Source: Pyropia yezoensis (Eukaryota > Rhodophyta > Bangiophyceae > Bangiales > Bangiaceae). From it: a stretch of DNA of 64,000 nucleotides. Below the pieces are notes generated by a model. It ran no database searches. It was not told the origin of the DNA and saw only the letters and a list, made by a program, of their open reading frames with translations. The DNA is taken from NCBI GenBank assembly GCA_009829735.1, contig CM020619.1, positions 30,220,063-30,284,062 of the forward strand. The letters are read 5' to 3'. Made by a program: the position numbers and the translations under genes. Position 1 is the stretch's first letter. Every line of letters begins with the position of its first letter. This document shows positions 1-64,000 of this stretch, one piece after another.

Positions 1-175
1 CGGCCGACCGTGCCGCGTCGGGCCCTTCGCCGGCGGCGTCCACACGGAGGCGCCGGCCGCGGTACTGGGTGGCCTTGATCAGCAGGTACACCCGCACCGC
101 GCAGTAGTAGACGCGAAGCCGACGCACCAGGAGCTTGGCTTCCAGGCCCACCGCCTCAGATGACGTCCACGGCAT
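1..175 (-). CDS. Partial unidentified ORF at left window edge
   Basis: Reading leftwards from an ATG at 175-173, 58 codons stay open to the window edge. The ATG sits in a GCCGCCATG context. The peptide has a non-repetitive, amphipathic look (LVRRLRVYYCAVRVYLLIK, then ATQYRGRRLRV), unlike the proline and glycine runs of the surrounding ORFs. The frame also stays open upstream of the ATG past position 250, so this could be an internal exon. I do not recognise a family. Chance openness in GC-rich DNA is possible, so confidence is low. Confidence 0.3.
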   Translation of the reverse strand, partial: MPWTSSEAVGLEAKLLVRRLRVYYCAVRVYLLIKATQYRGRRLRVDAAGEGPDAARSA

Positions 176-1849
176 GGCGGCAGCGCAGATGCAGCTGGCG
201 GGGAGGAACCGGAAGGGGCTGCCTGAGGGGGACGGCGCCGGGACTCCCGAGGCGTCGGCCTTCACATGTGTTTTGGTCTTCCACCCACACAGACGTATGT
301 ACCTACACGTCCAAGATGGTGCTGTCCCCCAAACACGCTGCAAGACCGCAGCCGTGGCCACGTCTCGCGGTGGAGGCTGCGGCTGCTGTGCACGGTTCTT
401 GTAACATCGCTGGTTCTCGAGACAGCACATAGGCGTAGACATGGAAGGCGGGGGTGGTCCCAGGCAGCTAGCTCTCTGGTTGGTCGAGAGACAGTGGAAC
501 GACTTTCAATCTCAGTCGCAATGAAAGGATCGGGGGATCCGCCAAAGATATCCGGATAGCACCACATATCTATGATTAAATTTTACATGTATCGTCTGTG
601 TTTGACCTCTACATCACCGCTCAAGTGCTGGAACGCCCGCGGATGTGTGTTTCCAGCTCGTGTGTGCCCGTTCTAAGGCCGAGACGATCACCCACGACGA
701 CGTCGACCCACCCCCCGCGGCGCGGTGTGTCGGGTACTGGAGGCGGCCGAGGCGGCGGCTGTGACGGTGCGGCGGGGAGAGGGCAGGGCGGAGGGGGGAG
801 GGGGACGGGCGACGGCACCATCATCGTTGCTCGGTGGCGCCAAAGGTGCTCCCGTTGGGGGCGTCAGCGCCGGCGGGCGCCACTGTCGGCGCCACGTTGG
901 CGGCGGCCGGTGGTCGCGGCGACGGTCGTGGCGGCCGCCCTCCCGGTCGTCTGCTCGGCCGCGGCCGCGCGGGGCGGGTGGCAGGCGCCGGCGGGGGTGG
1001 CGCCCGCCGCCGCGGAGACCGACAAGGCCACTACCGACGCCACCGTCGTGGCGTCCCTCCCAGCCGCTGCCGCCGGGGACAGCAAAGGCAATGTCGACGA
1101 CGACGGGGTGCTGCGGCCGCCGTCTGCCGTGGCATCCTCCTAGGCTGTCGCCGCGCTGCGGGGTGACGGGGTGGCGCCTGTCCTCGCGCACTCTTTCACT
1201 CACCAACCCCCCCCCCCCCCCCCCCAACGACGACAATGTCCACCGGCGGGGCTGGGGCATGCACACAGCCGCGGCTGCCGCCGCGGCGGCGGCAAAGGGC
1301 GGGGGCGCCACCGCCGCAGGGGCGGTGTCTGCGTCGTCGCGGCCGCCGCCACCGCCGACCGCCGGGTGGTGGGACCCGTGGGCGGCGCCGCCACCGCTGC
1401 CGCGCAGGGCGCGACTGTTGCGGAGAGGGGGCACCGTCGGACAGCGTTTGCGACATGCCAGACCCCATTTACCGCAGCTACAAATCGTAGGCCAACAGCG
1501 TCGCGACGAGAGCGGGAGGACGCTGAAGGGAAAGGGGGGGGGGGGGGAGGGGGAACGCACGCGGTGGCGCCCCTGTTCCCCTCTTTCTTCACGTGTCTCG
1601 TCCGCGTGCTACTCTCCACTGCACTGTACTGTATGTACTGTACATACATCCAGTGCGCCCGGCGGGGGGCGGCGGTGGGCGGCAGCGCGACAAGGACAGG
1701 AGGGGGAAGAGCCGGCGTGCGAGAGAGGGCGATGGCGGCACGCATTGCCAACCGCTCCTCGGGATGCCACTGGCGGCGGGGTGGGGGTGGGAGCTGGTGC
1801 GGTGAGGCAGGGGGAGTGGGAGTTTGTATGCGTGGCGCGGCGGCTACGC

Positions 1850-1888
<39 letters not shown>

Positions 1889-1992
1889 CGCCGCCACCAG
1901 CCTCAGTCGCGCCCCGCGGGACGGGGCGACGCGACCGCGGCGGCCGGCGGTGGCGGCGGTGATGGTGGCGGTGGTGGCGGAGGCGGTGGCGG

Positions 1993-2023
<31 letters not shown>

Positions 2024-4412
2024 GGCGGGTGAGGCCGCGGTGGCGGCCGCGGCGGCGGCGGCCGCAGCGTCCCCACGCGCTGGCACGTGCGCGGGCGGCT
2101 GCCCGGGGCAGAGACTGCCCACTGGCGGAGCGACCCGCCGCGACGGGGCAGGCGGGCGGGCGGGCGGGCGGGCGGGCGGGCGGCAGCACGGACAGACTGC
2201 CCACCCCAGCCCCCCCTCCCCCCCTTCTCTCCCCCTCCCTCCCCGCCTTTCCCGCGGCGCCTGTCCCCAAGGGACCCGCCCTTGACGCGGCGCCTGCGCC
2301 CACCGGTGTGGCCCGCGGGTTGTCCCGCGGGGGAAGGGGAAGGGTGAAGCAGCCCCTCGGGGACGATGGCCATGGCAGCGCCGCGCCGCCCCCCCCCCCC
2401 CCGCCCGCGCCGCCCCGACCCCACCCCCGAGGATCATCAGTCCCACCCCTCCATCCGCAGGCACGCTTCCATGCCCCTGTCCTCCCATGCCCGCCCCCCC
2501 CCCCCCGCGCAGCCCGGTGGCACCCTCCCCGCCCGCCAGCGTGGCCGTCGGCAGACTCCCCCTCCCCTACCTACGGGCGCCGTGCCTCGGGCGGCGGCGG
2601 TGGCGGCGACAGCAGCAGCAGCCGCAACAGCGGGCGCGCCCCCCCGCTCCCATCGCCGGCCAGTCCCCTGGCCTACCCGCCCCCCCCCCCCCCCCCCTCC
2701 CGGCCTTCCCCGCTCTCTCCACCCCATGGACGGTGGCGTCCCCCCCCCACCCCCCCCCCCCCCGCCGCCGTCACCGCCGCCCGACGGCCGCGCTGTTGGC
2801 CCGCCGCGCCGTGCCGCGGCCACCGCCGGCCACGGCCACCGCCACAGGCGGGCGGGTAGGCCGACGTGGGCGTTGGGGTGGGCGGGGGGGGGGGGGTGGC
2901 GGCCGCAGCGCGCGTTTCCCCCAAGGGGAAGGGCGCCATCCCGCCCACCCCCCCCCCCCCCCCCCCCCCCTCCCTTCCATCCCGCCCCCCCACCGCACGT
3001 CCCGCGGCTGCCTGCCTGCCACCCCAGCGGCGGGGGGCCACCCAGCCCCCCGCCATCTATGTACCCCTCACCCACCCGCCCGCCGTCGTGTGAGTCGCCC
3101 GCCCGCCGTCCCGCCTGTCGTACGTAGCTACCTACCTACCGCCAGCCGGCGTGTCCTCGCCCCCCCCCCCCCACCTGCCCCCCCGCTTCCCGTCGGGCGC
3201 ACTGCAGTGGGCGCAGCAGCAGCAGAGCTGCGCGTGGCCGGCCCCGGAAAGGGGCAGCGCAGGTGGGTACTGTAGGCAGTCGCCAGCTGTCCAACCTCGC
3301 ACTGGCGCGCCCCCCTCCCTCCGCGCAAGGAGGGGGGCGCGCGGCCGGCCGGCCGGCCGGCGGTCGCTTACCGTGTGCATGGTAGGTAGGTATGTAGGTA
3401 CTGTACTGTACACGAGACGGCCACAGGCGCCCGCTGAGCCGCGGCGCCCCTTCCCCCCCCCGCCCAACAAAACCAACAGCCAACCAACCAAAGAAAAAAC
3501 GCCAGCACCCCGGGCCCCCCCCCACCCCCTTACCCCCCTCCCCCCATTCCCCCAACACCAACAGCACGTTGCCTGCTGCCATTGCCGACCGGCCGGCGGG
3601 GTGTGGTGGTGGCGGCGCGGGGGCGGCCACCGCCAATGCCGTGCGCCGTCCCCCCCCCCCCGTCCGTGGCGTGGCGGCGGCGGCGGCGGCAACGTCCCAA
3701 GGGCGACCCGCATCCGCCGCAGCGAGGCGCGCGGGGAGGGGGGGGGGATGCGTGCGGGTTCCGTGCCACCGCTGTCGGCGTTTTGTGGCGGCGGCGGGGC
3801 AGACGCCGGTCGCGCGGGGCAGAGGCAGCGTTGGCGGGTGGAGGGGAGAAGAGAGATCCGGCCTCCGCCGTCCCCGTCGCCGTCCCAGCCCCTACCTGGG
3901 TTTCCCGCCCCCCCCTCCTCCCCCACCACCACCACGACAACGCCGCGCACCCTTTCATCACTCCCGCAACACCCCCCCACCCCCACACGCTCAACCCCCC
4001 CCCCGGTTTCTCTCACACCCCCGTGTGCCGCATCGAGCTCCTTGTCGACACGGGTGGCCAAACGCCAGGCACCAGCGCCATCCCCCCCTCCCCCCCCCCC
4101 CCCCCGCTCACGTCAGCGCGCGCGTGCGGTGCACGCCGCGCTCGACATGTGCATACATACCCACACACACACGACCGCTCGCGTACTCGCCCGCCTTGCA
4201 CGCGGCGGCGGCGGCGGCGGAGGGCGGCCTCACCCCCTCGACGGGCGCCGCCCTGCGAGTCGATGCGCGCGCTCTTGCGCGCGCATTTTTTCCTTGTGGT
4301 TGCGCTTTTCCGGCGCCTGCCTACCGGAAACTTGCTCTGCTCCCTGAGCGTCGCCACCACCTACGCTGCCTGCTGGTACCGTGCGCGTTGGGGTGCGGGT
4401 GTGTCTACCACC
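176..4412. other. Low-complexity GC-rich intergenic DNA
   Basis: This stretch is dominated by poly-C/poly-G runs (for example 1,203-1,224, 1,851-1,885, 2,951-2,970), CCG/GGC triplets and a (GGGC)n run at about 2,150-2,180. All six frames are long and open because the DNA almost lacks A and T, so ORF length means little. The only less biased part is about 400-680. A plus-strand ORF at 598-1,143 ends in an Ala-rich hydrophobic segment followed by an acidic tail and might be real, but nothing supports it beyond appearance. No recognisable domain was seen. Confidence 0.5.
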
Positions 4413-4590
4413 ATCGTCAGTTCCCACTCAAAGCCCGTCGAGCCCGCGCTTTCGATGGCAACTCGACGGGACTCGGCGAGCCCCCAATGGCCCATCGAAG
4501 GCCCCTTTCGATGGGCCTTCGACGGAAACTCGACGGGGCCGTACTCGACGGGGCTCGATGGACTGTTCCATCGAGCATTTGGCCTTTACA
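4413..4590. repeat. Left TIR and subterminal repeat cluster
   Basis: The terminal 29 bp (4,413-4,441) pair with 15,130-15,158. They are followed by about nine partial copies of TCGATGGG/TCGACGGG in both orientations, including TTTCGATGGGCC and ACTCGACGGGGC. The matching cluster sits at the other end of the element. Confidence 0.6.
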
Positions 4591-5295
4591 GTCTCGCATG
4601 TCCGGTCGTGGTCTCACGATAGTTCCAGCGCACACGAGCTCTCAGTGTGAGGCACCATAGCATGTAACCCCGTTCCCAGTTCGGCGGCACCGTTTACGTC
4701 TCCCCCCGCTGCCCTGTTACTCCCGCCCACCGTGGCAGCTACTGCTACTGCCGGTGGGGCTCTGGTGACCCATGAACGAGAGTGGACACGCTGCTGACGC
4801 AGCGGCGCCGCCCGCACGGAACTGGCATGCCCCCAAGCTTCCCTGGGGACCATGTACGCGAGGCGCTGCATCTGACCCGAGGAGGTGCTATCGGTGTCCA
4901 GGCACAGTGTACTCGCCACCAAGCTCCTCGACTATCTACCACTACAAAAAGCACAAGCAAGCCACAGGCACCGGCCCCGACCCGCCCGTCTCCACGCCTC
5001 CCCGCCGTCCATCATCCTCTGGCACCCCCATACCTACCGTCCTGCCACATGACTGCAAGAGGGCTGGTCAACCTGACGAGCACCACCACCAGCCGGAAAC
5101 GTCGCGCCGCGCCCGCAGAGCCCCGCGCAGCAATGCCCTCTGGAAGAGAGAGCGGCGGTCCCAGCAGCAGTGCCGCGGGCCTGGCAACAGTACCGCCCTC
5201 GTCCGCGCCCCGCCGCATCGAAACCTCCATGTCAACCTCTCCCAGCATTCCTGCAGCTACGCCACGCCAGGTCCTCCCGTCACCATCATAGCCAG

Positions 5296-7866
5296 TCAAA
5301 GTGGTACCTCCTCCAGGTACTCGGCAAGCCCGCGTGGATACGCTGCGCTCTCAGGCAGCAGGCCAGGCGGAGCATCACCGAGCTCGCGGCCGTCAACGCT
5401 CCCGGCACCACCAACGCCCTCGGCAGCCCCAGCAAGCGCCGCAGCATCAACGCCAGCCTCAACTGTCGAGTCGACGTCCCCCACAGGTCCAAGGCCAGCT
5501 CCACCGCCACAGTCATCCGCAGCGTCAACGACCCCGGCACCATGACCACCATCCGCGGCAGCGCCACTCTCTCCCTCACCGTCCTCCCAGCCATCATAGC
5601 CCGCCTCACCAGCAAGACCCTCCTCACCATCAACACCCTCTTCGTCGTCAACACCGTCCCCACCTTCCGCACTACCATCACCAGAAACATAGCCAGGCAG
5701 CAGCTCCTCACTGTGGTCCCTCACGTGACTGGCAGAACCGTCCGTCTCGGCAGGGCCAGCCGACCCTGAGGGCAACTCATCACTCGACTCTTCAATGACG
5801 AAAGTACCGTCGTCAGCCATGTGCATGGCTCGACGTTCGTCACTTCCATCGCAGAGGCGCAATCCATCCTGGGCATCCTCGTGCTTGCGAAGGAACTTGC
5901 TCACGTGCCGCACTTCCTCGCGCCACCCGTCATAAGCACCGTCATCGTTTCCGCTGCGACGCGGCTTGCGGACCCCAGCCGCCTTCTCGAATACATTTCT
6001 CGCCCAGTGCGTGATCAGCCCAACGTGCCCCGTACTCGCGTCCACGTAGACAGCGTCCCCCACGTCCTTGGGAGTTACCACACGCGCCTTCTGGCCGTTG
6101 CGTTTGAACATCGCTGTCAGTGCGGCGTTGATGGCGGGGTCGGCCTTCGCGGAGTGCGCGTACTTGCCCTTTTCCAGCCACTTCGCCGCTTCTTCGGGCG
6201 TCATTGAGTCGGCGCTCACGCCTAAGCTCTTGAAGTACGCCAACATGGCGACCTTTTTCAGCGCCTCAGTCACGTGGCTGCTAATGCGGTTCAGCTTCTC
6301 GCTCACACGAGAACGCCTGTCGGCCGGCGTGCCGGCCGTCGTCAAGAAGACGCGGTGGCTGTTGCAGTAGGCCTCCGAGTCATGTCGGTTCCCGCCCCGG
6401 ACACTCTCGCAGGCGTCATACAGAATCTCGAGGGAGCGCACCCGGTTCGGCATCGCCTTGTAGCTTTCTGTAGACCCCAGCATCTCAGTGATCATGGCCT
6501 TCTTGGCAACGTCCCGCACATTGGCGAGCTCCATCTCATTGATGGTGGCGAGCTCCTGTTGAGCCTGACAGTCGTCAAGCATCGCAGTGCTACCGCGGAG
6601 GGCTGGCGCAGCGACAGATTCCTTCTTGACACGGCCGACCACACCATCGAAAACGCCCTTGACGGCGCCCTGCAACTGCACAACGGCTTGAGCTGTGCGC
6701 TCGTTCCCCACGCCTTGGGTATGCAGACTTGTTGACAGACGGTTGACGGAGGTGTGCACCTCCTCCAGCTTCTTTTTTAGCCCAACCAAGTGGGCACACA
6801 TCGGGCGTAGCCCCTCCGCAAACACCCTGGTCATTGCGTCCACCGTCACGGTCGCTGGAACACGCGGCTCACCGACTTGGTACACAGGAGGGGGAACAGC
6901 CAGCGGCGTCGCCCCGTTTTGAGACTCTGCCGTTGGAGGCCCATCAGGCGCCTGAACAGGAAGATCAGCAGGCCTTACAGCTGCCGCCTTCTTCAAGGCG
7001 CGCTTAGCGCGCGCCTTGCCTGCCTTTCGAATGGCCTTGACGGCCTTGGGCGGCGACGCGGCAGGCGTCAGCGTGACAGACCCGCTTCCAGGCTGACCGG
7101 CATCGCTTGCAGAACCCCCATGCGGAACCCGAAAGGAAAGGCCCCTCGGAGGCCCGACCACTGGAGCCAGGTGCGTCTGCACGGGTGTATTGAATAACGA
7201 CGGCCTGCGCACGCCCGTCGATGACATTGAGGCCTCCGGCCGAGATCCAGGTGACGGCGTCACAGCTGGTTGGCGAGGCGCTGTCGCCGCAGCCGCACCC
7301 CCAGGAGGCGTCACTGGCGATGCCGCTCCACGTAGACCGCGACGCGCGGCGTCTGCGACAGACGTTGGAGAAACGTGATCACGTTCGTAGGTTGGTTTAG
7401 CTGCACCAGGGTGTCGAGGCGGAGACGAGGCAGCACCCGCCGCCGTCGCAGTCATCGTCACCGTTGAAGGCCCACCTACACCCTTTGCAGCCCCTCCACT
7501 ATTCAGCACTGTCGACGCCCCCAGTGCACGCTTCCCGGCCACCAGGGTGCGACGCTTGGGCGTCACCATAGCAGCAGCGGGCGGACCAGGTCGGCGCGGG
7601 GGCAGTACCAGCCCGCGCGCGCCTACCGCCGTGAGACCACGAGTGCTGAGGGGCGGCATGGCCGCCATGGAAGTCGGTGACAGCGGCGGGGGCTCAAGGT
7701 CGGTGGACTTCTCGGTCGGGCATACCGGTGAGATCCAGTGCAGCTGCGCTTGGCTGCTTGAAACAGCCGCCAGCGCTGCGGCGGCTGCGGCTTCACCGCC
7801 ATTTTCTTCAGCTTGCTCGAACGAGGGAAGGCTGTTGACGGGCTGAGGAGGGCGTCGCGGGGGCAT
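5296..7866 (-). CDS. Transposon accessory protein, 856 aa, unknown fold
   Basis: A single uninterrupted ORF of 856 codons starts at ATG 7,866-7,864, preceded by CTCTCACA; an earlier in-frame ATG at 7,911 is possible. The first 280 residues are Pro/Ala/Gly-rich. About residues 270-300 are basic (repeated Lys/Arg-Ala). The centre (about 340-680) is predicted helical and non-repetitive, with words such as LKKKLEEVHTSVNRLSTSL and HWARNVFEKAAG. The C-terminal 200 residues are strongly acidic and Gly-rich. No known domain is recognised. By position, opposite to the transposase inside the same TIR pair, it is the counterpart of the second protein of CACTA elements, which binds subterminal repeats; that role is inferred. 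The start and first codons are repeated at 16,096-16,686. Confidence 0.7.
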   Translation of the reverse strand: MPPRRPPQPVNSLPSFEQAEENGGEAAAAAALAAVSSSQAQLHWISPVCPTEKSTDLEPPPLSPTSMAAMPPLSTRGLTAVGARGLVLPPRRPGPPAAAMVTPKRRTLVAGKRALGASTVLNSGGAAKGVGGPSTVTMTATAAGAASSPPRHPGAAKPTYERDHVSPTSVADAARRGLRGAASPVTPPGGAAAATAPRQPAVTPSPGSRPEASMSSTGVRRPSLFNTPVQTHLAPVVGPPRGLSFRVPHGGSASDAGQPGSGSVTLTPAASPPKAVKAIRKAGKARAKRALKKAAAVRPADLPVQAPDGPPTAESQNGATPLAVPPPVYQVGEPRVPATVTVDAMTRVFAEGLRPMCAHLVGLKKKLEEVHTSVNRLSTSLHTQGVGNERTAQAVVQLQGAVKGVFDGVVGRVKKESVAAPALRGSTAMLDDCQAQQELATINEMELANVRDVAKKAMITEMLGSTESYKAMPNRVRSLEILYDACESVRGGNRHDSEAYCNSHRVFLTTAGTPADRRSRVSEKLNRISSHVTEALKKVAMLAYFKSLGVSADSMTPEEAAKWLEKGKYAHSAKADPAINAALTAMFKRNGQKARVVTPKDVGDAVYVDASTGHVGLITHWARNVFEKAAGVRKPRRSGNDDGAYDGWREEVRHVSKFLRKHEDAQDGLRLCDGSDERRAMHMADDGTFVIEESSDELPSGSAGPAETDGSASHVRDHSEELLPGYVSGDGSAEGGDGVDDEEGVDGEEGLAGEAGYDGWEDGEGESGAAADGGHGAGVVDAADDCGGGAGLGPVGDVDSTVEAGVDAAALAGAAEGVGGAGSVDGRELGDAPPGLLPESAAYPRGLAEYLEEVPL

Positions 7867-8900
7867 TGTGAGAGTGGGTTGGGGCAGATACGCAAAGGTA
7901 AGCAGAGTCAAAGGAGGGAGGGGCTCAGGGCAGTACGAGGCGCCCCAAAAATGCAGTCAGTAGCGCATCGTCGCAGCGACTCTCAACCCACCCTGGCAAC
8001 ACATCCGCCCTCCCCGCCTCCCTCTTGTAGGATAGAGCACACTCAGAAACTCACATGCCAAAGTCCACAATCGAACGCGTGGCTGCGGGGGTGTGGTCAG
8101 GTCCGCAAACACGTGGTTGTCAACCAGGGCATGGTGCTTTCCGGACCGCACAGAATAATGTCTGGGCACACGGCGTCAGTACAGGGCGTCGCCGAGCAAC
8201 CGTGACCGTGGAACAGCACACCTCAGCCCTCCCTGGCTGCATCACATACATATTGACAAAGACAGCTGTGGCTCCTGTGCCGCTCGCGGCACGGGCTGCG
8301 GGCACCCGCAGCCCCTCTTGTATAGGTCTTCCGGCCAACATACCGCCGTCGGTGTTGATCTGTGCCACCCGGGCCACACGGTACGTGTGGCGCTGCACAG
8401 TCCGACATTGGGAGGTCGGGCGGAGCCGGCCACGGATGAACCTACCTCGTGCGGCAGAGGTGCACGACAGCCTGCACGCGGAGCGCCGCAGGCCCCGCAG
8501 CAACGACAGCTCGCTTGCGTTCACAGCCGTCCCGCGCCGAAGTCCCAGTGGGGCAGATCGTTGAGTGGTAGCGGAAACTGTTTGCTTCGAGTCCCAAGAA
8601 GTACGGTTCGGACCATTCCAACTGAGTCAATGCCGAGCTTCTATTGGTCAAGGCATTGAGTAATTCTTCATAGCAGACACTAGCTCTCCCAGCCAGGGCG
8701 ACTTACGCAGGAAGCGTTAGACACTTCTCGACGACTGTGGCCTCATCGAGCCTCGATGGGCTTCGATGAGACCTGTCGACGTCGACACCGGACTAGTCAC
8801 GGGGGGGCTCACAGCGTTCGCCATGAGCGCAGCAGACAGGACCCCACCAGTTTGTGCGTGGCTCTACTTCCCAGACGTGCTGGCCGTGGTCCGTTGCGCG

Positions 8901-8931
<31 letters not shown>

Positions 8932-9721
8932 AAGTGCGGGACGTGGACGGCCGAGAGCGGGGATGGGCGGGAGGGGGGGCGGAGTGAGTGGGGGCGGAGG
9001 GAGTGGGGCGTAGACGGGGGAGGGGGAGGGGGGCCGGAGATTGCGGCCGCTGTCCACCCCACACTACCCGGTCCCCCCCTGCCGCCCATTTTCGGAGGAG
9101 CTCTGCCGCCACACACGGCTGCGGTGAGATGGTGACAGAGCTTTGGGCGCTGCGGATGGGCACCTGAAGCGTGAGGATTGCTGGAGGGGAGCGCGTGGTC
9201 CACATGCCGTGCGCCGTATGCTTGATCGCATTTTCATTCTTGACTGGGACTGACGACGCTTGCGCATGGCAGATCGCACGGCTGCGCAGTTTGGACGAGC
9301 CGACTTCAACCTCACATTCTACATGCTTCCATCAGCGGCCGAAGCACCGCCTCCCCCCCGCCCTCCCGCCGTATGCCGCACTCGCTCCTCCACCCCCCGG
9401 CCCCCCGCCTTCGAGACGTCTTCTTCGTGCAAGCAAGCTGCCCAAGCTGCCCATCAACGCAGACTGGCCACCTTCTACCTGTCCGCGACGACCTACCTCC
9501 CTCCTACCTCTCGACAACCCGCCTCCCTCTTATCTCTCTGCCACAACTTGCTACCTTTGACGCTCACGCATGTGGCGGCCCCCTGCTCCGTACATGGTAT
9601 GTGTAGCCTTGATTGTTTCTCTTGTATCCGTGTGTACATGTGGGTGTGAGTGGGTGTCGTCGTCGTGCTCTATCTTTACGAGGCGGGGCCCGTCGCAGCC
9701 AACAGGCTAGTGACTGAAATA
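7867..9721. promoter_or_regulatory. Divergent intergenic region between the two transposon genes
   Basis: This 1.85-kb stretch separates two divergently transcribed genes and must hold both promoters. At about 8,740-8,780 it carries TCGATGGGCTTCGATG, the same motif as in the terminal clusters, so an internal binding site for an element protein is plausible. A G run of roughly 30 bases lies at about 8,905-8,931. A C/T-rich stretch at 9,340-9,560 precedes the transposase. No clear TATA box was identified. Confidence 0.45.
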
Positions 9722-12700
9722 ATGCCGCGTCTCTCCATGCTTCTTCCTCGTCGATACCTTTGCTTTGTGATTGTGGATGACAGAATGATGTCTGGTGGGA
9801 AACGGCCGGCCAGGCTGCTCACCTGCGCAGTGTGCGACTTCAAAACCTACAGCAAGGGTGGATTTGTCTGGCACCAAAGGTCGGCGCACGGGCGAGAAGA
9901 CGGAAACGGCATACCCGGCAGCAAGAGAAGACCGCCGGCCGACGACGGCACGGCCGCTGAGCTGGACGGCATTCCCACGCCTCCCAGGGCCCGCCGACGC
10001 GTAGACCACTTGGTAGCTGCTCGGGGTCGCGGCAATATGCCTGGCGTTGCCGTAGAGAAGGAAGCGGACGGCACTCTTGCCGCTGACGAGGTGCCAGTCG
10101 GCATTGGAGCGCTGGTGGCTGACGACTCTGGCTCCTACGACGCCGCAATCCGCGCCCAACTGTATCCTTTGTTGGAACTGACAGGGGTGTTGCGGGACAA
10201 CGTCGGTGACGGGGGAATGCATGCTGAGTACCAATACCAGTCTCTAGCGACGCGTATCTTCAGTCTGTATGAGGTTCTAGACGATGCCGCACGGTCGGTC
10301 CCCATTTTGGAGAGACGCAAGAACAGTCGGACTGGAAGGTTCAACTCTACGCGCCTCGGTGCCCTTCAGCAATTCGTTCTCGGAGTGGGTGGGGCGGGCC
10401 TGTCAGTGCGAGAGCAGAAGCAGCTCTACGACTTTTTGGAGATCTGGGACCGACGCGACGCTGTGGACCCGATGGAGACGCGCGACGACCTCTCGCTAAG
10501 TGCAGTATTTCCCACCGTCTCTTCCTTCACCAAGGCCTTGCGCGACGACCTCGACGACGCTGTGCTGAGCGCCGGATGGAAGAAGCTGAAGATCCGGGAG
10601 GGCGGTACTGTGTATGAGGTCTACTACCGATCAGTCTTGGAGGTGGTCATGGCTCGGCTTCAAAAAGGTGATGGTGGTGTACGGTTATGGAGCGGGGAGG
10701 ATGGTCCTGCACCTCCAACTAACATGCGGCAGACGCCCATGGACGGTGATGCGTTCCGTCTTTGCGAGAAGGAGGTCGTCGCCACTCACGGTGGCACCAG
10801 CTTTGTTCTCGGTCTTCATCTCTACAGTGACAGCAGCCAGCTGTCGTGGTCCGGTGGTGCGTTCATGAATCCGCTTCGGGGCGAGAGACCATCTCTTCTT
10901 CACAGCTTTAGCGTGGTGCGAGTGTGTCCTCAACTTTTGCTGCATAAGCGACTTCTGACGGTTCCCTTTTCCTCTTGCAATGCGCCGTGGGTTGCGTTGC
11001 TTCTGTTCATCCCTTGCTCTTATCTCCAGCCCACAAACTGTACCCAGTGCGGGTTCGCTTAGTCAACGACGACACGGGCGACATTCATTGGATGACCGTT
11101 GCCTACATTCCTCTTGTGCGCATCCAGGTCGAGAAGGCAGCGAAGGAGCGCTCCCGGCTGCGCCGCTGCGGAATCCTACAACGGGTGCTGTATGTCTGCA
11201 TGCGAACGGCTATGGCGGCTAGCCGCTTTGGTGTTGAGGTGCGCATGGGAGGCCAGCAGCTGATGGCTTTTACTCGTGTCTTGCTGTATGTTTGCGACCA
11301 ACCGGAAGAACGTGCCGTCTTATGCCTCAAAGCTGGGCAGTGCCAGCGCCCATGCTCCCAATGCGACGTTATGGTTGACGTTGCAGGCTCATCAGAGGCG
11401 CTGGATGCGGCAGGAAGGGACGTGGTGGAGACGCTGGAGCGCCAGCTAGAGGCGTCTGGACACAGGCAGCACGGCCGGTCGCGTGCTCGGCGCGAAGACC
11501 TTGAGGCCGTAGACAGCTTAACAGGCTTCGTTCCGGCGCTTGCTGCAATGGAGGGTCTTTCTACTTCTCCATACTTGCTGTACAAGATGATCGGATTTGA
11601 TGCTTTGCACGTACGTTGGTCCCCTTTTGAGTGTGTCTGTGCAACTGTGTGGGATGTACATGTTCCTATCGACCCTCTTTGGTGGAGTATCTTGTCTGAC
11701 AGATGCTCATGTCGCGTGCAGCTCGCGGCCTTATTGGCTTGGTTTTTGATACAGGTGCTTGACCTGGGTGTGACCAGGATGCTTGTGCAGTGGCTGGTCG
11801 AGGTCTTCCCTAAGATTTGCAAGGGTCACATGCCGCTAGCGGGGACGGACGCCGCGACGCGTCGCGTTTGCAACAAGCGCATTGATCACCTTGGACGCCG
11901 CAGTAAGGCTTGCAAGACGCCACCAGGGTACGTTACTGTGAGCGACTGGAAAGAGCTGATCCGTATCCCTCGTTCCGCGACAAAGACCATGTCAACCAGT
12001 GCTGGTCCTGTGGTTCTCCGTTAAGCCGTCGCAGTGGTCAGTAGCCAGTTACTCAAAGGTCACTCCATGTGTTCTAACTTGCGCTCTGTTCCCTGCCATC
12101 GGCTCTTAGCACTGCATAATCTTTCTTCTCCTTTGTACCTTTGTGACGAACTGTTTTTCTTTCATTAGATACTTGGTCAAACACGACGAGCCTCAGTCTG
12201 TGTACACGGGCAAGCAACAGAGAGAGGGCGTGTCAACAATGGCGTTTTTGGTGGCCGGTGCCTGGCGCACTCGGGGGGCTCTGCCCGTCCCAGCTCTGCC
12301 CGTCCGTGGAGGCGTGGCAGAAATCGGCGAAGCAGCGCTCCCTGTCGGTGATGGGCTGCAAGATGCTGTCCCGGACTTAGCGGCCCGTGTTGCGGCCCTG
12401 CGGCTTGATGAAGCACCCGAGGAAGGAGCGGCCAGCGACGATCCGCGAGCGTCGCAGGTGGTCCGGAGTATGACTGGTCTGCCTACCATGCTGTTTGGGG
12501 CGAGACGCCGATTGACGAGGCTATTACCGCAATGTTTGCGGAGTTTGCCGTGCTGCACGCAGAGATGTACGGGTACACGTGCTCGACGGCCCCCATGCCC
12601 CTCACGCTTAACGCGGGAAAGTGCATAGCTGATCGAGCACAATGCTTTGTGACGCAGTACCTGACGCCCATCCTCGGCCCTCAACACTCTTCCAAAGTGC

Positions 12701-13689
12701 ACAGGCTGTTGTGTCACGTGATGGACGCCATACGTATGCACGGCAACATCAACAACGGCAATGCTGGCATCAACGAGCGCATGCACAAGGAGGACAAGCC
12801 CTACTACTCCCGGACGAACAAGTCCATCTCAGACTTTACCCGTCAGCTCGTCGTGCAGGCGCAAGGCGCCCACATCATCCTGCGCCGCAACGCTGAAGAA
12901 GAAGAGGATCGTCCAGCCGACGTGCTTGCCTGTGGTGATGAGAGCAGCGACGGAGAAGGGCTGGGACCTGGTCTGACCGAAGAAGAAGAAGCACCGGGCA
13001 TTGCCGCCGGAGGTGCCAGTGCGCCGGATGGAGCAGCCAATGCGCCGGGCTTTCCAGGTCCTGGGGAAGCCTCGACTGCCGGGGTCGCTGTCGTCGCAGC
13101 TGTTGGGACCCCCGCATACCACCTGCGCCGTGTGCGCTTGTCCGCAATGTCCCAGTGGCCAGGGATGGCGGGCGTTGCTGCCGCACTTGACCTGCCTGAG
13201 GACGCACGAGTGCGCGTCAGCTCTCGCATCGCCTTTAAGGCTGTTTTTGAGTGCGGCACCACGGCCACGCAACTGCTATACGCGTCCCCATCTTTCCGAG
13301 GTGAGCCCTGGTATGACTTCGTCATGTACTCCTCGTCCGGCAATGCCTCAACCTTGTCAGTGGCTGAGGTGCGGGCTATTGTTCGGCGGCCTGGAGGTGA
13401 TTTTGTAGTTGTCGCGGACATGGTATCTGTCCCGGGTGTGCCAGGCTGCCCCTTGGTGGCCCGCGGGTGCACGCGCCTGGCTTGGAGCGTCCCCGACGGT
13501 GAGACCGACGTTTGCCTGAGAACAATGCCGCTGGAGTCTATTCGGCGGGTCCTGCACGTGGTCCCAGACTTCGCCGACTTGTCCTGTCGCCGCGGCCTTG
13601 ATGCGGAGCCCGCGAAGTGGGGTGATCCTGTGGAAGAGCGCCTTGCTATGCGTTTCTTCATCAACGCGTTCTATCCGTGGGGGTCGTGA
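9722..13689 (+). CDS. CACTA/Plavaka-like transposase, four exons, copy 1
   Basis: The gene reads as four exons: start to 10,856, then 11,030-11,610, 11,755-11,927 and 12,169-13,689. All three introns are GT-AG, with donors GTGCGT, GTACGT and GTACGT, and acceptors preceded by C/T-rich or T-rich tracts. The start may be 9,722 or 9,785. The N-terminus has a C2H2 finger (C-x2-C-x12-H-x4-H, CAVCDFKTYSKGGFVWHQRS). Later come a YSDSSQLS box that splices onto a YPVRVRL segment, and a DALHVLDLGV box created by removing intron 2. Such D and D-x-L-H boxes are typical of DDE transposases of the CMC group. Exon 4 holds a His-rich INERMHKEDKPYYSRTNK segment and an acidic Ser/Glu stretch. One base is missing at about 12,445 compared with copy 2, which breaks the frame. 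Expected length is about 1,115 aa. Confidence 0.7.
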
Positions 13690-14992
13690 CGATAGCCCTG
13701 CACATTGCATCCTCTTTTTTTCTCTCGATCCTTTGCCATGACGCCCTGGTGACACCAGAGACCGTGGTAGCCGAAAAGACGGTGGTGGACATGCACATCC
13801 CAATGACAGCACCGCTCCTACACCCCCTCGTACCCCCGCACCTCTAGAGGGCCCCTCCCCCTCACCTCCATATATTCCATCTCCTGCGTCGCCTCAGGAT
13901 GCCGCCCATACCCTGTAGATGCGCTGAGTCGCTCCGGGCATCCCTATCTGATAGGCCGGCAGCACGAGTAGCACTCGGGGCTACCGACCAGCCCGCGTGC
14001 GCGGACGCCTCCAGCGCCCCGAGCGGCAGGGGAGGCGGCGGTAAAAGCGGCTTGTGTCACCCGGTGGCCGCGTCGCCGCCGCGACTGGCGCGTACGCCGC
14101 CACTACCGCGACGGCCGACGGTGTGCGTACTCGCCCAAGCGAGGCACAGGCATGGGGAGCCCCGAGCGGCAGGGGCGGCGGCGGCGAACGCGGCTTGTGC
14201 CACCCAGTGGCTGCGTCGCCGCCGCGACAGGTGCGGACGCAGCCGCCGCCGCGGCTGCCGAGGGTGCGGGTGCCAGCGCATGGGAGGCACAGGCAGAGGG
14301 AGCCCGGAGCGGCAGGGGCGGCGGCGGAAAAAGCGGCTTGTGCCACCCGGCAGGGGGCGGCTTTGCCGCCGCGATCGGCGCGGACGCCGCCTCCACCGCT
14401 GGTGCCGAGGGTGCGAGCGCCGGTGCAAGGAAAGCAGAGCAGGGCCGCGCCGCCGCCGCAACCCGGCGCAGGCGCCGCCGCCTCCGCAGCTGCCAAGGGT
14501 GCGAGTTCCGGCGCATGGGAGGCAAAAGCATGGAAAGCCCCGAACGGCAGGGATGGCGGCGACAAAAGCGGCTTGTGCCACCCGGTGCGGGGTGGCGTCG
14601 CCGCCGCCACCGGCACGGACGCCGCCCCGGCCCGTGCCTCTATCTCCGCCGCTGCCCTCGCCAGTTGAGCGGCTGCTGCCGCCGCCTCTGCTGCCACTGC
14701 CGCTGTTTTCGCTGTCACTGCCCCAGCCTGCGAGGCTGCCGCTGCTGAAGCCGATGCCGCCGTCACCTCCGCTGCTGCTGCCGCTGCTACTTCCCCTGCT
14801 GTCGCCGCTACACTCGCCACTGCCACCGAGTGCACTACGCCGGGAGCGTTCGAGCGACCCCGAGCCGGAGTCGATCAGTCGCTTGGGCTGCTGCTGACAG
14901 CTTGAGGCGCTCCAATGAGAAGGGCGAAACGGAGAGTAGTCTCGCGCTGGTTTTGGTGTCCCGAGGTTTACTTCAGAGACGCGAGACATGGC
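13690..14992. repeat. GC-rich tail with imperfect ~135-bp tandem repeats
   Basis: Between about 14,020 and 14,620 the sequence repeats with a period near 135-145 bp. Each unit starts near GAGCGGCAGGGG and contains AAAGCGGCTTGTG followed by CACCC. Four partial copies are visible. Both strands are open over several hundred codons and give Ala/Pro-rich peptides with internal repeats, for example GWHKPL on the minus strand. I cannot decide whether any of this is translated. Confidence 0.5.
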
Positions 14993-15158
14993 CCATCGAG
15001 CGATCGGCGCGCCGTCGAGCCAGGCCCCCTTCGCGGGACCCTCGAAAGTGGGCCTTCGATGGCACCCTCGATGGGCTGGAAACGCCCATCGAAAGCGGCC
15101 TTCGATGGGTCGACGGGACACGACGGGCTTCGATGGGCTTTGGGCGGGAGGTGACGAT
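14993..15158. repeat. Right subterminal repeats and TIR of copy 1
   Basis: The segment contains at least six copies of TCGATGGG-type words in both orientations. It ends with the 29-bp inverted match (15,130-15,158) to the left end of the element. The same block is repeated at about 23,812-23,977. Confidence 0.6.
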
Positions 15159-15595
15159 TCCCTCCCCACACCTGCGTCGTCGGCCGGTGGCCACAGCGCC
15201 GCATGGACAGGGGGAGGGGGGGGGGGAAACGGGGGGCAGGCGACGGCCGCGCGCCGCTTCGCCGCGACGGCCGCGCGCCAGCAGCAGACGTGACTGGTAG
15301 TTCTTCTCGCGCTGTGGTCTCCCCCCCCTCCCCGAAGGTCCAACGGGTCCCAGGGCGCGGCCCGCGTGGTCGGTAGCGGCGCTGGGTGCGCATGAGCCAC
15401 GTGGACGGGACAGACGCCCGCACGTGCAGTCCAGCCAGCAGATGTACCCCGACCAATCCGCGAGCGGATACAAAGGGAAGCAGGCCGCGGGCCAAGGGGC
15501 GCACACCCCCAACACCCCCCCCCCCCCCCCCGGCCCGCCCGCATCCGGCGGGGAGGGGGGGGGGGGACCGATCCGGTTGATGGCATGCACGCCAC

Positions 15596-16095
15596 NNNNN
15601 NNNNNNNNNNNNNNNNNNNNNNNNNNNNNNNNNNNNNNNNNNNNNNNNNNNNNNNNNNNNNNNNNNNNNNNNNNNNNNNNNNNNNNNNNNNNNNNNNNNN
15701 NNNNNNNNNNNNNNNNNNNNNNNNNNNNNNNNNNNNNNNNNNNNNNNNNNNNNNNNNNNNNNNNNNNNNNNNNNNNNNNNNNNNNNNNNNNNNNNNNNNN
15801 NNNNNNNNNNNNNNNNNNNNNNNNNNNNNNNNNNNNNNNNNNNNNNNNNNNNNNNNNNNNNNNNNNNNNNNNNNNNNNNNNNNNNNNNNNNNNNNNNNNN
15901 NNNNNNNNNNNNNNNNNNNNNNNNNNNNNNNNNNNNNNNNNNNNNNNNNNNNNNNNNNNNNNNNNNNNNNNNNNNNNNNNNNNNNNNNNNNNNNNNNNNN
16001 NNNNNNNNNNNNNNNNNNNNNNNNNNNNNNNNNNNNNNNNNNNNNNNNNNNNNNNNNNNNNNNNNNNNNNNNNNNNNNNNNNNNNNNNNNNNNNN
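15596..16095. other. Assembly gap of exactly 500 N
   Basis: The run is exactly 500 N, which looks like a placeholder of arbitrary size. The sequence to its left ends with the same bases that occur at 24,416, and the sequence to its right starts with the same bases that occur at 7,274. The gap is therefore probably a false join between overlapping contigs and not missing sequence. Confidence 0.95.
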
Positions 16096-16686
16096 CGAGG
16101 CGCTGTCGCCGCAGCCGCACCCCCAGGAGGCGTCACTGGCGATGCCGCTCCACGTAGACCGCGACGCGCGCGTCTGCGACAGACGTTGGAGAAACGTGAT
16201 CACGTTCGTAGGTTGGTTTAGCTGCACCAGGGTGTCGAGGCGGAGACGAGGCAGCACCCGCCGCCGTCGCAGTCATCGTCACCGTTGAAGGCCCACCTAC
16301 ACCCTTTGCAGCCCCTCCACTATTCAGCACTGTCGACGCCCCAGTGCACGCTTCCCGGCCACCAGGGTGCGACGCTTGGGCGTCACCATAGCAGCAGCGG
16401 GCGGACCAGGTCGGCGCGGGGGCAGTACCAGCCCGCGCGCGCCTACCGCCGTGAGACCACGAGTGCTGAGGGGCGGCATGGCCGCCATGGAAGTCGGTGA
16501 CAGCGGCGGGGGCTCAAGGTCGGTGGACTTCTCGGTCGGGCATACCGGTGAGATCCAGTGCAGCTGCGCTTGGCTGCTTGAAACAGCCGCCAGCGCTGCG
16601 GCGGCTGCGGCTTCACCGCCATTTTCTTCAGCTTGCTCGAACGAGGGAAGGCTGTTGACGGGCTGAGGAGGGCGTCGCGGGGGCAT
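16096..16686 (-). pseudogene. Second, gap-truncated copy of the accessory ORF start
   Basis: This is the N-terminal part of the 856-aa transposon accessory protein. It starts at ATG 16,686-16,684 and is cut by the gap. Compared with copy 1 it lacks one C near 16,340 and one or two bases near 16,165, so the frame breaks twice. Because copy 1 is open across the same places, these are most likely consensus errors and not biological mutations. Confidence 0.7.
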
Positions 16687-17719
16687 TGTGAGAGTGGGTT
16701 GGGGCAGATACGCAAAGGTAAGCAGAGTCAAAGGAGGGAGGGGCTCAGGGCAGTACGAGGCGCCCCAAAAATGCAGTCAGTAGCGCATCGTCGCAGCGAC
16801 TCTCAACCCACCCTGGCAACACATCCGCCCTCCCCGCCTCCCTCTTGTAGGATAGAGCACACTCAGAAACTCACATGCCAAAGTCCACAATCGAACGCGT
16901 GGCTGCGGGGGTGTGGTCAGGTCCGCAAACACGTGGTTGTCAACCAGGGCATGGTGCTTTCCGGACCGCACAGAATAATGTCTGGGCACACGGCGTCAGT
17001 ACAGGGCGTCGCCGAGCAACCGTGACCGTGGAACAGCACACCTCAGCCCTCCTGGCTGCATCACATACATATTGACAAAGACAGCTGTGGCTCCTGTGCC
17101 GCTCGCGGCACGGGCTGCGGGCACCCGCAGCCCCTCTTGTATAGGTCTTCCGGCCAACATACCGCCGTCGGTGTTGATCTGTGCCACCCGGGCCACACGG
17201 TACGTGTGGCGCTGCACAGTCCGACATTGGGAGGTCGGGCGGAGCCGGCCACGGATGAACCTACCTCGTGCGGCAGAGGTGCACGACAGCCTGCACGCGG
17301 AGCGCCGCAGGCCCCGCAGCAACGACAGCTCGCTTGCGTTCACAGCCGTCCCGCGCCGAAGTCCCAGTGGGGCAGATCGTTGAGTGGTAGCGGAAACTGT
17401 TTGCTTCGAGTCCCAAGAAGTACGGTTCGGACCATTCCAACTGAGTCAATGCCGAGCTTCTATTGGTCAAGGCATTGAGTAATTCTTCATAGCAGACACT
17501 AGCTCTCCCAGCCAGGGCGACTTACGCAGGAAGCGTTAGACACTTCTCGACGACTGTGGCCTCATCGAGCCTCGATGGGCTTCGATGAGACCTGTCGACG
17601 TCGACACCGGACTAGTCACGGGGGGGCTCACAGCGTTCGCCATGAGCGCAGCAGACAGGACCCCACCAGTTTGTGCGTGGCTCTACTTCCCAGACGTGCT
17701 GGCCGTGGTCCGTTGCGCG

Positions 17720-17754
<35 letters not shown>

Positions 17755-18542
17755 AGTGCGGGACGTGGACGGCCGAGAGCGGGGATGGGCGGGAGGGGGG
17801 GCGGAGTGAGTGGGGGCGGAGGGAGTGGGGCGTAGACGGGGGAGGGGGAGGGGGGCCGGAGATTGCGGCCGCTGTCCACCCCACACTACCCGGTCCCCCC
17901 TGCCGCCCATTTTCGGAGGAGCTCTGCCGCCACACACGGCTGCGGTGAGATGGTGACAGAGCTTTGGGCGCTGCGGATGGGCACCTGAAGCGTGAGGATT
18001 GCTGGAGGGGAGCGCGTGGTCCACATGCCGTGCGCCGTATGCTTGATCGCATTTTCATTCTTGACTGGGACTGACGACGCTTGCGCATGGCAGATCGCAC
18101 GGCTGCGCAGTTTGGACGAGCCGACTTCAACCTCACATTCTACATGCTTCCATCAGCGGCCGAAGCACCGCCTCCCCCCCGCCCTCCCGCCGTATGCCGC
18201 ACTCGCTCCTCCACCCCCCGGCCCCCCGCCTTCGAGACGTCTTCTTCGTGCAAGCAAGCTGCCCAAGCTGCCCATCAACGCAGACTGGCCACCTTCTACC
18301 TGTCCGCGACGACCTACCTCCCTCCTACCTCTCGACAACCCGCCTCCCTCTTATCTCTCTGCCACAACTTGCTACCTTTGACGCTCACGCATGTGGCGGC
18401 CCCCTGCTCCGTACATGGTATGTGTAGCCTTGATTGTTTCTCTTGTATCCGTGTGTACATGTGGGTGTGAGTGGGTGTCGTCGTCGTGCTCTATCTTTAC
18501 GAGGCGGGGCCCGTCGCAGCCAACAGGCTAGTGACTGAAATA

Positions 18543-21500
18543 ATGCCGCGTCTCTCCATGCTTCTTCCTCGTCGATACCTTTGCTTTGTGATTGTGGATG
18601 ACAGAATGATGTCTGGTGGGAAACGGCCGGCCAGGCTGCTCACCTGCGCAGTGTGCGACTTCAAAACCTACAGCAAGGGTGGATTTGTCTGGCACCAAAG
18701 GTCGGCGCACGGGCGAGAAGACGGAAACGGCATACCCGGCAGCAAGAGAAGACCGCCGGCCGACGACGGCACGGCCGCTGAGCTGGACGGCATTCCCACG
18801 CCTCCCAGGGCCCGCCGACGCGTAGACCACTTGGTAGCTGCTCGGGGTCGCGGCAATATGCCTGGCGTTGCCGTAGAGAAGGAAGCGGACGGCACTCTTG
18901 CCGCTGACGAGGTGCCAGTCGGCATTGGAGCGCTGGTGGCTGACGACTCTGGCTCCTACGACGCCGCAATCCGCGCCCAACTGTATCCTTTGTTGGAACT
19001 GACAGGGGTGTTGCGGGACAACGTCGGTGACGGGGGAATGCATGCTGAGTACCAATACCAGTCTCTAGCGACGCGTATCTTCAGTCTGTATGAGGTTCTA
19101 GACGATGCCGCACGGTCGGTCCCCATTTTGGAGAGACGCAAGAACAGTCGGACTGGAAGGTTCAACTCTACGCGCCTCGGTGCCCTTCAGCAATTCGTTC
19201 TCGGAGTGGGTGGGGCGGGCCTGTCAGTGCGAGAGCAGAAGCAGCTCTACGACTTTTTGGAGATCTGGGACCGACGCGACGCTGTGGACCCGATGGAGAC
19301 GCGCGACGACCTCTCGCTAAGTGCAGTATTTCCCACCGTCTCTTCCTTCACCAAGGCCTTGCGCGACGACCTCGACGACGCTGTGCTGAGCGCCGGATGG
19401 AAGAAGCTGAAGATCCGGGAGGGCGGTACTGTGTATGAGGTCTACTACCGATCAGTCTTGGAGGTGGTCATGGCTCGGCTTCAAAAAGGTGATGGTGGTG
19501 TACGGTTATGGAGCGGGGAGGATGGTCCTGCACCTCCAACTAACATGCGGCAGACGCCCATGGACGGTGATGCGTTCCGTCTTTGCGAGAAGGAGGTCGT
19601 CGCCACTCACGGTGGCACCAGCTTTGTTCTCGGTCTTCATCTCTACAGTGACAGCAGCCAGCTGTCGTGGTCCGGTGGTGCGTTCATGAATCCGCTTCGG
19701 GGCGAGAGACCATCTCTTCTTCACAGCTTTAGCGTGGTGCGAGTGTGTCCTCAACTTTTGCTGCATAAGCGACTTCTGACGGTTCCCTTTTCCTCTTGCA
19801 ATGCGCCGTGGGTTGCGTTGCTTCTGTTCATCCCTTGCTCTTATCTCCAGCCCACAAACTGTACCCAGTGCGGGTTCGCTTAGTCAACGACGACACGGGC
19901 GACATTCATTGGATGACCGTTGCCTACATTCCTCTTGTGCGCATCCAGGTCGAGAAGGCAGCGAAGGAGCGCTCCCGGCTGCGCCGCTGCGGAATCCTAC
20001 AACGGGTGCTGTATGTCTGCATGCGAACGGCTATGGCGGCTAGCCGCTTTGGTGTTGAGGTGCGCATGGGAGGCCAGCAGCTGATGGCTTTTACTCGTGT
20101 CTTGCTGTATGTTTGCGACCAACCGGAAGAACGTGCCGTCTTATGCCTCAAAGCTGGGCAGTGCCAGCGCCCATGCTCCCAATGCGACGTTATGGTTGAC
20201 GTTGCAGGCTCATCAGAGGCGCTGGATGCGGCAGGAAGGGACGTGGTGGAGACGCTGGAGCGCCAGCTAGAGGCGTCTGGACACAGGCAGCACGGCCGGT
20301 CGCGTGCTCGGCGCGAAGACCTTGAGGCCGTAGACAGCTTAACAGGCTTCGTTCCGGCGCTTGCTGCAATGGAGGGTCTTTCTACTTCTCCATACTTGCT
20401 GTACAAGATGATCGGATTTGATGCTTTGCACGTACGTTGGTCCCCTTTTGAGTGTGTCTGTGCAACTGTGTGGGATGTACATGTTCCTATCGACCCTCTT
20501 TGGTGGAGTATCTTGTCTGACAGATGCTCATGTCGCGTGCAGCTCGCGGCCTTATTGGCTTGGTTTTTGATACAGGTGCTTGACCTGGGTGTGACCAGGA
20601 TGCTTGTGCAGTGGCTGGTCGAGGTCTTCCCTAAGATTTGCAAGGGTCACATGCCGCTAGCGGGGACGGACGCCGCGACGCGTCGCGTTTGCAACAAGCG
20701 CATTGATCACCTTGGACGCCGCAGTAAGGCTTGCAAGACGCCACCAGGGTACGTTACTGTGAGCGACTGGAAAGAGCTGATCCGTATCCCTCGTTCCGCG
20801 ACAAAGACCATGTCAACCAGTGCTGGTCCTGTGGTTCTCCGTTAAGCCGTCGCAGTGGTCAGTAGCCAGTTACTCAAAGGTCACTCCATGTGTTCTAACT
20901 TGCGCTCTGTTCCCTGCCATCGGCTCTTAGCACTGCATAATCTTTCTTCTCCTTTGTACCTTTGTGACGAACTGTTTTTCTTTCATTAGATACTTGGTCA
21001 AACACGACGAGCCTCAGTCTGTGTACACGGGCAAGCAACAGAGAGAGGGCGTGTCAACAATGGCGTTTTTGGTGGCCGGTGCCTGGCGCACTCGGGGGCT
21101 CTGCCCGTCCCAGCTCTGCCCGTCCGTGGAGGCGTGGCAGAAATCGGCGAAGCAGCGCTCCCTGTCGGTGATGGGCTGCAAGATGCTGTCCCGGACTTAG
21201 CGGCCCGTGTTGCGGCCCTGCGGCTTGATGAAGCACCCGAGGAAGGAGCGGCCAGCGACGATCCGGCGAGCGTCGCAGGTGGTCCGGAGTATGACTGGTC
21301 TGCCTACCATGCTGTTTGGGGCGAGACGCCGATTGACGAGGCTATTACCGCAATGTTTGCGGAGTTTGCCGTGCTGCACGCAGAGATGTACGGGTACACG
21401 TGCTCGACGGCCCCCATGCCCCTCACGCTTAACGCGGGAAAGTGCATAGCTGATCGAGCACAATGCTTTGTGACGCAGTACCTGACGCCCATCCTCGGCC

Positions 21501-22510
21501 CTCAACACTCTTCCAAAGTGCACAGGCTGTTGTGTCACGTGATGGACGCCATACGTATGCACGGCAACATCAACAACGGCAATGCTGGCATCAACGAGCG
21601 CATGCACAAGGAGGACAAGCCCTACTACTCCCGGACGAACAAGTCCATCTCAGACTTTACCCGTCAGCTCGTCGTGCAGGCGCAAGGCGCCCACATCATC
21701 CTGCGCCGCAACGCTGAAGAAGAAGAGGATCGTCCAGCCGACGTGCTTGCCTGTGGTGATGAGAGCAGCGACGGAGAAGGGCTGGGACCTGGTCTGACCG
21801 AAGAAGAAGAAGCACCGGGCATTGCCGCCGGAGGTGCCAGTGCGCCGGATGGAGCAGCCAATGCGCCGGGCTTTCCAGGTCCTGGGGAAGCCTCGACTGC
21901 CGGGGTCGCTGTCGTCGCAGCTGTTGGGACCCCCGCATACCACCTGCGCCGTGTGCGCTTGTCCGCAATGTCCCAGTGGCCAGGGATGGCGGGCGTTGCT
22001 GCCGCACTTGACCTGCCTGAGGACGCACGAGTGCGCGTCAGCTCTCGCATCGCCTTTAAGGCTGTTTTTGAGTGCGGCACCACGGCCACGCAACTGCTAT
22101 ACGCGTCCCCATCTTTCCGAGGTGAGCCCTGGTATGACTTCGTCATGTACTCCTCGTCCGGCAATGCCTCAACCTTGTCAGTGGCTGAGGTGCGGGCTAT
22201 TGTTCGGCGGCCTGGAGGTGATTTTGTAGTTGTCGCGGACATGGTATCTGTCCCGGGTGTGCCAGGCTGCCCCTTGGTGGCCCGCGGGTGCACGCGCCTG
22301 GCTTGGAGCGTCCCCGACGGTGAGACCGACGTTTGCCTGAGAACAATGCCGCTGGAGTCTATTCGGCGGGTCCTGCACGTGGTCCCAGACTTCGCCGACT
22401 TGTCCTGTCGCCGCGGCCTTGATGCGGAGCCCGCGAAGTGGGGTGATCCTGTGGAAGAGCGCCTTGCTATGCGTTTCTTCATCAACGCGTTCTATCCGTG
22501 GGGGTCGTGA
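18543..22510 (+). CDS. CACTA/Plavaka-like transposase, second copy
   Basis: This repeats the transposase gene 8,821 bases downstream. Introns map to 19,678-19,850, 20,432-20,575 and 20,749-20,989, with the same splice sites as copy 1. Here the exon 4 frame is intact around 21,265, where copy 1 is broken, but one G is missing near 21,094, where copy 1 is intact. The two versions thus mend each other, as expected for two noisy readings of one locus. The C-terminal ORF alone runs 21,134-22,510. Function and domains are as for the first copy. Confidence 0.65.
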
Positions 22511-23977
22511 CGATAGCCCTGCACATTGCATCCTCTTTTTTCTCTCGATCCTTTGCCATGACGCCCTGGTGACACCAGAGACCGTGGTAGCCGAAAAGAC
22601 GGTGGTGGACATGCACATCCCAATGACAGCACCGCTCCTACACCCCCTCGTACCCCCGCACCTCTAGAGGGCCCCTCCCCCTCACCTCCATATATTCCAT
22701 CTCCTGCGTCGCCTCAGGATGCCGCCCATACCCTGTAGATGCGCTGAGTCGCTCCGGGCATCCCTATCTGATAGGCCGGCAGCACGAGTAGCACTCGGGG
22801 CTACCGACCAGCCCGCGTGCGCGGACGCCTCCAGCGCCCCGAGCGGCAGGGGAGGCGGCGGTAAAAGCGGCTTGTGTCACCCGGTGGCCGCGTCGCCGCC
22901 GCGACTGGCGCGTACGCCGCCACTACCGCGACGGCCGACGGTGTGCGTACTCGCCCAAGCGAGGCACAGGCATGGGGAGCCCCGAGCGGCAGGGGCGGCG
23001 GCGGCGAACGCGGCTTGTGCCACCCAGTGGCTGCGTCGCCGCCGCGACAGGTGCGGACGCAGCCGCCGCCGCGGCTGCCGAGGGTGCGGGTGCCAGCGCA
23101 TGGGAGGCACAGGCAGAGGGAGCCCGGAGCGGCAGGGGCGGCGGCGGAAAAAGCGGCTTGTGCCACCCGGCAGGGGGCGGCTTTGCCGCCGCGATCGGCG
23201 CGGACGCCGCCTCCACCGCTGGTGCCGAGGGTGCGAGCGCCGGTGCAAGGAAAGCAGAGCAGGGCCGCGCCGCCGCCGCAACCGGCGCAGGCGCCGCCGC
23301 CTCCGCAGCTGCCAAGGGTGCGAGTTCCGGCGCATGGGAGGCAAAAGCATGGAAAGCCCCGAACGGCAGGGATGGCGGCGACAAAAGCGGCTTGTGCCAC
23401 CCGGTGCGGGGTGGCGTCGCCGCCGCCACCGGCACGGACGCCGCCCCGGCCCGTGCCTCTATCTCCGCCGCTGCCCTCGCCAGTTGAGCGGCTGCTGCCG
23501 CCGCCTCTGCTGCCACTGCCGCTGTTTTCGCTGTCACTGCCCCAGCCTGCGAGGCTGCCGCTGCTGAAGCCGATGCCGCCGTCACCTCCGCTGCTGCTGC
23601 CGCTGCTACTTCCCCTGCTGTCGCCGCTACACTCGCCACTGCCACCGAGTGCACTACGCCGGGAGCGTTCGAGCGACCCCGAGCCGGAGTCGATCAGTCG
23701 CTTGGGCTGCTGCTGACAGCTTGAGGCGCTCCAATGAGAAGGGCGAAACGGAGAGTAGTCTCGCGCTGGTTTTGGTGTCCCGAGGTTTACTTCAGAGACG
23801 CGAGACATGGCCCATCGAGCGATCGGCGCGCCGTCGAGCCAGGCCCCCTTCGCGGGACCCTCGAAAGTGGGCCTTCGATGGCACCCTCGATGGGCTGGAA
23901 ACGCCCATCGAAAGCGGCCTTCGATGGGTCGACGGGACACGACGGGCTTCGATGGGCTTTGGGCGGGAGGTGACGAT
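22511..23977. repeat. Second copy of tandem repeats, subterminal cluster and right TIR
   Basis: The ~135-bp repeat array lies at about 22,840-23,440, the TCGATGGG cluster at about 23,812-23,960 and the 29-bp TIR at 23,949-23,977. It is equivalent to 13,690-15,158. Confidence 0.7.
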
Positions 23978-24599
23978 TCCCTCCCCACACCTGCGTCGTC
24001 GGCCGGTGGCCACAGCGCCGCATGGACAGGGGGAGGGGGGGGGGGGAAACGGGGGGCAGGCGACGGCCGCGCGCGCTTCGCCCGCGACGGCCGCGCGCCA
24101 GCAGCAGACGTGACTGGTAGTTCTTCTCGCCGCTGTGGTCTCCCCCCCCTCCCCGAAGGTCCAACGGGTCCCAGGGGCGCGGCCCGCGTGGTCGGTAGCG
24201 GCGCTGGGTGCGCATGAGCCACGTGGACGGGACAGACGCCGCACGTGCAGTCCAGCCAGCAGATGTACCCCGACCAATCCGCGAGCGGATACAAAGGGAA
24301 GCAGGCCGCGGGCCAAGGGGCGCACACCCCCAACACCCCCCCCCCCCCCCCCGGCCCCCCCGCATCCGGCGGGGAGGGGGGGGGGGGACCGATCCGGTTG
24401 ATGGCATGCACGCCACGCGTTCCAACGCGCGACCAAAAAATAGGTGCAACGCCCGCCGCGGCTGAGCAGAGCACCCCCCCACAGACGCCCACGTGGGAGG
24501 GGGGGGGGGGGGGGGGGGGGGAGGGGGAGGGGGAGGGGGAGGTGGAGGGGGCGGAGGGGACGGGGGGGCGTGCAGCGGTGCGGCGGTGGTGGTGGGGTG

Positions 24600-25033
24600 G
24601 CGCACGACTGCGCAGCACTGCTTATCGCCTGTCAAAGTTGTCTTGCTTTTTTGAGAAATTCTCGAGCAATGACCTGCAGAAAACGTGCATCGACCCCCCC
24701 CCTCAAGGCAACATTGACACCCCTTTTACCCCCGCTTTCTTGCTTTTTGCCTAAAACAGCTCGGGCGATTGGCTGCGTCCAGCAAACAGCAGCGCCACCG
24801 CTGTTGTCATTGGTTAACAGAACACCGACAGCGGCCGTCCGTCGTGTCGGTCATCCTGGGGGAGATTCTTTGGCCTCAGCCCATCATCCCGTCAATCAGA
24901 AAAGCAAAATTCCGCTCCAGCCGTTCCTTTTCGTGCCCGAGCAGGGCGAGAATGTGCACAACAAAAGCAACAGATCTGGCCAAAATCGGGCTTGTATCTT
25001 GACAGGGGATAAGCAGGGCTGCGGCTGGTGCGC
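24600..25033. mobile_element. MITE-like element with ~35-bp terminal inverted repeats
   Basis: The left end, GCGCACGACTGCGCAGCACT followed by GCTTATCGCCTGTCAA (24,600-24,635), matches the reverse complement of 24,999-25,033. Within the inner 25 bp, 23 bases pair. The 434-bp interior is much less GC-rich than its flanks, has ATTGG boxes at about 24,770 and 24,810, and encodes nothing recognisable. Small size, no coding capacity and TIRs fit a miniature inverted-repeat transposable element. No target duplication could be fixed in the low-complexity flanks. Confidence 0.55.
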
Positions 25034-25744
25034 TGGCACACCCACCACCACCACCACCACCACCACCACCAACCCCCCCACCCCACCCTACTACCCCCCC
25101 CCCCCCCTGACCCTCCCCACGCCCCCCCCCCCCCCCCCCCACACGCCGGCCCCCACCCCCCCCCCACCGCGAGCGCGCACCCCCCCCCCCCCCCCCCACC
25201 CGCGCGCGGCCGCACGCCCGCACGCAACGTGGGGGGTGTGTCTCACGGCACCGTGTGACGACGACGCGCGGCGCCGCCGCCGCCGCCGCGCCTGTAGCGC
25301 CCGCGGTCACCGGGCGGGGGCGGGGGAGTGGGGGGCAGGCAGGCAGGCACTAGACTCCACACACCCCGGGTCTTTGTGTGTCGGCAGAGGGCTTTGCGGC
25401 ACTGGTTGGTGGGGGGGGTTGAAGGGTGAGGGGGGGGGGGCACTGCCCGCCGCGCCGTTGCCCCGCCGCCGCCGCCGCCGCCTCGGTGGCTGGCTGGCTG
25501 GGGCACTGCCAGCGGGGCGCCCGCCACCGCCGCCACCGCCGCCACCGCCGCCGCCACCGCCGCCACCGCCGCCACCGCCGCCACCGCCGCCACCGCCGCC
25601 GATCCGCTGCGCCGTCCCCCCACCCGCCACCCCTCCCCCCCCCCCCCCACCCGCCCCCTCCTCTCCCCAACACCTCCATCCCACAGACGCTGGCCGTCCA
25701 TCCTCCACGCGCCGTTCCGCCGGTGCGCACCCCGCCGCCTCCCC

Positions 25745-25775
<31 letters not shown>

Positions 25776-26584
25776 AGTCGACCACCCCCCCGCCCCCCCC
25801 CCCTCCCCTCCCCTCCCCTCCCCTCCCTCCCTGCGCGCGCGGGCCCGCCCTGCCTATCGGGGGAGCGTCGCCCCCCCCCGTGCCGTCGCCCCCCCTCATC
25901 ATCCCCCCCCCCCCCCCGCCCCCCCCTGCCCCCCGCGCCCGCTTGCGCGGCCGCTACCGCTGCTGGCCGCTGCGGTGCGGTGCCGCACGCTGGTGCACCA
26001 CCCAGAGGGTCCTACGACGCGCCCCGCCGCCGCCTGCTCTCTTTTTTTTTTTTCCCGCTCTGCCGCTGCTGTCGTGGTTGTGGGGAGGTGGGGGGGGGGG
26101 GGGGGGGGGGGTGGTTGGTTGGCCGGCTGGCCACCGTTGCCCGTGAGGGCGGCGGCGGTGGGGCGGGGGGGGGGGGGGGGGCGCGGCGGGGTGGCGGTGG
26201 CGGGGTGTGGGTGTGGTGGGGTGGGGTGGGGTGGGGTGGGGTGGGGTGGGGTGGGGGGGGGGGGGTGGGGTGGGGGGGGGGGGTGGGGGGGGGGGGGGGG
26301 GGGGAAAGCAAGCGGCGCACGCGCGGTGGTGACCCAAGGGGTGGAAGGCCGAGTGGCTGGGGGGAGGGGGGAGAGGGGGGGAGGGGGGTGCCAGCACCGT
26401 GCCGGGGGGGGTCGAGTGGAGGAGCCGGTGGGGGGGCACCGCCGCCGCCGCAGCAGCCGCCGCCGCCGCACGCGCTGACCACCGTGCCGCGTGCCACCGT
26501 CATCGTCGGGCTGTCACTGGCTGGGGGGGGGGGGGGGGGGGAGGCCGCGGCTTGGCTTGTGCCTTGGCCTAGTCCCCCGCCGAG

Positions 26585-26615
<31 letters not shown>

Positions 26616-26656
26616 TGCCGCCAGCCGCCCTGCCGCCGCGTCGGCCGCTGCCGCCG

Positions 26657-26696
<40 letters not shown>

Positions 26697-27115
26697 GTTG
26701 GCCCGCCGCTGCCGCTGCGTGCGTCGCGGGGCGGCCGCCGCGCGGGCGCGTGGCCGGCGGGCCGGCGGTGGCGGCGTCGCGTCGCCCCCCCCACCCGCCC
26801 CCCCCGCCCCGCCCGCCCCGCCCGACCCGCCCCCCTTCCCCCCCCCCCCGCCACCACTCCCCCTCTCCAACCGCGGCGGTGAGGGAGGGAGGAGGAGGCG
26901 GGGGTGGGTGGCCGCCAACCCCCGTCGGTGGCCATTGTGCGCGGCTGACGCCGCCGCCAACCGCCGTCGGCGGCCCGCCGCCGGCGCCGGTGGCCCCCGC
27001 GGACCGCCAGCGTGCGGCGGTCGCCACCGCGGCGGCGCCTGCCGGCGGGGCGCGCGGGTAGCGGTGGCTGCCGCCGCCGCTGTCACGGGCAGACGCCGAG
27101 CGCCGCCGGCGGGGG

Positions 27116-27151
<36 letters not shown>

Positions 27152-27577
27152 CGGGGGGGGGAGCGGAGCTCGCTGCGGGTGCGCCATCCACATTCATTCC
27201 CCCCCGCGCGCGCGCGCTATCGCCGCGGCGCGGCAGGGGTGCCCCCGCAGCCGCCGGTCCCCTCCCCCCCCCTCCTTTTCCGACCGGGGGGCGGCCGCCC
27301 ACGAGCCGTTTTGTCCCCCCGTCCCCGCCGCCGCGTCACCGCCGTGCACCGCCCGACGCGGCTCCCTGTTTCTTTTTCTTCCCCGTGGCTCCCCCTTTTT
27401 TTTTTGGTCCGCCCCTCCTTTCCCGTCCCCCCGCGCGCCCCCTGTCCTCACCGTTGACTCTCGCGTCGTGCCCCCCCCCTTGACCGCTCCCCCCTTTCTT
27501 CCCGCCCCCCCCCCCCCCCCCCCCCCCTCCCGTCCCTCGCCCCCCCCCCACACCACCGGTTGGCTTTCCCGCTCACC
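25034..27577. other. Low-complexity GC-rich intergenic DNA
   Basis: The region holds (CAC)n at 25,041-25,070, (CCGCCA)n at about 25,525-25,605, (CTGC)n at about 25,745-25,775, (CCCCT)n at about 25,800-25,825, a GGGGT tandem at about 26,215-26,255, and G runs near 26,093, 26,290 and 27,118. The GGGGT and G-run parts could form quadruplexes. Open frames on both strands are uninformative. The end of the region contains the 5' flank of the kinase gene. Confidence 0.5.
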
Positions 27578-27809
27578 ATGGTGCGCCCGCCCGCGCCCCG
27601 GCCGTCCCCGCCCCCCTCCCCGTCGGCGGCAGCCATGGCCGCTGCCGCTCGGCGCTCCTCGTCCACCTCCTCCTCCTCCGCGCCGGTGCCCGCCCAGCGG
27701 CGGCGGGCCACCGCGTCCACCGTCAGCGCCGCCGCCGCGGCAGGCCCTGGTGGGGGTTTCGGTGGAGGCGGCGGCGGCGGGGGCTCCGCCACTACCCCTG
27801 GCAGCGGCA

Positions 27810-27848
<39 letters not shown>

Positions 27849-28794
27849 GCGGCAGCGGCGGCGGTAGCGGCGGCGGCGGCGGCGGCAGCGGCGCGTCGGG
27901 GCTGCCCTCCCCGCCCGCGGCGGCCAGCCGCAAGCACCGCGTGTCGGACATCATCTCGTCCCTCTTTTCCCGCTCCGTGTCCTCGCCACCCGCAGAGGCG
28001 GGCGCCATGACCGCAGCGGACAGCGACGGGGGCTACCATGGGCGGCGGCGAGGGGGGGGGGGAGGGGGTGCCGGCGGCGGCGGTGGCCTTCCCGGGGACG
28101 CGCTGCCGCCATCACCCTGGGGGGGTGTCGACGGGGACAGCACGGGGGAAGGGCGGCTGCCTGACGAGGAGTCTGGAGAGGCGGCGGCGCGCAAGTCCCC
28201 TCGGCCGGGGCGGCTACGGTCGACGCGTTCCCATCACCAGGGCGGCGGCGGCGGCGGCGATGACCCTGGCGGGTTGGGGGGGGGGGGGCGGTCGCCGATG
28301 GCCGCCGCGCCAGCCGCCTGTCCCCGTCGTCGGGTATTCGCGGCGGCGGCGGCAGCGGAGGGGGCGGCGGTGGCGGCGGTGGCGGCGGCGGCGGCGGCGG
28401 CGGGGGAGGAGGCGGCAGCAGGGGCGGCGGCGGCGCCCCCGACGGCCGCCGTGGCCTCCGGGCGAGCATGCGGATAGGCCGCGGCGCGCGCGCGTCGGCG
28501 CGGCTGCCGTCGCCCAAAGAGTTGGACGCCGGCGGCGGGGGCGGCGGCGGCAAGACCGACGGCTTTTTGGGGATGGGCGAGCGCAAGAGCAGCAGCCGTC
28601 GCCCGTCGGGGGGGACGGGCGGGGGCGGGGGGGCGGGCGCCGGCGACGGCCGTCGGCGGCTGTCGTCCCCCCGTGGTGGGTCGGGGGTGCCCGCGCGGTC
28701 CTCGTCCAATGTGGAGACCGTGGTTGGCGGCGGCGTTGGCGGCGGCGGAGGCGGCGTGCCGGGTGGCGGTGGTAGCGTCATTGGGGGGGTTGGC

Positions 28795-28826
<32 letters not shown>

Positions 28827-31505
28827 CGGCGGCGGCGGTGGGGGTGGTGGTGACCGAGACGCGGACGACCGCCGCCACCGGCGGCTGCGGTCGGTGGGCA
28901 TGCCGCGGGTACGGTCGGTGGTGGAAAACACCCGCCCCGCCGCCGCGCCATCGTCGTCGGCCGCTGTGGCTGCGGCGGGCGCGTCAAACCCCATTCCCAG
29001 CCGCTACTCGGACGCGGCGCGCCTATCAGCAGAGGCGGGGGCGCTACGGGCGGGCACGCGCGCCAGCGGTCGCGTCGTGGACGTTGTGCGCGGCACGAGG
29101 GGGCGCGCCAGCGACCCGGGGGGGGCGGGGGGCGGGAGCGCCACCCGCGGCGGGGGGTTGGACGGCGGCGGCATTAGCGTTGGTGGTGCGCGGCGGCAGA
29201 TGCGGCGGCCCGATGAGGGGGTGTTTGCTGTCACGGACGCCGCCGACGGGGATGACTTTGTTGGCGCCACTGCCGCCCGCTCGCGCCGCCGCGAGGGGAG
29301 GGACGCGGCCGGGCGGCAGCGTGGTAGGGAATCCTCTTCCCCGCGTGACGCACCAGCTGTGGGCGGCGGTGGTGGTGGCGGCGGTGGCGGCGGTGGTGGT
29401 GGCGGCGGTGGCGGCGGTGGCGGCGGTAATGGCGGCGGCGGCGACCAAAGCAGCGGCTTGGACAATGCTACAGACAGCTCAGGGTCAACAGCGCGGCTCT
29501 TCTCTCGCGACATGGACTTTTTCTTTGAGGAGGCTAGCCACATGGACCTGCGCGGCCCTGCAGGGGTGGCACCTTCGCCGCGTCCGGATGACTCGGAGCT
29601 GCTTGTGGATTCAGACCTGATGCCGCACCCACGGCGGGCACGCCACACGCACTGGCTACCATCGGCGATGCCGGGGGGCGGTGGGGACGAATCTCCCGGT
29701 CCAGGAGGTGGCGATGGCGGCGGCGGCGGTGGGGGCGGGCGGGCAGACGGCGTCGGCGGTGGCGGCGGGGGTGGGGGCGGTCGTGGCGGCAGCCGCGGCG
29801 GTAGCCGCCGCCGGCACCACCGGCGCACCTCGGACTCGGCCTCCGAGGACCCGTTTGGCGTTTCTGGCGGCGCAGGCGGCCTCGGCGATGTGGAGGACAA
29901 TGTCGATTCGGGGAGCCACGAGCCCGCGGCGCGGGTGTGGGGCAAGCCCAACCGCCGGCGGCCAAGCGGTGGCGGCGCCGCGGCCGACGCGGCTGACGCG
30001 GCGGACGCGCGGGAGGTCCGCGAGGCCCGCATGCGCAAGTTCCTTGCCGAGCACAACGTGCCCCGTGGAGGGGCTGTGCTCCACGAGGCCGAGGCGCTTG
30101 CCGCGTCGTCCGCGGCGGGCGCTGCGGCGGGTGGGCCGGGCGTAAGCGGCGGGCTGGGGGGGGGGCTCCTCGAGCGGCGGCCGTCGGACGTGCGGGGCTC
30201 CTCCCCGCGGGGGGGGGAAGGGGGGGGGGGCGGGGGGGGGGGGGGGGGGGCGGCGGCGCGCGCCGCCTCCTCAGCGGCCGCCGCCTGTCCCCCCGCTCAC
30301 CGTCGACACCGGCAGGGGGAGGCAGCTCCGCCGCTGTTGGTTCGGGCGCCTCTGGCGGAGGGGCGGGCGGTGGCAGTGTTGGCGGCGGGGGTGGCGGCGG
30401 CGGCGGCGGGGGTGGCGGCGGCGGGGGTGGTGGCGTGCCGCCAGTGCCTGCCCTTGGTGCTCGCCGCCGCGTGGCCCTCAACGTCAACGTGTCGTGGTCG
30501 CACGGCTACGACCCGCCACCGCCAGTGCCGCTGGCCCTGGCGCCGGGCGGCAGGGGGGATGGGCGCTCCCGCGGTGCCCCGCCACCACTGGTCGGACCGC
30601 CGCCCCGTCGGGGTGGCGGCTCGCCGCGCCTCGACGACGGCAGCGACACGGAGGCGGCCGCCGACAGTCGCGGCACCTCTCCACAGGCCGAGGGTGGTGG
30701 CGTTCGGGCTGCCTTTAAGGCCCGCCGCACGCCATCTGATGTCGGCGGTGGCGGTGGCGGTGGCGGTGACGGTGGCGGTGGCGGCCTTGGCGGTGGCGGC
30801 CAGCCGTCTGCCCTGAGCGCCCGTCGACGAGTGGCGCTCAATGTCAATGTGGGAGGAGAAGCGCCCCCGTATGACCCTCCGCCACCCCCCCCGCTGGCCG
30901 TTGTGGGTGGGGGCGGCGTCGGACGCTCCCGCAGCTCGGGCGGGCCGGGGGTGCCCCCGCAGCAGCCGCGGCTCGTGGGCCTATCCCCCCGGGCGGCTGC
31001 TGCCGCAGCGGCGGCCGCGTCGCTCATCGCGTCGTCGTCGGTGTCCTCGCCGCCGCCAGGCGCGGTCGGTCCGTTGGGCGGAGTGGGCGGTGGTAGCGGT
31101 GGTGGCGGCAGCGGCGTCGGCGGCGGGGGCATCGGCGGCAACAACGCCCCCCGCCTGTCATCCATGGCCGCCCGGTTGAGTGCCCGGCGCAACAGCAAGC
31201 GGCCGGCACCCCTGTTCACCACCCTCTCCGCCAACGACGTGGGCGAGGTGGTCGTCCCGCGGATTACGCCCATGTTTGACGAGGCCGCCGTCGCCGGGGG
31301 GGGCGCTGGGGGCGGCAGTAGCGGCCTGGGAACCAGTGGCGTTGGTGGGGGTGGTGGAGGCGGCGGTGGAGGAGGCGGTGGAGGTGGCGGCGGTGTTGGC
31401 GGAGGCACGGGTGGCGGTAGCGGCATCGGCGGTCGCCGTGGCCGGGGTGGCGGTGGCGGTGGTCCGCCGGGCCTGACGCTGACACTAGGTGGCGGTGGCG
31501 GCGGC

Positions 31506-31543
<38 letters not shown>

Positions 31544-33236
31544 TGGTGGAGGTGGCGGTGGTGGTGGCGGTGGCGGCGGTGGCGGTACTGGCGTTGGCAT
31601 TGGCGGAACTATTACACCCCTGGTACTGGGCGGTAGCAGCGGTGGCGGTGGTATTGGCGGCGGCGGCAGTGATGGCATTGTGGCCATGGACATGATCACA
31701 CCCATGGATGTTGGCACACCGGTTGGCACGCCCGATGGCGAGGGCTTGCCTGGCGGTCAATCGGGGATTGGTGGCGGCGGCCGGGGGAGTGGCCGGCGGG
31801 ATCTGTCAGAGGACCAGTTCGTGTTCCGCTCGGACGGGGCCTTTCACGACGGTGGCTTTACCATCACCCCCCAGGGCCTAACATCCGCGCCCGACATGCT
31901 GAGTCGCCGCGACTCGGATGGTTCGTCGGTGGAGGGGGTGCCAAAGTCGCGGCACAATGTCATCCACGTGGCTTCGCTGAATGAGTTCCGCAAGGGCCAC
32001 GTCCTCGGTTCGGGTGCCAACGGCACCGTGTACTTGACTGTGCACCAGACGACGCGGCGGCACATGGCCGTCAAGACGGTCAATGTGTATGACGAGGAGA
32101 AGCGCAAGCAGCTGTTGCAGGAGCTGGGCGCTCTCACTCGCCACGTCAGCCGCTTCCTGGTGCGCTTTTACGGCGCCTTTTACGACGGCTCGGGAGCCGT
32201 CCACATTGCGCTGGAGTACATGGACTGCGGAGCGCTGAGCGACGCGATTGCCGTGGCGGGGCGTGTGCCCGAGGCGGTGCTCAACCAGATTGCGGTGCAC
32301 TGCCTGCGGGGCCTCCGCTTTCTTCACCGCAACCACGTGCTGCACCGGGACCTCAAGACCGCCAACATCCTCCTCTCCCGCCGTCTGGGGCGTGCCAAGC
32401 TGTCAGACTTTGGTCTGGCGCGGGACCTCCACCCGGGGGTGTCCAAGGCAGACACGTTTGTGGGCACCATGGCGTACATGAGCCCCGAGCGCCTCCAGGG
32501 CGAGCGCTATACCTACGCGTCGGACGTATGGGGGTTGGGCGTCAGCCTTGCCGAGTGCGCGCTTGGGCGGTACCCGTTCCCCAAGCCCCAAAACTTTTTC
32601 GACTACATCGCCGCCGCCCACGAGGACGTCCTCGGGGGCGTGTCGGACTTTGGCCCCCACAGCACCAGCAGCGGCGGCGGCGCGGACGATGTGGTCCTGT
32701 CCGACGACGCGCGGGACTTTCTCGCCCGCTGCACCGCCGTCGACCCCGCCGACCGGCCGACGGCGTGCGCGCTGCTGGAACATCCGTGGATCCGCCGCCG
32801 GCAGCGGGAGCCGACGGTCTTTGCCGAGTGGCTGCGCGGGGTGAGCGTCAAGATCGAGGCGGCGCGGTCGCGCGCCAAGGGCGAGCCCTCCCCGACCGTC
32901 GCGGCCGCCGCCGCCGCGTCGGCCGAGGCAGAGGCGACCGCCGTGGCCATGACCGCCGCCTCTGCCGCGGGTGGTGGTGGCGGTGGCGGTGGCGGCGGTG
33001 GGGGTGGTCGCGGGGGCGGCGGACGAAGAGGAAGGGGGGCGGGGGGTGCGGGCGCGGGCGGGGGGGCTGGCCGCTCCTACGCGGGAGGAGGAGGAGGAGG
33101 AGGGCGAAGGGGAGGAGGGGGCGGCGCCGGCGGCAGCAGCCGCGGCAGCGGTGGCACGGCCGGCGGGGGGGGCGGCCGCCGCGACGGCGGCAAGGGCGTG
33201 CCGCGGGGCGTCTCCGCCGCGGCGCTGGCCTTGTGA
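27578..33236 (+). CDS. MAPKK-like (STE7 type) protein kinase with giant Gly-rich N-terminus
   Basis: The C-terminal kinase domain (about 31,987-32,800) is complete: glycine loop GSGANGTVY, ATP lysine AVKT (codon 32,073), HRDLKTANILL with catalytic Asp at 32,349, DFG Asp at 32,406, MSPERLQG, DVWGLGV and DPADRPT. The activation loop SKADTFVGT offers Ser (32,442) and Thr (32,454) three residues apart, as in animal MAPKKs. Such kinases phosphorylate MAP kinases in the cytoplasm. About 1,470 residues precede the domain, mostly Gly, Ser and Arg runs, with a short internal repeat (ARRRVALNVNV, twice). The frame changes at two poly-G tracts (about 28,276-28,288 and 30,206-30,250). Coding character resumes at once after each, so I read one gene with indels, about 1,885 aa. 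A 130-residue Gly-rich tail follows the kinase. No intron was seen. Confidence 0.75.
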
Positions 33237-33615
33237 CGTCCGTCGCGGCCGGCGCACGACTGGGGGCATATGCAAGTTGTGTGCGGCTGCCAGGGGTTGG
33301 TTGCTGCTGCAGCTCGGTGGGCCGTCTGTATCTCTCCTCCTCATCTTTCTCTCATTTTTTCTTGTGATTCTTCTCCGCTGCTGGCCTGGCTGTACATACT
33401 GTACGGCGAAGGGCGTGCGGAAGAAGGCGTCGCTGCGACCCCCCTCCCCCCCCTCGCGTGCTCCCGCCCGACGGGCCGCTCCTGCGGTCGGCTGTAGAGA
33501 TGGGTGTTCTTCCTTGAATATTCCGGCACGCGTCGATACCCCGGCGTCCTCGCACTCCTACGCACACCCCACAAACAAAGTGGGCGGGCGCCGCCGCCCC
33601 CCCCTCCCCCCCCAC

Positions 33616-34692
33616 CTAAAAGCCCGCTGGGATGAGGCTGACCGGCGGGTCCAGCACCTGCTCGTCCATCTCCACGTACGTCTCGTCCACGAGCCGCTCG
33701 ACCGCATCGCCGAGGCGCTCCCGGCTAATCCACCCCCCCGACGCGTCGGTGAGGGCATTGACGAGGCCCATCTGGCGGCCCAGCGCGGCCGCCGCGTTGG
33801 CCTCCCACATGGCCGCCCGGACGCGCCGCCGCTCGTCGGCCGCCGCCGCCGCGGCGGCGCGCGACGCTGCCGCAGCGGTGGAGCGGGCCACCGCGCGGGA
33901 GCTGTGCGAGAGCGGCGGGGGGAGGAGGGGGGGGGGGGGGAGACAGTCCAACAGGTCATGGCAGCCGCGGCGCACGAAAAGAGAGAAGAGAGCCGAGAGC
34001 GGTGGACACAACTGCAACAGCGGAGGAGTGGGGGTCAGCCAGAGGTCACAGGCGTGGACGGTCGGGGCAGCAGGTGCCACCGCCCCTCCCCGTCTACCGC
34101 AGCGTGCGGGCAAGCAGCGGCCCCGCGGCGTACCCGCCGCGACGGGTCGCCACCCACAACCGCCACCCCCCCCTCCGCCCCCCCCCGCACCCCTCCCAAA
34201 CCCCCCGTCCTCCCGACGAAAGAGTACACACATCACCCGCACACACACACCGCTCGTCATGAAAGAAAAAAGAACAAAAAAAACGTACGCCTTGGCCTTG
34301 TCGCGCTGCCGCTTGGCCGCCGCCGCCACCTCTGCCTCGTTGCCCCGGGTGGCGGCCACCGCGGCCGCCGCGGCGGCGGCCTCGGCGGCGTACGCCACCC
34401 GCGCGCGGTGGACGGCCGCCCGCCACGCGCGGCGGGCGACCACGTGGTCCGTGTCGGCGTGCCGCCGGGGGGGACTGGTGGGGGGGGAGGGGGGGGAGCT
34501 GCCGTCGGCGGTGGTAGGGGCGGTGGTGGCGGCGGCGGCGGGCGTCGTCGCGGCGGCCGAGGACAGCGACGGGGACGACGCGGCCGGCCGCGGCCGCCGG
34601 GCGGCAGCGCCGGCGCCGGGGGGGGGGTGGCCAAGGGAAGAACGCAGGGCGGCGGCCACGCCGAGCGGGGGGCGCACCGCCCGGGAGGCCAT
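33616..34692 (-). CDS. Two-exon 229-aa protein, mitochondrial-type N-terminus (mS26-like?)
   Basis: Exon 1 is 34,692-34,289 and exon 2 is 33,901-33,616. The intron has donor GTACGT at 34,288 and a long pyrimidine tract ending CTCGCACAG before 33,901. The joined frame gives exactly 230 codons with a TAG stop. The N-terminus MASRAVRPPLGVAAALRSSL lacks acidic residues and is Arg-rich, as in mitochondrial presequences. A middle helical part is rich in Ala, Arg and Lys. The C-terminus, with WISRERLGDAVERLVDE, faintly resembles the end of mitoribosomal mS26 (an [I/W]-[ST]-R-E-x-L stretch followed by a short helix). That assignment is tentative, and the head-to-head position next to mitochondrial uS2 is the only other support. 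The exon structure is well supported. Confidence 0.65.
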   Translation of the reverse strand: MASRAVRPPLGVAAALRSSLGHPPPGAGAAARRPRPAASSPSLSSAAATTPAAAATTAPTTADGSSPPSPPTSPPRRHADTDHVVARRAWRAAVHRARVAYAAEAAAAAAAVAATRGNEAEVAAAAKRQRDKAKAYVFFVLFSFMTSGVCVRVMCVLFRREDGGFGRGAGGGGGGGGGCGWRPVAAGTPRGRCLPARCGRRGGAVAPAAPTVHACDLWLTPTPPLLQLCPPLSALFSLFVRRGCHDLLDCLPPPPLLPPPLSHSSRAVARSTAAAASRAAAAAAADERRRVRAAMWEANAAAALGRQMGLVNALTDASGGWISRERLGDAVERLVDETYVEMDEQVLDPPVSLIPAGF

Positions 34693-35374
34693 GGCGGCGG
34701 AGCACCAAGGGGGGGTCGCGTTCAAAATGGAGGGAGCAAGAGGGGGGGGGGGAGGGGGAGAGGACAGAGCAAGGGGTCGAACCACGAGGGGAGCCGCTGC
34801 GGAGGGACAGCGGAGGGGGATCCGCTGTGATCGGTCCAGCCACGTCTTCGTCGGGATGGCCGTGCGCGGCCGTCGTCTTCGGCGAGCGCCACCCGTGCAA
34901 GCATAGGAACTACTTTTAAATTATAGACCAGCTCGGCGATCCATATCGTGGCATGCACAATTCTTTCGATCCAATATTCCCCTGAATGTGTTCAAGCGCT
35001 GCCAATTCAGTAGATTCGGGCGACGGCTTTTGGAAGGTGCGCTAATCCTTCTCGCCGTCCCGCCCGCCCACCGCGAAGAGCGCTCCGTCCTCACCTTGTT
35101 GAAGCCACGTCCCTCCCACCACCTCCTCCCTGCTTCGCCGCCATTGTACGGTACCACCCCCCTCTCCCCGCTGCTCACCCCCACCCCCCCGTCAAGTGCG
35201 CCCGCCCACTTTTTTGGTGCGTTTCCACCTCTGTCCGCCGCCACCTGCCCACGTCGCGTGCCCGATCCGGCAGTGGCCGTGGTCGTCGCCCGCCGCCTCT
35301 CTTCCCCCCCCGACGGCGGCGGCGGTGGCCTGCGGCCGCGGCCCGTGCCGAAAGCGCCGCCACTGCCCGCGGCA
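34693..35374. promoter_or_regulatory. Shared 682-bp divergent promoter region
   Basis: The two start codons face away from each other across this region, so it must carry both promoters. A distinctly AT-richer part at about 34,905-35,000 (TTTTAAATTATAG, CCAATATTCC) is the likely core. No ORF is credible here. Confidence 0.5.
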
Positions 35375-36372
35375 ATGGCGGCCGTAACGGCGTGGCGGTC
35401 CGTGCTGCGGCAGGCGGGGGCGGCAGCGGCCGCGCCCACCGGCGGCAGCCTCGGCTGGGCCCCCGCAGGGGCGACCGGCCGGGCCGCCGCCGCCGCCGCG
35501 GCTGGCGGCGGCGGCGGCGGCGGCGGCACCCCCTCTGTTCTCCTGCTGTCGCGGTCCCTCACCGGCGGTCGGTCGGTGGCGGCGGCGGCAGCTGCTGCCG
35601 CCACCCCCCCCCCCGCACCGCGGCGCCCCCCCCGTCCCACCTGTCGGGCGGCGCCCCCCCCCCTGGCGCCGCCCCCCGGCGCACCCCCGCCGACGCGGTG
35701 ACCATCCGGGCCCTCCTCGACGCGCGCGTGCACCTGGGCCACCGCACCTCCTTTGGCCACCCCGCCATGGGGCCCTACATTGCCGGCACCCGCAACGGGC
35801 TGCACGTGCTCAACCTGGACACCACCCTCCCCCTCCTCCGCCGGGCGCTGGCCTTCCTCTCCGCCCTCGCCGCCGACGGCGTGCCCGTCATGGTCCTCCC
35901 CCCGCGGTCGTCGGCCAAGGCGCGGCTCGTCGCGTCGGTGCTGGGCGCCGCCCCCGGGGTGCTGCTGCTGCCGGCGCGGCGGTGGGTGGGGGGCACCCTC
36001 ACCAACCCGCTGGCGTCGGGGCAGGCGGCGCGGCTGCGCTACGCCGCCCCGGGGGCGTTGCTGGTGTTTGACGTGCGGGGCAACGGGGCGGCGCTGCGGG
36101 AGGCGGCGGCGGTGGGCCTCCCGACGGTGGGGGTGGTGGACACGGACTGTGACCCGGGGGGGGTCATGTACCCGGTGCCGGGCAACGCAGAGGGCGCCCA
36201 CGCGCTGTCCTTGTACGCGGAATTGGCGGCGGCGGCGTTGCGGGAGGGCGCCGCCGCCGCGGCTGCGGCGGGCGGTTCGGGGGAGGGGGGGAGGGAGGGG
36301 GGGGGGGGCGGGGGGGGGAAGGGGGGGGGGGGGCGTGGCCGGGGTGGGGGCGGCGGCGGCCGCCGCAGCTAA
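35375..36372 (+). CDS. Mitochondrial small-subunit ribosomal protein uS2
   Basis: The uS2 fold is clear: ALLDARVHLGHRTSFGHPAM (from about 35,713), PYIAGTRNGLHVLNLDTT, LPARRWVGGTLTN, and the family hallmark VGVVDTDCDP followed by YPVPGN. uS2 binds the platform and head junction of the small ribosomal subunit. The start ATG at 35,375 opens a presequence (MAAVTAWRSVLRQAG) lacking acids and rich in Arg/Ala, indicating import, most likely into mitochondria. The presequence and uS2 domain lie in different frames. The switch falls in the poly-C tracts at 35,606-35,661, so a consensus indel is likely. A Gly/Arg-rich tail of about 35 residues follows the uS2 domain. Expected length is about 332 aa. 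A plastid protein is less likely because plastids usually encode their own uS2. Confidence 0.85.
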
Positions 36373-36636
36373 GACCACGCCCGCCCGCCCGCCCGCCCGC
36401 CCGCCCGCTCGCGCCCGGCAAGGGTGGACGGCCGTTTGGGGCGGCGCGGTGGCGGCGGCGGCGGCGGTGGTGGTGGTGGCAGCGGCGGCGGCGGTCAGTG
36501 GCCGTCGGTGGGCGATGGCCAGCGTGCGCAACGCGGGCAGTCGGGCCTTTCTTTTGTGTTTTTTTGTTTGCTTGTTTTCCTCGCGTGGTGTGCATCGTCA
36601 AGACGGGGGGCGGGGCGGGGCGCGGGGGGGGGGGGG

Positions 36637-36812
36637 CCTACGCGTAGGGCCCACGCGTAGGGCCCACGCGTAGGGCCTACGCGTAGGGCCCACGCGTAGG
36701 GCCCACGCGTAGGGCCCACGCGTAGGGCCCACGCGTAGGGCCTACGCGTAGGGCCTACTCGTAGGGTAGGGCCTATTAGTAGGGCCTACGCGCAAGGTAG
36801 GCCCTTCGCGAA
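36637..36812. repeat. 12-bp minisatellite (GGGCCYACGCGTA)
   Basis: About thirteen tandem copies of a 12-bp unit, TAGGGCCCACGC with a C/T variant in the middle, each containing the palindrome ACGCGT. The last copies degenerate (CTACTCGTAGGG, CTATTAGTAGGG). The array lies between the convergent 3' ends of the uS2 gene and the CENP-C-motif ORF. A (CCCG)n run at about 36,378-36,410 precedes it. Confidence 0.85.
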
Positions 36813-37295
36813 AGGCAATGACTGGGGCACTGCGCGGGCCGCGGCACACGGCGCGATGCAATCGGGGCCGCGTGCTGGCCTCGTACAGAACATCGGCGGG
36901 CAAGGGGCGACGCCGCCGCCGTGCGGGAGGGACGGGTGTCGGGGGGAGCAAGTGGCTTGCGATGGGAGCTGGGGAGCGGTGGTGTCGGTGGCGGTGGCGG
37001 CGCGGTGAAGGGGAGGAGCTGGGAGCGGACGAGGGCAACCACGGCGGTGGTCGCTGGCACCCAACTCTGGTCGGGAGGAGGCCGAGGTGGCGGGGGAACG
37101 GCCGCCGTCCGCCGTCGCGCGCCGCAACCACGAGGACAAAAGAAAGGAGAAAAGAACACTTCCCATACCGCGGATGGATCGGCCTGGCGTATTGTTTCCC
37201 CTCCCTCCCGCCCCCCCCCCACGCGCGCCCATTCTTGTCCACACAGCTCTCCCACCATGACACCGCCCCCCCTTTCCCCCCGCGCGGCCCCGCCC

Positions 37296-37712
37296 TCACC
37301 GCCACCGGTCCTCCACCCCCGTATCGGGCGACGACACGGCCACCGACAGCGGCCGCCGTCGCCGTCGCGCCGACGACCCGTCGGCGCTGCTCGCCGACGC
37401 AAACGCCGTGTCGCCCGCCGCCGCACCGCCACCACCGTCGACGGGGCCGTCGTCGACGGGGGACGGCCGCCGGCGCTTGCGCACCCGCAGCGGCGGCGTG
37501 GCAACGGCCGGCCCGAGCGCCGTGTCCAGCGCCGCCCCCGCCGCCGCCGCGTCCTCGTCCGTGTCCACCGCCGCCGCCGCCGCCGCCGCCAGCGGGGACG
37601 GAGACGGCGACGGGCGGCCGCCGGCCACGGGAGGGGTGGACCGCCGCCGCCGTTGCCGTGGCGGGGGCGTCGGTGACGCTACCGCAGCGGGTGACGCAGC
37701 CGCCGCCGCCGC

Positions 37713-37760
<48 letters not shown>

Positions 37761-38917
37761 TGGCGCGAGGCGTGACGCCGGCGGCGTCGCGGGTGCGTCG
37801 GGGGGCGGCAGGGGGGCGGGCGGCGCTGCAACCGCCACCGCGCGCCGCCGCTTGCCACCCCCCCGGCCGCCGCCGTCGCTTCCCCCCCGCCGCCGTGCCA
37901 CGGCCGGTGGGGGCGGCGGCGGCGGCGGCGGGGACGCCTCGGCGGGGGTGGCGCTGCGCGGGCGCTTGGCCCCCCCCCCCCCCCCCCCCGGCGGCGGTCG
38001 GCGCTGCGGGGCACCTGCAGGAGGGTGCGCTGGCCCGGCGGCGCGCGGAGGTCCACCACCCGGTCCACGACGGGCATGCGGCTGCCGGCGGGGACCCGGT
38101 ACTCGACGGTTTCGCCCGCCCAAAAGCGGAGCGTCGGGTAGCGCACCCGCCGGCCCCGCCGCGGGGGGGGCGCCGCGGGGGACGGCGTCCCAGCCGCCAC
38201 CACCGCCGCCGCCACGTCGCTGTCACCGTCGCCGCTGACGCCCGCTCCGTCGTCGTCACTGTCGTCGTCGCCCGCGACGGCTGCCGCCGCCATGGGCGCC
38301 CGCCGCCGCCGTGGCGGCGACGGCGTCGGTGGGGGTGGCGGGGCAACGGCAACGAGGGCGGCCAGCTCCGCGGCCGCCCGGCGGGAGCGGGCCGACACGC
38401 CTGCGGCCGGCCGGCGGCCGCCGCGGCCGCGCGGCGCGGCCGCGGCGGCGCGGGGGGGGGCGGGGGGGGTTTCTGCCGCAGCCGCTGCCGGCGCGTCGGC
38501 CGCGTCGACCGCCTTCCCCACCGGGCCGGTGCCCGCCACGGCTCGGGCGGGGGCTACGGCCGCGGCGGTTGCCGACGTGCCGGCGGCCGCCATCTGCCGC
38601 CGCCGCGCCGCCCGCGGGTCGGTCGCGAACGTGGACGCGTCCGACGACGAGCCGCCACCGCCGCCGTTACCGCCGCCTCCGGCCAGGTCGTCGGCCGGGT
38701 CGTCGGCGAGGCGGCCAGCCAATGATGGCGGCGTCGGGCGTGGTGTCGTCGCGTCCCCACCGGCCGACGTGGGCGACGAGGCGGCCGCAGCGCCCGTGTC
38801 GGGCGTCTGGTCGGGCCACCCCGACGGCGTAAACGTCGGGTCCACCTCTGCCGACGGCCGCCGCCGCGCGTCGCCGGGGAGCTCAATGTGGGCGGCGAGC
38901 GTGTCAATCATCGCCAT
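37296..38917 (-). CDS. CENP-C-motif protein (C-terminal part)
   Basis: The ORF starts at ATG 38,917-38,915 (MAMIDTLAAHIELPGD). At about residues 253-266 (38,161-38,120) it has RRGRRVRYPTLRFW, followed by AGETVEYRVP and VVDRVVDL. This fits the CENP-C motif (R-R-x-x-R-x-R-x-P-x-x-x-[YF]-W, then a short beta strand), which binds CENP-A nucleosomes at centromeres. After the motif the frame shifts in the poly-C tract at about 37,972-37,990. The downstream frame continues with basic clusters (RVRKRRRPSP), Ala runs and a D-E patch to a stop at 37,296. Total is about 540 aa. No cupin dimerisation domain, usual in Mif2/CENP-C, could be recognised. The identification rests on one motif. Confidence 0.55.
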
Positions 38918-38919
38918 GG

Positions 38920-41355
38920 TCAGCGCCGTCGTTCGCGGCTGCCGGTTTCGTACCGGCGCGGCCGCTGCCGCCACAGCGGGCGGGCACCCGCGCGGGCTGT
39001 GCCTACCGGGGGGGGGGGGGAGTCGCCGCCGCCGCCGCCGCCCCCGCCGTCACCGCCATCCCCCCTGCCTGGTGGGGCGGCGTCCCAGGCGGCGGCCTTG
39101 GCGGCGGCGGCCGCCGCCTTGGCAGCCTTGCGCGCGGCCTTGCGCGCGGCCTTGCGTGCCGCCTTGTCCGCCGCCCGCGCCGCCCGCTTGGCCGCCCGCC
39201 GCTGCGCCTTGACGCGCCCCGCGACGGCCGTTGCGTCTGCGTCGGCAGCGAGCATCGCCATCTGGGGCGGAACGTCCGCGCCGGTCGGGACGTGGGGGGG
39301 GGGGGGGGAGGGGGTGGAGGAGCGCCTGCTCCGCATCGATTTGTACGCCCACCGCCTGGGTGCCCGCGTGCACGCCCCGCCCCGCGGCAGCGGGCGGCAC
39401 CACCACCACCGTCGGCACCACAGCGGCGGCAGCGACGGCGGCCGCGGCGGCAGCCGCAGCGCCGCCCGCCACCCCGTGCGGCATCAGCACCGCCCCGTCG
39501 CCCGCCGCCGACGCGCCGCTCGACACGCGCGCCCAGTCGGCCGACGATGGCGGGGGGCCCTCCCCGTCGGCCCCGCCCAGTTCCACCTCTCCGCCGCTCG
39601 TGCCGCCCGCGTCGGCGGCGGGCAGCGGCGAGGGCGTCGTTGCCTCGAGCGACCGAACGACGAGCGCTCCGCTGGGCAACCGCCCCGGCGCCGACAGGCG
39701 GGCGCCCGCGAGCCGCCGCCGCACCGCCGCTGCCGCCACCGACCGCTCCGCGGCGGTCGCCGTCTCTGCGCCCGTCGCGGGTGGTGGGGGCGGCGGTTGC
39801 AGGGGCGACGGACCGGCGCTGGCCGCCCCGGCCGCCGCCGCCGCCACCGCCGCCACTGGCAGCAATCGTGGGACAGACGGTGCGGCGCGGTGGCCAGCGG
39901 CGGCCGCCACCACCACCGCCGCCTCCCCCCCCCCCGGCGAGGGGAGGGGCGTCGCAGACGCCGCTGCCGGCGATGCAGCCACCGACAAGAACGGCGCCGG
40001 CAGCGCCGACCGTTCCGTCTGAACGCCCACAGACATGCCGCGCGCGACCGCGGCGAGCGCGGCGGCGGGGGACGCCGACGGGCACGACGCGTCGTGGTCG
40101 GGGGTGCCCCCCCCCCCCCCCCAGGCGCCCACGGGGGGCGGCGGCGGCGACGCGGCGGGCGCACCCCACGGGGAGGACGTCAGCGTCCCCCGCACGGGCG
40201 GGGTGCCGCGGGGGGTGCCCTCCGCGTCGGCCTCCCAGCCGTCCCCCGACGACACCCCCGACCGGCCGCTGAGCAGTAGCACCGACGACCGGGACCGCCG
40301 TCGTGTCGCGGCCGCAGCCGTGGCGGGCGTCGCGACGGGGGTGGCGGTGACGGGGGCGGCGGCAGCGGGGGTGGCAACGGCGGGGGTGGAGGCGGCGGCG
40401 GTGGCGGCGGGACGACCGGGCGTGCCCGCCGACGCCCGCCGCGCCACTGCTGCGGCGGCCGCCGCCGGCGATGACGTGCCGAGCAACACGCCGCGCGTCG
40501 GCGACGAGGACCCTGCCGGCGACCCAGACGGCGATGCGGCCGCAGCCGCCGGGTCCCCCGCGCCGCCATCGTCGACGGGAAAGCTAAAGCGGAGCCCCCG
40601 CCGGCGGCGCCCCCCACAAGTGCACAGGGGCGTGGCGGCCAGCGGGGGCGCCACCGCCACGGGCCGGGCCGGGGCCACCCAGGGGAGCAGGGGCGGGGAG
40701 TGGCCCCCACCGCCGCCGCCGCCGCCGCCGCCGCGTGGCACGCTGCCGCCGACCGTGTCGGGTGCCGACGCCGAGGAGGGGCTGCTCCCGCCACCGCCGG
40801 CGTACGCGTCTGCAATCCCCCCAGTCCCCGCGGCGCGGGCGGTCGCCAGCAGGGACGCGGTCGCGGCCGCGGCGGCCGCTGCCGCGGCGGCCGCTGCCCC
40901 CGCCGACCCGGTACGCCCCCCTGCGTACCGCCGCAGGGCCGACGCGTAGACGGCCGCTTCGGCCGCCGCGCGGGAGCGGGGAGTGTCGGCGTCCTTGGGG
41001 GGGGGGGGCACGCCGGGGCCAGCCACAGTCGACGCTCCGGGCCGCCATGCAGAGGCGGGGGGGGTGGCAACCCTGCCGCTACGGCTGCCGCCGCCGCCGC
41101 CGTTGTGGGATGCGGCCGCCGCCACGGCCGCCGGCCCGGCCGCGGGGGCAACGTCAATGCCGACGCCCGCGGCGGGCACAAACGCGCGGAGGGAGAGGCG
41201 CCGCGGGGGGGGGTGCGCCGCAGCCGCGACGGTGGCAGCGTACCGCGCCGGGAGGGGAGTGTCGGCCACTGCCGGGGCGGCATTGACGGGGCGGTGGAGC
41301 AGGGCCGCGGCAGTGGCAGTTGCCGCGGCGTGGCCACCGCTGCCGCCGTCACGGC

Positions 41356-41398
<43 letters not shown>

Positions 41399-42338
41399 GC
41401 TGCTGCTGCTGTCACTGCTGCTGTCGCTGCTGCTGTCAATGTCGTCGGCCCCAGCTGTCGCCGCGGGGACGCCCACCACGTCTGACGCCCGTGGGCGGCG
41501 GTGGTCGTCGCCGTCGTCCACAAACGACAGCTTGTGGGCGACACGCCCGAGCACCAAGGGAGAACCCGACACGCCGCTTGACGAATCCGCGGCGGCGCCA
41601 CCGCCGCCGCCGCCGCCGCAGCCGGCATCGACCTCCATGGCGGCTGTAGGGGACTGGACGGTCGCGACGGGTGACGGGACGGCCACCACCTCTGGCGCAA
41701 CTGGTGGTGGTGGTGGTGGTGGTGGTGGTTGCCGCCGCCGACGACGGCGGAGGCCTGGCGGCAGCGACGCCTGCCCCCCCCCCCCAGACGGTGGCGCCGC
41801 CACGCTCGCCGCCGCACCCGGTTCCGCCGCCTGTGGCGCCTCGGCCGGCGGCGGCGGCGACCGCACAGAGGGCGCAGCGGCGGGCTTGACGTCCGCCACG
41901 GAGCCGCCACCCCTAGCTGCGGCCGCCGCCGCAGGGGCCTCGACGAGTGGGTGGAGGACGTCAGAGCGGCGGCGCGAGGCGGAGGCGGCGGCGTGGCCCA
42001 CCACCGCCACGACCGTCGCCGGTGGGGAAAAGTTTGGCCGCTCGGCCACCGATGCGGGCGCGCAGGCCGCCCCCGTCGAGGGGTGGGACTGCCGGGAGTC
42101 CCGCCCAGCCTGCACCCCCGCATTGGTCACCCCAGACGGCGGCGGCTGAGGCAGCAGCGGTGAGGGCGGCGACAAGGAGCGTGGGAGCGGGCAAGGCGTG
42201 GTGGACGCCGCCACCGCCGCCGCCGCCGACACTGCTGCGGCGGCCGAGTCGGCTGCAGACGCAGCCGCCGACGCGGCAGACGACGCGGCCGCCGCGGCCA
42301 CCACCGCGGCCGACGCGGCCGACGCCCCATTGTCGTTG

Positions 42339-42377
<39 letters not shown>

Positions 42378-43892
42378 ACGCTGCCCGTCGACCGGCGGCG
42401 GCGGATGGCCGACACAGCCGCCGGGCTCGACGCGGGTCCGCCCCACCGCGGCGGCTGCGCAGAGCCGGTGACGTCTGCCGCCGAGGCTGTCACCCCCGTC
42501 GTGGACGCGGCGGGCGACGCGGGCGCCGCCGCCGCCGCCGCCGCCGTCGCCGCCGCTGGGGATTGTCGCGCGGTCGAGGGGGTGCCTGTGGAGGCGGCGA
42601 CGGGGGTGGCGTCCAGGTCGGACGCGGAGGGGTGAGGGGAGGGAACGCCGGCGGGAGAGGGGAATGGCGGCTTGGCCACGGCCCCCGCCGCGCTGTTGCG
42701 GGAGAGCGCCGACACCGCCTTGGGGCTCCCCTCGGCCGACGCGTCCGTGTCGGCTTCGGCGGCCGCGGCCGCCTCGGCCGCGCCGCCCATCGCCGCCGCC
42801 TCCTCCTCCTGCTCCTCCTCCGTCTCCCACTCCCACTCCTCCTCCTCTGCTTCCTCGGTGGCGGCGGTGGCAGCAGGAGCGGCCGCGACGTCGGCCTCAT
42901 CCTCACTCGACAAGAGGCTCATGCCCGGCACCTCAGCTTCGCCCGCCGGCTGCGGCTCCCCCGACGACAGGCGGCGCCCCCCCCCCACCCACCCCCCCCC
43001 GTCGGCCCGCTCAAACAGCCGCCCCCACTCTGGCTCCCCGTCCACCCCCCGCGGCAGGGCCGGTACCCCCCCCGGGTGCGCCAGCGCGCCGGCGCCCGCC
43101 CAGCCCGCCACGCCACCGCCCGTCGGCGGTGGCGGCACGCCGCCCACGCCGGGGATCGCGATCGGTGCGGCACGGGACGGGTCAAAAAAAGCGGCCGCGC
43201 CAGCCGCCGCGGCAGTGGCCAGGTCCATCCCCGCCCCGGGGGGGGGGGGGCGGCGGCGCGGCCGGTCGCCGCCGGAGGATGCTGGGGGTGCCCCCACCGC
43301 CGCCGGGTGTGCCGGGCGCACCGGCATGGGGGGTGGGGGGGGCGGCGGCGGCGAGGGATGAGCGGCGGCGCCGGCTGCTGCGGGCGCTGCCGCCCCCACC
43401 GCCACCGACTGGTGGGGGTCGGGGCGGGGTGGTAGTCGCCGCCCCCGCCGCCGCCGCCGCCACCGCCGCTGCCGCTGCCGCTGCCGCTGCCGTCGCCGAG
43501 TGGGGCGACGCGTTCGCGGTCGCCGACGCGGGGCGGCGGCGCCCCCGCCCCCCCCCCCTCCCCGGGGGAGGCCGACACTGGCCGTCTCCGCCGCCCCGTC
43601 GACGCCGGCGGGGTGGACGCGGCCGCAGCTGCAGACGCCGACGCTGCCGACGCTGCCGACACCGTCCGCGGCGGCGGCCGCGGTCGCCGGCCGCTGCCAC
43701 CGCCACCGCCACCGCCGCCGCCGCCGCCACCGCCGACGCTCCTGCCCGGCGACGGCGGCACTGGCACAGCGGCGGCGGCGCGGGCGGCGGCGCGGGCGGC
43801 GGCGCGGGCGGCGGCGCCGACCGACGCCGGCCGCCGGAGGGGAATGCCCGTGACGCCCCCGCCGGGGGGGCGGGGGGGGGGGCAGGCGCCAT
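38920..43892 (-). CDS. Long disordered Ala/Ser/Pro-rich protein, possibly the N-terminus of the CENP-C-motif gene
   Basis: Open frames run from a probable ATG at 43,892 to a TGA at 38,922-38,920. The TGA lies two bases before the ATG of the CENP-C-motif ORF on the same strand. Coding character moves between frames at poly-G/C tracts near 43,450, 43,235 and 39,297. Visible features are an acidic stretch (EEAEEEEWEWETEEEQEEE, about 42,790-42,860), a Ser-Asp repeat (about 41,350-41,440), poly-Ala, and a C-terminal Lys/Arg/Ala helix with AARKAARKAARKAAKAAA (about 39,110-39,210). No folded domain is recognised. With an indel in the tract at 39,005-39,017 it would run into the next ORF as one protein of roughly 2,200 residues. 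Confidence 0.45.
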
Positions 43893-45441
43893 TGGGGGGA
43901 GTAGGGGAGGGGAGGTTGTATGATGTAGGGCGGGGGGGGGGGGGGGGGGGGGAATGAACGTACGATGAAAAAGACGCCGGGGAACGAGGGGAGGGGAGGG
44001 TGAGCACCAACAGAGTGGGAGATAGGGAGGGGGGTGTACAGTGAGGGAGGGAAAGAGTGTGGGACAGACGAAAGTGGGGGGGTGGGGTGGTAGGCTGGCC
44101 GCCACCACACGCGGTGGCCCCCGCAGGGCCACGGACCGTCACCCTCAACGGGGACGGCGCGGTCGGCCGCGACGGGGGTGACGGCCGCGACGGGGACGAC
44201 CACCGCGGCGGGGAGGACGGCCGCAACGGGGATGGCAGTCGCAACGGGGGGGGGGGGGGCGAGGCCGGGGACGAGGTGGGGCGGCACCACAGAGCTCAAT
44301 GGACGTGGGGGGGTGCACCGCACGGCCTACGGTTGGGGGGGGGGGGGGGGGGAGGGGGAGAGGGGCGTGGCGGCGCCTGCCACGCGCGCGCGCGCACCGG
44401 GAGAGGGCGTGGCGGTGTAACGCGCGATTGGGGGGGGCGGAAAGAAGGGGGCCCCCCCGAATCGGGACACCACACGCCCCCCGGGGGAGGGAGGGGGGGG
44501 GGTGTCACACAGCCCGGCGGCCGCGGTCTTTTTTTTCCTTCTTTTTTTTTTGAATATTCGGGCGAGGCGTGGGGGTGCTGGTGGGGGGGGCAGGGAGGGA
44601 GGGAGGGGAGGTGCGTGGCGCCAATCGCGGACGGGGCGGGGCTGCGGTTTTGGGCGCGCGAGCGCGCGCGTGCTGCAAGGGAGCAGAGAGGGGGGGAGGG
44701 CGGGGAGAAGGGTCGTGGGGGGGGGGCGCTGGTCCGACCTGTTTTGAATGTTTGAAACGCAGTGTAGGATAGGAATTGATCGATACGAAAGTGGAATTAG
44801 GGGATGGGGGGGGCGTTTTGGACGCGCTCCGAGGGCGGCCGTTCCCTTCGAGACGACCGTGGGCCCCCACGGCGTGAGGACCGCATGGCGACGGCGAGGG
44901 AGGGTGGAGGGAGGTGGTGAGGAGGGTGGGGTGGGTGGGGCGTCGAGGGGGATGGTCGCGCCGACAGTGGCCACGACCCGCCTGCCGCCGCCAACCGCCC
45001 CGCCCAACGTCGGGCCGTCTGCGCATGCCGAGCGGGGCGGACGGGTGAGCTGCCGGCGGCCGTCCCCACAACTTCGCCGTGGGTGAATGTGATCCGGGGC
45101 CAGGGCGGTCGCCCTCCCACGCCCCCATGGCGTGGGGCGGGTCCTGGCTTTTGGGTGAGCAGGCGCACGTCGGTGACCCACGACGAACGATAAAAGAACC
45201 GTCCCGTGGCTCGAGCAGATGCGGGGTCGTCCCCGCCGATGGTCACACGGGGGGGGACGCCAGCCGCGCTGGGGAGGGGCGCGCACGCGCGTCAACGCGG
45301 TGCGGGCGGCTGTCGACAGCTCCCCCCGCCCGCCCGCCGCCGCCGCCGCGCCCCCGTTCCGCAACGGCCCCCCTGCCCCTCATTAGAGCACCAGGCCGAC
45401 CGCTGGTACAAAAAAGGGCACCGCTACGTGTACGGCCCCCG
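43893..45441. other. Intergenic GC-rich stretch
   Basis: G runs at about 43,932-43,952 and 44,336-44,352 and G/C-rich purine tracts dominate, with one T-rich patch at 44,528-44,552. The part at 44,745-44,800 is less biased. I see no credible gene. Confidence 0.4.
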
Positions 45442-45725
45442 ATGCACCGCGCGTCGATGGATGACGGCGCACCGCGTTGTAGCGTGGCCGTTTTGGTGGT
45501 GCGGGCCGCCCGCCGGCGTCTGGCTCGTCTGCCCGCAGGCGCGGGCCAACTCACCGCGGCCAGACGACGAACTCTGGGTGGCGACGCGGCGCCGCCGCCG
45601 GGCCTCTGCCGCGCCGTTGGGCGGGCGCTGGTGCTGGCCGCCCCGAGGGTGGCCGAGGCGGACGCGGGGCTGATGGGGAGCCTGCGCCTGCCGCCTCGCC
45701 TGGTTGCATGCAGCCGCGGCGGGCA

Positions 45726-45758
<33 letters not shown>

Positions 45759-46433
45759 CGGGCCCTGCCAGCACCGCCGCTGCTGCCGCCGCGGTGGTGG
45801 TGCCGCCGTCGCCCCGGGACGGACTGTGGGCGTGGTCGCTGGTGGCGACGGCGCTCGCCGCGTCGGCCGCGGCGGTGGCCGCGGCGGCAGAGGCGGCGGC
45901 GGCGGGGGCAGCGGCAGGTGAGGCCGGCGGCAGAGATGCGGTGCGGGCCGCCATGGACAGCGTCCCGGCCACGTCGGCAGAGGCGGTGGGGTGGGGGCTG
46001 ATTGGGAGGGGCGGCGGTGATGGGCTGGGGTTGGCCACCGCCGCCCCGCGGCTGCGGTGGCTCGCCGACGCGCCGCCGCTGACCGCGGCGGGGGCGGCGC
46101 CGCCCGCGGTCTCTGCTGCAGCGCTGGCCGCCGCTGCTCGCGAAGCGGCCATTGTGCGCTGGGTAGCGGTGGCGTGCGTGGTAGTCCACCGCGGGCGCGG
46201 CGAGTGGCGGCGCCGGCACAGGCGCCGGCGGCGGGCTTGTGTGGGCGGCCACCACCGCGGCGGCCTCCACGGCCACCCCCCGTGCGGCACTGGCGCTTCA
46301 CGCCACCCCAATGGCAGGTGCCGGCGCGGACGCCGGCGGCAGTGGTGGTGTTGGTGGTGGCGGCGGCCGCGGTGTGGCCACTGCCGCCGCTGCGGCAGCT
46401 TGCGGTCTCGTCGCGGCGCCCGAGGCGGCGTGA
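45442..46433 (+). CDS. Ala-rich protein with hydrophobic segments, unidentified
   Basis: From an ATG at 45,442 (or 45,457) the plus strand reads into a poly-G tract (45,727-45,758). Past it come Ala-rich helices with the words GLWAWSLVATALAASAAAVA and IVRWVAVACV, and after another frame change near 46,190 a last part, LVWAATTAAASTATPRAALA, ending at the stop 46,431-46,433. The second break could be a short intron or an indel. The opposite strand is also open over much of this range, so the strand choice is a judgement based on residue patterns. No family is recognised. Hydrophobic Trp/Val/Ala stretches suggest membrane contact. Confidence 0.35.
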
Positions 46434-46462
46434 CCGCCGTGGCGCGCCCTACGGGAAATTTT

Positions 46463-46497
46463 GGGCGCGATATCCAGGCTGGCTGGATATCGCGCCC
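46463..46497. repeat. Perfect 15-bp inverted repeat (hairpin)
   Basis: GGGCGCGATATCCAG is followed after GCTGG by its exact reverse complement. It directly follows the Ala-rich ORF. The GATATCCAG core is also the core word of the 22-bp repeats just downstream, so the hairpin is probably part of the same repetitive element. Confidence 0.8.
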
Positions 46498-46574
46498 CTG
46501 GATGTATGAGACTTTGATAGGCTGGCATTGCTTCTCAGCGGTCGAGATCCCTGGATAACGGGCACATTAGGCGT

Positions 46575-46691
46575 GATAACCAGCACGACCTGCCTGGATA
46601 TCCAGCATGACTGGCCTGGATATCCAGCACGACTGGCCTGGATATCCTGCTCGACCAGCCTGGATAACCAGCATCTGCAGGATATCCAGCC
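46575..46691. repeat. 22-bp tandem repeat built on GATATCCAGC
   Basis: Units of 22 bp start at 46,575, 46,597, 46,619 and 46,641, of the form GATATCCAGCAYGACTGGCCTG. They are followed by an 18-bp unit and a partial unit at 46,681. Copies differ by a few substitutions (GATAACCAG, GATATCCTG). Confidence 0.75.
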
Positions 46692-46771
46692 CTCGGCGAC
46701 GGGGCTATTGATAGATGCGAAATGGTATGTTTTTACACTCTTATTTCATGTCATCATCTCTATCGATTTGA

Positions 46772-49645
46772 TTACCCGTACAAACGATGAAACAATTCGT
46801 CCTCAGACCGAGGAACGCTTGCGTCGGGCGCCGCACCGCTCACGGCACCCGCGTCATCAATGGGCCGTGCGGTCGCAGGCGTACGTCCAGCCTCACTTGC
46901 ACCGCCTGCCAACGGCTGCCTGTCGGGCGCGGCTATCTGGGGCGGTGTCTCCGATTGCGCCGTCGCGCCGAGGAGGGCTAGGGCCCAGGGTGGTGCAGCT
47001 GCAGCCGGCTCAAGAGTCGCCCAGGGTCGCTCGGCGGCGCCCGTCGGGGGTGGCATCCTGGGCGGCATGGTGGCGGCGGTCAACCCCGTAGCGATAGGAT
47101 ACGCCGAGGGGGGGCGGCGGTGCAGCGACCGGGGGTGGTGCCGGATAGAGGGCAGCGGTTGCTGCTGGAGCCGGCGACCTTGATACTGTGGACGCGGCAG
47201 GATGGGGTAGCGCCCGTGGCAGTGGCGGCACCCCTCCGAGCGGGGGTGTCGCTGAGCAGGCTGCCGGTCCATACGCGGGTGAAGGTAGAGCGTACATAGA
47301 GGGGGGGGGAGCGCTCGAGTCGGAGGGGGAAAGGGAATGGTGCGGCGCCAAAGAGGAAGGTTGGCCAGTGTTAGGAAGTGGCCATTGCCGCCCTGGGAGA
47401 CCGCGGGAGAGTAGCGTACAGGATCCCCAGCTTCCAATGCAGACAGCGAGACGCGGCTCGCCACCTTCCATATGAGAAATTGCTGCTATCAACTGCGCAC
47501 GTGAGTGGTTGCAGAAAGTCTTGTTCGGCAGGTACCCCATCGCGTCAGCAAGCAAGATCGTCAAGTCTGGACGGTCGTTCTCAGATATCCCTAAAACGGA
47601 ATCGTACACGCTGATCTTGGCGATAGGCTTGTCGGGCTTCCGCACCGTGCGGAGGATCGACCGGCTCCCCTCCGCTTGGAAGAATCCTCCGCGCCCATTG
47701 GTGCGGGCCCGGGATCGCGCGACACCAGCACCTCGCCGAGCCGGCGACGGGCGAGGAAGCGCCACCCAGGGAGACGAGGCAATGCCTTGGGGGGCGGGGG
47801 GGCATGACGGCTGCCGTGGGGGTCCGCGGCACACCAGTCGGCGGAGGAGGTGGCACGCCAGCCGCTGCGAGGGGTGGCGGCACATCCGCAACCCCGGGAG
47901 ACGCGGCAATGCCTTGGGGGAGGGGGGGCCCGACGGCTGCCGTGGGGGTCCGCGGCACAGCAGCCGGCGGGGGAGGTGGTGGGCCAGCCGCTGCGGGGGG
48001 CGGCGGCACGTACGCCATCAGAGGGGGGGGTGGCACGCCAGCCACCAGAGAGGGGGGGGGCACGGCTGCGTCACGAGGGGGCGAGGGCACGTCAGCGGCC
48101 AGGGGGGGATGCTCCACAGCGACTGCGGGGGGAGCGCTCAGCACGCAGGCAGCCGGCGGAGGGGGCAGCACGCAAATCCCCTGCGGGTGGGGCGGTACCC
48201 CGGCCACTGGCAGGGGGGGCGGCGCGCCACCTGACGGGCGAGCCAGTGGAACACCAGGAGCCTCTTCAACACGAGGGTTGCCACCCGTCGGGGGTAGGGG
48301 CAGCGCGCCCGCCCCCGAGGAGGTAGGGCGGCCCGCCAGCCGACCGGGGGGTGCGCGGCCCGCCAGCCGCGGACGGGGCGCGGGCGTGCCAATCTCCGAG
48401 GGGGGAGGCGGCACCCCAGTCGCGGGGGGGAGGTTAGGCATGCCACCTGCCGGGAGCGTTGGCGGAACGCCAGCCTCCGTGTCGGTACGGGTCACGACAT
48501 CTATCGGGGGGAGGCGCGGTGCGCCAGCAGTCGTAGAGGGGACGGCGCGCAAGACGCCGGGGGGGGGGGCGGACCGCCAGACGCGGGCGGGGGGGGGGGG
48601 GGAACAACCGCCGTAGAAGGAGGCAGCACCCCAGTCGGCGGGGGGGGTAGCGGTACCCCAGCCGCCGGTTGATTAAGCGGCGCTCCAGTCGCCACGGATG
48701 GGGGGTGGCCGCCTGCTGCCCCGATTAAGGGTGCCATACTTGCAGTTTGACGGGTGGGTAGCGTGCCAGTAATCCGGGGCGCCCTTGCCTCGCCGGGCGC
48801 CTCGCTTGAGGGCGGAGGTGGGACTCGAGAGATGCCGGGCGGGGAGGTGATGGCCGCACCCGCAGAGTTGACGACTGCCGGCACACCATCCATTCTTGGA
48901 ATGGGCGTAGCCTCGCCCGTCATTACGGCGTGGGGCTGCCGCGACGGGCGTTGCAAACTTGCAGGCAATAGGAGCGGCTCGCCAATGGCCAGGGGGGGGG
49001 GTGGAGCGCCGGAAGGAAGAAGGGCTGCCATGGACGCCGTGGCAAACTCGCCACAATCTGATTCAGAATAGTAGTCGTCATCGTGACCACCAGGTCCGGC
49101 AAAGTCTGCCGTAACGCATTGGTCGCCTCCCGACGGACAGTTTCCGCGAGGAGTGGATTGTCGACTCCAGTTGAGTCTCGGTCCGCCTCCGGGAGTCCAC
49201 CTGAGGGGTAACCACGATCCTCTGGGGTCTCAACCGGGGGCATGGGCGCGAGCCCATCGCCGACCAACGGAGGTCCGCCGTCCTCTGAAAGCCTAGTTGG
49301 CGACGGCTCCAACCCAAAGTTGGCTCCAACCCGAGTGGAACCCGCGGGGACAGTCCTCACCCCTTGGGACGTTCCCGTTGAGCTTACCACACGGTGGCCA
49401 GACTTCGGCCCACCCACATCAGAAGTGTCACCCGAGTGAACTCCCGACTGAGTCGGGGTGGCCTGTTGCCCGCCCGCACTTCCAGTCCTGCTGGCTTGAG
49501 GGACCTCTAGTCCCTCTGCGACCCCAGGTAAACCCACCTGTGTCTCACCAGTATTCAAAGGCACTGAAGCACGTGCGTCACCCGTGTACTCCCCAGACGA
49601 CGGGGGGTCCGAACTAGCCATGTTGGCTGACGATCCGTATGACAC
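46772..49645 (-). CDS. Pro-rich gag-like ORF of a minus-strand LTR element
   Basis: Reading starts at 49,645 (or 49,621) just inside the LTR and primer-binding site at 49,725-50,209, which marks it as the first gene of an LTR retrotransposon. The first about 230 residues are Ser/Gly/Thr-rich and end in a helix with ILNQIVASLPRRPW. Frame changes at the poly-C near 48,995 and the poly-G/C near 48,560 lead into long Pro-rich repeats of the type GVPPPP. A more complex part follows (RKPDKPIAKISVYDSVLG, LADAMGYLPNKTFCNHSRAQ, about 47,470-47,640). The C-terminus, SEDELFHRLYG, stops at 46,772. No zinc knuckle, protease or polymerase is seen, so the element may be non-autonomous or truncated. Confidence 0.5.
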
Positions 49646-49724
49646 GGTCCAAGTCCACCGTTCCTCTGAGACAGAGGGCTCCCTACACCCGGGTGCACCC
49701 GGAGGTAAAGTTTACCTCTGTCCT

Positions 49725-49738
49725 CTGCTGCTCCACCA
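49725..49738 (-). other. Primer-binding site of the minus-strand LTR element
   Basis: In minus orientation the LTR end TGCCACA is followed by TT and then TGGTGGAGCAGCAG. The TGG start fits pairing with a tRNA 3' CCA end. The same 14 bases occur on + at 51,114-51,127. Confidence 0.7.
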
Positions 49739-49740
49739 AA

Positions 49741-50209
49741 TGTGGCAAAAACCTCTCGCACACACGACACCCAAGTTGGGGCGGTGTACAAGGGCTGCCT
49801 CCCGTGTCGGGGGAACCGGAAGAAGTGCAAGTCGCACACACTCTATCCCTGTTGTGGGGCAATCCCCCCACGGACAAAGAAGAAGATGGTGTGTGGTCCA
49901 ACAGTTTCTTGGTCGGGACGGGGACGCAGGGCCAAGCCCCGCTGTCCCTCCCCTTATCCCCCCAGGGTCCCCTCAGAATCTCGCCACTCAGAATCTCCCA
50001 TCCCAGCACCTGCCCACCGGGCCACACGAAAATTCAAGACGATAAATGCAGAAAACCCTCACATCCAAGTTGGATTTACTACTAAGCTAACTATCCCAAA
50101 CTTAGGGAATATGGACCCAAATGCAGGGGGAGATACGTATCAGGCTAGTGGCCTGCCGCCCCTTGCATGGCACGTGTTGCCCCCCTACCTGGGGGTCAAT
50201 ACTGCCACA
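49741..50209 (-). repeat. 5' LTR of the minus-strand element
   Basis: In minus orientation the segment begins TGTGGCAG (50,209) and ends TGCCACA (49,741), giving the TG...CA ends and short terminal inversion expected of an LTR. The primer-binding site follows two bases later. Length is 469 bp. No second copy is seen near 46.5 kb, so the 3' LTR is missing, diverged or outside what I could match. Confidence 0.6.
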
Positions 50210-51113
50210 CATAATGCATGATGCCGCGTGTACATAGATGAAAAGCCCTGGGTGACGGCCCTCATGACTACCAAAGCATCCAATGCCACCATCCCCCTGC
50301 CCCCTTCCGTGCGCGACTCCGTGACAACTCTCCAGTGATCATCTCCTCGTCTCCCCCTCCCCCGACGGCACAGCACATTCCGTCCCCAACGAGACAACGT
50401 ACCGCGCGCCGTGGATTGTAGACGACGCGACCGCCGCGGGGAAGGGCCACCGCTTATGCCCATCGGTCGGCTCGTTTTTGTCGTGGAGGCCAAGCACCTT
50501 CTTTCGGATGCGCCCCAGCAGGATGAATGTGCCCGATGTAGCATCCCTGGCCCTGACTTTGCGCCGACCCGGGATGGCAACCAGGGGGCACCAGGTGCCA
50601 GGACATGCCCGCCGTGTGGGGATCGTTGGCGGCCGTGGCCCGTGCCCGGCACTGGGATTCGGTGGACCACGCTACACACACGCGAGAGAGGGACTTCTGA
50701 TGGGCTTTTGCATATTTGTGAGGGACTTGATTTGAGAGAATTTGAGTGTGAGATTAGTGAGGGAGAGTAGAATTAGTAGTGAGAGTGGCCCTCGACCTGA
50801 CGAGGTTAAGACTCGGGTCGAGGCCACTCGGGGGTAGGGGGGGGCGACCTGGCCAATGTGCCGAGGCTCCCCCAGATGCACGTTAAGAGGGACAGCGAGG
50901 CGCCCTTGGCCCGCGCCCTCAGGGAAAAAGAAATCTGCGCGTTTGCTTTCCTCTTCCCCGTGTGCACTACCGTGCGTATCTGTTGGCTCTGCCAGCAGGC
51001 ACGTGAGGCAACAGGCATACCACTCTCGTAGTTCCCCTTTCTGTGTTACCTGTCCCTTTCCCCCGAGGGATACTGACACGTGTCTCAGAGGATCGAGTTC
51101 TATACCACGTATT
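50210..51113 (+). repeat. Probable 5' LTR/leader of the plus-strand gypsy element
   Basis: This lies between the minus-strand LTR and the plus-strand primer-binding site, so it should contain the 5' LTR of the plus element. An A/G-rich part (50,720-50,790) and an inverted GGCCCTCGACC/GGTCGAGGCC pair near 50,790-50,825 are visible. I could not fix the left LTR boundary, and no convincing host gene is present. Confidence 0.35.
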
Positions 51114-51127
51114 TGGTGGAGCAGCAG
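51114..51127 (+). other. Primer-binding site of the plus-strand gypsy element
   Basis: TGGTGGAGCAGCAG begins right after TT and is identical over 14 bases to the site of the minus-strand element. The shared position just before gag supports the reading. Confidence 0.65.
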
Positions 51128-51318
51128 GGGTTTGGAGTGTTTGAGAAGAGACATTTGGGAGCAGCTGTTGGGTTGTTCCTGCTCTGTCCTCTTCTGTGGT
51201 TTGGGAATTATTTGCACCATTTCACGGGAATTCCATTCCGGGCTCCTCAACCCCTCTTTTGTGGTCTGGCGATCTTTGGACACGCAGGCAACTGGACTGT
51301 GGCTGTCAAGCGACCAAC

Positions 51319-53079
51319 ATGGCTACCCTCCCTGGCACGACGGTGCCCGAAGGGGTAGACCCTGCGTCCCTTGACGCATCCCTGGTCACCGCGGGGGACG
51401 GTGTCCAACCTGGCGTTGTCCCTACGGGCGAAGCAGACCTGGGCGCGACACCCGGTAGCGGGCTGGAGTCTACAGGCGGCCAAGTACCTCCTGCTCCCGT
51501 TCCTCCGGCTGTCCCTCCTGTGGGAGCCACCCCAGGGTCAACGGCGTTCGAGTCTGCTCGAAGCAGACGACTCCCTCCTGCCGGTTCTACTCCTGAACTT
51601 CCAGGGATAACCCCTGGTGTGTTTACTCCTGGACCTACACATGGCAGCTGGGTGTATACGGCTCTTCCCGTGGGCGCTAGCAGTGCCAGAGGCACCGCTG
51701 TGACTGGTTCTACGGGTCCCCCTGAGACCTCGACTCCTGGGACCGGCCAAGCTTTTCCTCCCCTGGCGTCCTATTGGGCGGGAAGCTCGAAGACCTGTAA
51801 CCGGAGCAGCCGGAAGCGGCAGCGTCGTTGTCGTCACTCTAGCACCAGCGAGACCAGTTCCTCCAGCTCTGAGGGGGAATACGACTGGGACGCGGCCCCA
51901 GGTCCTACCCGGCGCAGACTGGTCGAGTTTGACTTTCCTGCTCATCAAGTGGGGGACGCCTCCCTGAACAAGGTCACGTATTGGGACAACTACCGGCTGG
52001 AGAAACGATACCAAGGTTACACCCGGAAGATGGCCAAGAAGATGGCATCCCTGAACCGGCGTATGCAGCCGAGTTTCGGGGGACATCCTAAGTTTTCTGG
52101 GAAGAAGCCGGCGCTTATCCTTGCCTTCCTGCGCCGGTTCGTCAAGGCATGTAACGACAACGATGTGTCGGAGGGCAAGGCACTCTACCTTCTGGTCAAC
52201 TTCATGACCGGAGAAGCGTAACAGCGGTTCGCACAAGTACTTCCGTACTGAGCCGAACACATCGTCGGGCGTACCATTGGGAGCTATCCGGAAGCGGTCA
52301 ACTGGCTCCTGTCCAACTACGCCGACGTGGACTCCCTGCGCAAAGCGGTGGGAAAGTTGAACCGGGCCACCATGGAGCGACAAGAGACTGCAGAGGCCTT
52401 CGCCCGCCGTGTCCGGGAAATGAGCGAGGCTTGTGGCAACGTTTACCCTGAGGACAGGCTTAATATGATCTTCTCGGAAGGGCTTCCTGAGTATCTTCAA
52501 GTTGATGCTGAGAACTACAACCAGGAACACCAAGAGCATACCTTCCAGCAGCTGATGGCCTACACCCAGGGCAATTACCGGCAAGCTAACGCTCTACAGG
52601 CTCCCATGGTGTCGACTCCCAAGCGGTTGTCGCGAGTTCGTCCCGGACCCGACAAGTATGAGGGAGGTGATAACCCAGTACCGGTACTGGCTGTTGGCGA
52701 GACCTCTCCCGTGGCGTCAGGTGACAAGTGGGGTGGCTTCGTCTCCAAGAAGCAGCCTTCCTTGGTAGCCCCTAAACAGGTCAAGAACCAGCGTTTCCGG
52801 TTTTGTTGGCTGTGCCAGAAGGAGGACCATATGTCTTACCAGTGCCCGACAATCCCCAAGGATCTCCAGGAGAAGCTCAAGCGTCAAGGACTAGTGTTTG
52901 CTAAGGCGGTCAACTGGGCTGACCGGCGAGCGCCTACTAAGACGGACAAGGCACAGGTTCACGCGGTTCGGGTGGCAACTTTGCAGAGCACTACCGAGGC
53001 TCTGACCAAGGAAGCTCCTACGGACTTTGACCTGGAGACCGAGACCTCCAAGGAGTCCTCGGACTCGAGAAACGAGTAG
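51319..53079 (+). pseudogene. Ty3/gypsy gag with CCHC zinc knuckle, two in-frame stops
   Basis: From ATG 51,319 the frame gives a Pro/Gly/Thr-rich N-terminus, a basic-plus-Ser patch (about 51,795-51,880) and a capsid-like helical part (about 51,930-52,580) with LNRATMERQETAEAFARRVR. At about 52,805 comes a CCHC knuckle, CWLCQKEDHMSYQC (C-x2-C-x4-H-x4-C), which packages RNA in retroelements. A TAA at 52,219 and a TGA at 52,249 interrupt the capsid part, while the frame is otherwise conserved to the TAG at 53,077. The copy therefore cannot make full-length Gag without readthrough. The two stops are substitutions, not homopolymer errors, so decay is real. Confidence 0.8.
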
Positions 53080-53238
53080 GGCAGGCGCTCTCCCCAAGTG
53101 TCTTCCCGAATATTCGACGGCAGGGTACTTCTACCTGTTCTCCCCTTGCGTGCCGGTAGAAAGGACGGCAGTTACCAGCTCAACTGGTAGCCGCCTGGAC
53201 ACCCTTTTTGTTCAAGGGGACCTTGCTCGTCTTTCGTA

Positions 53239-55645
53239 AGGACAACCTCAAGATTAATTCTCGTACGCGTGTGGGGGATAGCCTCCCCCAAGCTGTTGCT
53301 CCGGTGATTGACACGGGAGCCGGACCAAGCGTCATCACTGAGAACCTGCTACCTCCGGGCTGGCGTCGACAAGCCTGAAGAGCCCCTACCAAGACCCAGA
53401 TTGTAGACGCCTCGAATCAAACTTTAAGACCGTTTGGCCGCCTCCCTGTCACCATCTCTGTCAACAATGAACCAATGCTTTTTCCATTTCTCATAGTCAA
53501 GACCCTCTCTGTAAGGATTTGCCCCTTAAATCGCCTCCCGGAACCCAGGGGATATGGACTGGGACCTCTCCTTACATGTCCGGCCCCGATAACTCCCCCC
53601 AAGACACATCAATTCCCCACTACCCTGGGCGACACCACGCTGTATCCCTGACATTTTGCAGACGTCGGCCGACCGCACGAAAGCCGCCGTCAACGCACTG
53701 TCGGAACCCTGTCATGGACGTCGAAACTCGACAACGAGGAGCGAGTGACATCGTCGACCAACCACGGGCGGACATCCCCGTCTGTGCTGCCTGAATTTTA
53801 TTCTCTGCGCTGCTTGAAAGCTGGCATCAAGGACCAGTCACATGATTCACCGACACTGAGGACACCGCACATCCTCGCTGGCGGCTGAGTGCGATATGAC
53901 TGGCTCGCCGGCTTTTGGATTGATTGATTTCGGCCAGCTGGTTGGTGACTGGCTGGCCGGTCAAGGGATTGATTGAATTTGGCCTTGCTGGCCCTTACAG
54001 CCAGTCGGACCTTCTGGCCGATCGGCGTGTGGAGCCGGCTGGTGGCGCGCGCTGGGCGCCATCCACGGGACCCCCTTCGTTTCGGGCAAACTGGGGCTGC
54101 ACTCCTTTAGTGCGCACGCCCGCCCATGCTTTGTTCTGAGAGACATGCTTTGTTTTTGGACCGTTCTGTGCCTACCGGCGGTGCGATGGGGAAACGCATG
54201 CTTTGGGGCACCTTGGGTGCCCCGACGCGAGTATATAGTGCGTGGGTGTCGGCGCCACCGGGGGAGACGAGAGGGGCAACCACAGACACAGACCAAAGAC
54301 ACTGTTTACCTTTTGTACCCTCGATCCCCACCGACGTCGCGCCCATCCTCTTCCCCAGACCCACCCCCGTCGAGACCACCGTCCTCTTCCCCGTGCCCCG
54401 CCGCCCCATTGGCTCGCAGGGCCCGCTGACACCCCCACGAGTACGTTGAGGGCTCCCCGGTTTTGGGTGGGTCCTTACACTCTCAGTCCCCCTCATTCTA
54501 TGCTGGGACTTCCAGAAGCAGCATGTCAAGAGTATCCTGCCAGGAGAAGGAAAGGTGCAGTTCAATCATGAGTTTGTGTCGCCGGTGCTGGAGAATCTGG
54601 ACACCAAGGTTCGTGTAATCAAGATCAAGAAGGATCGTATCCCGCCCTCTACCTTGACACTCTTCAAACCAGTGCTCCTTCCTCCTCGTTCGGAGACCAA
54701 GGTCCAAGTGACTACCCGTACAACGGGTCAACGCCTGATCTACGAACGCAAGGAATTTCTGGCAAAACACCGGCTATACTTGGCCAATGGGCATCACAGG
54801 AAGGCGGAAAGGCACACCCCATTCTCTGTGCTAATCGTCAACGTGAGCCGGAAGCCAATCACGCTCGCCAAGGGTACTCGATTTGGAACGGCAGAACCTT
54901 ACCGAGGCTCCGCCCGTGCCCTAAGCAAGGAGAATCTCTTGAACTTGCAACAAGAACTGGCATCCAACCTAATCGCCCTAGGCGTACCTCCGGACCAAGC
55001 ACAGGGTGTCGGCGTTGCCCCGAAGCCCGATAATGCACCACGCAGGATTCCGAATGTCAACCAAGAAAATGTTCCTCCTGACCTGAAGGAGGCTCTGGAG
55101 AAGCCTCTCCAGGAATATCGGCACCTGTGGTCTGGAGAGCTGGGCAACATGGACGCCACCCTAGACCGGATTCAACTCAAGCCGGATGCTAAGCCAGTAC
55201 ACCTGCAACCGTATCGGGCTAGACCACATCGCCGGGGTGAGATTGAGAAGCAGGTTAACAAGATGCTCAAGATGGATGTTATCGAGCCCTCAGATGGCGA
55301 GTGGGCCTTTCCGGTGGTGGTCGTCCCGAAACCTGGCGGTCACTTCCGTTTCTGCGTCGACTACGGGCGCCTGAACGAGATGAAGGACATGGATGTATAC
55401 ACGATACCCCGGATGGACGATTGCATCGACTTTCTCGGTGATGCTTCACTCTTTTCAACCCTGGATTGAAATGCCAGCTACTGGCAGATCCCTCTGGCCG
55501 ACGAGGACAAGGACAAAACCACCGTCACGTGCCATGTGGGGCTATTCCGGTGCAAGCGTCTCCCATTTGGCCTCACCAAAGGTCCGGCTTCCTTCCAGAG
55601 AGCGATTGACATCATCCTGTCGGGACTGAGATGGAGGACATGGTC
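53239..55645 (+). pseudogene. Ty3/gypsy protease-reverse transcriptase, interrupted and truncated
   Basis: A retropepsin active site, VIDTGAGPSVI, lies at 53,304-53,336, with a TGA shortly after it (about 53,377). After the 970-bp insertion (53,510-54,479) the same frame resumes with DFQKQHVKSILPGEG and runs into the reverse transcriptase: HLQPYRARPHRR, VVVVPKPGGHFRFCVDYGRL, then FSTLD with one catalytic Asp. A TGA at 55,467 follows, then YWQIPL and LPFGLTKGPASFQRAI. The sequence leaves the family pattern at about 55,645, before the YxDD box. RNase H and integrase are absent. This is a dead 5' fragment of a gypsy element. Confidence 0.8.
53510..54479. mobile_element. 970-bp solo LTR nested in the gypsy protease
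   Basis: The segment begins TGTAAGGA and ends TCCTTACA, an 8-bp perfect terminal inversion with TG...CA ends. It is flanked by CTCTC on both sides (53,505-53,509 and 54,480-54,484). A 5-bp duplication and TG...CA are the marks of LTR-retroelement integration. The segment has no coding capacity. A TATA-like GAGTATATAGTG sits at about 54,229. Insert plus duplication is 975 bp, a multiple of three, and the protease frame joins across it. Its LTR family is different from the 469-bp LTR at 49,741. Confidence 0.8.
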
Positions 55646-55951
55646 GCAGAGACCGTTGCTCTAGTTGGCAGGGGCGGCGGCGATGGCAGCATCGACTGCT
55701 GGGACGACAGCTTCACCGCCAGTTCCACCGAGCGCGCGCCCCGAGGCGGCGGCGGCCGCACCGCAGCGCTGCTCGCCAAGTTCACCCGCCCCCGCGAGTG
55801 GGAGCCTTGCCGCAGCGGCCGGCGGCCGCGGTATGGCGCCTCTGCCGCCCCGCCGCGGGGCGGAGGGGGGCGCGTTGACGAGCTGGACGAGGACCTGGAG
55901 TGGACCCTCCGCACGTTGTCGGCGTCTGCGGGGGTGGAGAACCTGGTGTGA
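55631..55951 (+). CDS. Short unidentified ORF at the retroelement break
   Basis: This 106-codon ORF overlaps the end of the broken reverse transcriptase in another frame. It then gives a non-retroviral peptide with ALLAKFTRPREWEPC and DELDEDLEWTLRTLS. Base composition jumps back to high GC here (55,660-55,950), unlike the AT-richer DNA that follows. It might be the last exon of a host gene into which the retroelement integrated, or a chance frame. An AG acceptor (TTGGCAG) lies at about 55,665. I recognise no family. Confidence 0.3.
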   Translation: MEDMVAETVALVGRGGGDGSIDCWDDSFTASSTERAPRGGGGRTAALLAKFTRPREWEPCRSGRRPRYGASAAPPRGGGGRVDELDEDLEWTLRTLSASAGVENLV

Positions 55952-56537
55952 CGGCGCAGTGCCCCGTAAAGGGCGACCAAATGCTCGGCCCGATGGCAGC
56001 TGTCACACGGGCACACCGTGCGTTGGGCTTGCGGTGACGGGGCTGAAGGGTACGAGGGGGGGCAGGGGCGGTAGGTGACGCCACCTGCCCCTTAGACGTC
56101 AAATCTGCTTTACTACCCGGCTACCTATATTATACACGTATTCCTTGCATGGACCGAACACACTTCATTGGATGTAGGGGGCATGGATCGAATGATTTTC
56201 ACGTGGCCGATGGGTGGGTATGATAGGTGACGTGAGGAAGGGGTCTGAGAGGAGGGAGGAAACGCATAAACTGGCCGACCCAGGCACGCGCTCGTCCCCC
56301 CCCGAAGCTGGTAGGTCGTCTCGCCCATGCGGAACACATCCTTTTCTGGTTTCGGCAGAGGATGAAGCTAACGACGTAATTATAACGGACATCTCCAGGC
56401 TTCTTCTCAATGCAATGACTCGTGTGGCGGCTCGATTCTGGAGGCGTCGCCGAGAGCGTACCCACCGACGTGACTATCCGACAATGGACTACAATGTAAC
56501 GTTACGAGCAAAATTGAGTATTCTCGTATTGTAGCGA

Positions 56538-56671
56538 CAGCCAATCAAATGAAGCCCAGCGAGCCCTACGTTGATCCATTGACTATCGGGGTGACCAAAG
56601 CAGCAAATTGTAGTCACACCGATAGTCAACTGACAGTCGGGCTCGTGGCGATACGCGCATCTGATTGGCTG
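56538..56671. repeat. Fold-back element, imperfect ~60-bp inverted repeat
   Basis: CAGCCAATCAAAT (56,538) pairs with ATCTGATTGGCTG (56,659-56,671), and TTGACTATCGGGGTGAC (56,579) with GTCACACCGATAGTCAA (56,613-56,629). The region between is also partly complementary. The arms enclose only about 17 bp. This is a MITE-like or structured relic with no coding capacity. Confidence 0.6.
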
Positions 56672-57121
56672 AAGTGATTTCAAGCTGTGACGAAAGGAAA
56701 GTAGGACTTGCATACCGAGAACCAATATATGGCCTCGTTCTAGTCTCCTCGTTAGTCCGTGTTGGGTGGGTATGCCCTAAGTGATGCTCGCCGATAGAGG
56801 AAAGAGAACGCGAAACAAAATTTCAGTCCATGAGAGCGAGCCCACTCTCCTCCGTCCAACAGTCTGCTCTTGAAGACGGGGTGAAATACGGTTTTTTGAC
56901 CTCTGCCGTACGGATCAGAGAAGAAGGTCGCCCCTAAAATCCCACACTAAAGGAAGGAAGGAAAAGTCGTCTAAGACACGGGGACCTGATGAGGTGCTAC
57001 GCACCGGCGGGAAATGGTTTCTTATAGAAACCCCTCCTGGAGAGCAGACTCAAATCATTGATAATGTCACGCGCGCTCCCCCGCGCAAGGCAGTGGATCC
57101 TAAATGGGAACGGGCTCGCCT

Positions 57122-57624
57122 AGTTTAAACACTTTTATACTCATGAAACTGCTAATGGCTCACTGGACAGTGATAGTTCCTTTGGCAACAACACTACTTG
57201 GATGAACGAAGTAAGTCTAGAGCTACTACATGCCTCGACGCCCGACCTACGAAAGGTAGTACTTATTGCATAAAATCATCTTGCTCTTTTCTGAGCGCTT
57301 TGAGATGATTCACAATACCTTGTCTGATTGCATCGCCTCGTGTTGTCCACTTCTCTTTCGAATATCTGCCCTTTCAGCTTTCGATGGTAGAGTATTGGTC
57401 CACCATGGTGTCGACGGGTAACGGGGAATTAGGCTTTGATTCCGGACAGGGGGCCTAAGAATCGGCTATTACATCCAATGAAGGCAGCAGGCGCGCTCAT
57501 TATCCGATCCTTCATTGAGGAGGTAGTGACAAAACATAACCATAGGTTCCCCATTAAGTATTCTAATTGGAATGATAACAATTTAAATTCCCCCTCTACG
57601 ATCCATTGGAGGGCAAGTCTGGTG
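57122..57624 (+). rRNA. Degenerate 5' fragment of eukaryotic SSU (18S) rRNA
   Basis: Recognisable SSU blocks in order are AAACACTTTTATAC, GAAACTGCTAATGGCTCA, TAGTTCCTTTGG, TCTAGAGCTACTACATGC, TTTCGAATATCTGCCCTTTC, CGACGGGTAACGGGGAATTA, GGCAGCAGGCGCGC, GGAGGTAGTGACAA and CATTGGAGGGCAAGTCTGG. The order and spacing follow the 5' third of 18S rRNA. Highly conserved positions are changed, for example CCTAAGAATCGGC where eukaryotes have CCTGAGAAACGGC. Similarity stops just before the universal 530 loop, and the first about 60 bases of a normal 18S are also missing. I regard it as a pseudogene or relic. A strongly diverged rRNA from another organism is the alternative. Confidence 0.75.
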
Positions 57625-59946
57625 AACGTGTGCATGAATGCCCACGTTCTAAAAAAAAAGCCAGATGCCTCTCTCAGGAAGCGGTCCATGTAACGGTTTG
57701 TTGCTTTTGCATGACTTGTGAAAGGTGGGAAGGCAAACGACGGGAATAGCCGGTTTGGAACAATAATGCACCCCAGAGCCTCCATCGTACATTTGCAAAT
57801 TGCCGGGGGAGAGCCCGTCGGGCCTTGGCTACCGCGGTCCGCCGAGACGTGAGAAGGAGAAATCGTTCTGGACGCAGCAGTGTACGTGATGGTGCACGTA
57901 AGGTAAGAACGTCAAAGAGAGTGTTACTCCGCGGGGAAGCGCTCGGGCAAAAGTCCTGCACAGCGTTCAGAAGTACAAAAAAAAAAGGGTCCCATGAAAA
58001 CTCTAAATGAGAGAAGACCTCACAAGATGTGTACAGCCGCAATTTCATGTTTACAAAACATAAGCCAATAGGCGATCAAGAGTTTTCGTGCTTTTTATCG
58101 GAGTTCCGCTCTGACCTGCGCATGACAGTTCTCGGGCTTTACCGTCGTTCTGAGCCACCCAGTTAACTGTTAGGATGGCATTAAATGTCAAAGTATATTT
58201 GTGATGCACTGTCCTCAAATGCTTGAGGGCATTAAGCAAGAAGTGCGCCCACTTATTTCTCCAATGCCAGAAGAGTACAAATTCGCTTGGATGTACTGCG
58301 CTTTAATTCAGCGCAGGCTTGTGCGAGTGCACACACCTTGGGGCAGCATCCCCGTGCTTTATTCACGGCTGCATACAATTGGCTCATGGACGGTCCAATG
58401 ACAGTTCAGTTCACTCAATGACCGCAGACGTGCAGATTTGATACACGTGGCAAAGTTTGATACTTTTTAGCAGGCGCGCTTCACACCCTGTTTGTAGTTA
58501 TCGAGTGCTTGGATCTTTGATTATTATTGTGTCTGCTCTCGCAACTACCATGCGTAGCATGCTATAACAGGCTAGCGCGCAACCGAGAGGCGTCGCGGCA
58601 CCGCTCCAGGTGTACAAGGTCGGTCGGTTGCACATCTTTGCCTCTCACTCTTTGAGACATGGTCAAGATGTCCTGCGGTGAAGCAGCCGCCCGGCTTCAG
58701 CAATCCCTGTGAAGATCGGTGCCCTCAGCGACAGATAGCTGAAGGCTTCCCGTTGCACCCGGAGCGAAGGAATGGAGCAACAGAGATGATTACTCATGTA
58801 TCAGTGGTAAGACTGAACGAAGGGAACAACTCATGCTGAGCTGCATCAGAAGCGCCATGAGCTCTTTCAGTTTGTGCGAGTCTTTTTTATGAATTAGTTA
58901 GAGCTCTTCTCTTCTCTCTCTCTCTATTCTTCCTCCGCACTGAGCGTGAGTGAAGGATCCTTCTGTCGGGCAAGACGGATGAAAAGAAACTAATCGACGT
59001 CAGCCATCTCAGATTTATCACATCCGGTCGGGCGAAGCGAGCCACTGGCGGCTCGTCCCCCCACTGCCGAATCTGGATCCTACCAACTGGCGGAGAGCAG
59101 TCGACTTCATCCGATGGCGTAAGCCGTGTGACCACTTTCCGAGTTTGATTGCCTCTTGAGGTGGTACTTGGCTATTTTCTTGTACACTTGTTGTCAAATA
59201 ACTGCTCGTCGTAGCCCTTCGGAGAACGCCCTTCCACCCAATCGCATTCAACGGGCGATCAACCGTGACGCTCAGAGCATAACTAAGCGGACGGCCGCAA
59301 GGGAGGGCTGGCAACAGTGTACACAAGAGTTTTAATCGAGACCACGGCGTGGCTTGAGGACAGTCTGGTGCGGCCGGCAGCAACCACGGCCTGACCGGAT
59401 CGTCGGCGTGCGTTTTAGCACACAAGAGAAATAGTTCTTCTCTGAACGTGGAAGGTGAGGCACATGGTACGCCTGTCGCGAGGCTATCGTCAGACAACGC
59501 GGATGCGAATGTGGACGTCTAACATGGTATTCAGAAAATTGCCACGCAGTACGCCGCAGACTCCAGATCGCCTCCCAGTGTGCCTTGAAAAAGAGGAATG
59601 GTCTCGGTGATAGTTACGCCCCACTTTTTTCAGGAAGGGGAGAATACAAACCACCAGTCTTGATTTTCAATATACAAGGAGCTATCGTCGGTCGGGTAGA
59701 TCGACTCGAATAATACGCAATAATTCTGAAGGCCCAGTGTTGCTCCCGACTAGGTTTGTGCAACACGCCTAATTCTCGAAGGCGCATGGGCAGATGACGC
59801 CCGACAGCACGCCGGGGCACGCCCCACAAATTTCAACACACCTAACATGCCCAAGTACAATTCGCCGCAGTATTCAAATGTTTCTGCCGAATATCGTTCC
59901 CGCAATAAATGTGGGCAGAACCGCAATGCGACACAATGAGGCACCG
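57625..59946. other. AT-richer stretch without recognisable genes
   Basis: No ORF longer than about 160 codons with a credible pattern is seen, and no further rRNA blocks. A (CT)n run lies at 58,905-58,926. Composition is near balanced, in contrast to most of the window. Confidence 0.4.
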
Positions 59947-60957
59947 CCCTGTCTCGGAAGGCTCAGATGTGCAACAGCACAGGTCCTTGCGAACGTCGAA
60001 CGGACGTCGTCCGAGACCCGAGCACTGTCGGCCAGCTTGGTGGTGGGCGCGTGCGGGGGGGTCGATGACCGCTGCCGAGATGGCACGCGGCGGTTGGGTG
60101 CTGTTGCACATGTGAGCCTCCCGAGACAGGGTGAGCATCGTCGATCAGGATTGATGACATGCCAGCGAAAAAAATTTCAGTTCCGCGGAAGCTTGCCACA
60201 TCGTCCCAAAGTATTTATAGATGGCAAATTACGACCTACAGCACGCCCCTTTCCGGAGGGGCGTGCAGGCGACAATCGCGCGCCATCGGCCTTCGCAGCT
60301 GGGGAGACCATACTCTCTACGGCGCAAGCACCGGCGGGCAGTTGCGAAGTGGATGCTCTAGCCGGCAACTACCGCTACCACCACCGCCTGACTAAGCCCT
60401 TAGCACAGACGCTTTGCACACCCGGCACTGGCGTAGTCAGAGTCTGGATGCTTCTGGACGAACAGCAAAATGGTCGTGACAAATATACTCCTATCTCTCG
60501 TACCGAAAATACCCTTGAAAAGCCCTGCTATGAGTCAGGGTTGCCAGACTTCGATGACAATAATTCATTTTATGCTTCGGGGCATTTAAGTGTTTTGTTA
60601 TTATTGTTCTTACAGTTTTCTATGTCTTGGATGCCGAGCGCAACAGTAACGGTGTCTCGCAGCAGTGTCTCAGCCAGTCGTTCACCAGGAATTCGAAGCC
60701 AATCGTGCAGGAATGCAACCCACTGTTGCTGTTGCACGCATCTGCCAAAGAAAGGAAAACCGCCATATCATGGCCAGTTGAGATGCTATGCTATTGTTGC
60801 CACAATTTTTGCTCAGAAGATGAGCATCTGCAACAGAATTCCAGCGATGTGGAGCAGGCTTCTCGTCTACGCATTGGCGCCGCAGACGCAAGATGATATG
60901 GTGGCCGGGTACACGCCAATGGAAATACATTCCCAGACAACTGGCATGTTCTGTTGA
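59794..60957 (+). CDS. Doubtful 387-codon ORF
   Basis: The frame is open for 387 codons in DNA of balanced composition, which is longer than chance usually gives. It has no recognisable domain, is rich in Cys/Arg/Ser, and runs straight through a 185-bp MITE-like insertion (59,947-60,131). One hydrophobic stretch, LSVLLLLFLQFSMSW, lies at about 60,588-60,632, where the DNA looks like an intron end (T-rich, TTCTTACAG). I think it is more likely non-coding. Confidence 0.2.
   Translation: MTPDSTPGHAPQISTHLTCPSTIRRSIQMFLPNIVPAINVGRTAMRHNEAPPCLGRLRCATAQVLANVERTSSETRALSASLVVGACGGVDDRCRDGTRRLGAVAHVSLPRQGEHRRSGLMTCQRKKFQFRGSLPHRPKVFIDGKLRPTARPFPEGRAGDNRAPSAFAAGETILSTAQAPAGSCEVDALAGNYRYHHRLTKPLAQTLCTPGTGVVRVWMLLDEQQNGRDKYTPISRTENTLEKPCYESGLPDFDDNNSFYASGHLSVLLLLFLQFSMSWMPSATVTVSRSSVSASRSPGIRSQSCRNATHCCCCTHLPKKGKPPYHGQLRCYAIVATIFAQKMSICNRIPAMWSRLLVYALAPQTQDDMVAGYTPMEIHSQTTGMFC
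59947..60131. mobile_element. 185-bp MITE-like element with 34-bp terminal inverted repeats
   Basis: The ends CCCTGTCTCGGAAGGCTCAG... (59,947-59,980) and ...CTCCCGAGACAGGG (60,098-60,131) are inverted copies matching at 32 of 34 bases. The 117-bp interior is GC-rich. Small size and near-perfect TIRs indicate a recently active non-autonomous DNA element. A target duplication is not obvious. Confidence 0.65.
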
Positions 60958-62364
60958 TGTACACGAGTCACAGTTGGGTGATACTCATTAAGCCGCTCTA
61001 TTGGTACGACAACCGATCGATGATTCAATGAATGTTTCTAACAAGTTCAGTGATAGCCTCGCATCCCTGCTGTAAATACGCGCGACGCGGTGCCTGCGCG
61101 GAGCATTAGTAGAGTCACTTTTATCAGTCATCGCGTGCGACTCAGCGGTATCACTCATAGCTTAGCAGTATACTTGTGACTGACCAATTTGTGTGCGTCT
61201 GCGCGCTCCGGGGCGCGAGCCTTAGCAAAACACATGTGCACCGGCCAGATGGAGGAAAAAAAATCGATCAGGAGGGCTTTGAAGGTACGTCCGAAGTGAT
61301 TGCTGCATCTTTGAAAAAATGGCCCCGAGAGCGCCTATCGCATGGTGGTCACGCAGGGCCAAGGGGGTTGAAAAGTGGGTGGCGATAGCTCCCGCGCGCG
61401 CCCCGGAGCGCCCCCCGGGCGAGGAGCACAAACCGTGTCGAGACCAGCCCTTTTCGAGTCGGCCGGTCTCATAGGAACCTGGCATGTGGGATCACGTCAC
61501 TCATAATGCAAACCCATTGGGGACAGCATGGCCATGACCATGAAACCACACAGCGCGTAGAAGGGCTCACCTCAAAAGCCTCTATAGACTGGAGTTCGCG
61601 ATGCACATGCTGTACCGCATGTACGCTCCGCCAATACGCTTGGCCCCAAAAAGCGGCGATTCTCTGAACGTGGTTTCATACTCTTCGTATACGATTGAAA
61701 AATATGCGCGCCCGTCGTTAGAGCCGGAATTACGGTTGGAGCTTTTTCGAAGTGCTGTTCGCCTTTACGTTTGCGTGTTGCTCGGGTTCGGTGTGGCTCG
61801 GGTTCGAACACGCCAGCCCCTTGCTCGTTTCTCAGCCCCGGCGGCCTCTCTACGTTTGGAGACTGTAAGATTTATCCGCAGCGTAGACACAGCAGGCCCA
61901 CTGCGCATGTGGGGGACGTCTGACCACGCGAAGGTCGCTCCTACGATGTGAGACCCCCAACCCGACGGCGTTCGCAGTGGTCTGGCCTGGGGGAGAGGAG
62001 TGTGAGAGGTTGGGAGCCAGCGAGTTTTCGGCCAGCGCCTTCTGGCGAACCAACGTGGTGCTGGCAAGCTGGTGTGTGCAGTTTGCGGTGGGCCAGTGCG
62101 CTGTCCACCGCTCGAGCCGCGGTTGTGTGTGCCACTACTCATGCTTGTCGCCGCCGTGGATTGAGCGGTGTTCGGGTGGGTGGCACTGCGACACGGAGCG
62201 CAGGACGTCGTCGCCTTAGAACGTGAGCGACCACCACGCTCTGGCATTGCTGCTTGGGCTTCATGCCCTTGTAACTAGTTGGTGCTACAGAGGAGGCACC
62301 GTCCATTGCTGCGACACGGTACCTTGCGCACTCTGACGGGGCACTTGCGGTGGGGGGGGGGGCC
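60958..62364. other. Intergenic region, nothing recognised
   Basis: Small ORFs on both strands lack any family pattern. Composition rises from balanced to GC-rich at about 61,900-62,000. The last 150 bases contain the 5' flank of the NB-ARC gene, with a 10-base G run just before its start codon. Confidence 0.4.
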
Positions 62365-64000
62365 ATGAATACTGCTGCGGCTGCACCCTCGCCGAGTCAG
62401 TACTGTCTGCCTCCGGCACGGGACGACGTCGCGTGGCGGGATCTGATGCGGCCTTGTGGGGGGATCTTGCAGCTGGTCCAGAGCCCAGTCAAGGTCCCGA
62501 TCGGGCGTGTCCGCACGATCAGGCTCGAACTGGTGCGGGTATGGGTGTATTGCGGCTTGCACTACGTGCGGGCGCCGGTGGACACCACAGCCTGCACGCC
62601 GCCAGTCCCTGAGGACCTGCCGCCGTTGGACCAGCCCAACACGAACTTTTCCTTCGTCCCCCTCAAGCGGGACAAGCCGTTTTCGCGTCCGTCATTTTCT
62701 GTTCACATTTTTTGCGCCCCCGCGGGCAGAGATATCCGTGGAATTGATGGGCGGTGGGTGCTGGAACTCACCGCGCCAGTACACAGCGCTTCCCCGCTGC
62801 GGTTTTGTGCTGGGTCAAGGGAGCAAGCGGAGCAGTGGGAGCGGCAGCTGCGTATGCGCGCGGCCCCGCTGACGGTCGTCTGGTCCTGCCATGTGGGGAT
62901 GCCTGTTGAAGGGAACACCAGTGGCGATGGCGTGGTGAGAGCCGAAGTGGTTGGACCGAGCAGCCTGGCCGCATTGAGTGCTATGCACCGCGCCGCACGT
63001 CATGTGCTCAGCGATGATGTTCTGGTGGGCGTGGCGGGCATGGCGACGGCATTTTCGTCGGAGGCGGTACACAGGCTTGCCGTTGGCGCTGGGCCTGTGG
63101 TGGGGATGGCATTTGCTGGGCTGGGATTTTTTCTGCGCGTTCTCGTGGCTGTGCAGTCGACGTCAGGAGCTGCACTCAGCGTGGCGGAAGAACTGAACAA
63201 CCTGCGCGGCATGCTATGGAACGACCTTCTTCCGGCCCTTCGAGATTTGCCGGACGATGGGAGCGTGGACGTGAACGGCCTGATGAACCGGCTGGGTGAT
63301 CTGATGGCGGACGCGGAGGTGATCTCTGGGCAGCTGCATCATCTGGTGCGGTCACGTTCGGCGCGGCTGCGGACGGCCGTTTCATCTGCCCTTCACGTCC
63401 AGGAGGTGGAGCCCGTTTTAAGGGACCAACTCTTGGACTGTCGGCGCCGTGCCGACGAAGTTTGGCGGCTCTGTCAGCTAGCCCTTGGTCGTCATGGCAT
63501 CAGCGTCGCTCACAAGACGCAGCAGACCGTCATTGCTGCCGCTGAGCAGACGCAGCAGGTGATCATTGAATCTCGGGAGCAGATCCATAATGTGGTGAAC
63601 TCATCTACGGAGGTGATGCGACAGGACTTCACACGGATTGCTGAGCGGGTGCGGCGCAATGACAGGGCGGCTGCGCCTCACTCGATCGCGCACGATGCTG
63701 CACAGGAACTCCCTCTCCTTCCTCCCAACGTCTACATTAACTGGGAGGACCAGACACAAGCTGCATCGCGGCTGTACTCAGCCGTAATTAAGGCGGACTC
63801 GACTGCATGCGCGGCGCTTGGGGTGCGCGGGATGGGAGGGGTGGGGAAGACGCTTTCTTGCCTGCTCGTCGCGCACCGAATCGCTCATCAGGCGGATGGT
63901 CAGAGTCGGTTCCCTGACAGCGTCCACTGGGTGCAGCTATCTTCGGAGGTTGGCCCTGCTGATGTGACGCAACGGGTGTGCGATCTGGCGACGGGCCTGT
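62365..64000 (+). CDS. STAND/NLR-like protein: PH-like domain, helical region, NB-ARC (partial)
   Basis: From ATG 62,365 (in-frame stop TAA upstream at about 62,272) 545 codons stay open to the window end. Residues about 35-163 look like a PH domain: alternating strands, RWVLELTAP, then LRFCAGSREQAEQWERQL with the usual C-terminal helix and invariant Trp (residue 158). Residues about 220-264 are a Gly/Ala-rich hydrophobic helical stretch (GAGPVVGMAFAGLGFFLRVL), followed by helices that could form a bundle of the MLKL/HeLo kind; this is inference. Residues 386-434 are a long amphipathic, probably coiled-coil helix. At 489-496 stands GMGGVGKT, the NB-ARC Walker A, followed by SVHWVQLSSE, the second strand. 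STAND ATPases act as ligand-gated immune or cell-death switches. Sensor repeats, if any, lie beyond the window. No intron is needed. Confidence 0.8.
   Translation, partial: MNTAAAAPSPSQYCLPPARDDVAWRDLMRPCGGILQLVQSPVKVPIGRVRTIRLELVRVWVYCGLHYVRAPVDTTACTPPVPEDLPPLDQPNTNFSFVPLKRDKPFSRPSFSVHIFCAPAGRDIRGIDGRWVLELTAPVHSASPLRFCAGSREQAEQWERQLRMRAAPLTVVWSCHVGMPVEGNTSGDGVVRAEVVGPSSLAALSAMHRAARHVLSDDVLVGVAGMATAFSSEAVHRLAVGAGPVVGMAFAGLGFFLRVLVAVQSTSGAALSVAEELNNLRGMLWNDLLPALRDLPDDGSVDVNGLMNRLGDLMADAEVISGQLHHLVRSRSARLRTAVSSALHVQEVEPVLRDQLLDCRRRADEVWRLCQLALGRHGISVAHKTQQTVIAAAEQTQQVIIESREQIHNVVNSSTEVMRQDFTRIAERVRRNDRAAAPHSIAHDAAQELPLLPPNVYINWEDQTQAASRLYSAVIKADSTACAALGVRGMGGVGKTLSCLLVAHRIAHQADGQSRFPDSVHWVQLSSEVGPADVTQRVCDLATGL

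Follow-up and report, generated by a model that had tools for sequence, protein, structure and literature searches.

A predicted PH-fold and helical N-terminus on an NB-ARC-WD40 receptor gene of Pyropia yezoensis, and candidate sensor diversification in its sister genes

The edge of the stretch of Pyropia yezoensis DNA analysed here (64,000 nucleotides, C2:30220063-30284062, hereafter the window) falls inside an intact receptor gene, and raises the question of what kind of receptor this gene encodes and what its N-terminus may do. From the ATG at 62365 the frame is listed as open through 545 codons to the window end, and in the genome beyond a stop follows only after 1,730 amino acids, in a single frame for which an intron is unnecessary (Table 1). 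In this GC-rich DNA the opposite strand also carries long open frames, which would fit a chance ORF, but a chance ORF, pseudogene or misassembly is hardly credible for a frame of this length in which recognised domains follow in order and for which a second, near-identical sequence exists. The latter, P0002, is a database sequence of unstated origin, collinear with the window gene along 1,730 residues of which 20 are substituted, and the frame is therefore not an accident of one assembly. Elsewhere, the window holds a stand-alone piece from the 5′ part of a eukaryotic SSU rRNA gene (57098-57652, plus strand; model positions 34-594 of 1831), its only Rfam match at the gathering threshold, and an ORF (54555-55469, plus strand) whose translation resembles, by eye, the beginning of the reverse transcriptase of a gypsy-type LTR retrotransposon.

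Table 1. Features of the window gene; positions are those of the window unless marked as genome.
Feature	Position	Strand	Basis or remark
Window gene, 5′ part (residues 1-545 of 1,730)	62365..64000	+	single-frame STAND receptor gene
Window gene, last residue	genome C2:30287616		locus L021:1428-6617
PH-fold domain, residues 28-170	62446..62874	+	predicted; 7 strands and a C-terminal helix (152-166) that includes AEQWERQL
Helical module, residues 200-343	62962..63393	+	predicted structure; packing uncertain
Hydrophobic helix, residues 243-263	63091..63153	+	mean Kyte-Doolittle 1.92
Long predicted helix, residues 348-434	63406..63666	+	structure model, paralog alignment
NB-ARC start (Pfam match residues 478-676)	63796..64000	+	Pfam
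Walker A / P-loop GMGGVGKT, residues 489-496	63829..63852	+	sequence, paralog alignment, shuffle test

The protein belongs to the STAND/AP-ATPases, as a first-pass annotation of the window had proposed from GMGGVGKT and VHWVQLSS, both of which are present. Its NB-ARC domain scores 84.7 bits against a Pfam cut-off of 23.5, and the degenerate DNA pattern for the P-loop has one match against a mean expectation of 0.00 in 100 shuffles. Past the window end, where that annotation had suggested looking for a winged helix and sensor repeats, Pfam recognises an APAF-1-like_WHD at residues 730-795 (6.5e-07, 29.9 bits against a cut-off of 27, with residues 678-990 searched alone) and WD40 repeats in 12 stretches (E 4e-84). 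The GxGGxGKT, DD and HD motifs are invariant across 14 aligned proteins (G489, G491, G492, G494, K495, T496, D576, D577, H788 and D789), so that Walker A, Walker B and a winged helix with the HD of the MHD motif accompany the NB-ARC domain. Twelve consecutive blades of 46-47 residues each span residues 1077-1638, giving a predicted WD40 part of at least twelve blades, enough for two propellers. The chain thus has the tripartite layout of an NLR, with an N-terminal module, a nucleotide-binding oligomerisation domain and a repeat sensor.

The N-terminal module begins with a predicted PH fold. The structure model shows a sandwich of seven strands with a C-terminal helix as its cap, and the AEQWERQL sequence that the first-pass annotation had assigned to this helix occupies residues 155-162; together with the fold matches, the model supports that assignment. 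It is the best of five models, built from 17 sequences, with a mean pLDDT of 74.7 (57.3-62.9 in the others). No Pfam PH profile matches residues 1-473 up to E 10, nor any of 10 family members up to E 5, in searches whose HMMER filters drop most weak matches; across residues 1-473 nothing in Pfam is better than E 0.13, and no enzymatic effector domain was found there. PH-like folds often bind proteins, and PTB and FERM F3 domains are among the fold matches of this region. The β1-β2 region is basic, with five K/R against one D/E in the window gene and K+R exceeding D+E in 10/10 N-termini (the window gene and nine paralogs), and would suit a lipid headgroup.

Behind the PH fold lies the Gly/Ala-rich hydrophobic segment that had been pointed out earlier, and a stretch equivalent to the hydrophobic helix at residues 243-263 (Kyte-Doolittle 1.51-2.12) occurs in all ten of these N-termini. 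The suggestion of a membrane-acting helical bundle in this region holds in so far as the region is predicted to be helical and the hydrophobic helix is conserved; the bundle and its membrane action are putative, residues 196-400 modelled alone giving low-confidence packing (pLDDT 71.5, pTM 0.39) and the helical module having no convincing fold match in the PDB. No MLKL, HeLo or RPW8 four-helix entry is among the matches listed, and NACHT_N matches weakly (E 0.29) in one of ten family members. The second half of the long helix that follows is an insert missing from most aligned paralogs. Of the two outcomes named in advance as fatal to the proposed architecture, a structure prediction with neither PH fold nor helical bundle and a P-loop followed by no STAND domain, neither occurred in full: the predicted PH fold is present, and STAND domains follow the P-loop.

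These N-terminal features bear on whether the protein acts at membranes or as an adaptor. An adaptor or scaffold would bind a protein through its PH-like fold, and its helical stretch would serve as a coiled-coil hub for bringing in a downstream enzyme, the part played in Apaf-1 by the CARD, with no membrane insertion; the PTB and FERM F3 relatives, the modelling of residues 348-434 as a single long helix and the unmatched helical module all speak for it. This remains a possible but rather unlikely reading, against which stand the transmembrane-grade helix in every N-terminus compared, the basic β1-β2 region and the want of a known partner.

The N-terminus marks out one family among the NB-ARC genes of the 107.5 Mb genome, which number at least 32 places. 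It matches 20 places, equal to 18 loci (two of them in two pieces each), and 17 of the 18 are the 17 best-scoring NB-ARC loci, the remaining one having no NB-ARC match; at L048 the N-terminal match does not start until residue 77. Twelve of the 17 hold the N-terminal match and NB-ARC in a single open frame, and five (L050, L055, L056, L057 and L058) are interrupted. In the same genome search the window-gene N-terminus found none of the remaining 15 NB-ARC loci. A common N-terminus with the NB-ARC paralogs L018, L019 and L020, alike by eye, was rejected at an hhalign probability of 1.7%. L018 and L020 (C1:40106024 and C1:34478786) have C-terminal repeats that look TPR-like by eye and alike among themselves, and their N-terminus does not align to that of the window family. 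At the reference locus of L056 the N-terminal part is interrupted; P0029, a database protein whose residues 417-600 are identical to it, runs through the N-terminus without interruption and carries few blades, and the low blade number may reflect short-read collapse.

Among database proteins, P0010 and P0011 of P. yezoensis show no difference from L023 and L051 in the 600 residues compared, and relatives outside the genome comprise Porphyra umbilicalis P0007 and P0009, entries from transcriptomes or metagenomes, and others with no species given. In protein searches, each limited to scoring the 8,000 candidates with the most words in common, high-coverage matches came only from sequences named Pyropia or Porphyra or bearing no species name; further matches, covering 12-35% of the query in one search and 13-20% in another, presumably represent the NB-ARC or WD40 part. 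Across 13 relatives the PH, helical and NB-ARC parts diverge in step, the NB-ARC part most slowly. A prokaryotic origin of the N-terminus was considered and set aside, as a genome-contig scan with one usable peptide pattern gave four pattern matches, none of them confirmed.

The best lead comes from the sensors of the sister genes. Eighteen genes were read and 11 scored, namely those with at least four blades of one length by the boundary rule, on those blades only (L045, L048, L049, L050, L054, L058 and L059 were left unscored). Mean blade DNA identity is 0.90-0.95 in six genes, L022 (12 blades), L023 (12), L046 (7), L053 (12), L055 (4) and L056 (12), 0.865 in L047, and 0.64-0.67 in four, the window gene included. 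At the amino acid level it is 0.855-0.923 in L022, L023, L046, L053 and L055, 0.844 in L056 and 0.815 in L047; high internal conservation (HIC) of WD40 repeats has been defined as blade identity over 85% over at least 100 amino acids (PMC4986451). L055 and L056 combine high-identity blades with interrupted genes.

Strong positive selection has been reported for four blade codons of the fungal genes het-d and het-e: codons 7 and 9, on either side of conserved position 8, and codons 25 and 27, on either side of conserved position 26 (PMC1805685). In the algal blades they were equated with the neighbours of two conserved residues, the V that follows GH and the D within SxDxT; the choice of V and D is our own step, and a six-position set had first been chosen by eye. 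At the four positions pN (nonsynonymous differences per site) is 0.30-0.50 in the six sister genes, against 0.007-0.043 at the remaining blade positions and a whole-blade pS (the synonymous counterpart) of 0.036-0.148, all of these being pairwise counts on related repeats and not a likelihood test of selection. Because pS at the same four positions is 0.042-0.316, the site-matched comparison is weaker, with pN/pS of about 9 in L023, 5 in L046, 2.4 in L056 and 1.3-1.5 in L022, L053 and L055. Mean amino acid difference at these positions exceeds that of random position sets in six of six genes (P 0.0006 or lower); other positions also vary, for example 24 in L023, and 29 and 44 in L022. Synonymous divergence among the blades of L023 is 0.035, against 0.111 when the N-terminal part of L023 is compared with that of L022, as would be expected had the blades been homogenised after gene duplication; among L022 blades it is 0.148, which does not indicate homogenisation after duplication there. 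Judged from these repeats, several sisters look as if they were diversifying a sensor in the manner of fungal self/non-self receptors.

The window gene itself stands apart, with a complete architecture and diverged blades: mean blade DNA identity is 0.673 and mean amino acid identity 0.553 among 10 blades, below the HIC threshold. Its blades vary more at the four published sites (P 0.0046), a signal set aside on comparison with other WD40 proteins; 11 were tried, 8 were excluded for too few equal-length blades, and all three scorable ones vary more there too (P 0.003-0.038). Because all the scorable WD40 proteins share this excess, the apparent diversification is credited to the family's sister genes and not to the window gene. 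Diverged blades, as in an old stable array, are what a conserved, non-adaptive Apaf-1-like regulator of development, stress or life-cycle cell death would have, and the APAF-1-like winged helix and the nearly identical P0002 fit such a regulator as well. It is nonetheless improbable for a member of a 17-locus NB-ARC family that shows broken genes and, in sisters, sensor-face diversification, in a species with three NB-ARC+WD40 transcripts, not tied to particular loci, that reportedly increase 1.5-2.2 fold during Pythium red rot (PMC6928737).

We favour, with moderate confidence, an NLR-like STAND receptor of Apaf-1 type that would use PH membrane targeting and a hydrophobic helix in a local defence or death response. 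In the Apaf-1/NLR scheme, a sensor holds the ADP state, ligand releases it, ATP drives oligomerisation and the N-terminus signals. At rest the WD40 part would be folded back on ADP-bound NB-ARC; a ligand on the blade surface, likely a pathogen or non-self protein, would free it, and ATP exchange would drive a wheel-like oligomer. The ring may then present clustered PH domains to a phosphoinositide membrane, where the hydrophobic helix of the next module could insert or gather partners, with local defence or death as the putative outcome. The NB-ARC, winged-helix and WD40 scores, the invariant nucleotide-binding and HD motifs, the predicted PH fold, the basic β1-β2 region, the conserved hydrophobic helix and the absence of a Pfam enzymatic effector in residues 1-473 argue for this receptor, and an expanded family with broken members and apparent propeller-face diversification in sisters would suit it; the lack of a Pfam PH match, the PTB and FERM F3 relatives, the unrecognised helical fold and the non-homogenised blades of the gene itself argue against. 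A defence role would fit the infection-responsive transcripts (PMC6928737) and the two families of NB-ARC proteins reported for Porphyra (PMC8307928), which are not mapped to the window gene.

More speculatively, and with considerable doubt, Bangiales may run self-contained membrane-executing receptors in which the PH domain delivers the oligomer, the hydrophobic-helix module makes the lesion and homogenised WD40 blades diversify at het-d/het-e-like codons; if so, red algae reached hypervariable-propeller recognition independently of fungi. Should the sister-gene pattern hold in populations, a recognition strategy known from fungi would have arisen a second time, independently. For the question of how a cultivated seaweed detects oomycetes or non-self, a receptor family with an unrecognised front end is now defined, with predictions at the N-terminus (lipid binding, membrane damage) and at the C-terminus (ligand specificity set by a few blade codons).

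Several known systems share parts of this design. The window gene resembles Apaf-1 in its NB-ARC domain, APAF-1-like winged helix and WD40 part large enough for two propellers, and differs in carrying a predicted PH and helical N-terminus in place of the CARD, for which Pfam gave no match in residues 1-473. HET-D and HET-E (HNWD) share the STAND core and WD40 repeats, and the six sister genes share with them near-identical blades whose variable codons flank two conserved positions (7, 9, 25 and 27 in PMC1805685). The window gene differs from them in its NB-ARC core, in blades that are not internally conserved and in having no Pfam HET match in residues 1-473; NB-ARC stands far above its cut-off among the best 25 of 41 families listed, below which a weaker NACHT match could lie. 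High-identity WD40 arrays are reported from fungal NLRs, prokaryotes, fungi and protists (PMC4986451, PMC5587647), so that such an array alone is not new; its combination with a red-algal NLR was not found in a literature search that left most subscription papers out of reach. HeLo-MLKL-RPW8 and Goodbye-like bundles of fungi, animals and plants likewise place a helical region before the nucleotide-binding domain, whereas the module here has no significant sequence or fold match and is preceded by a PH fold.

The closest systems are red-algal. NB-ARC+WD40 genes of P. yezoensis are in print, NBS+WD40 is mentioned for Porphyra umbilicalis, and Pyropia and Porphyra are said to lack NBS-LRR receptors (PMC6928737); an NB-ARC/WH-like/APAF1_C/WD40 arrangement is described for red algae (PMC8891106), and Chondrus crispus is credited with 58 NB-WD40 genes, 23 of whose 58 proteins are said to include TIR (PMC7145615). 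The earlier suggestion of an undescribed architecture thus fails for the NB-ARC-winged helix-WD40 core, which the window gene has in common with these proteins, and may hold for the PH-helical N-terminus, which was not found in print, the passages compared naming neither a PH-like nor a helical N-terminus. The architecture is a new variant on the known red-algal NB-ARC-WD40 core.
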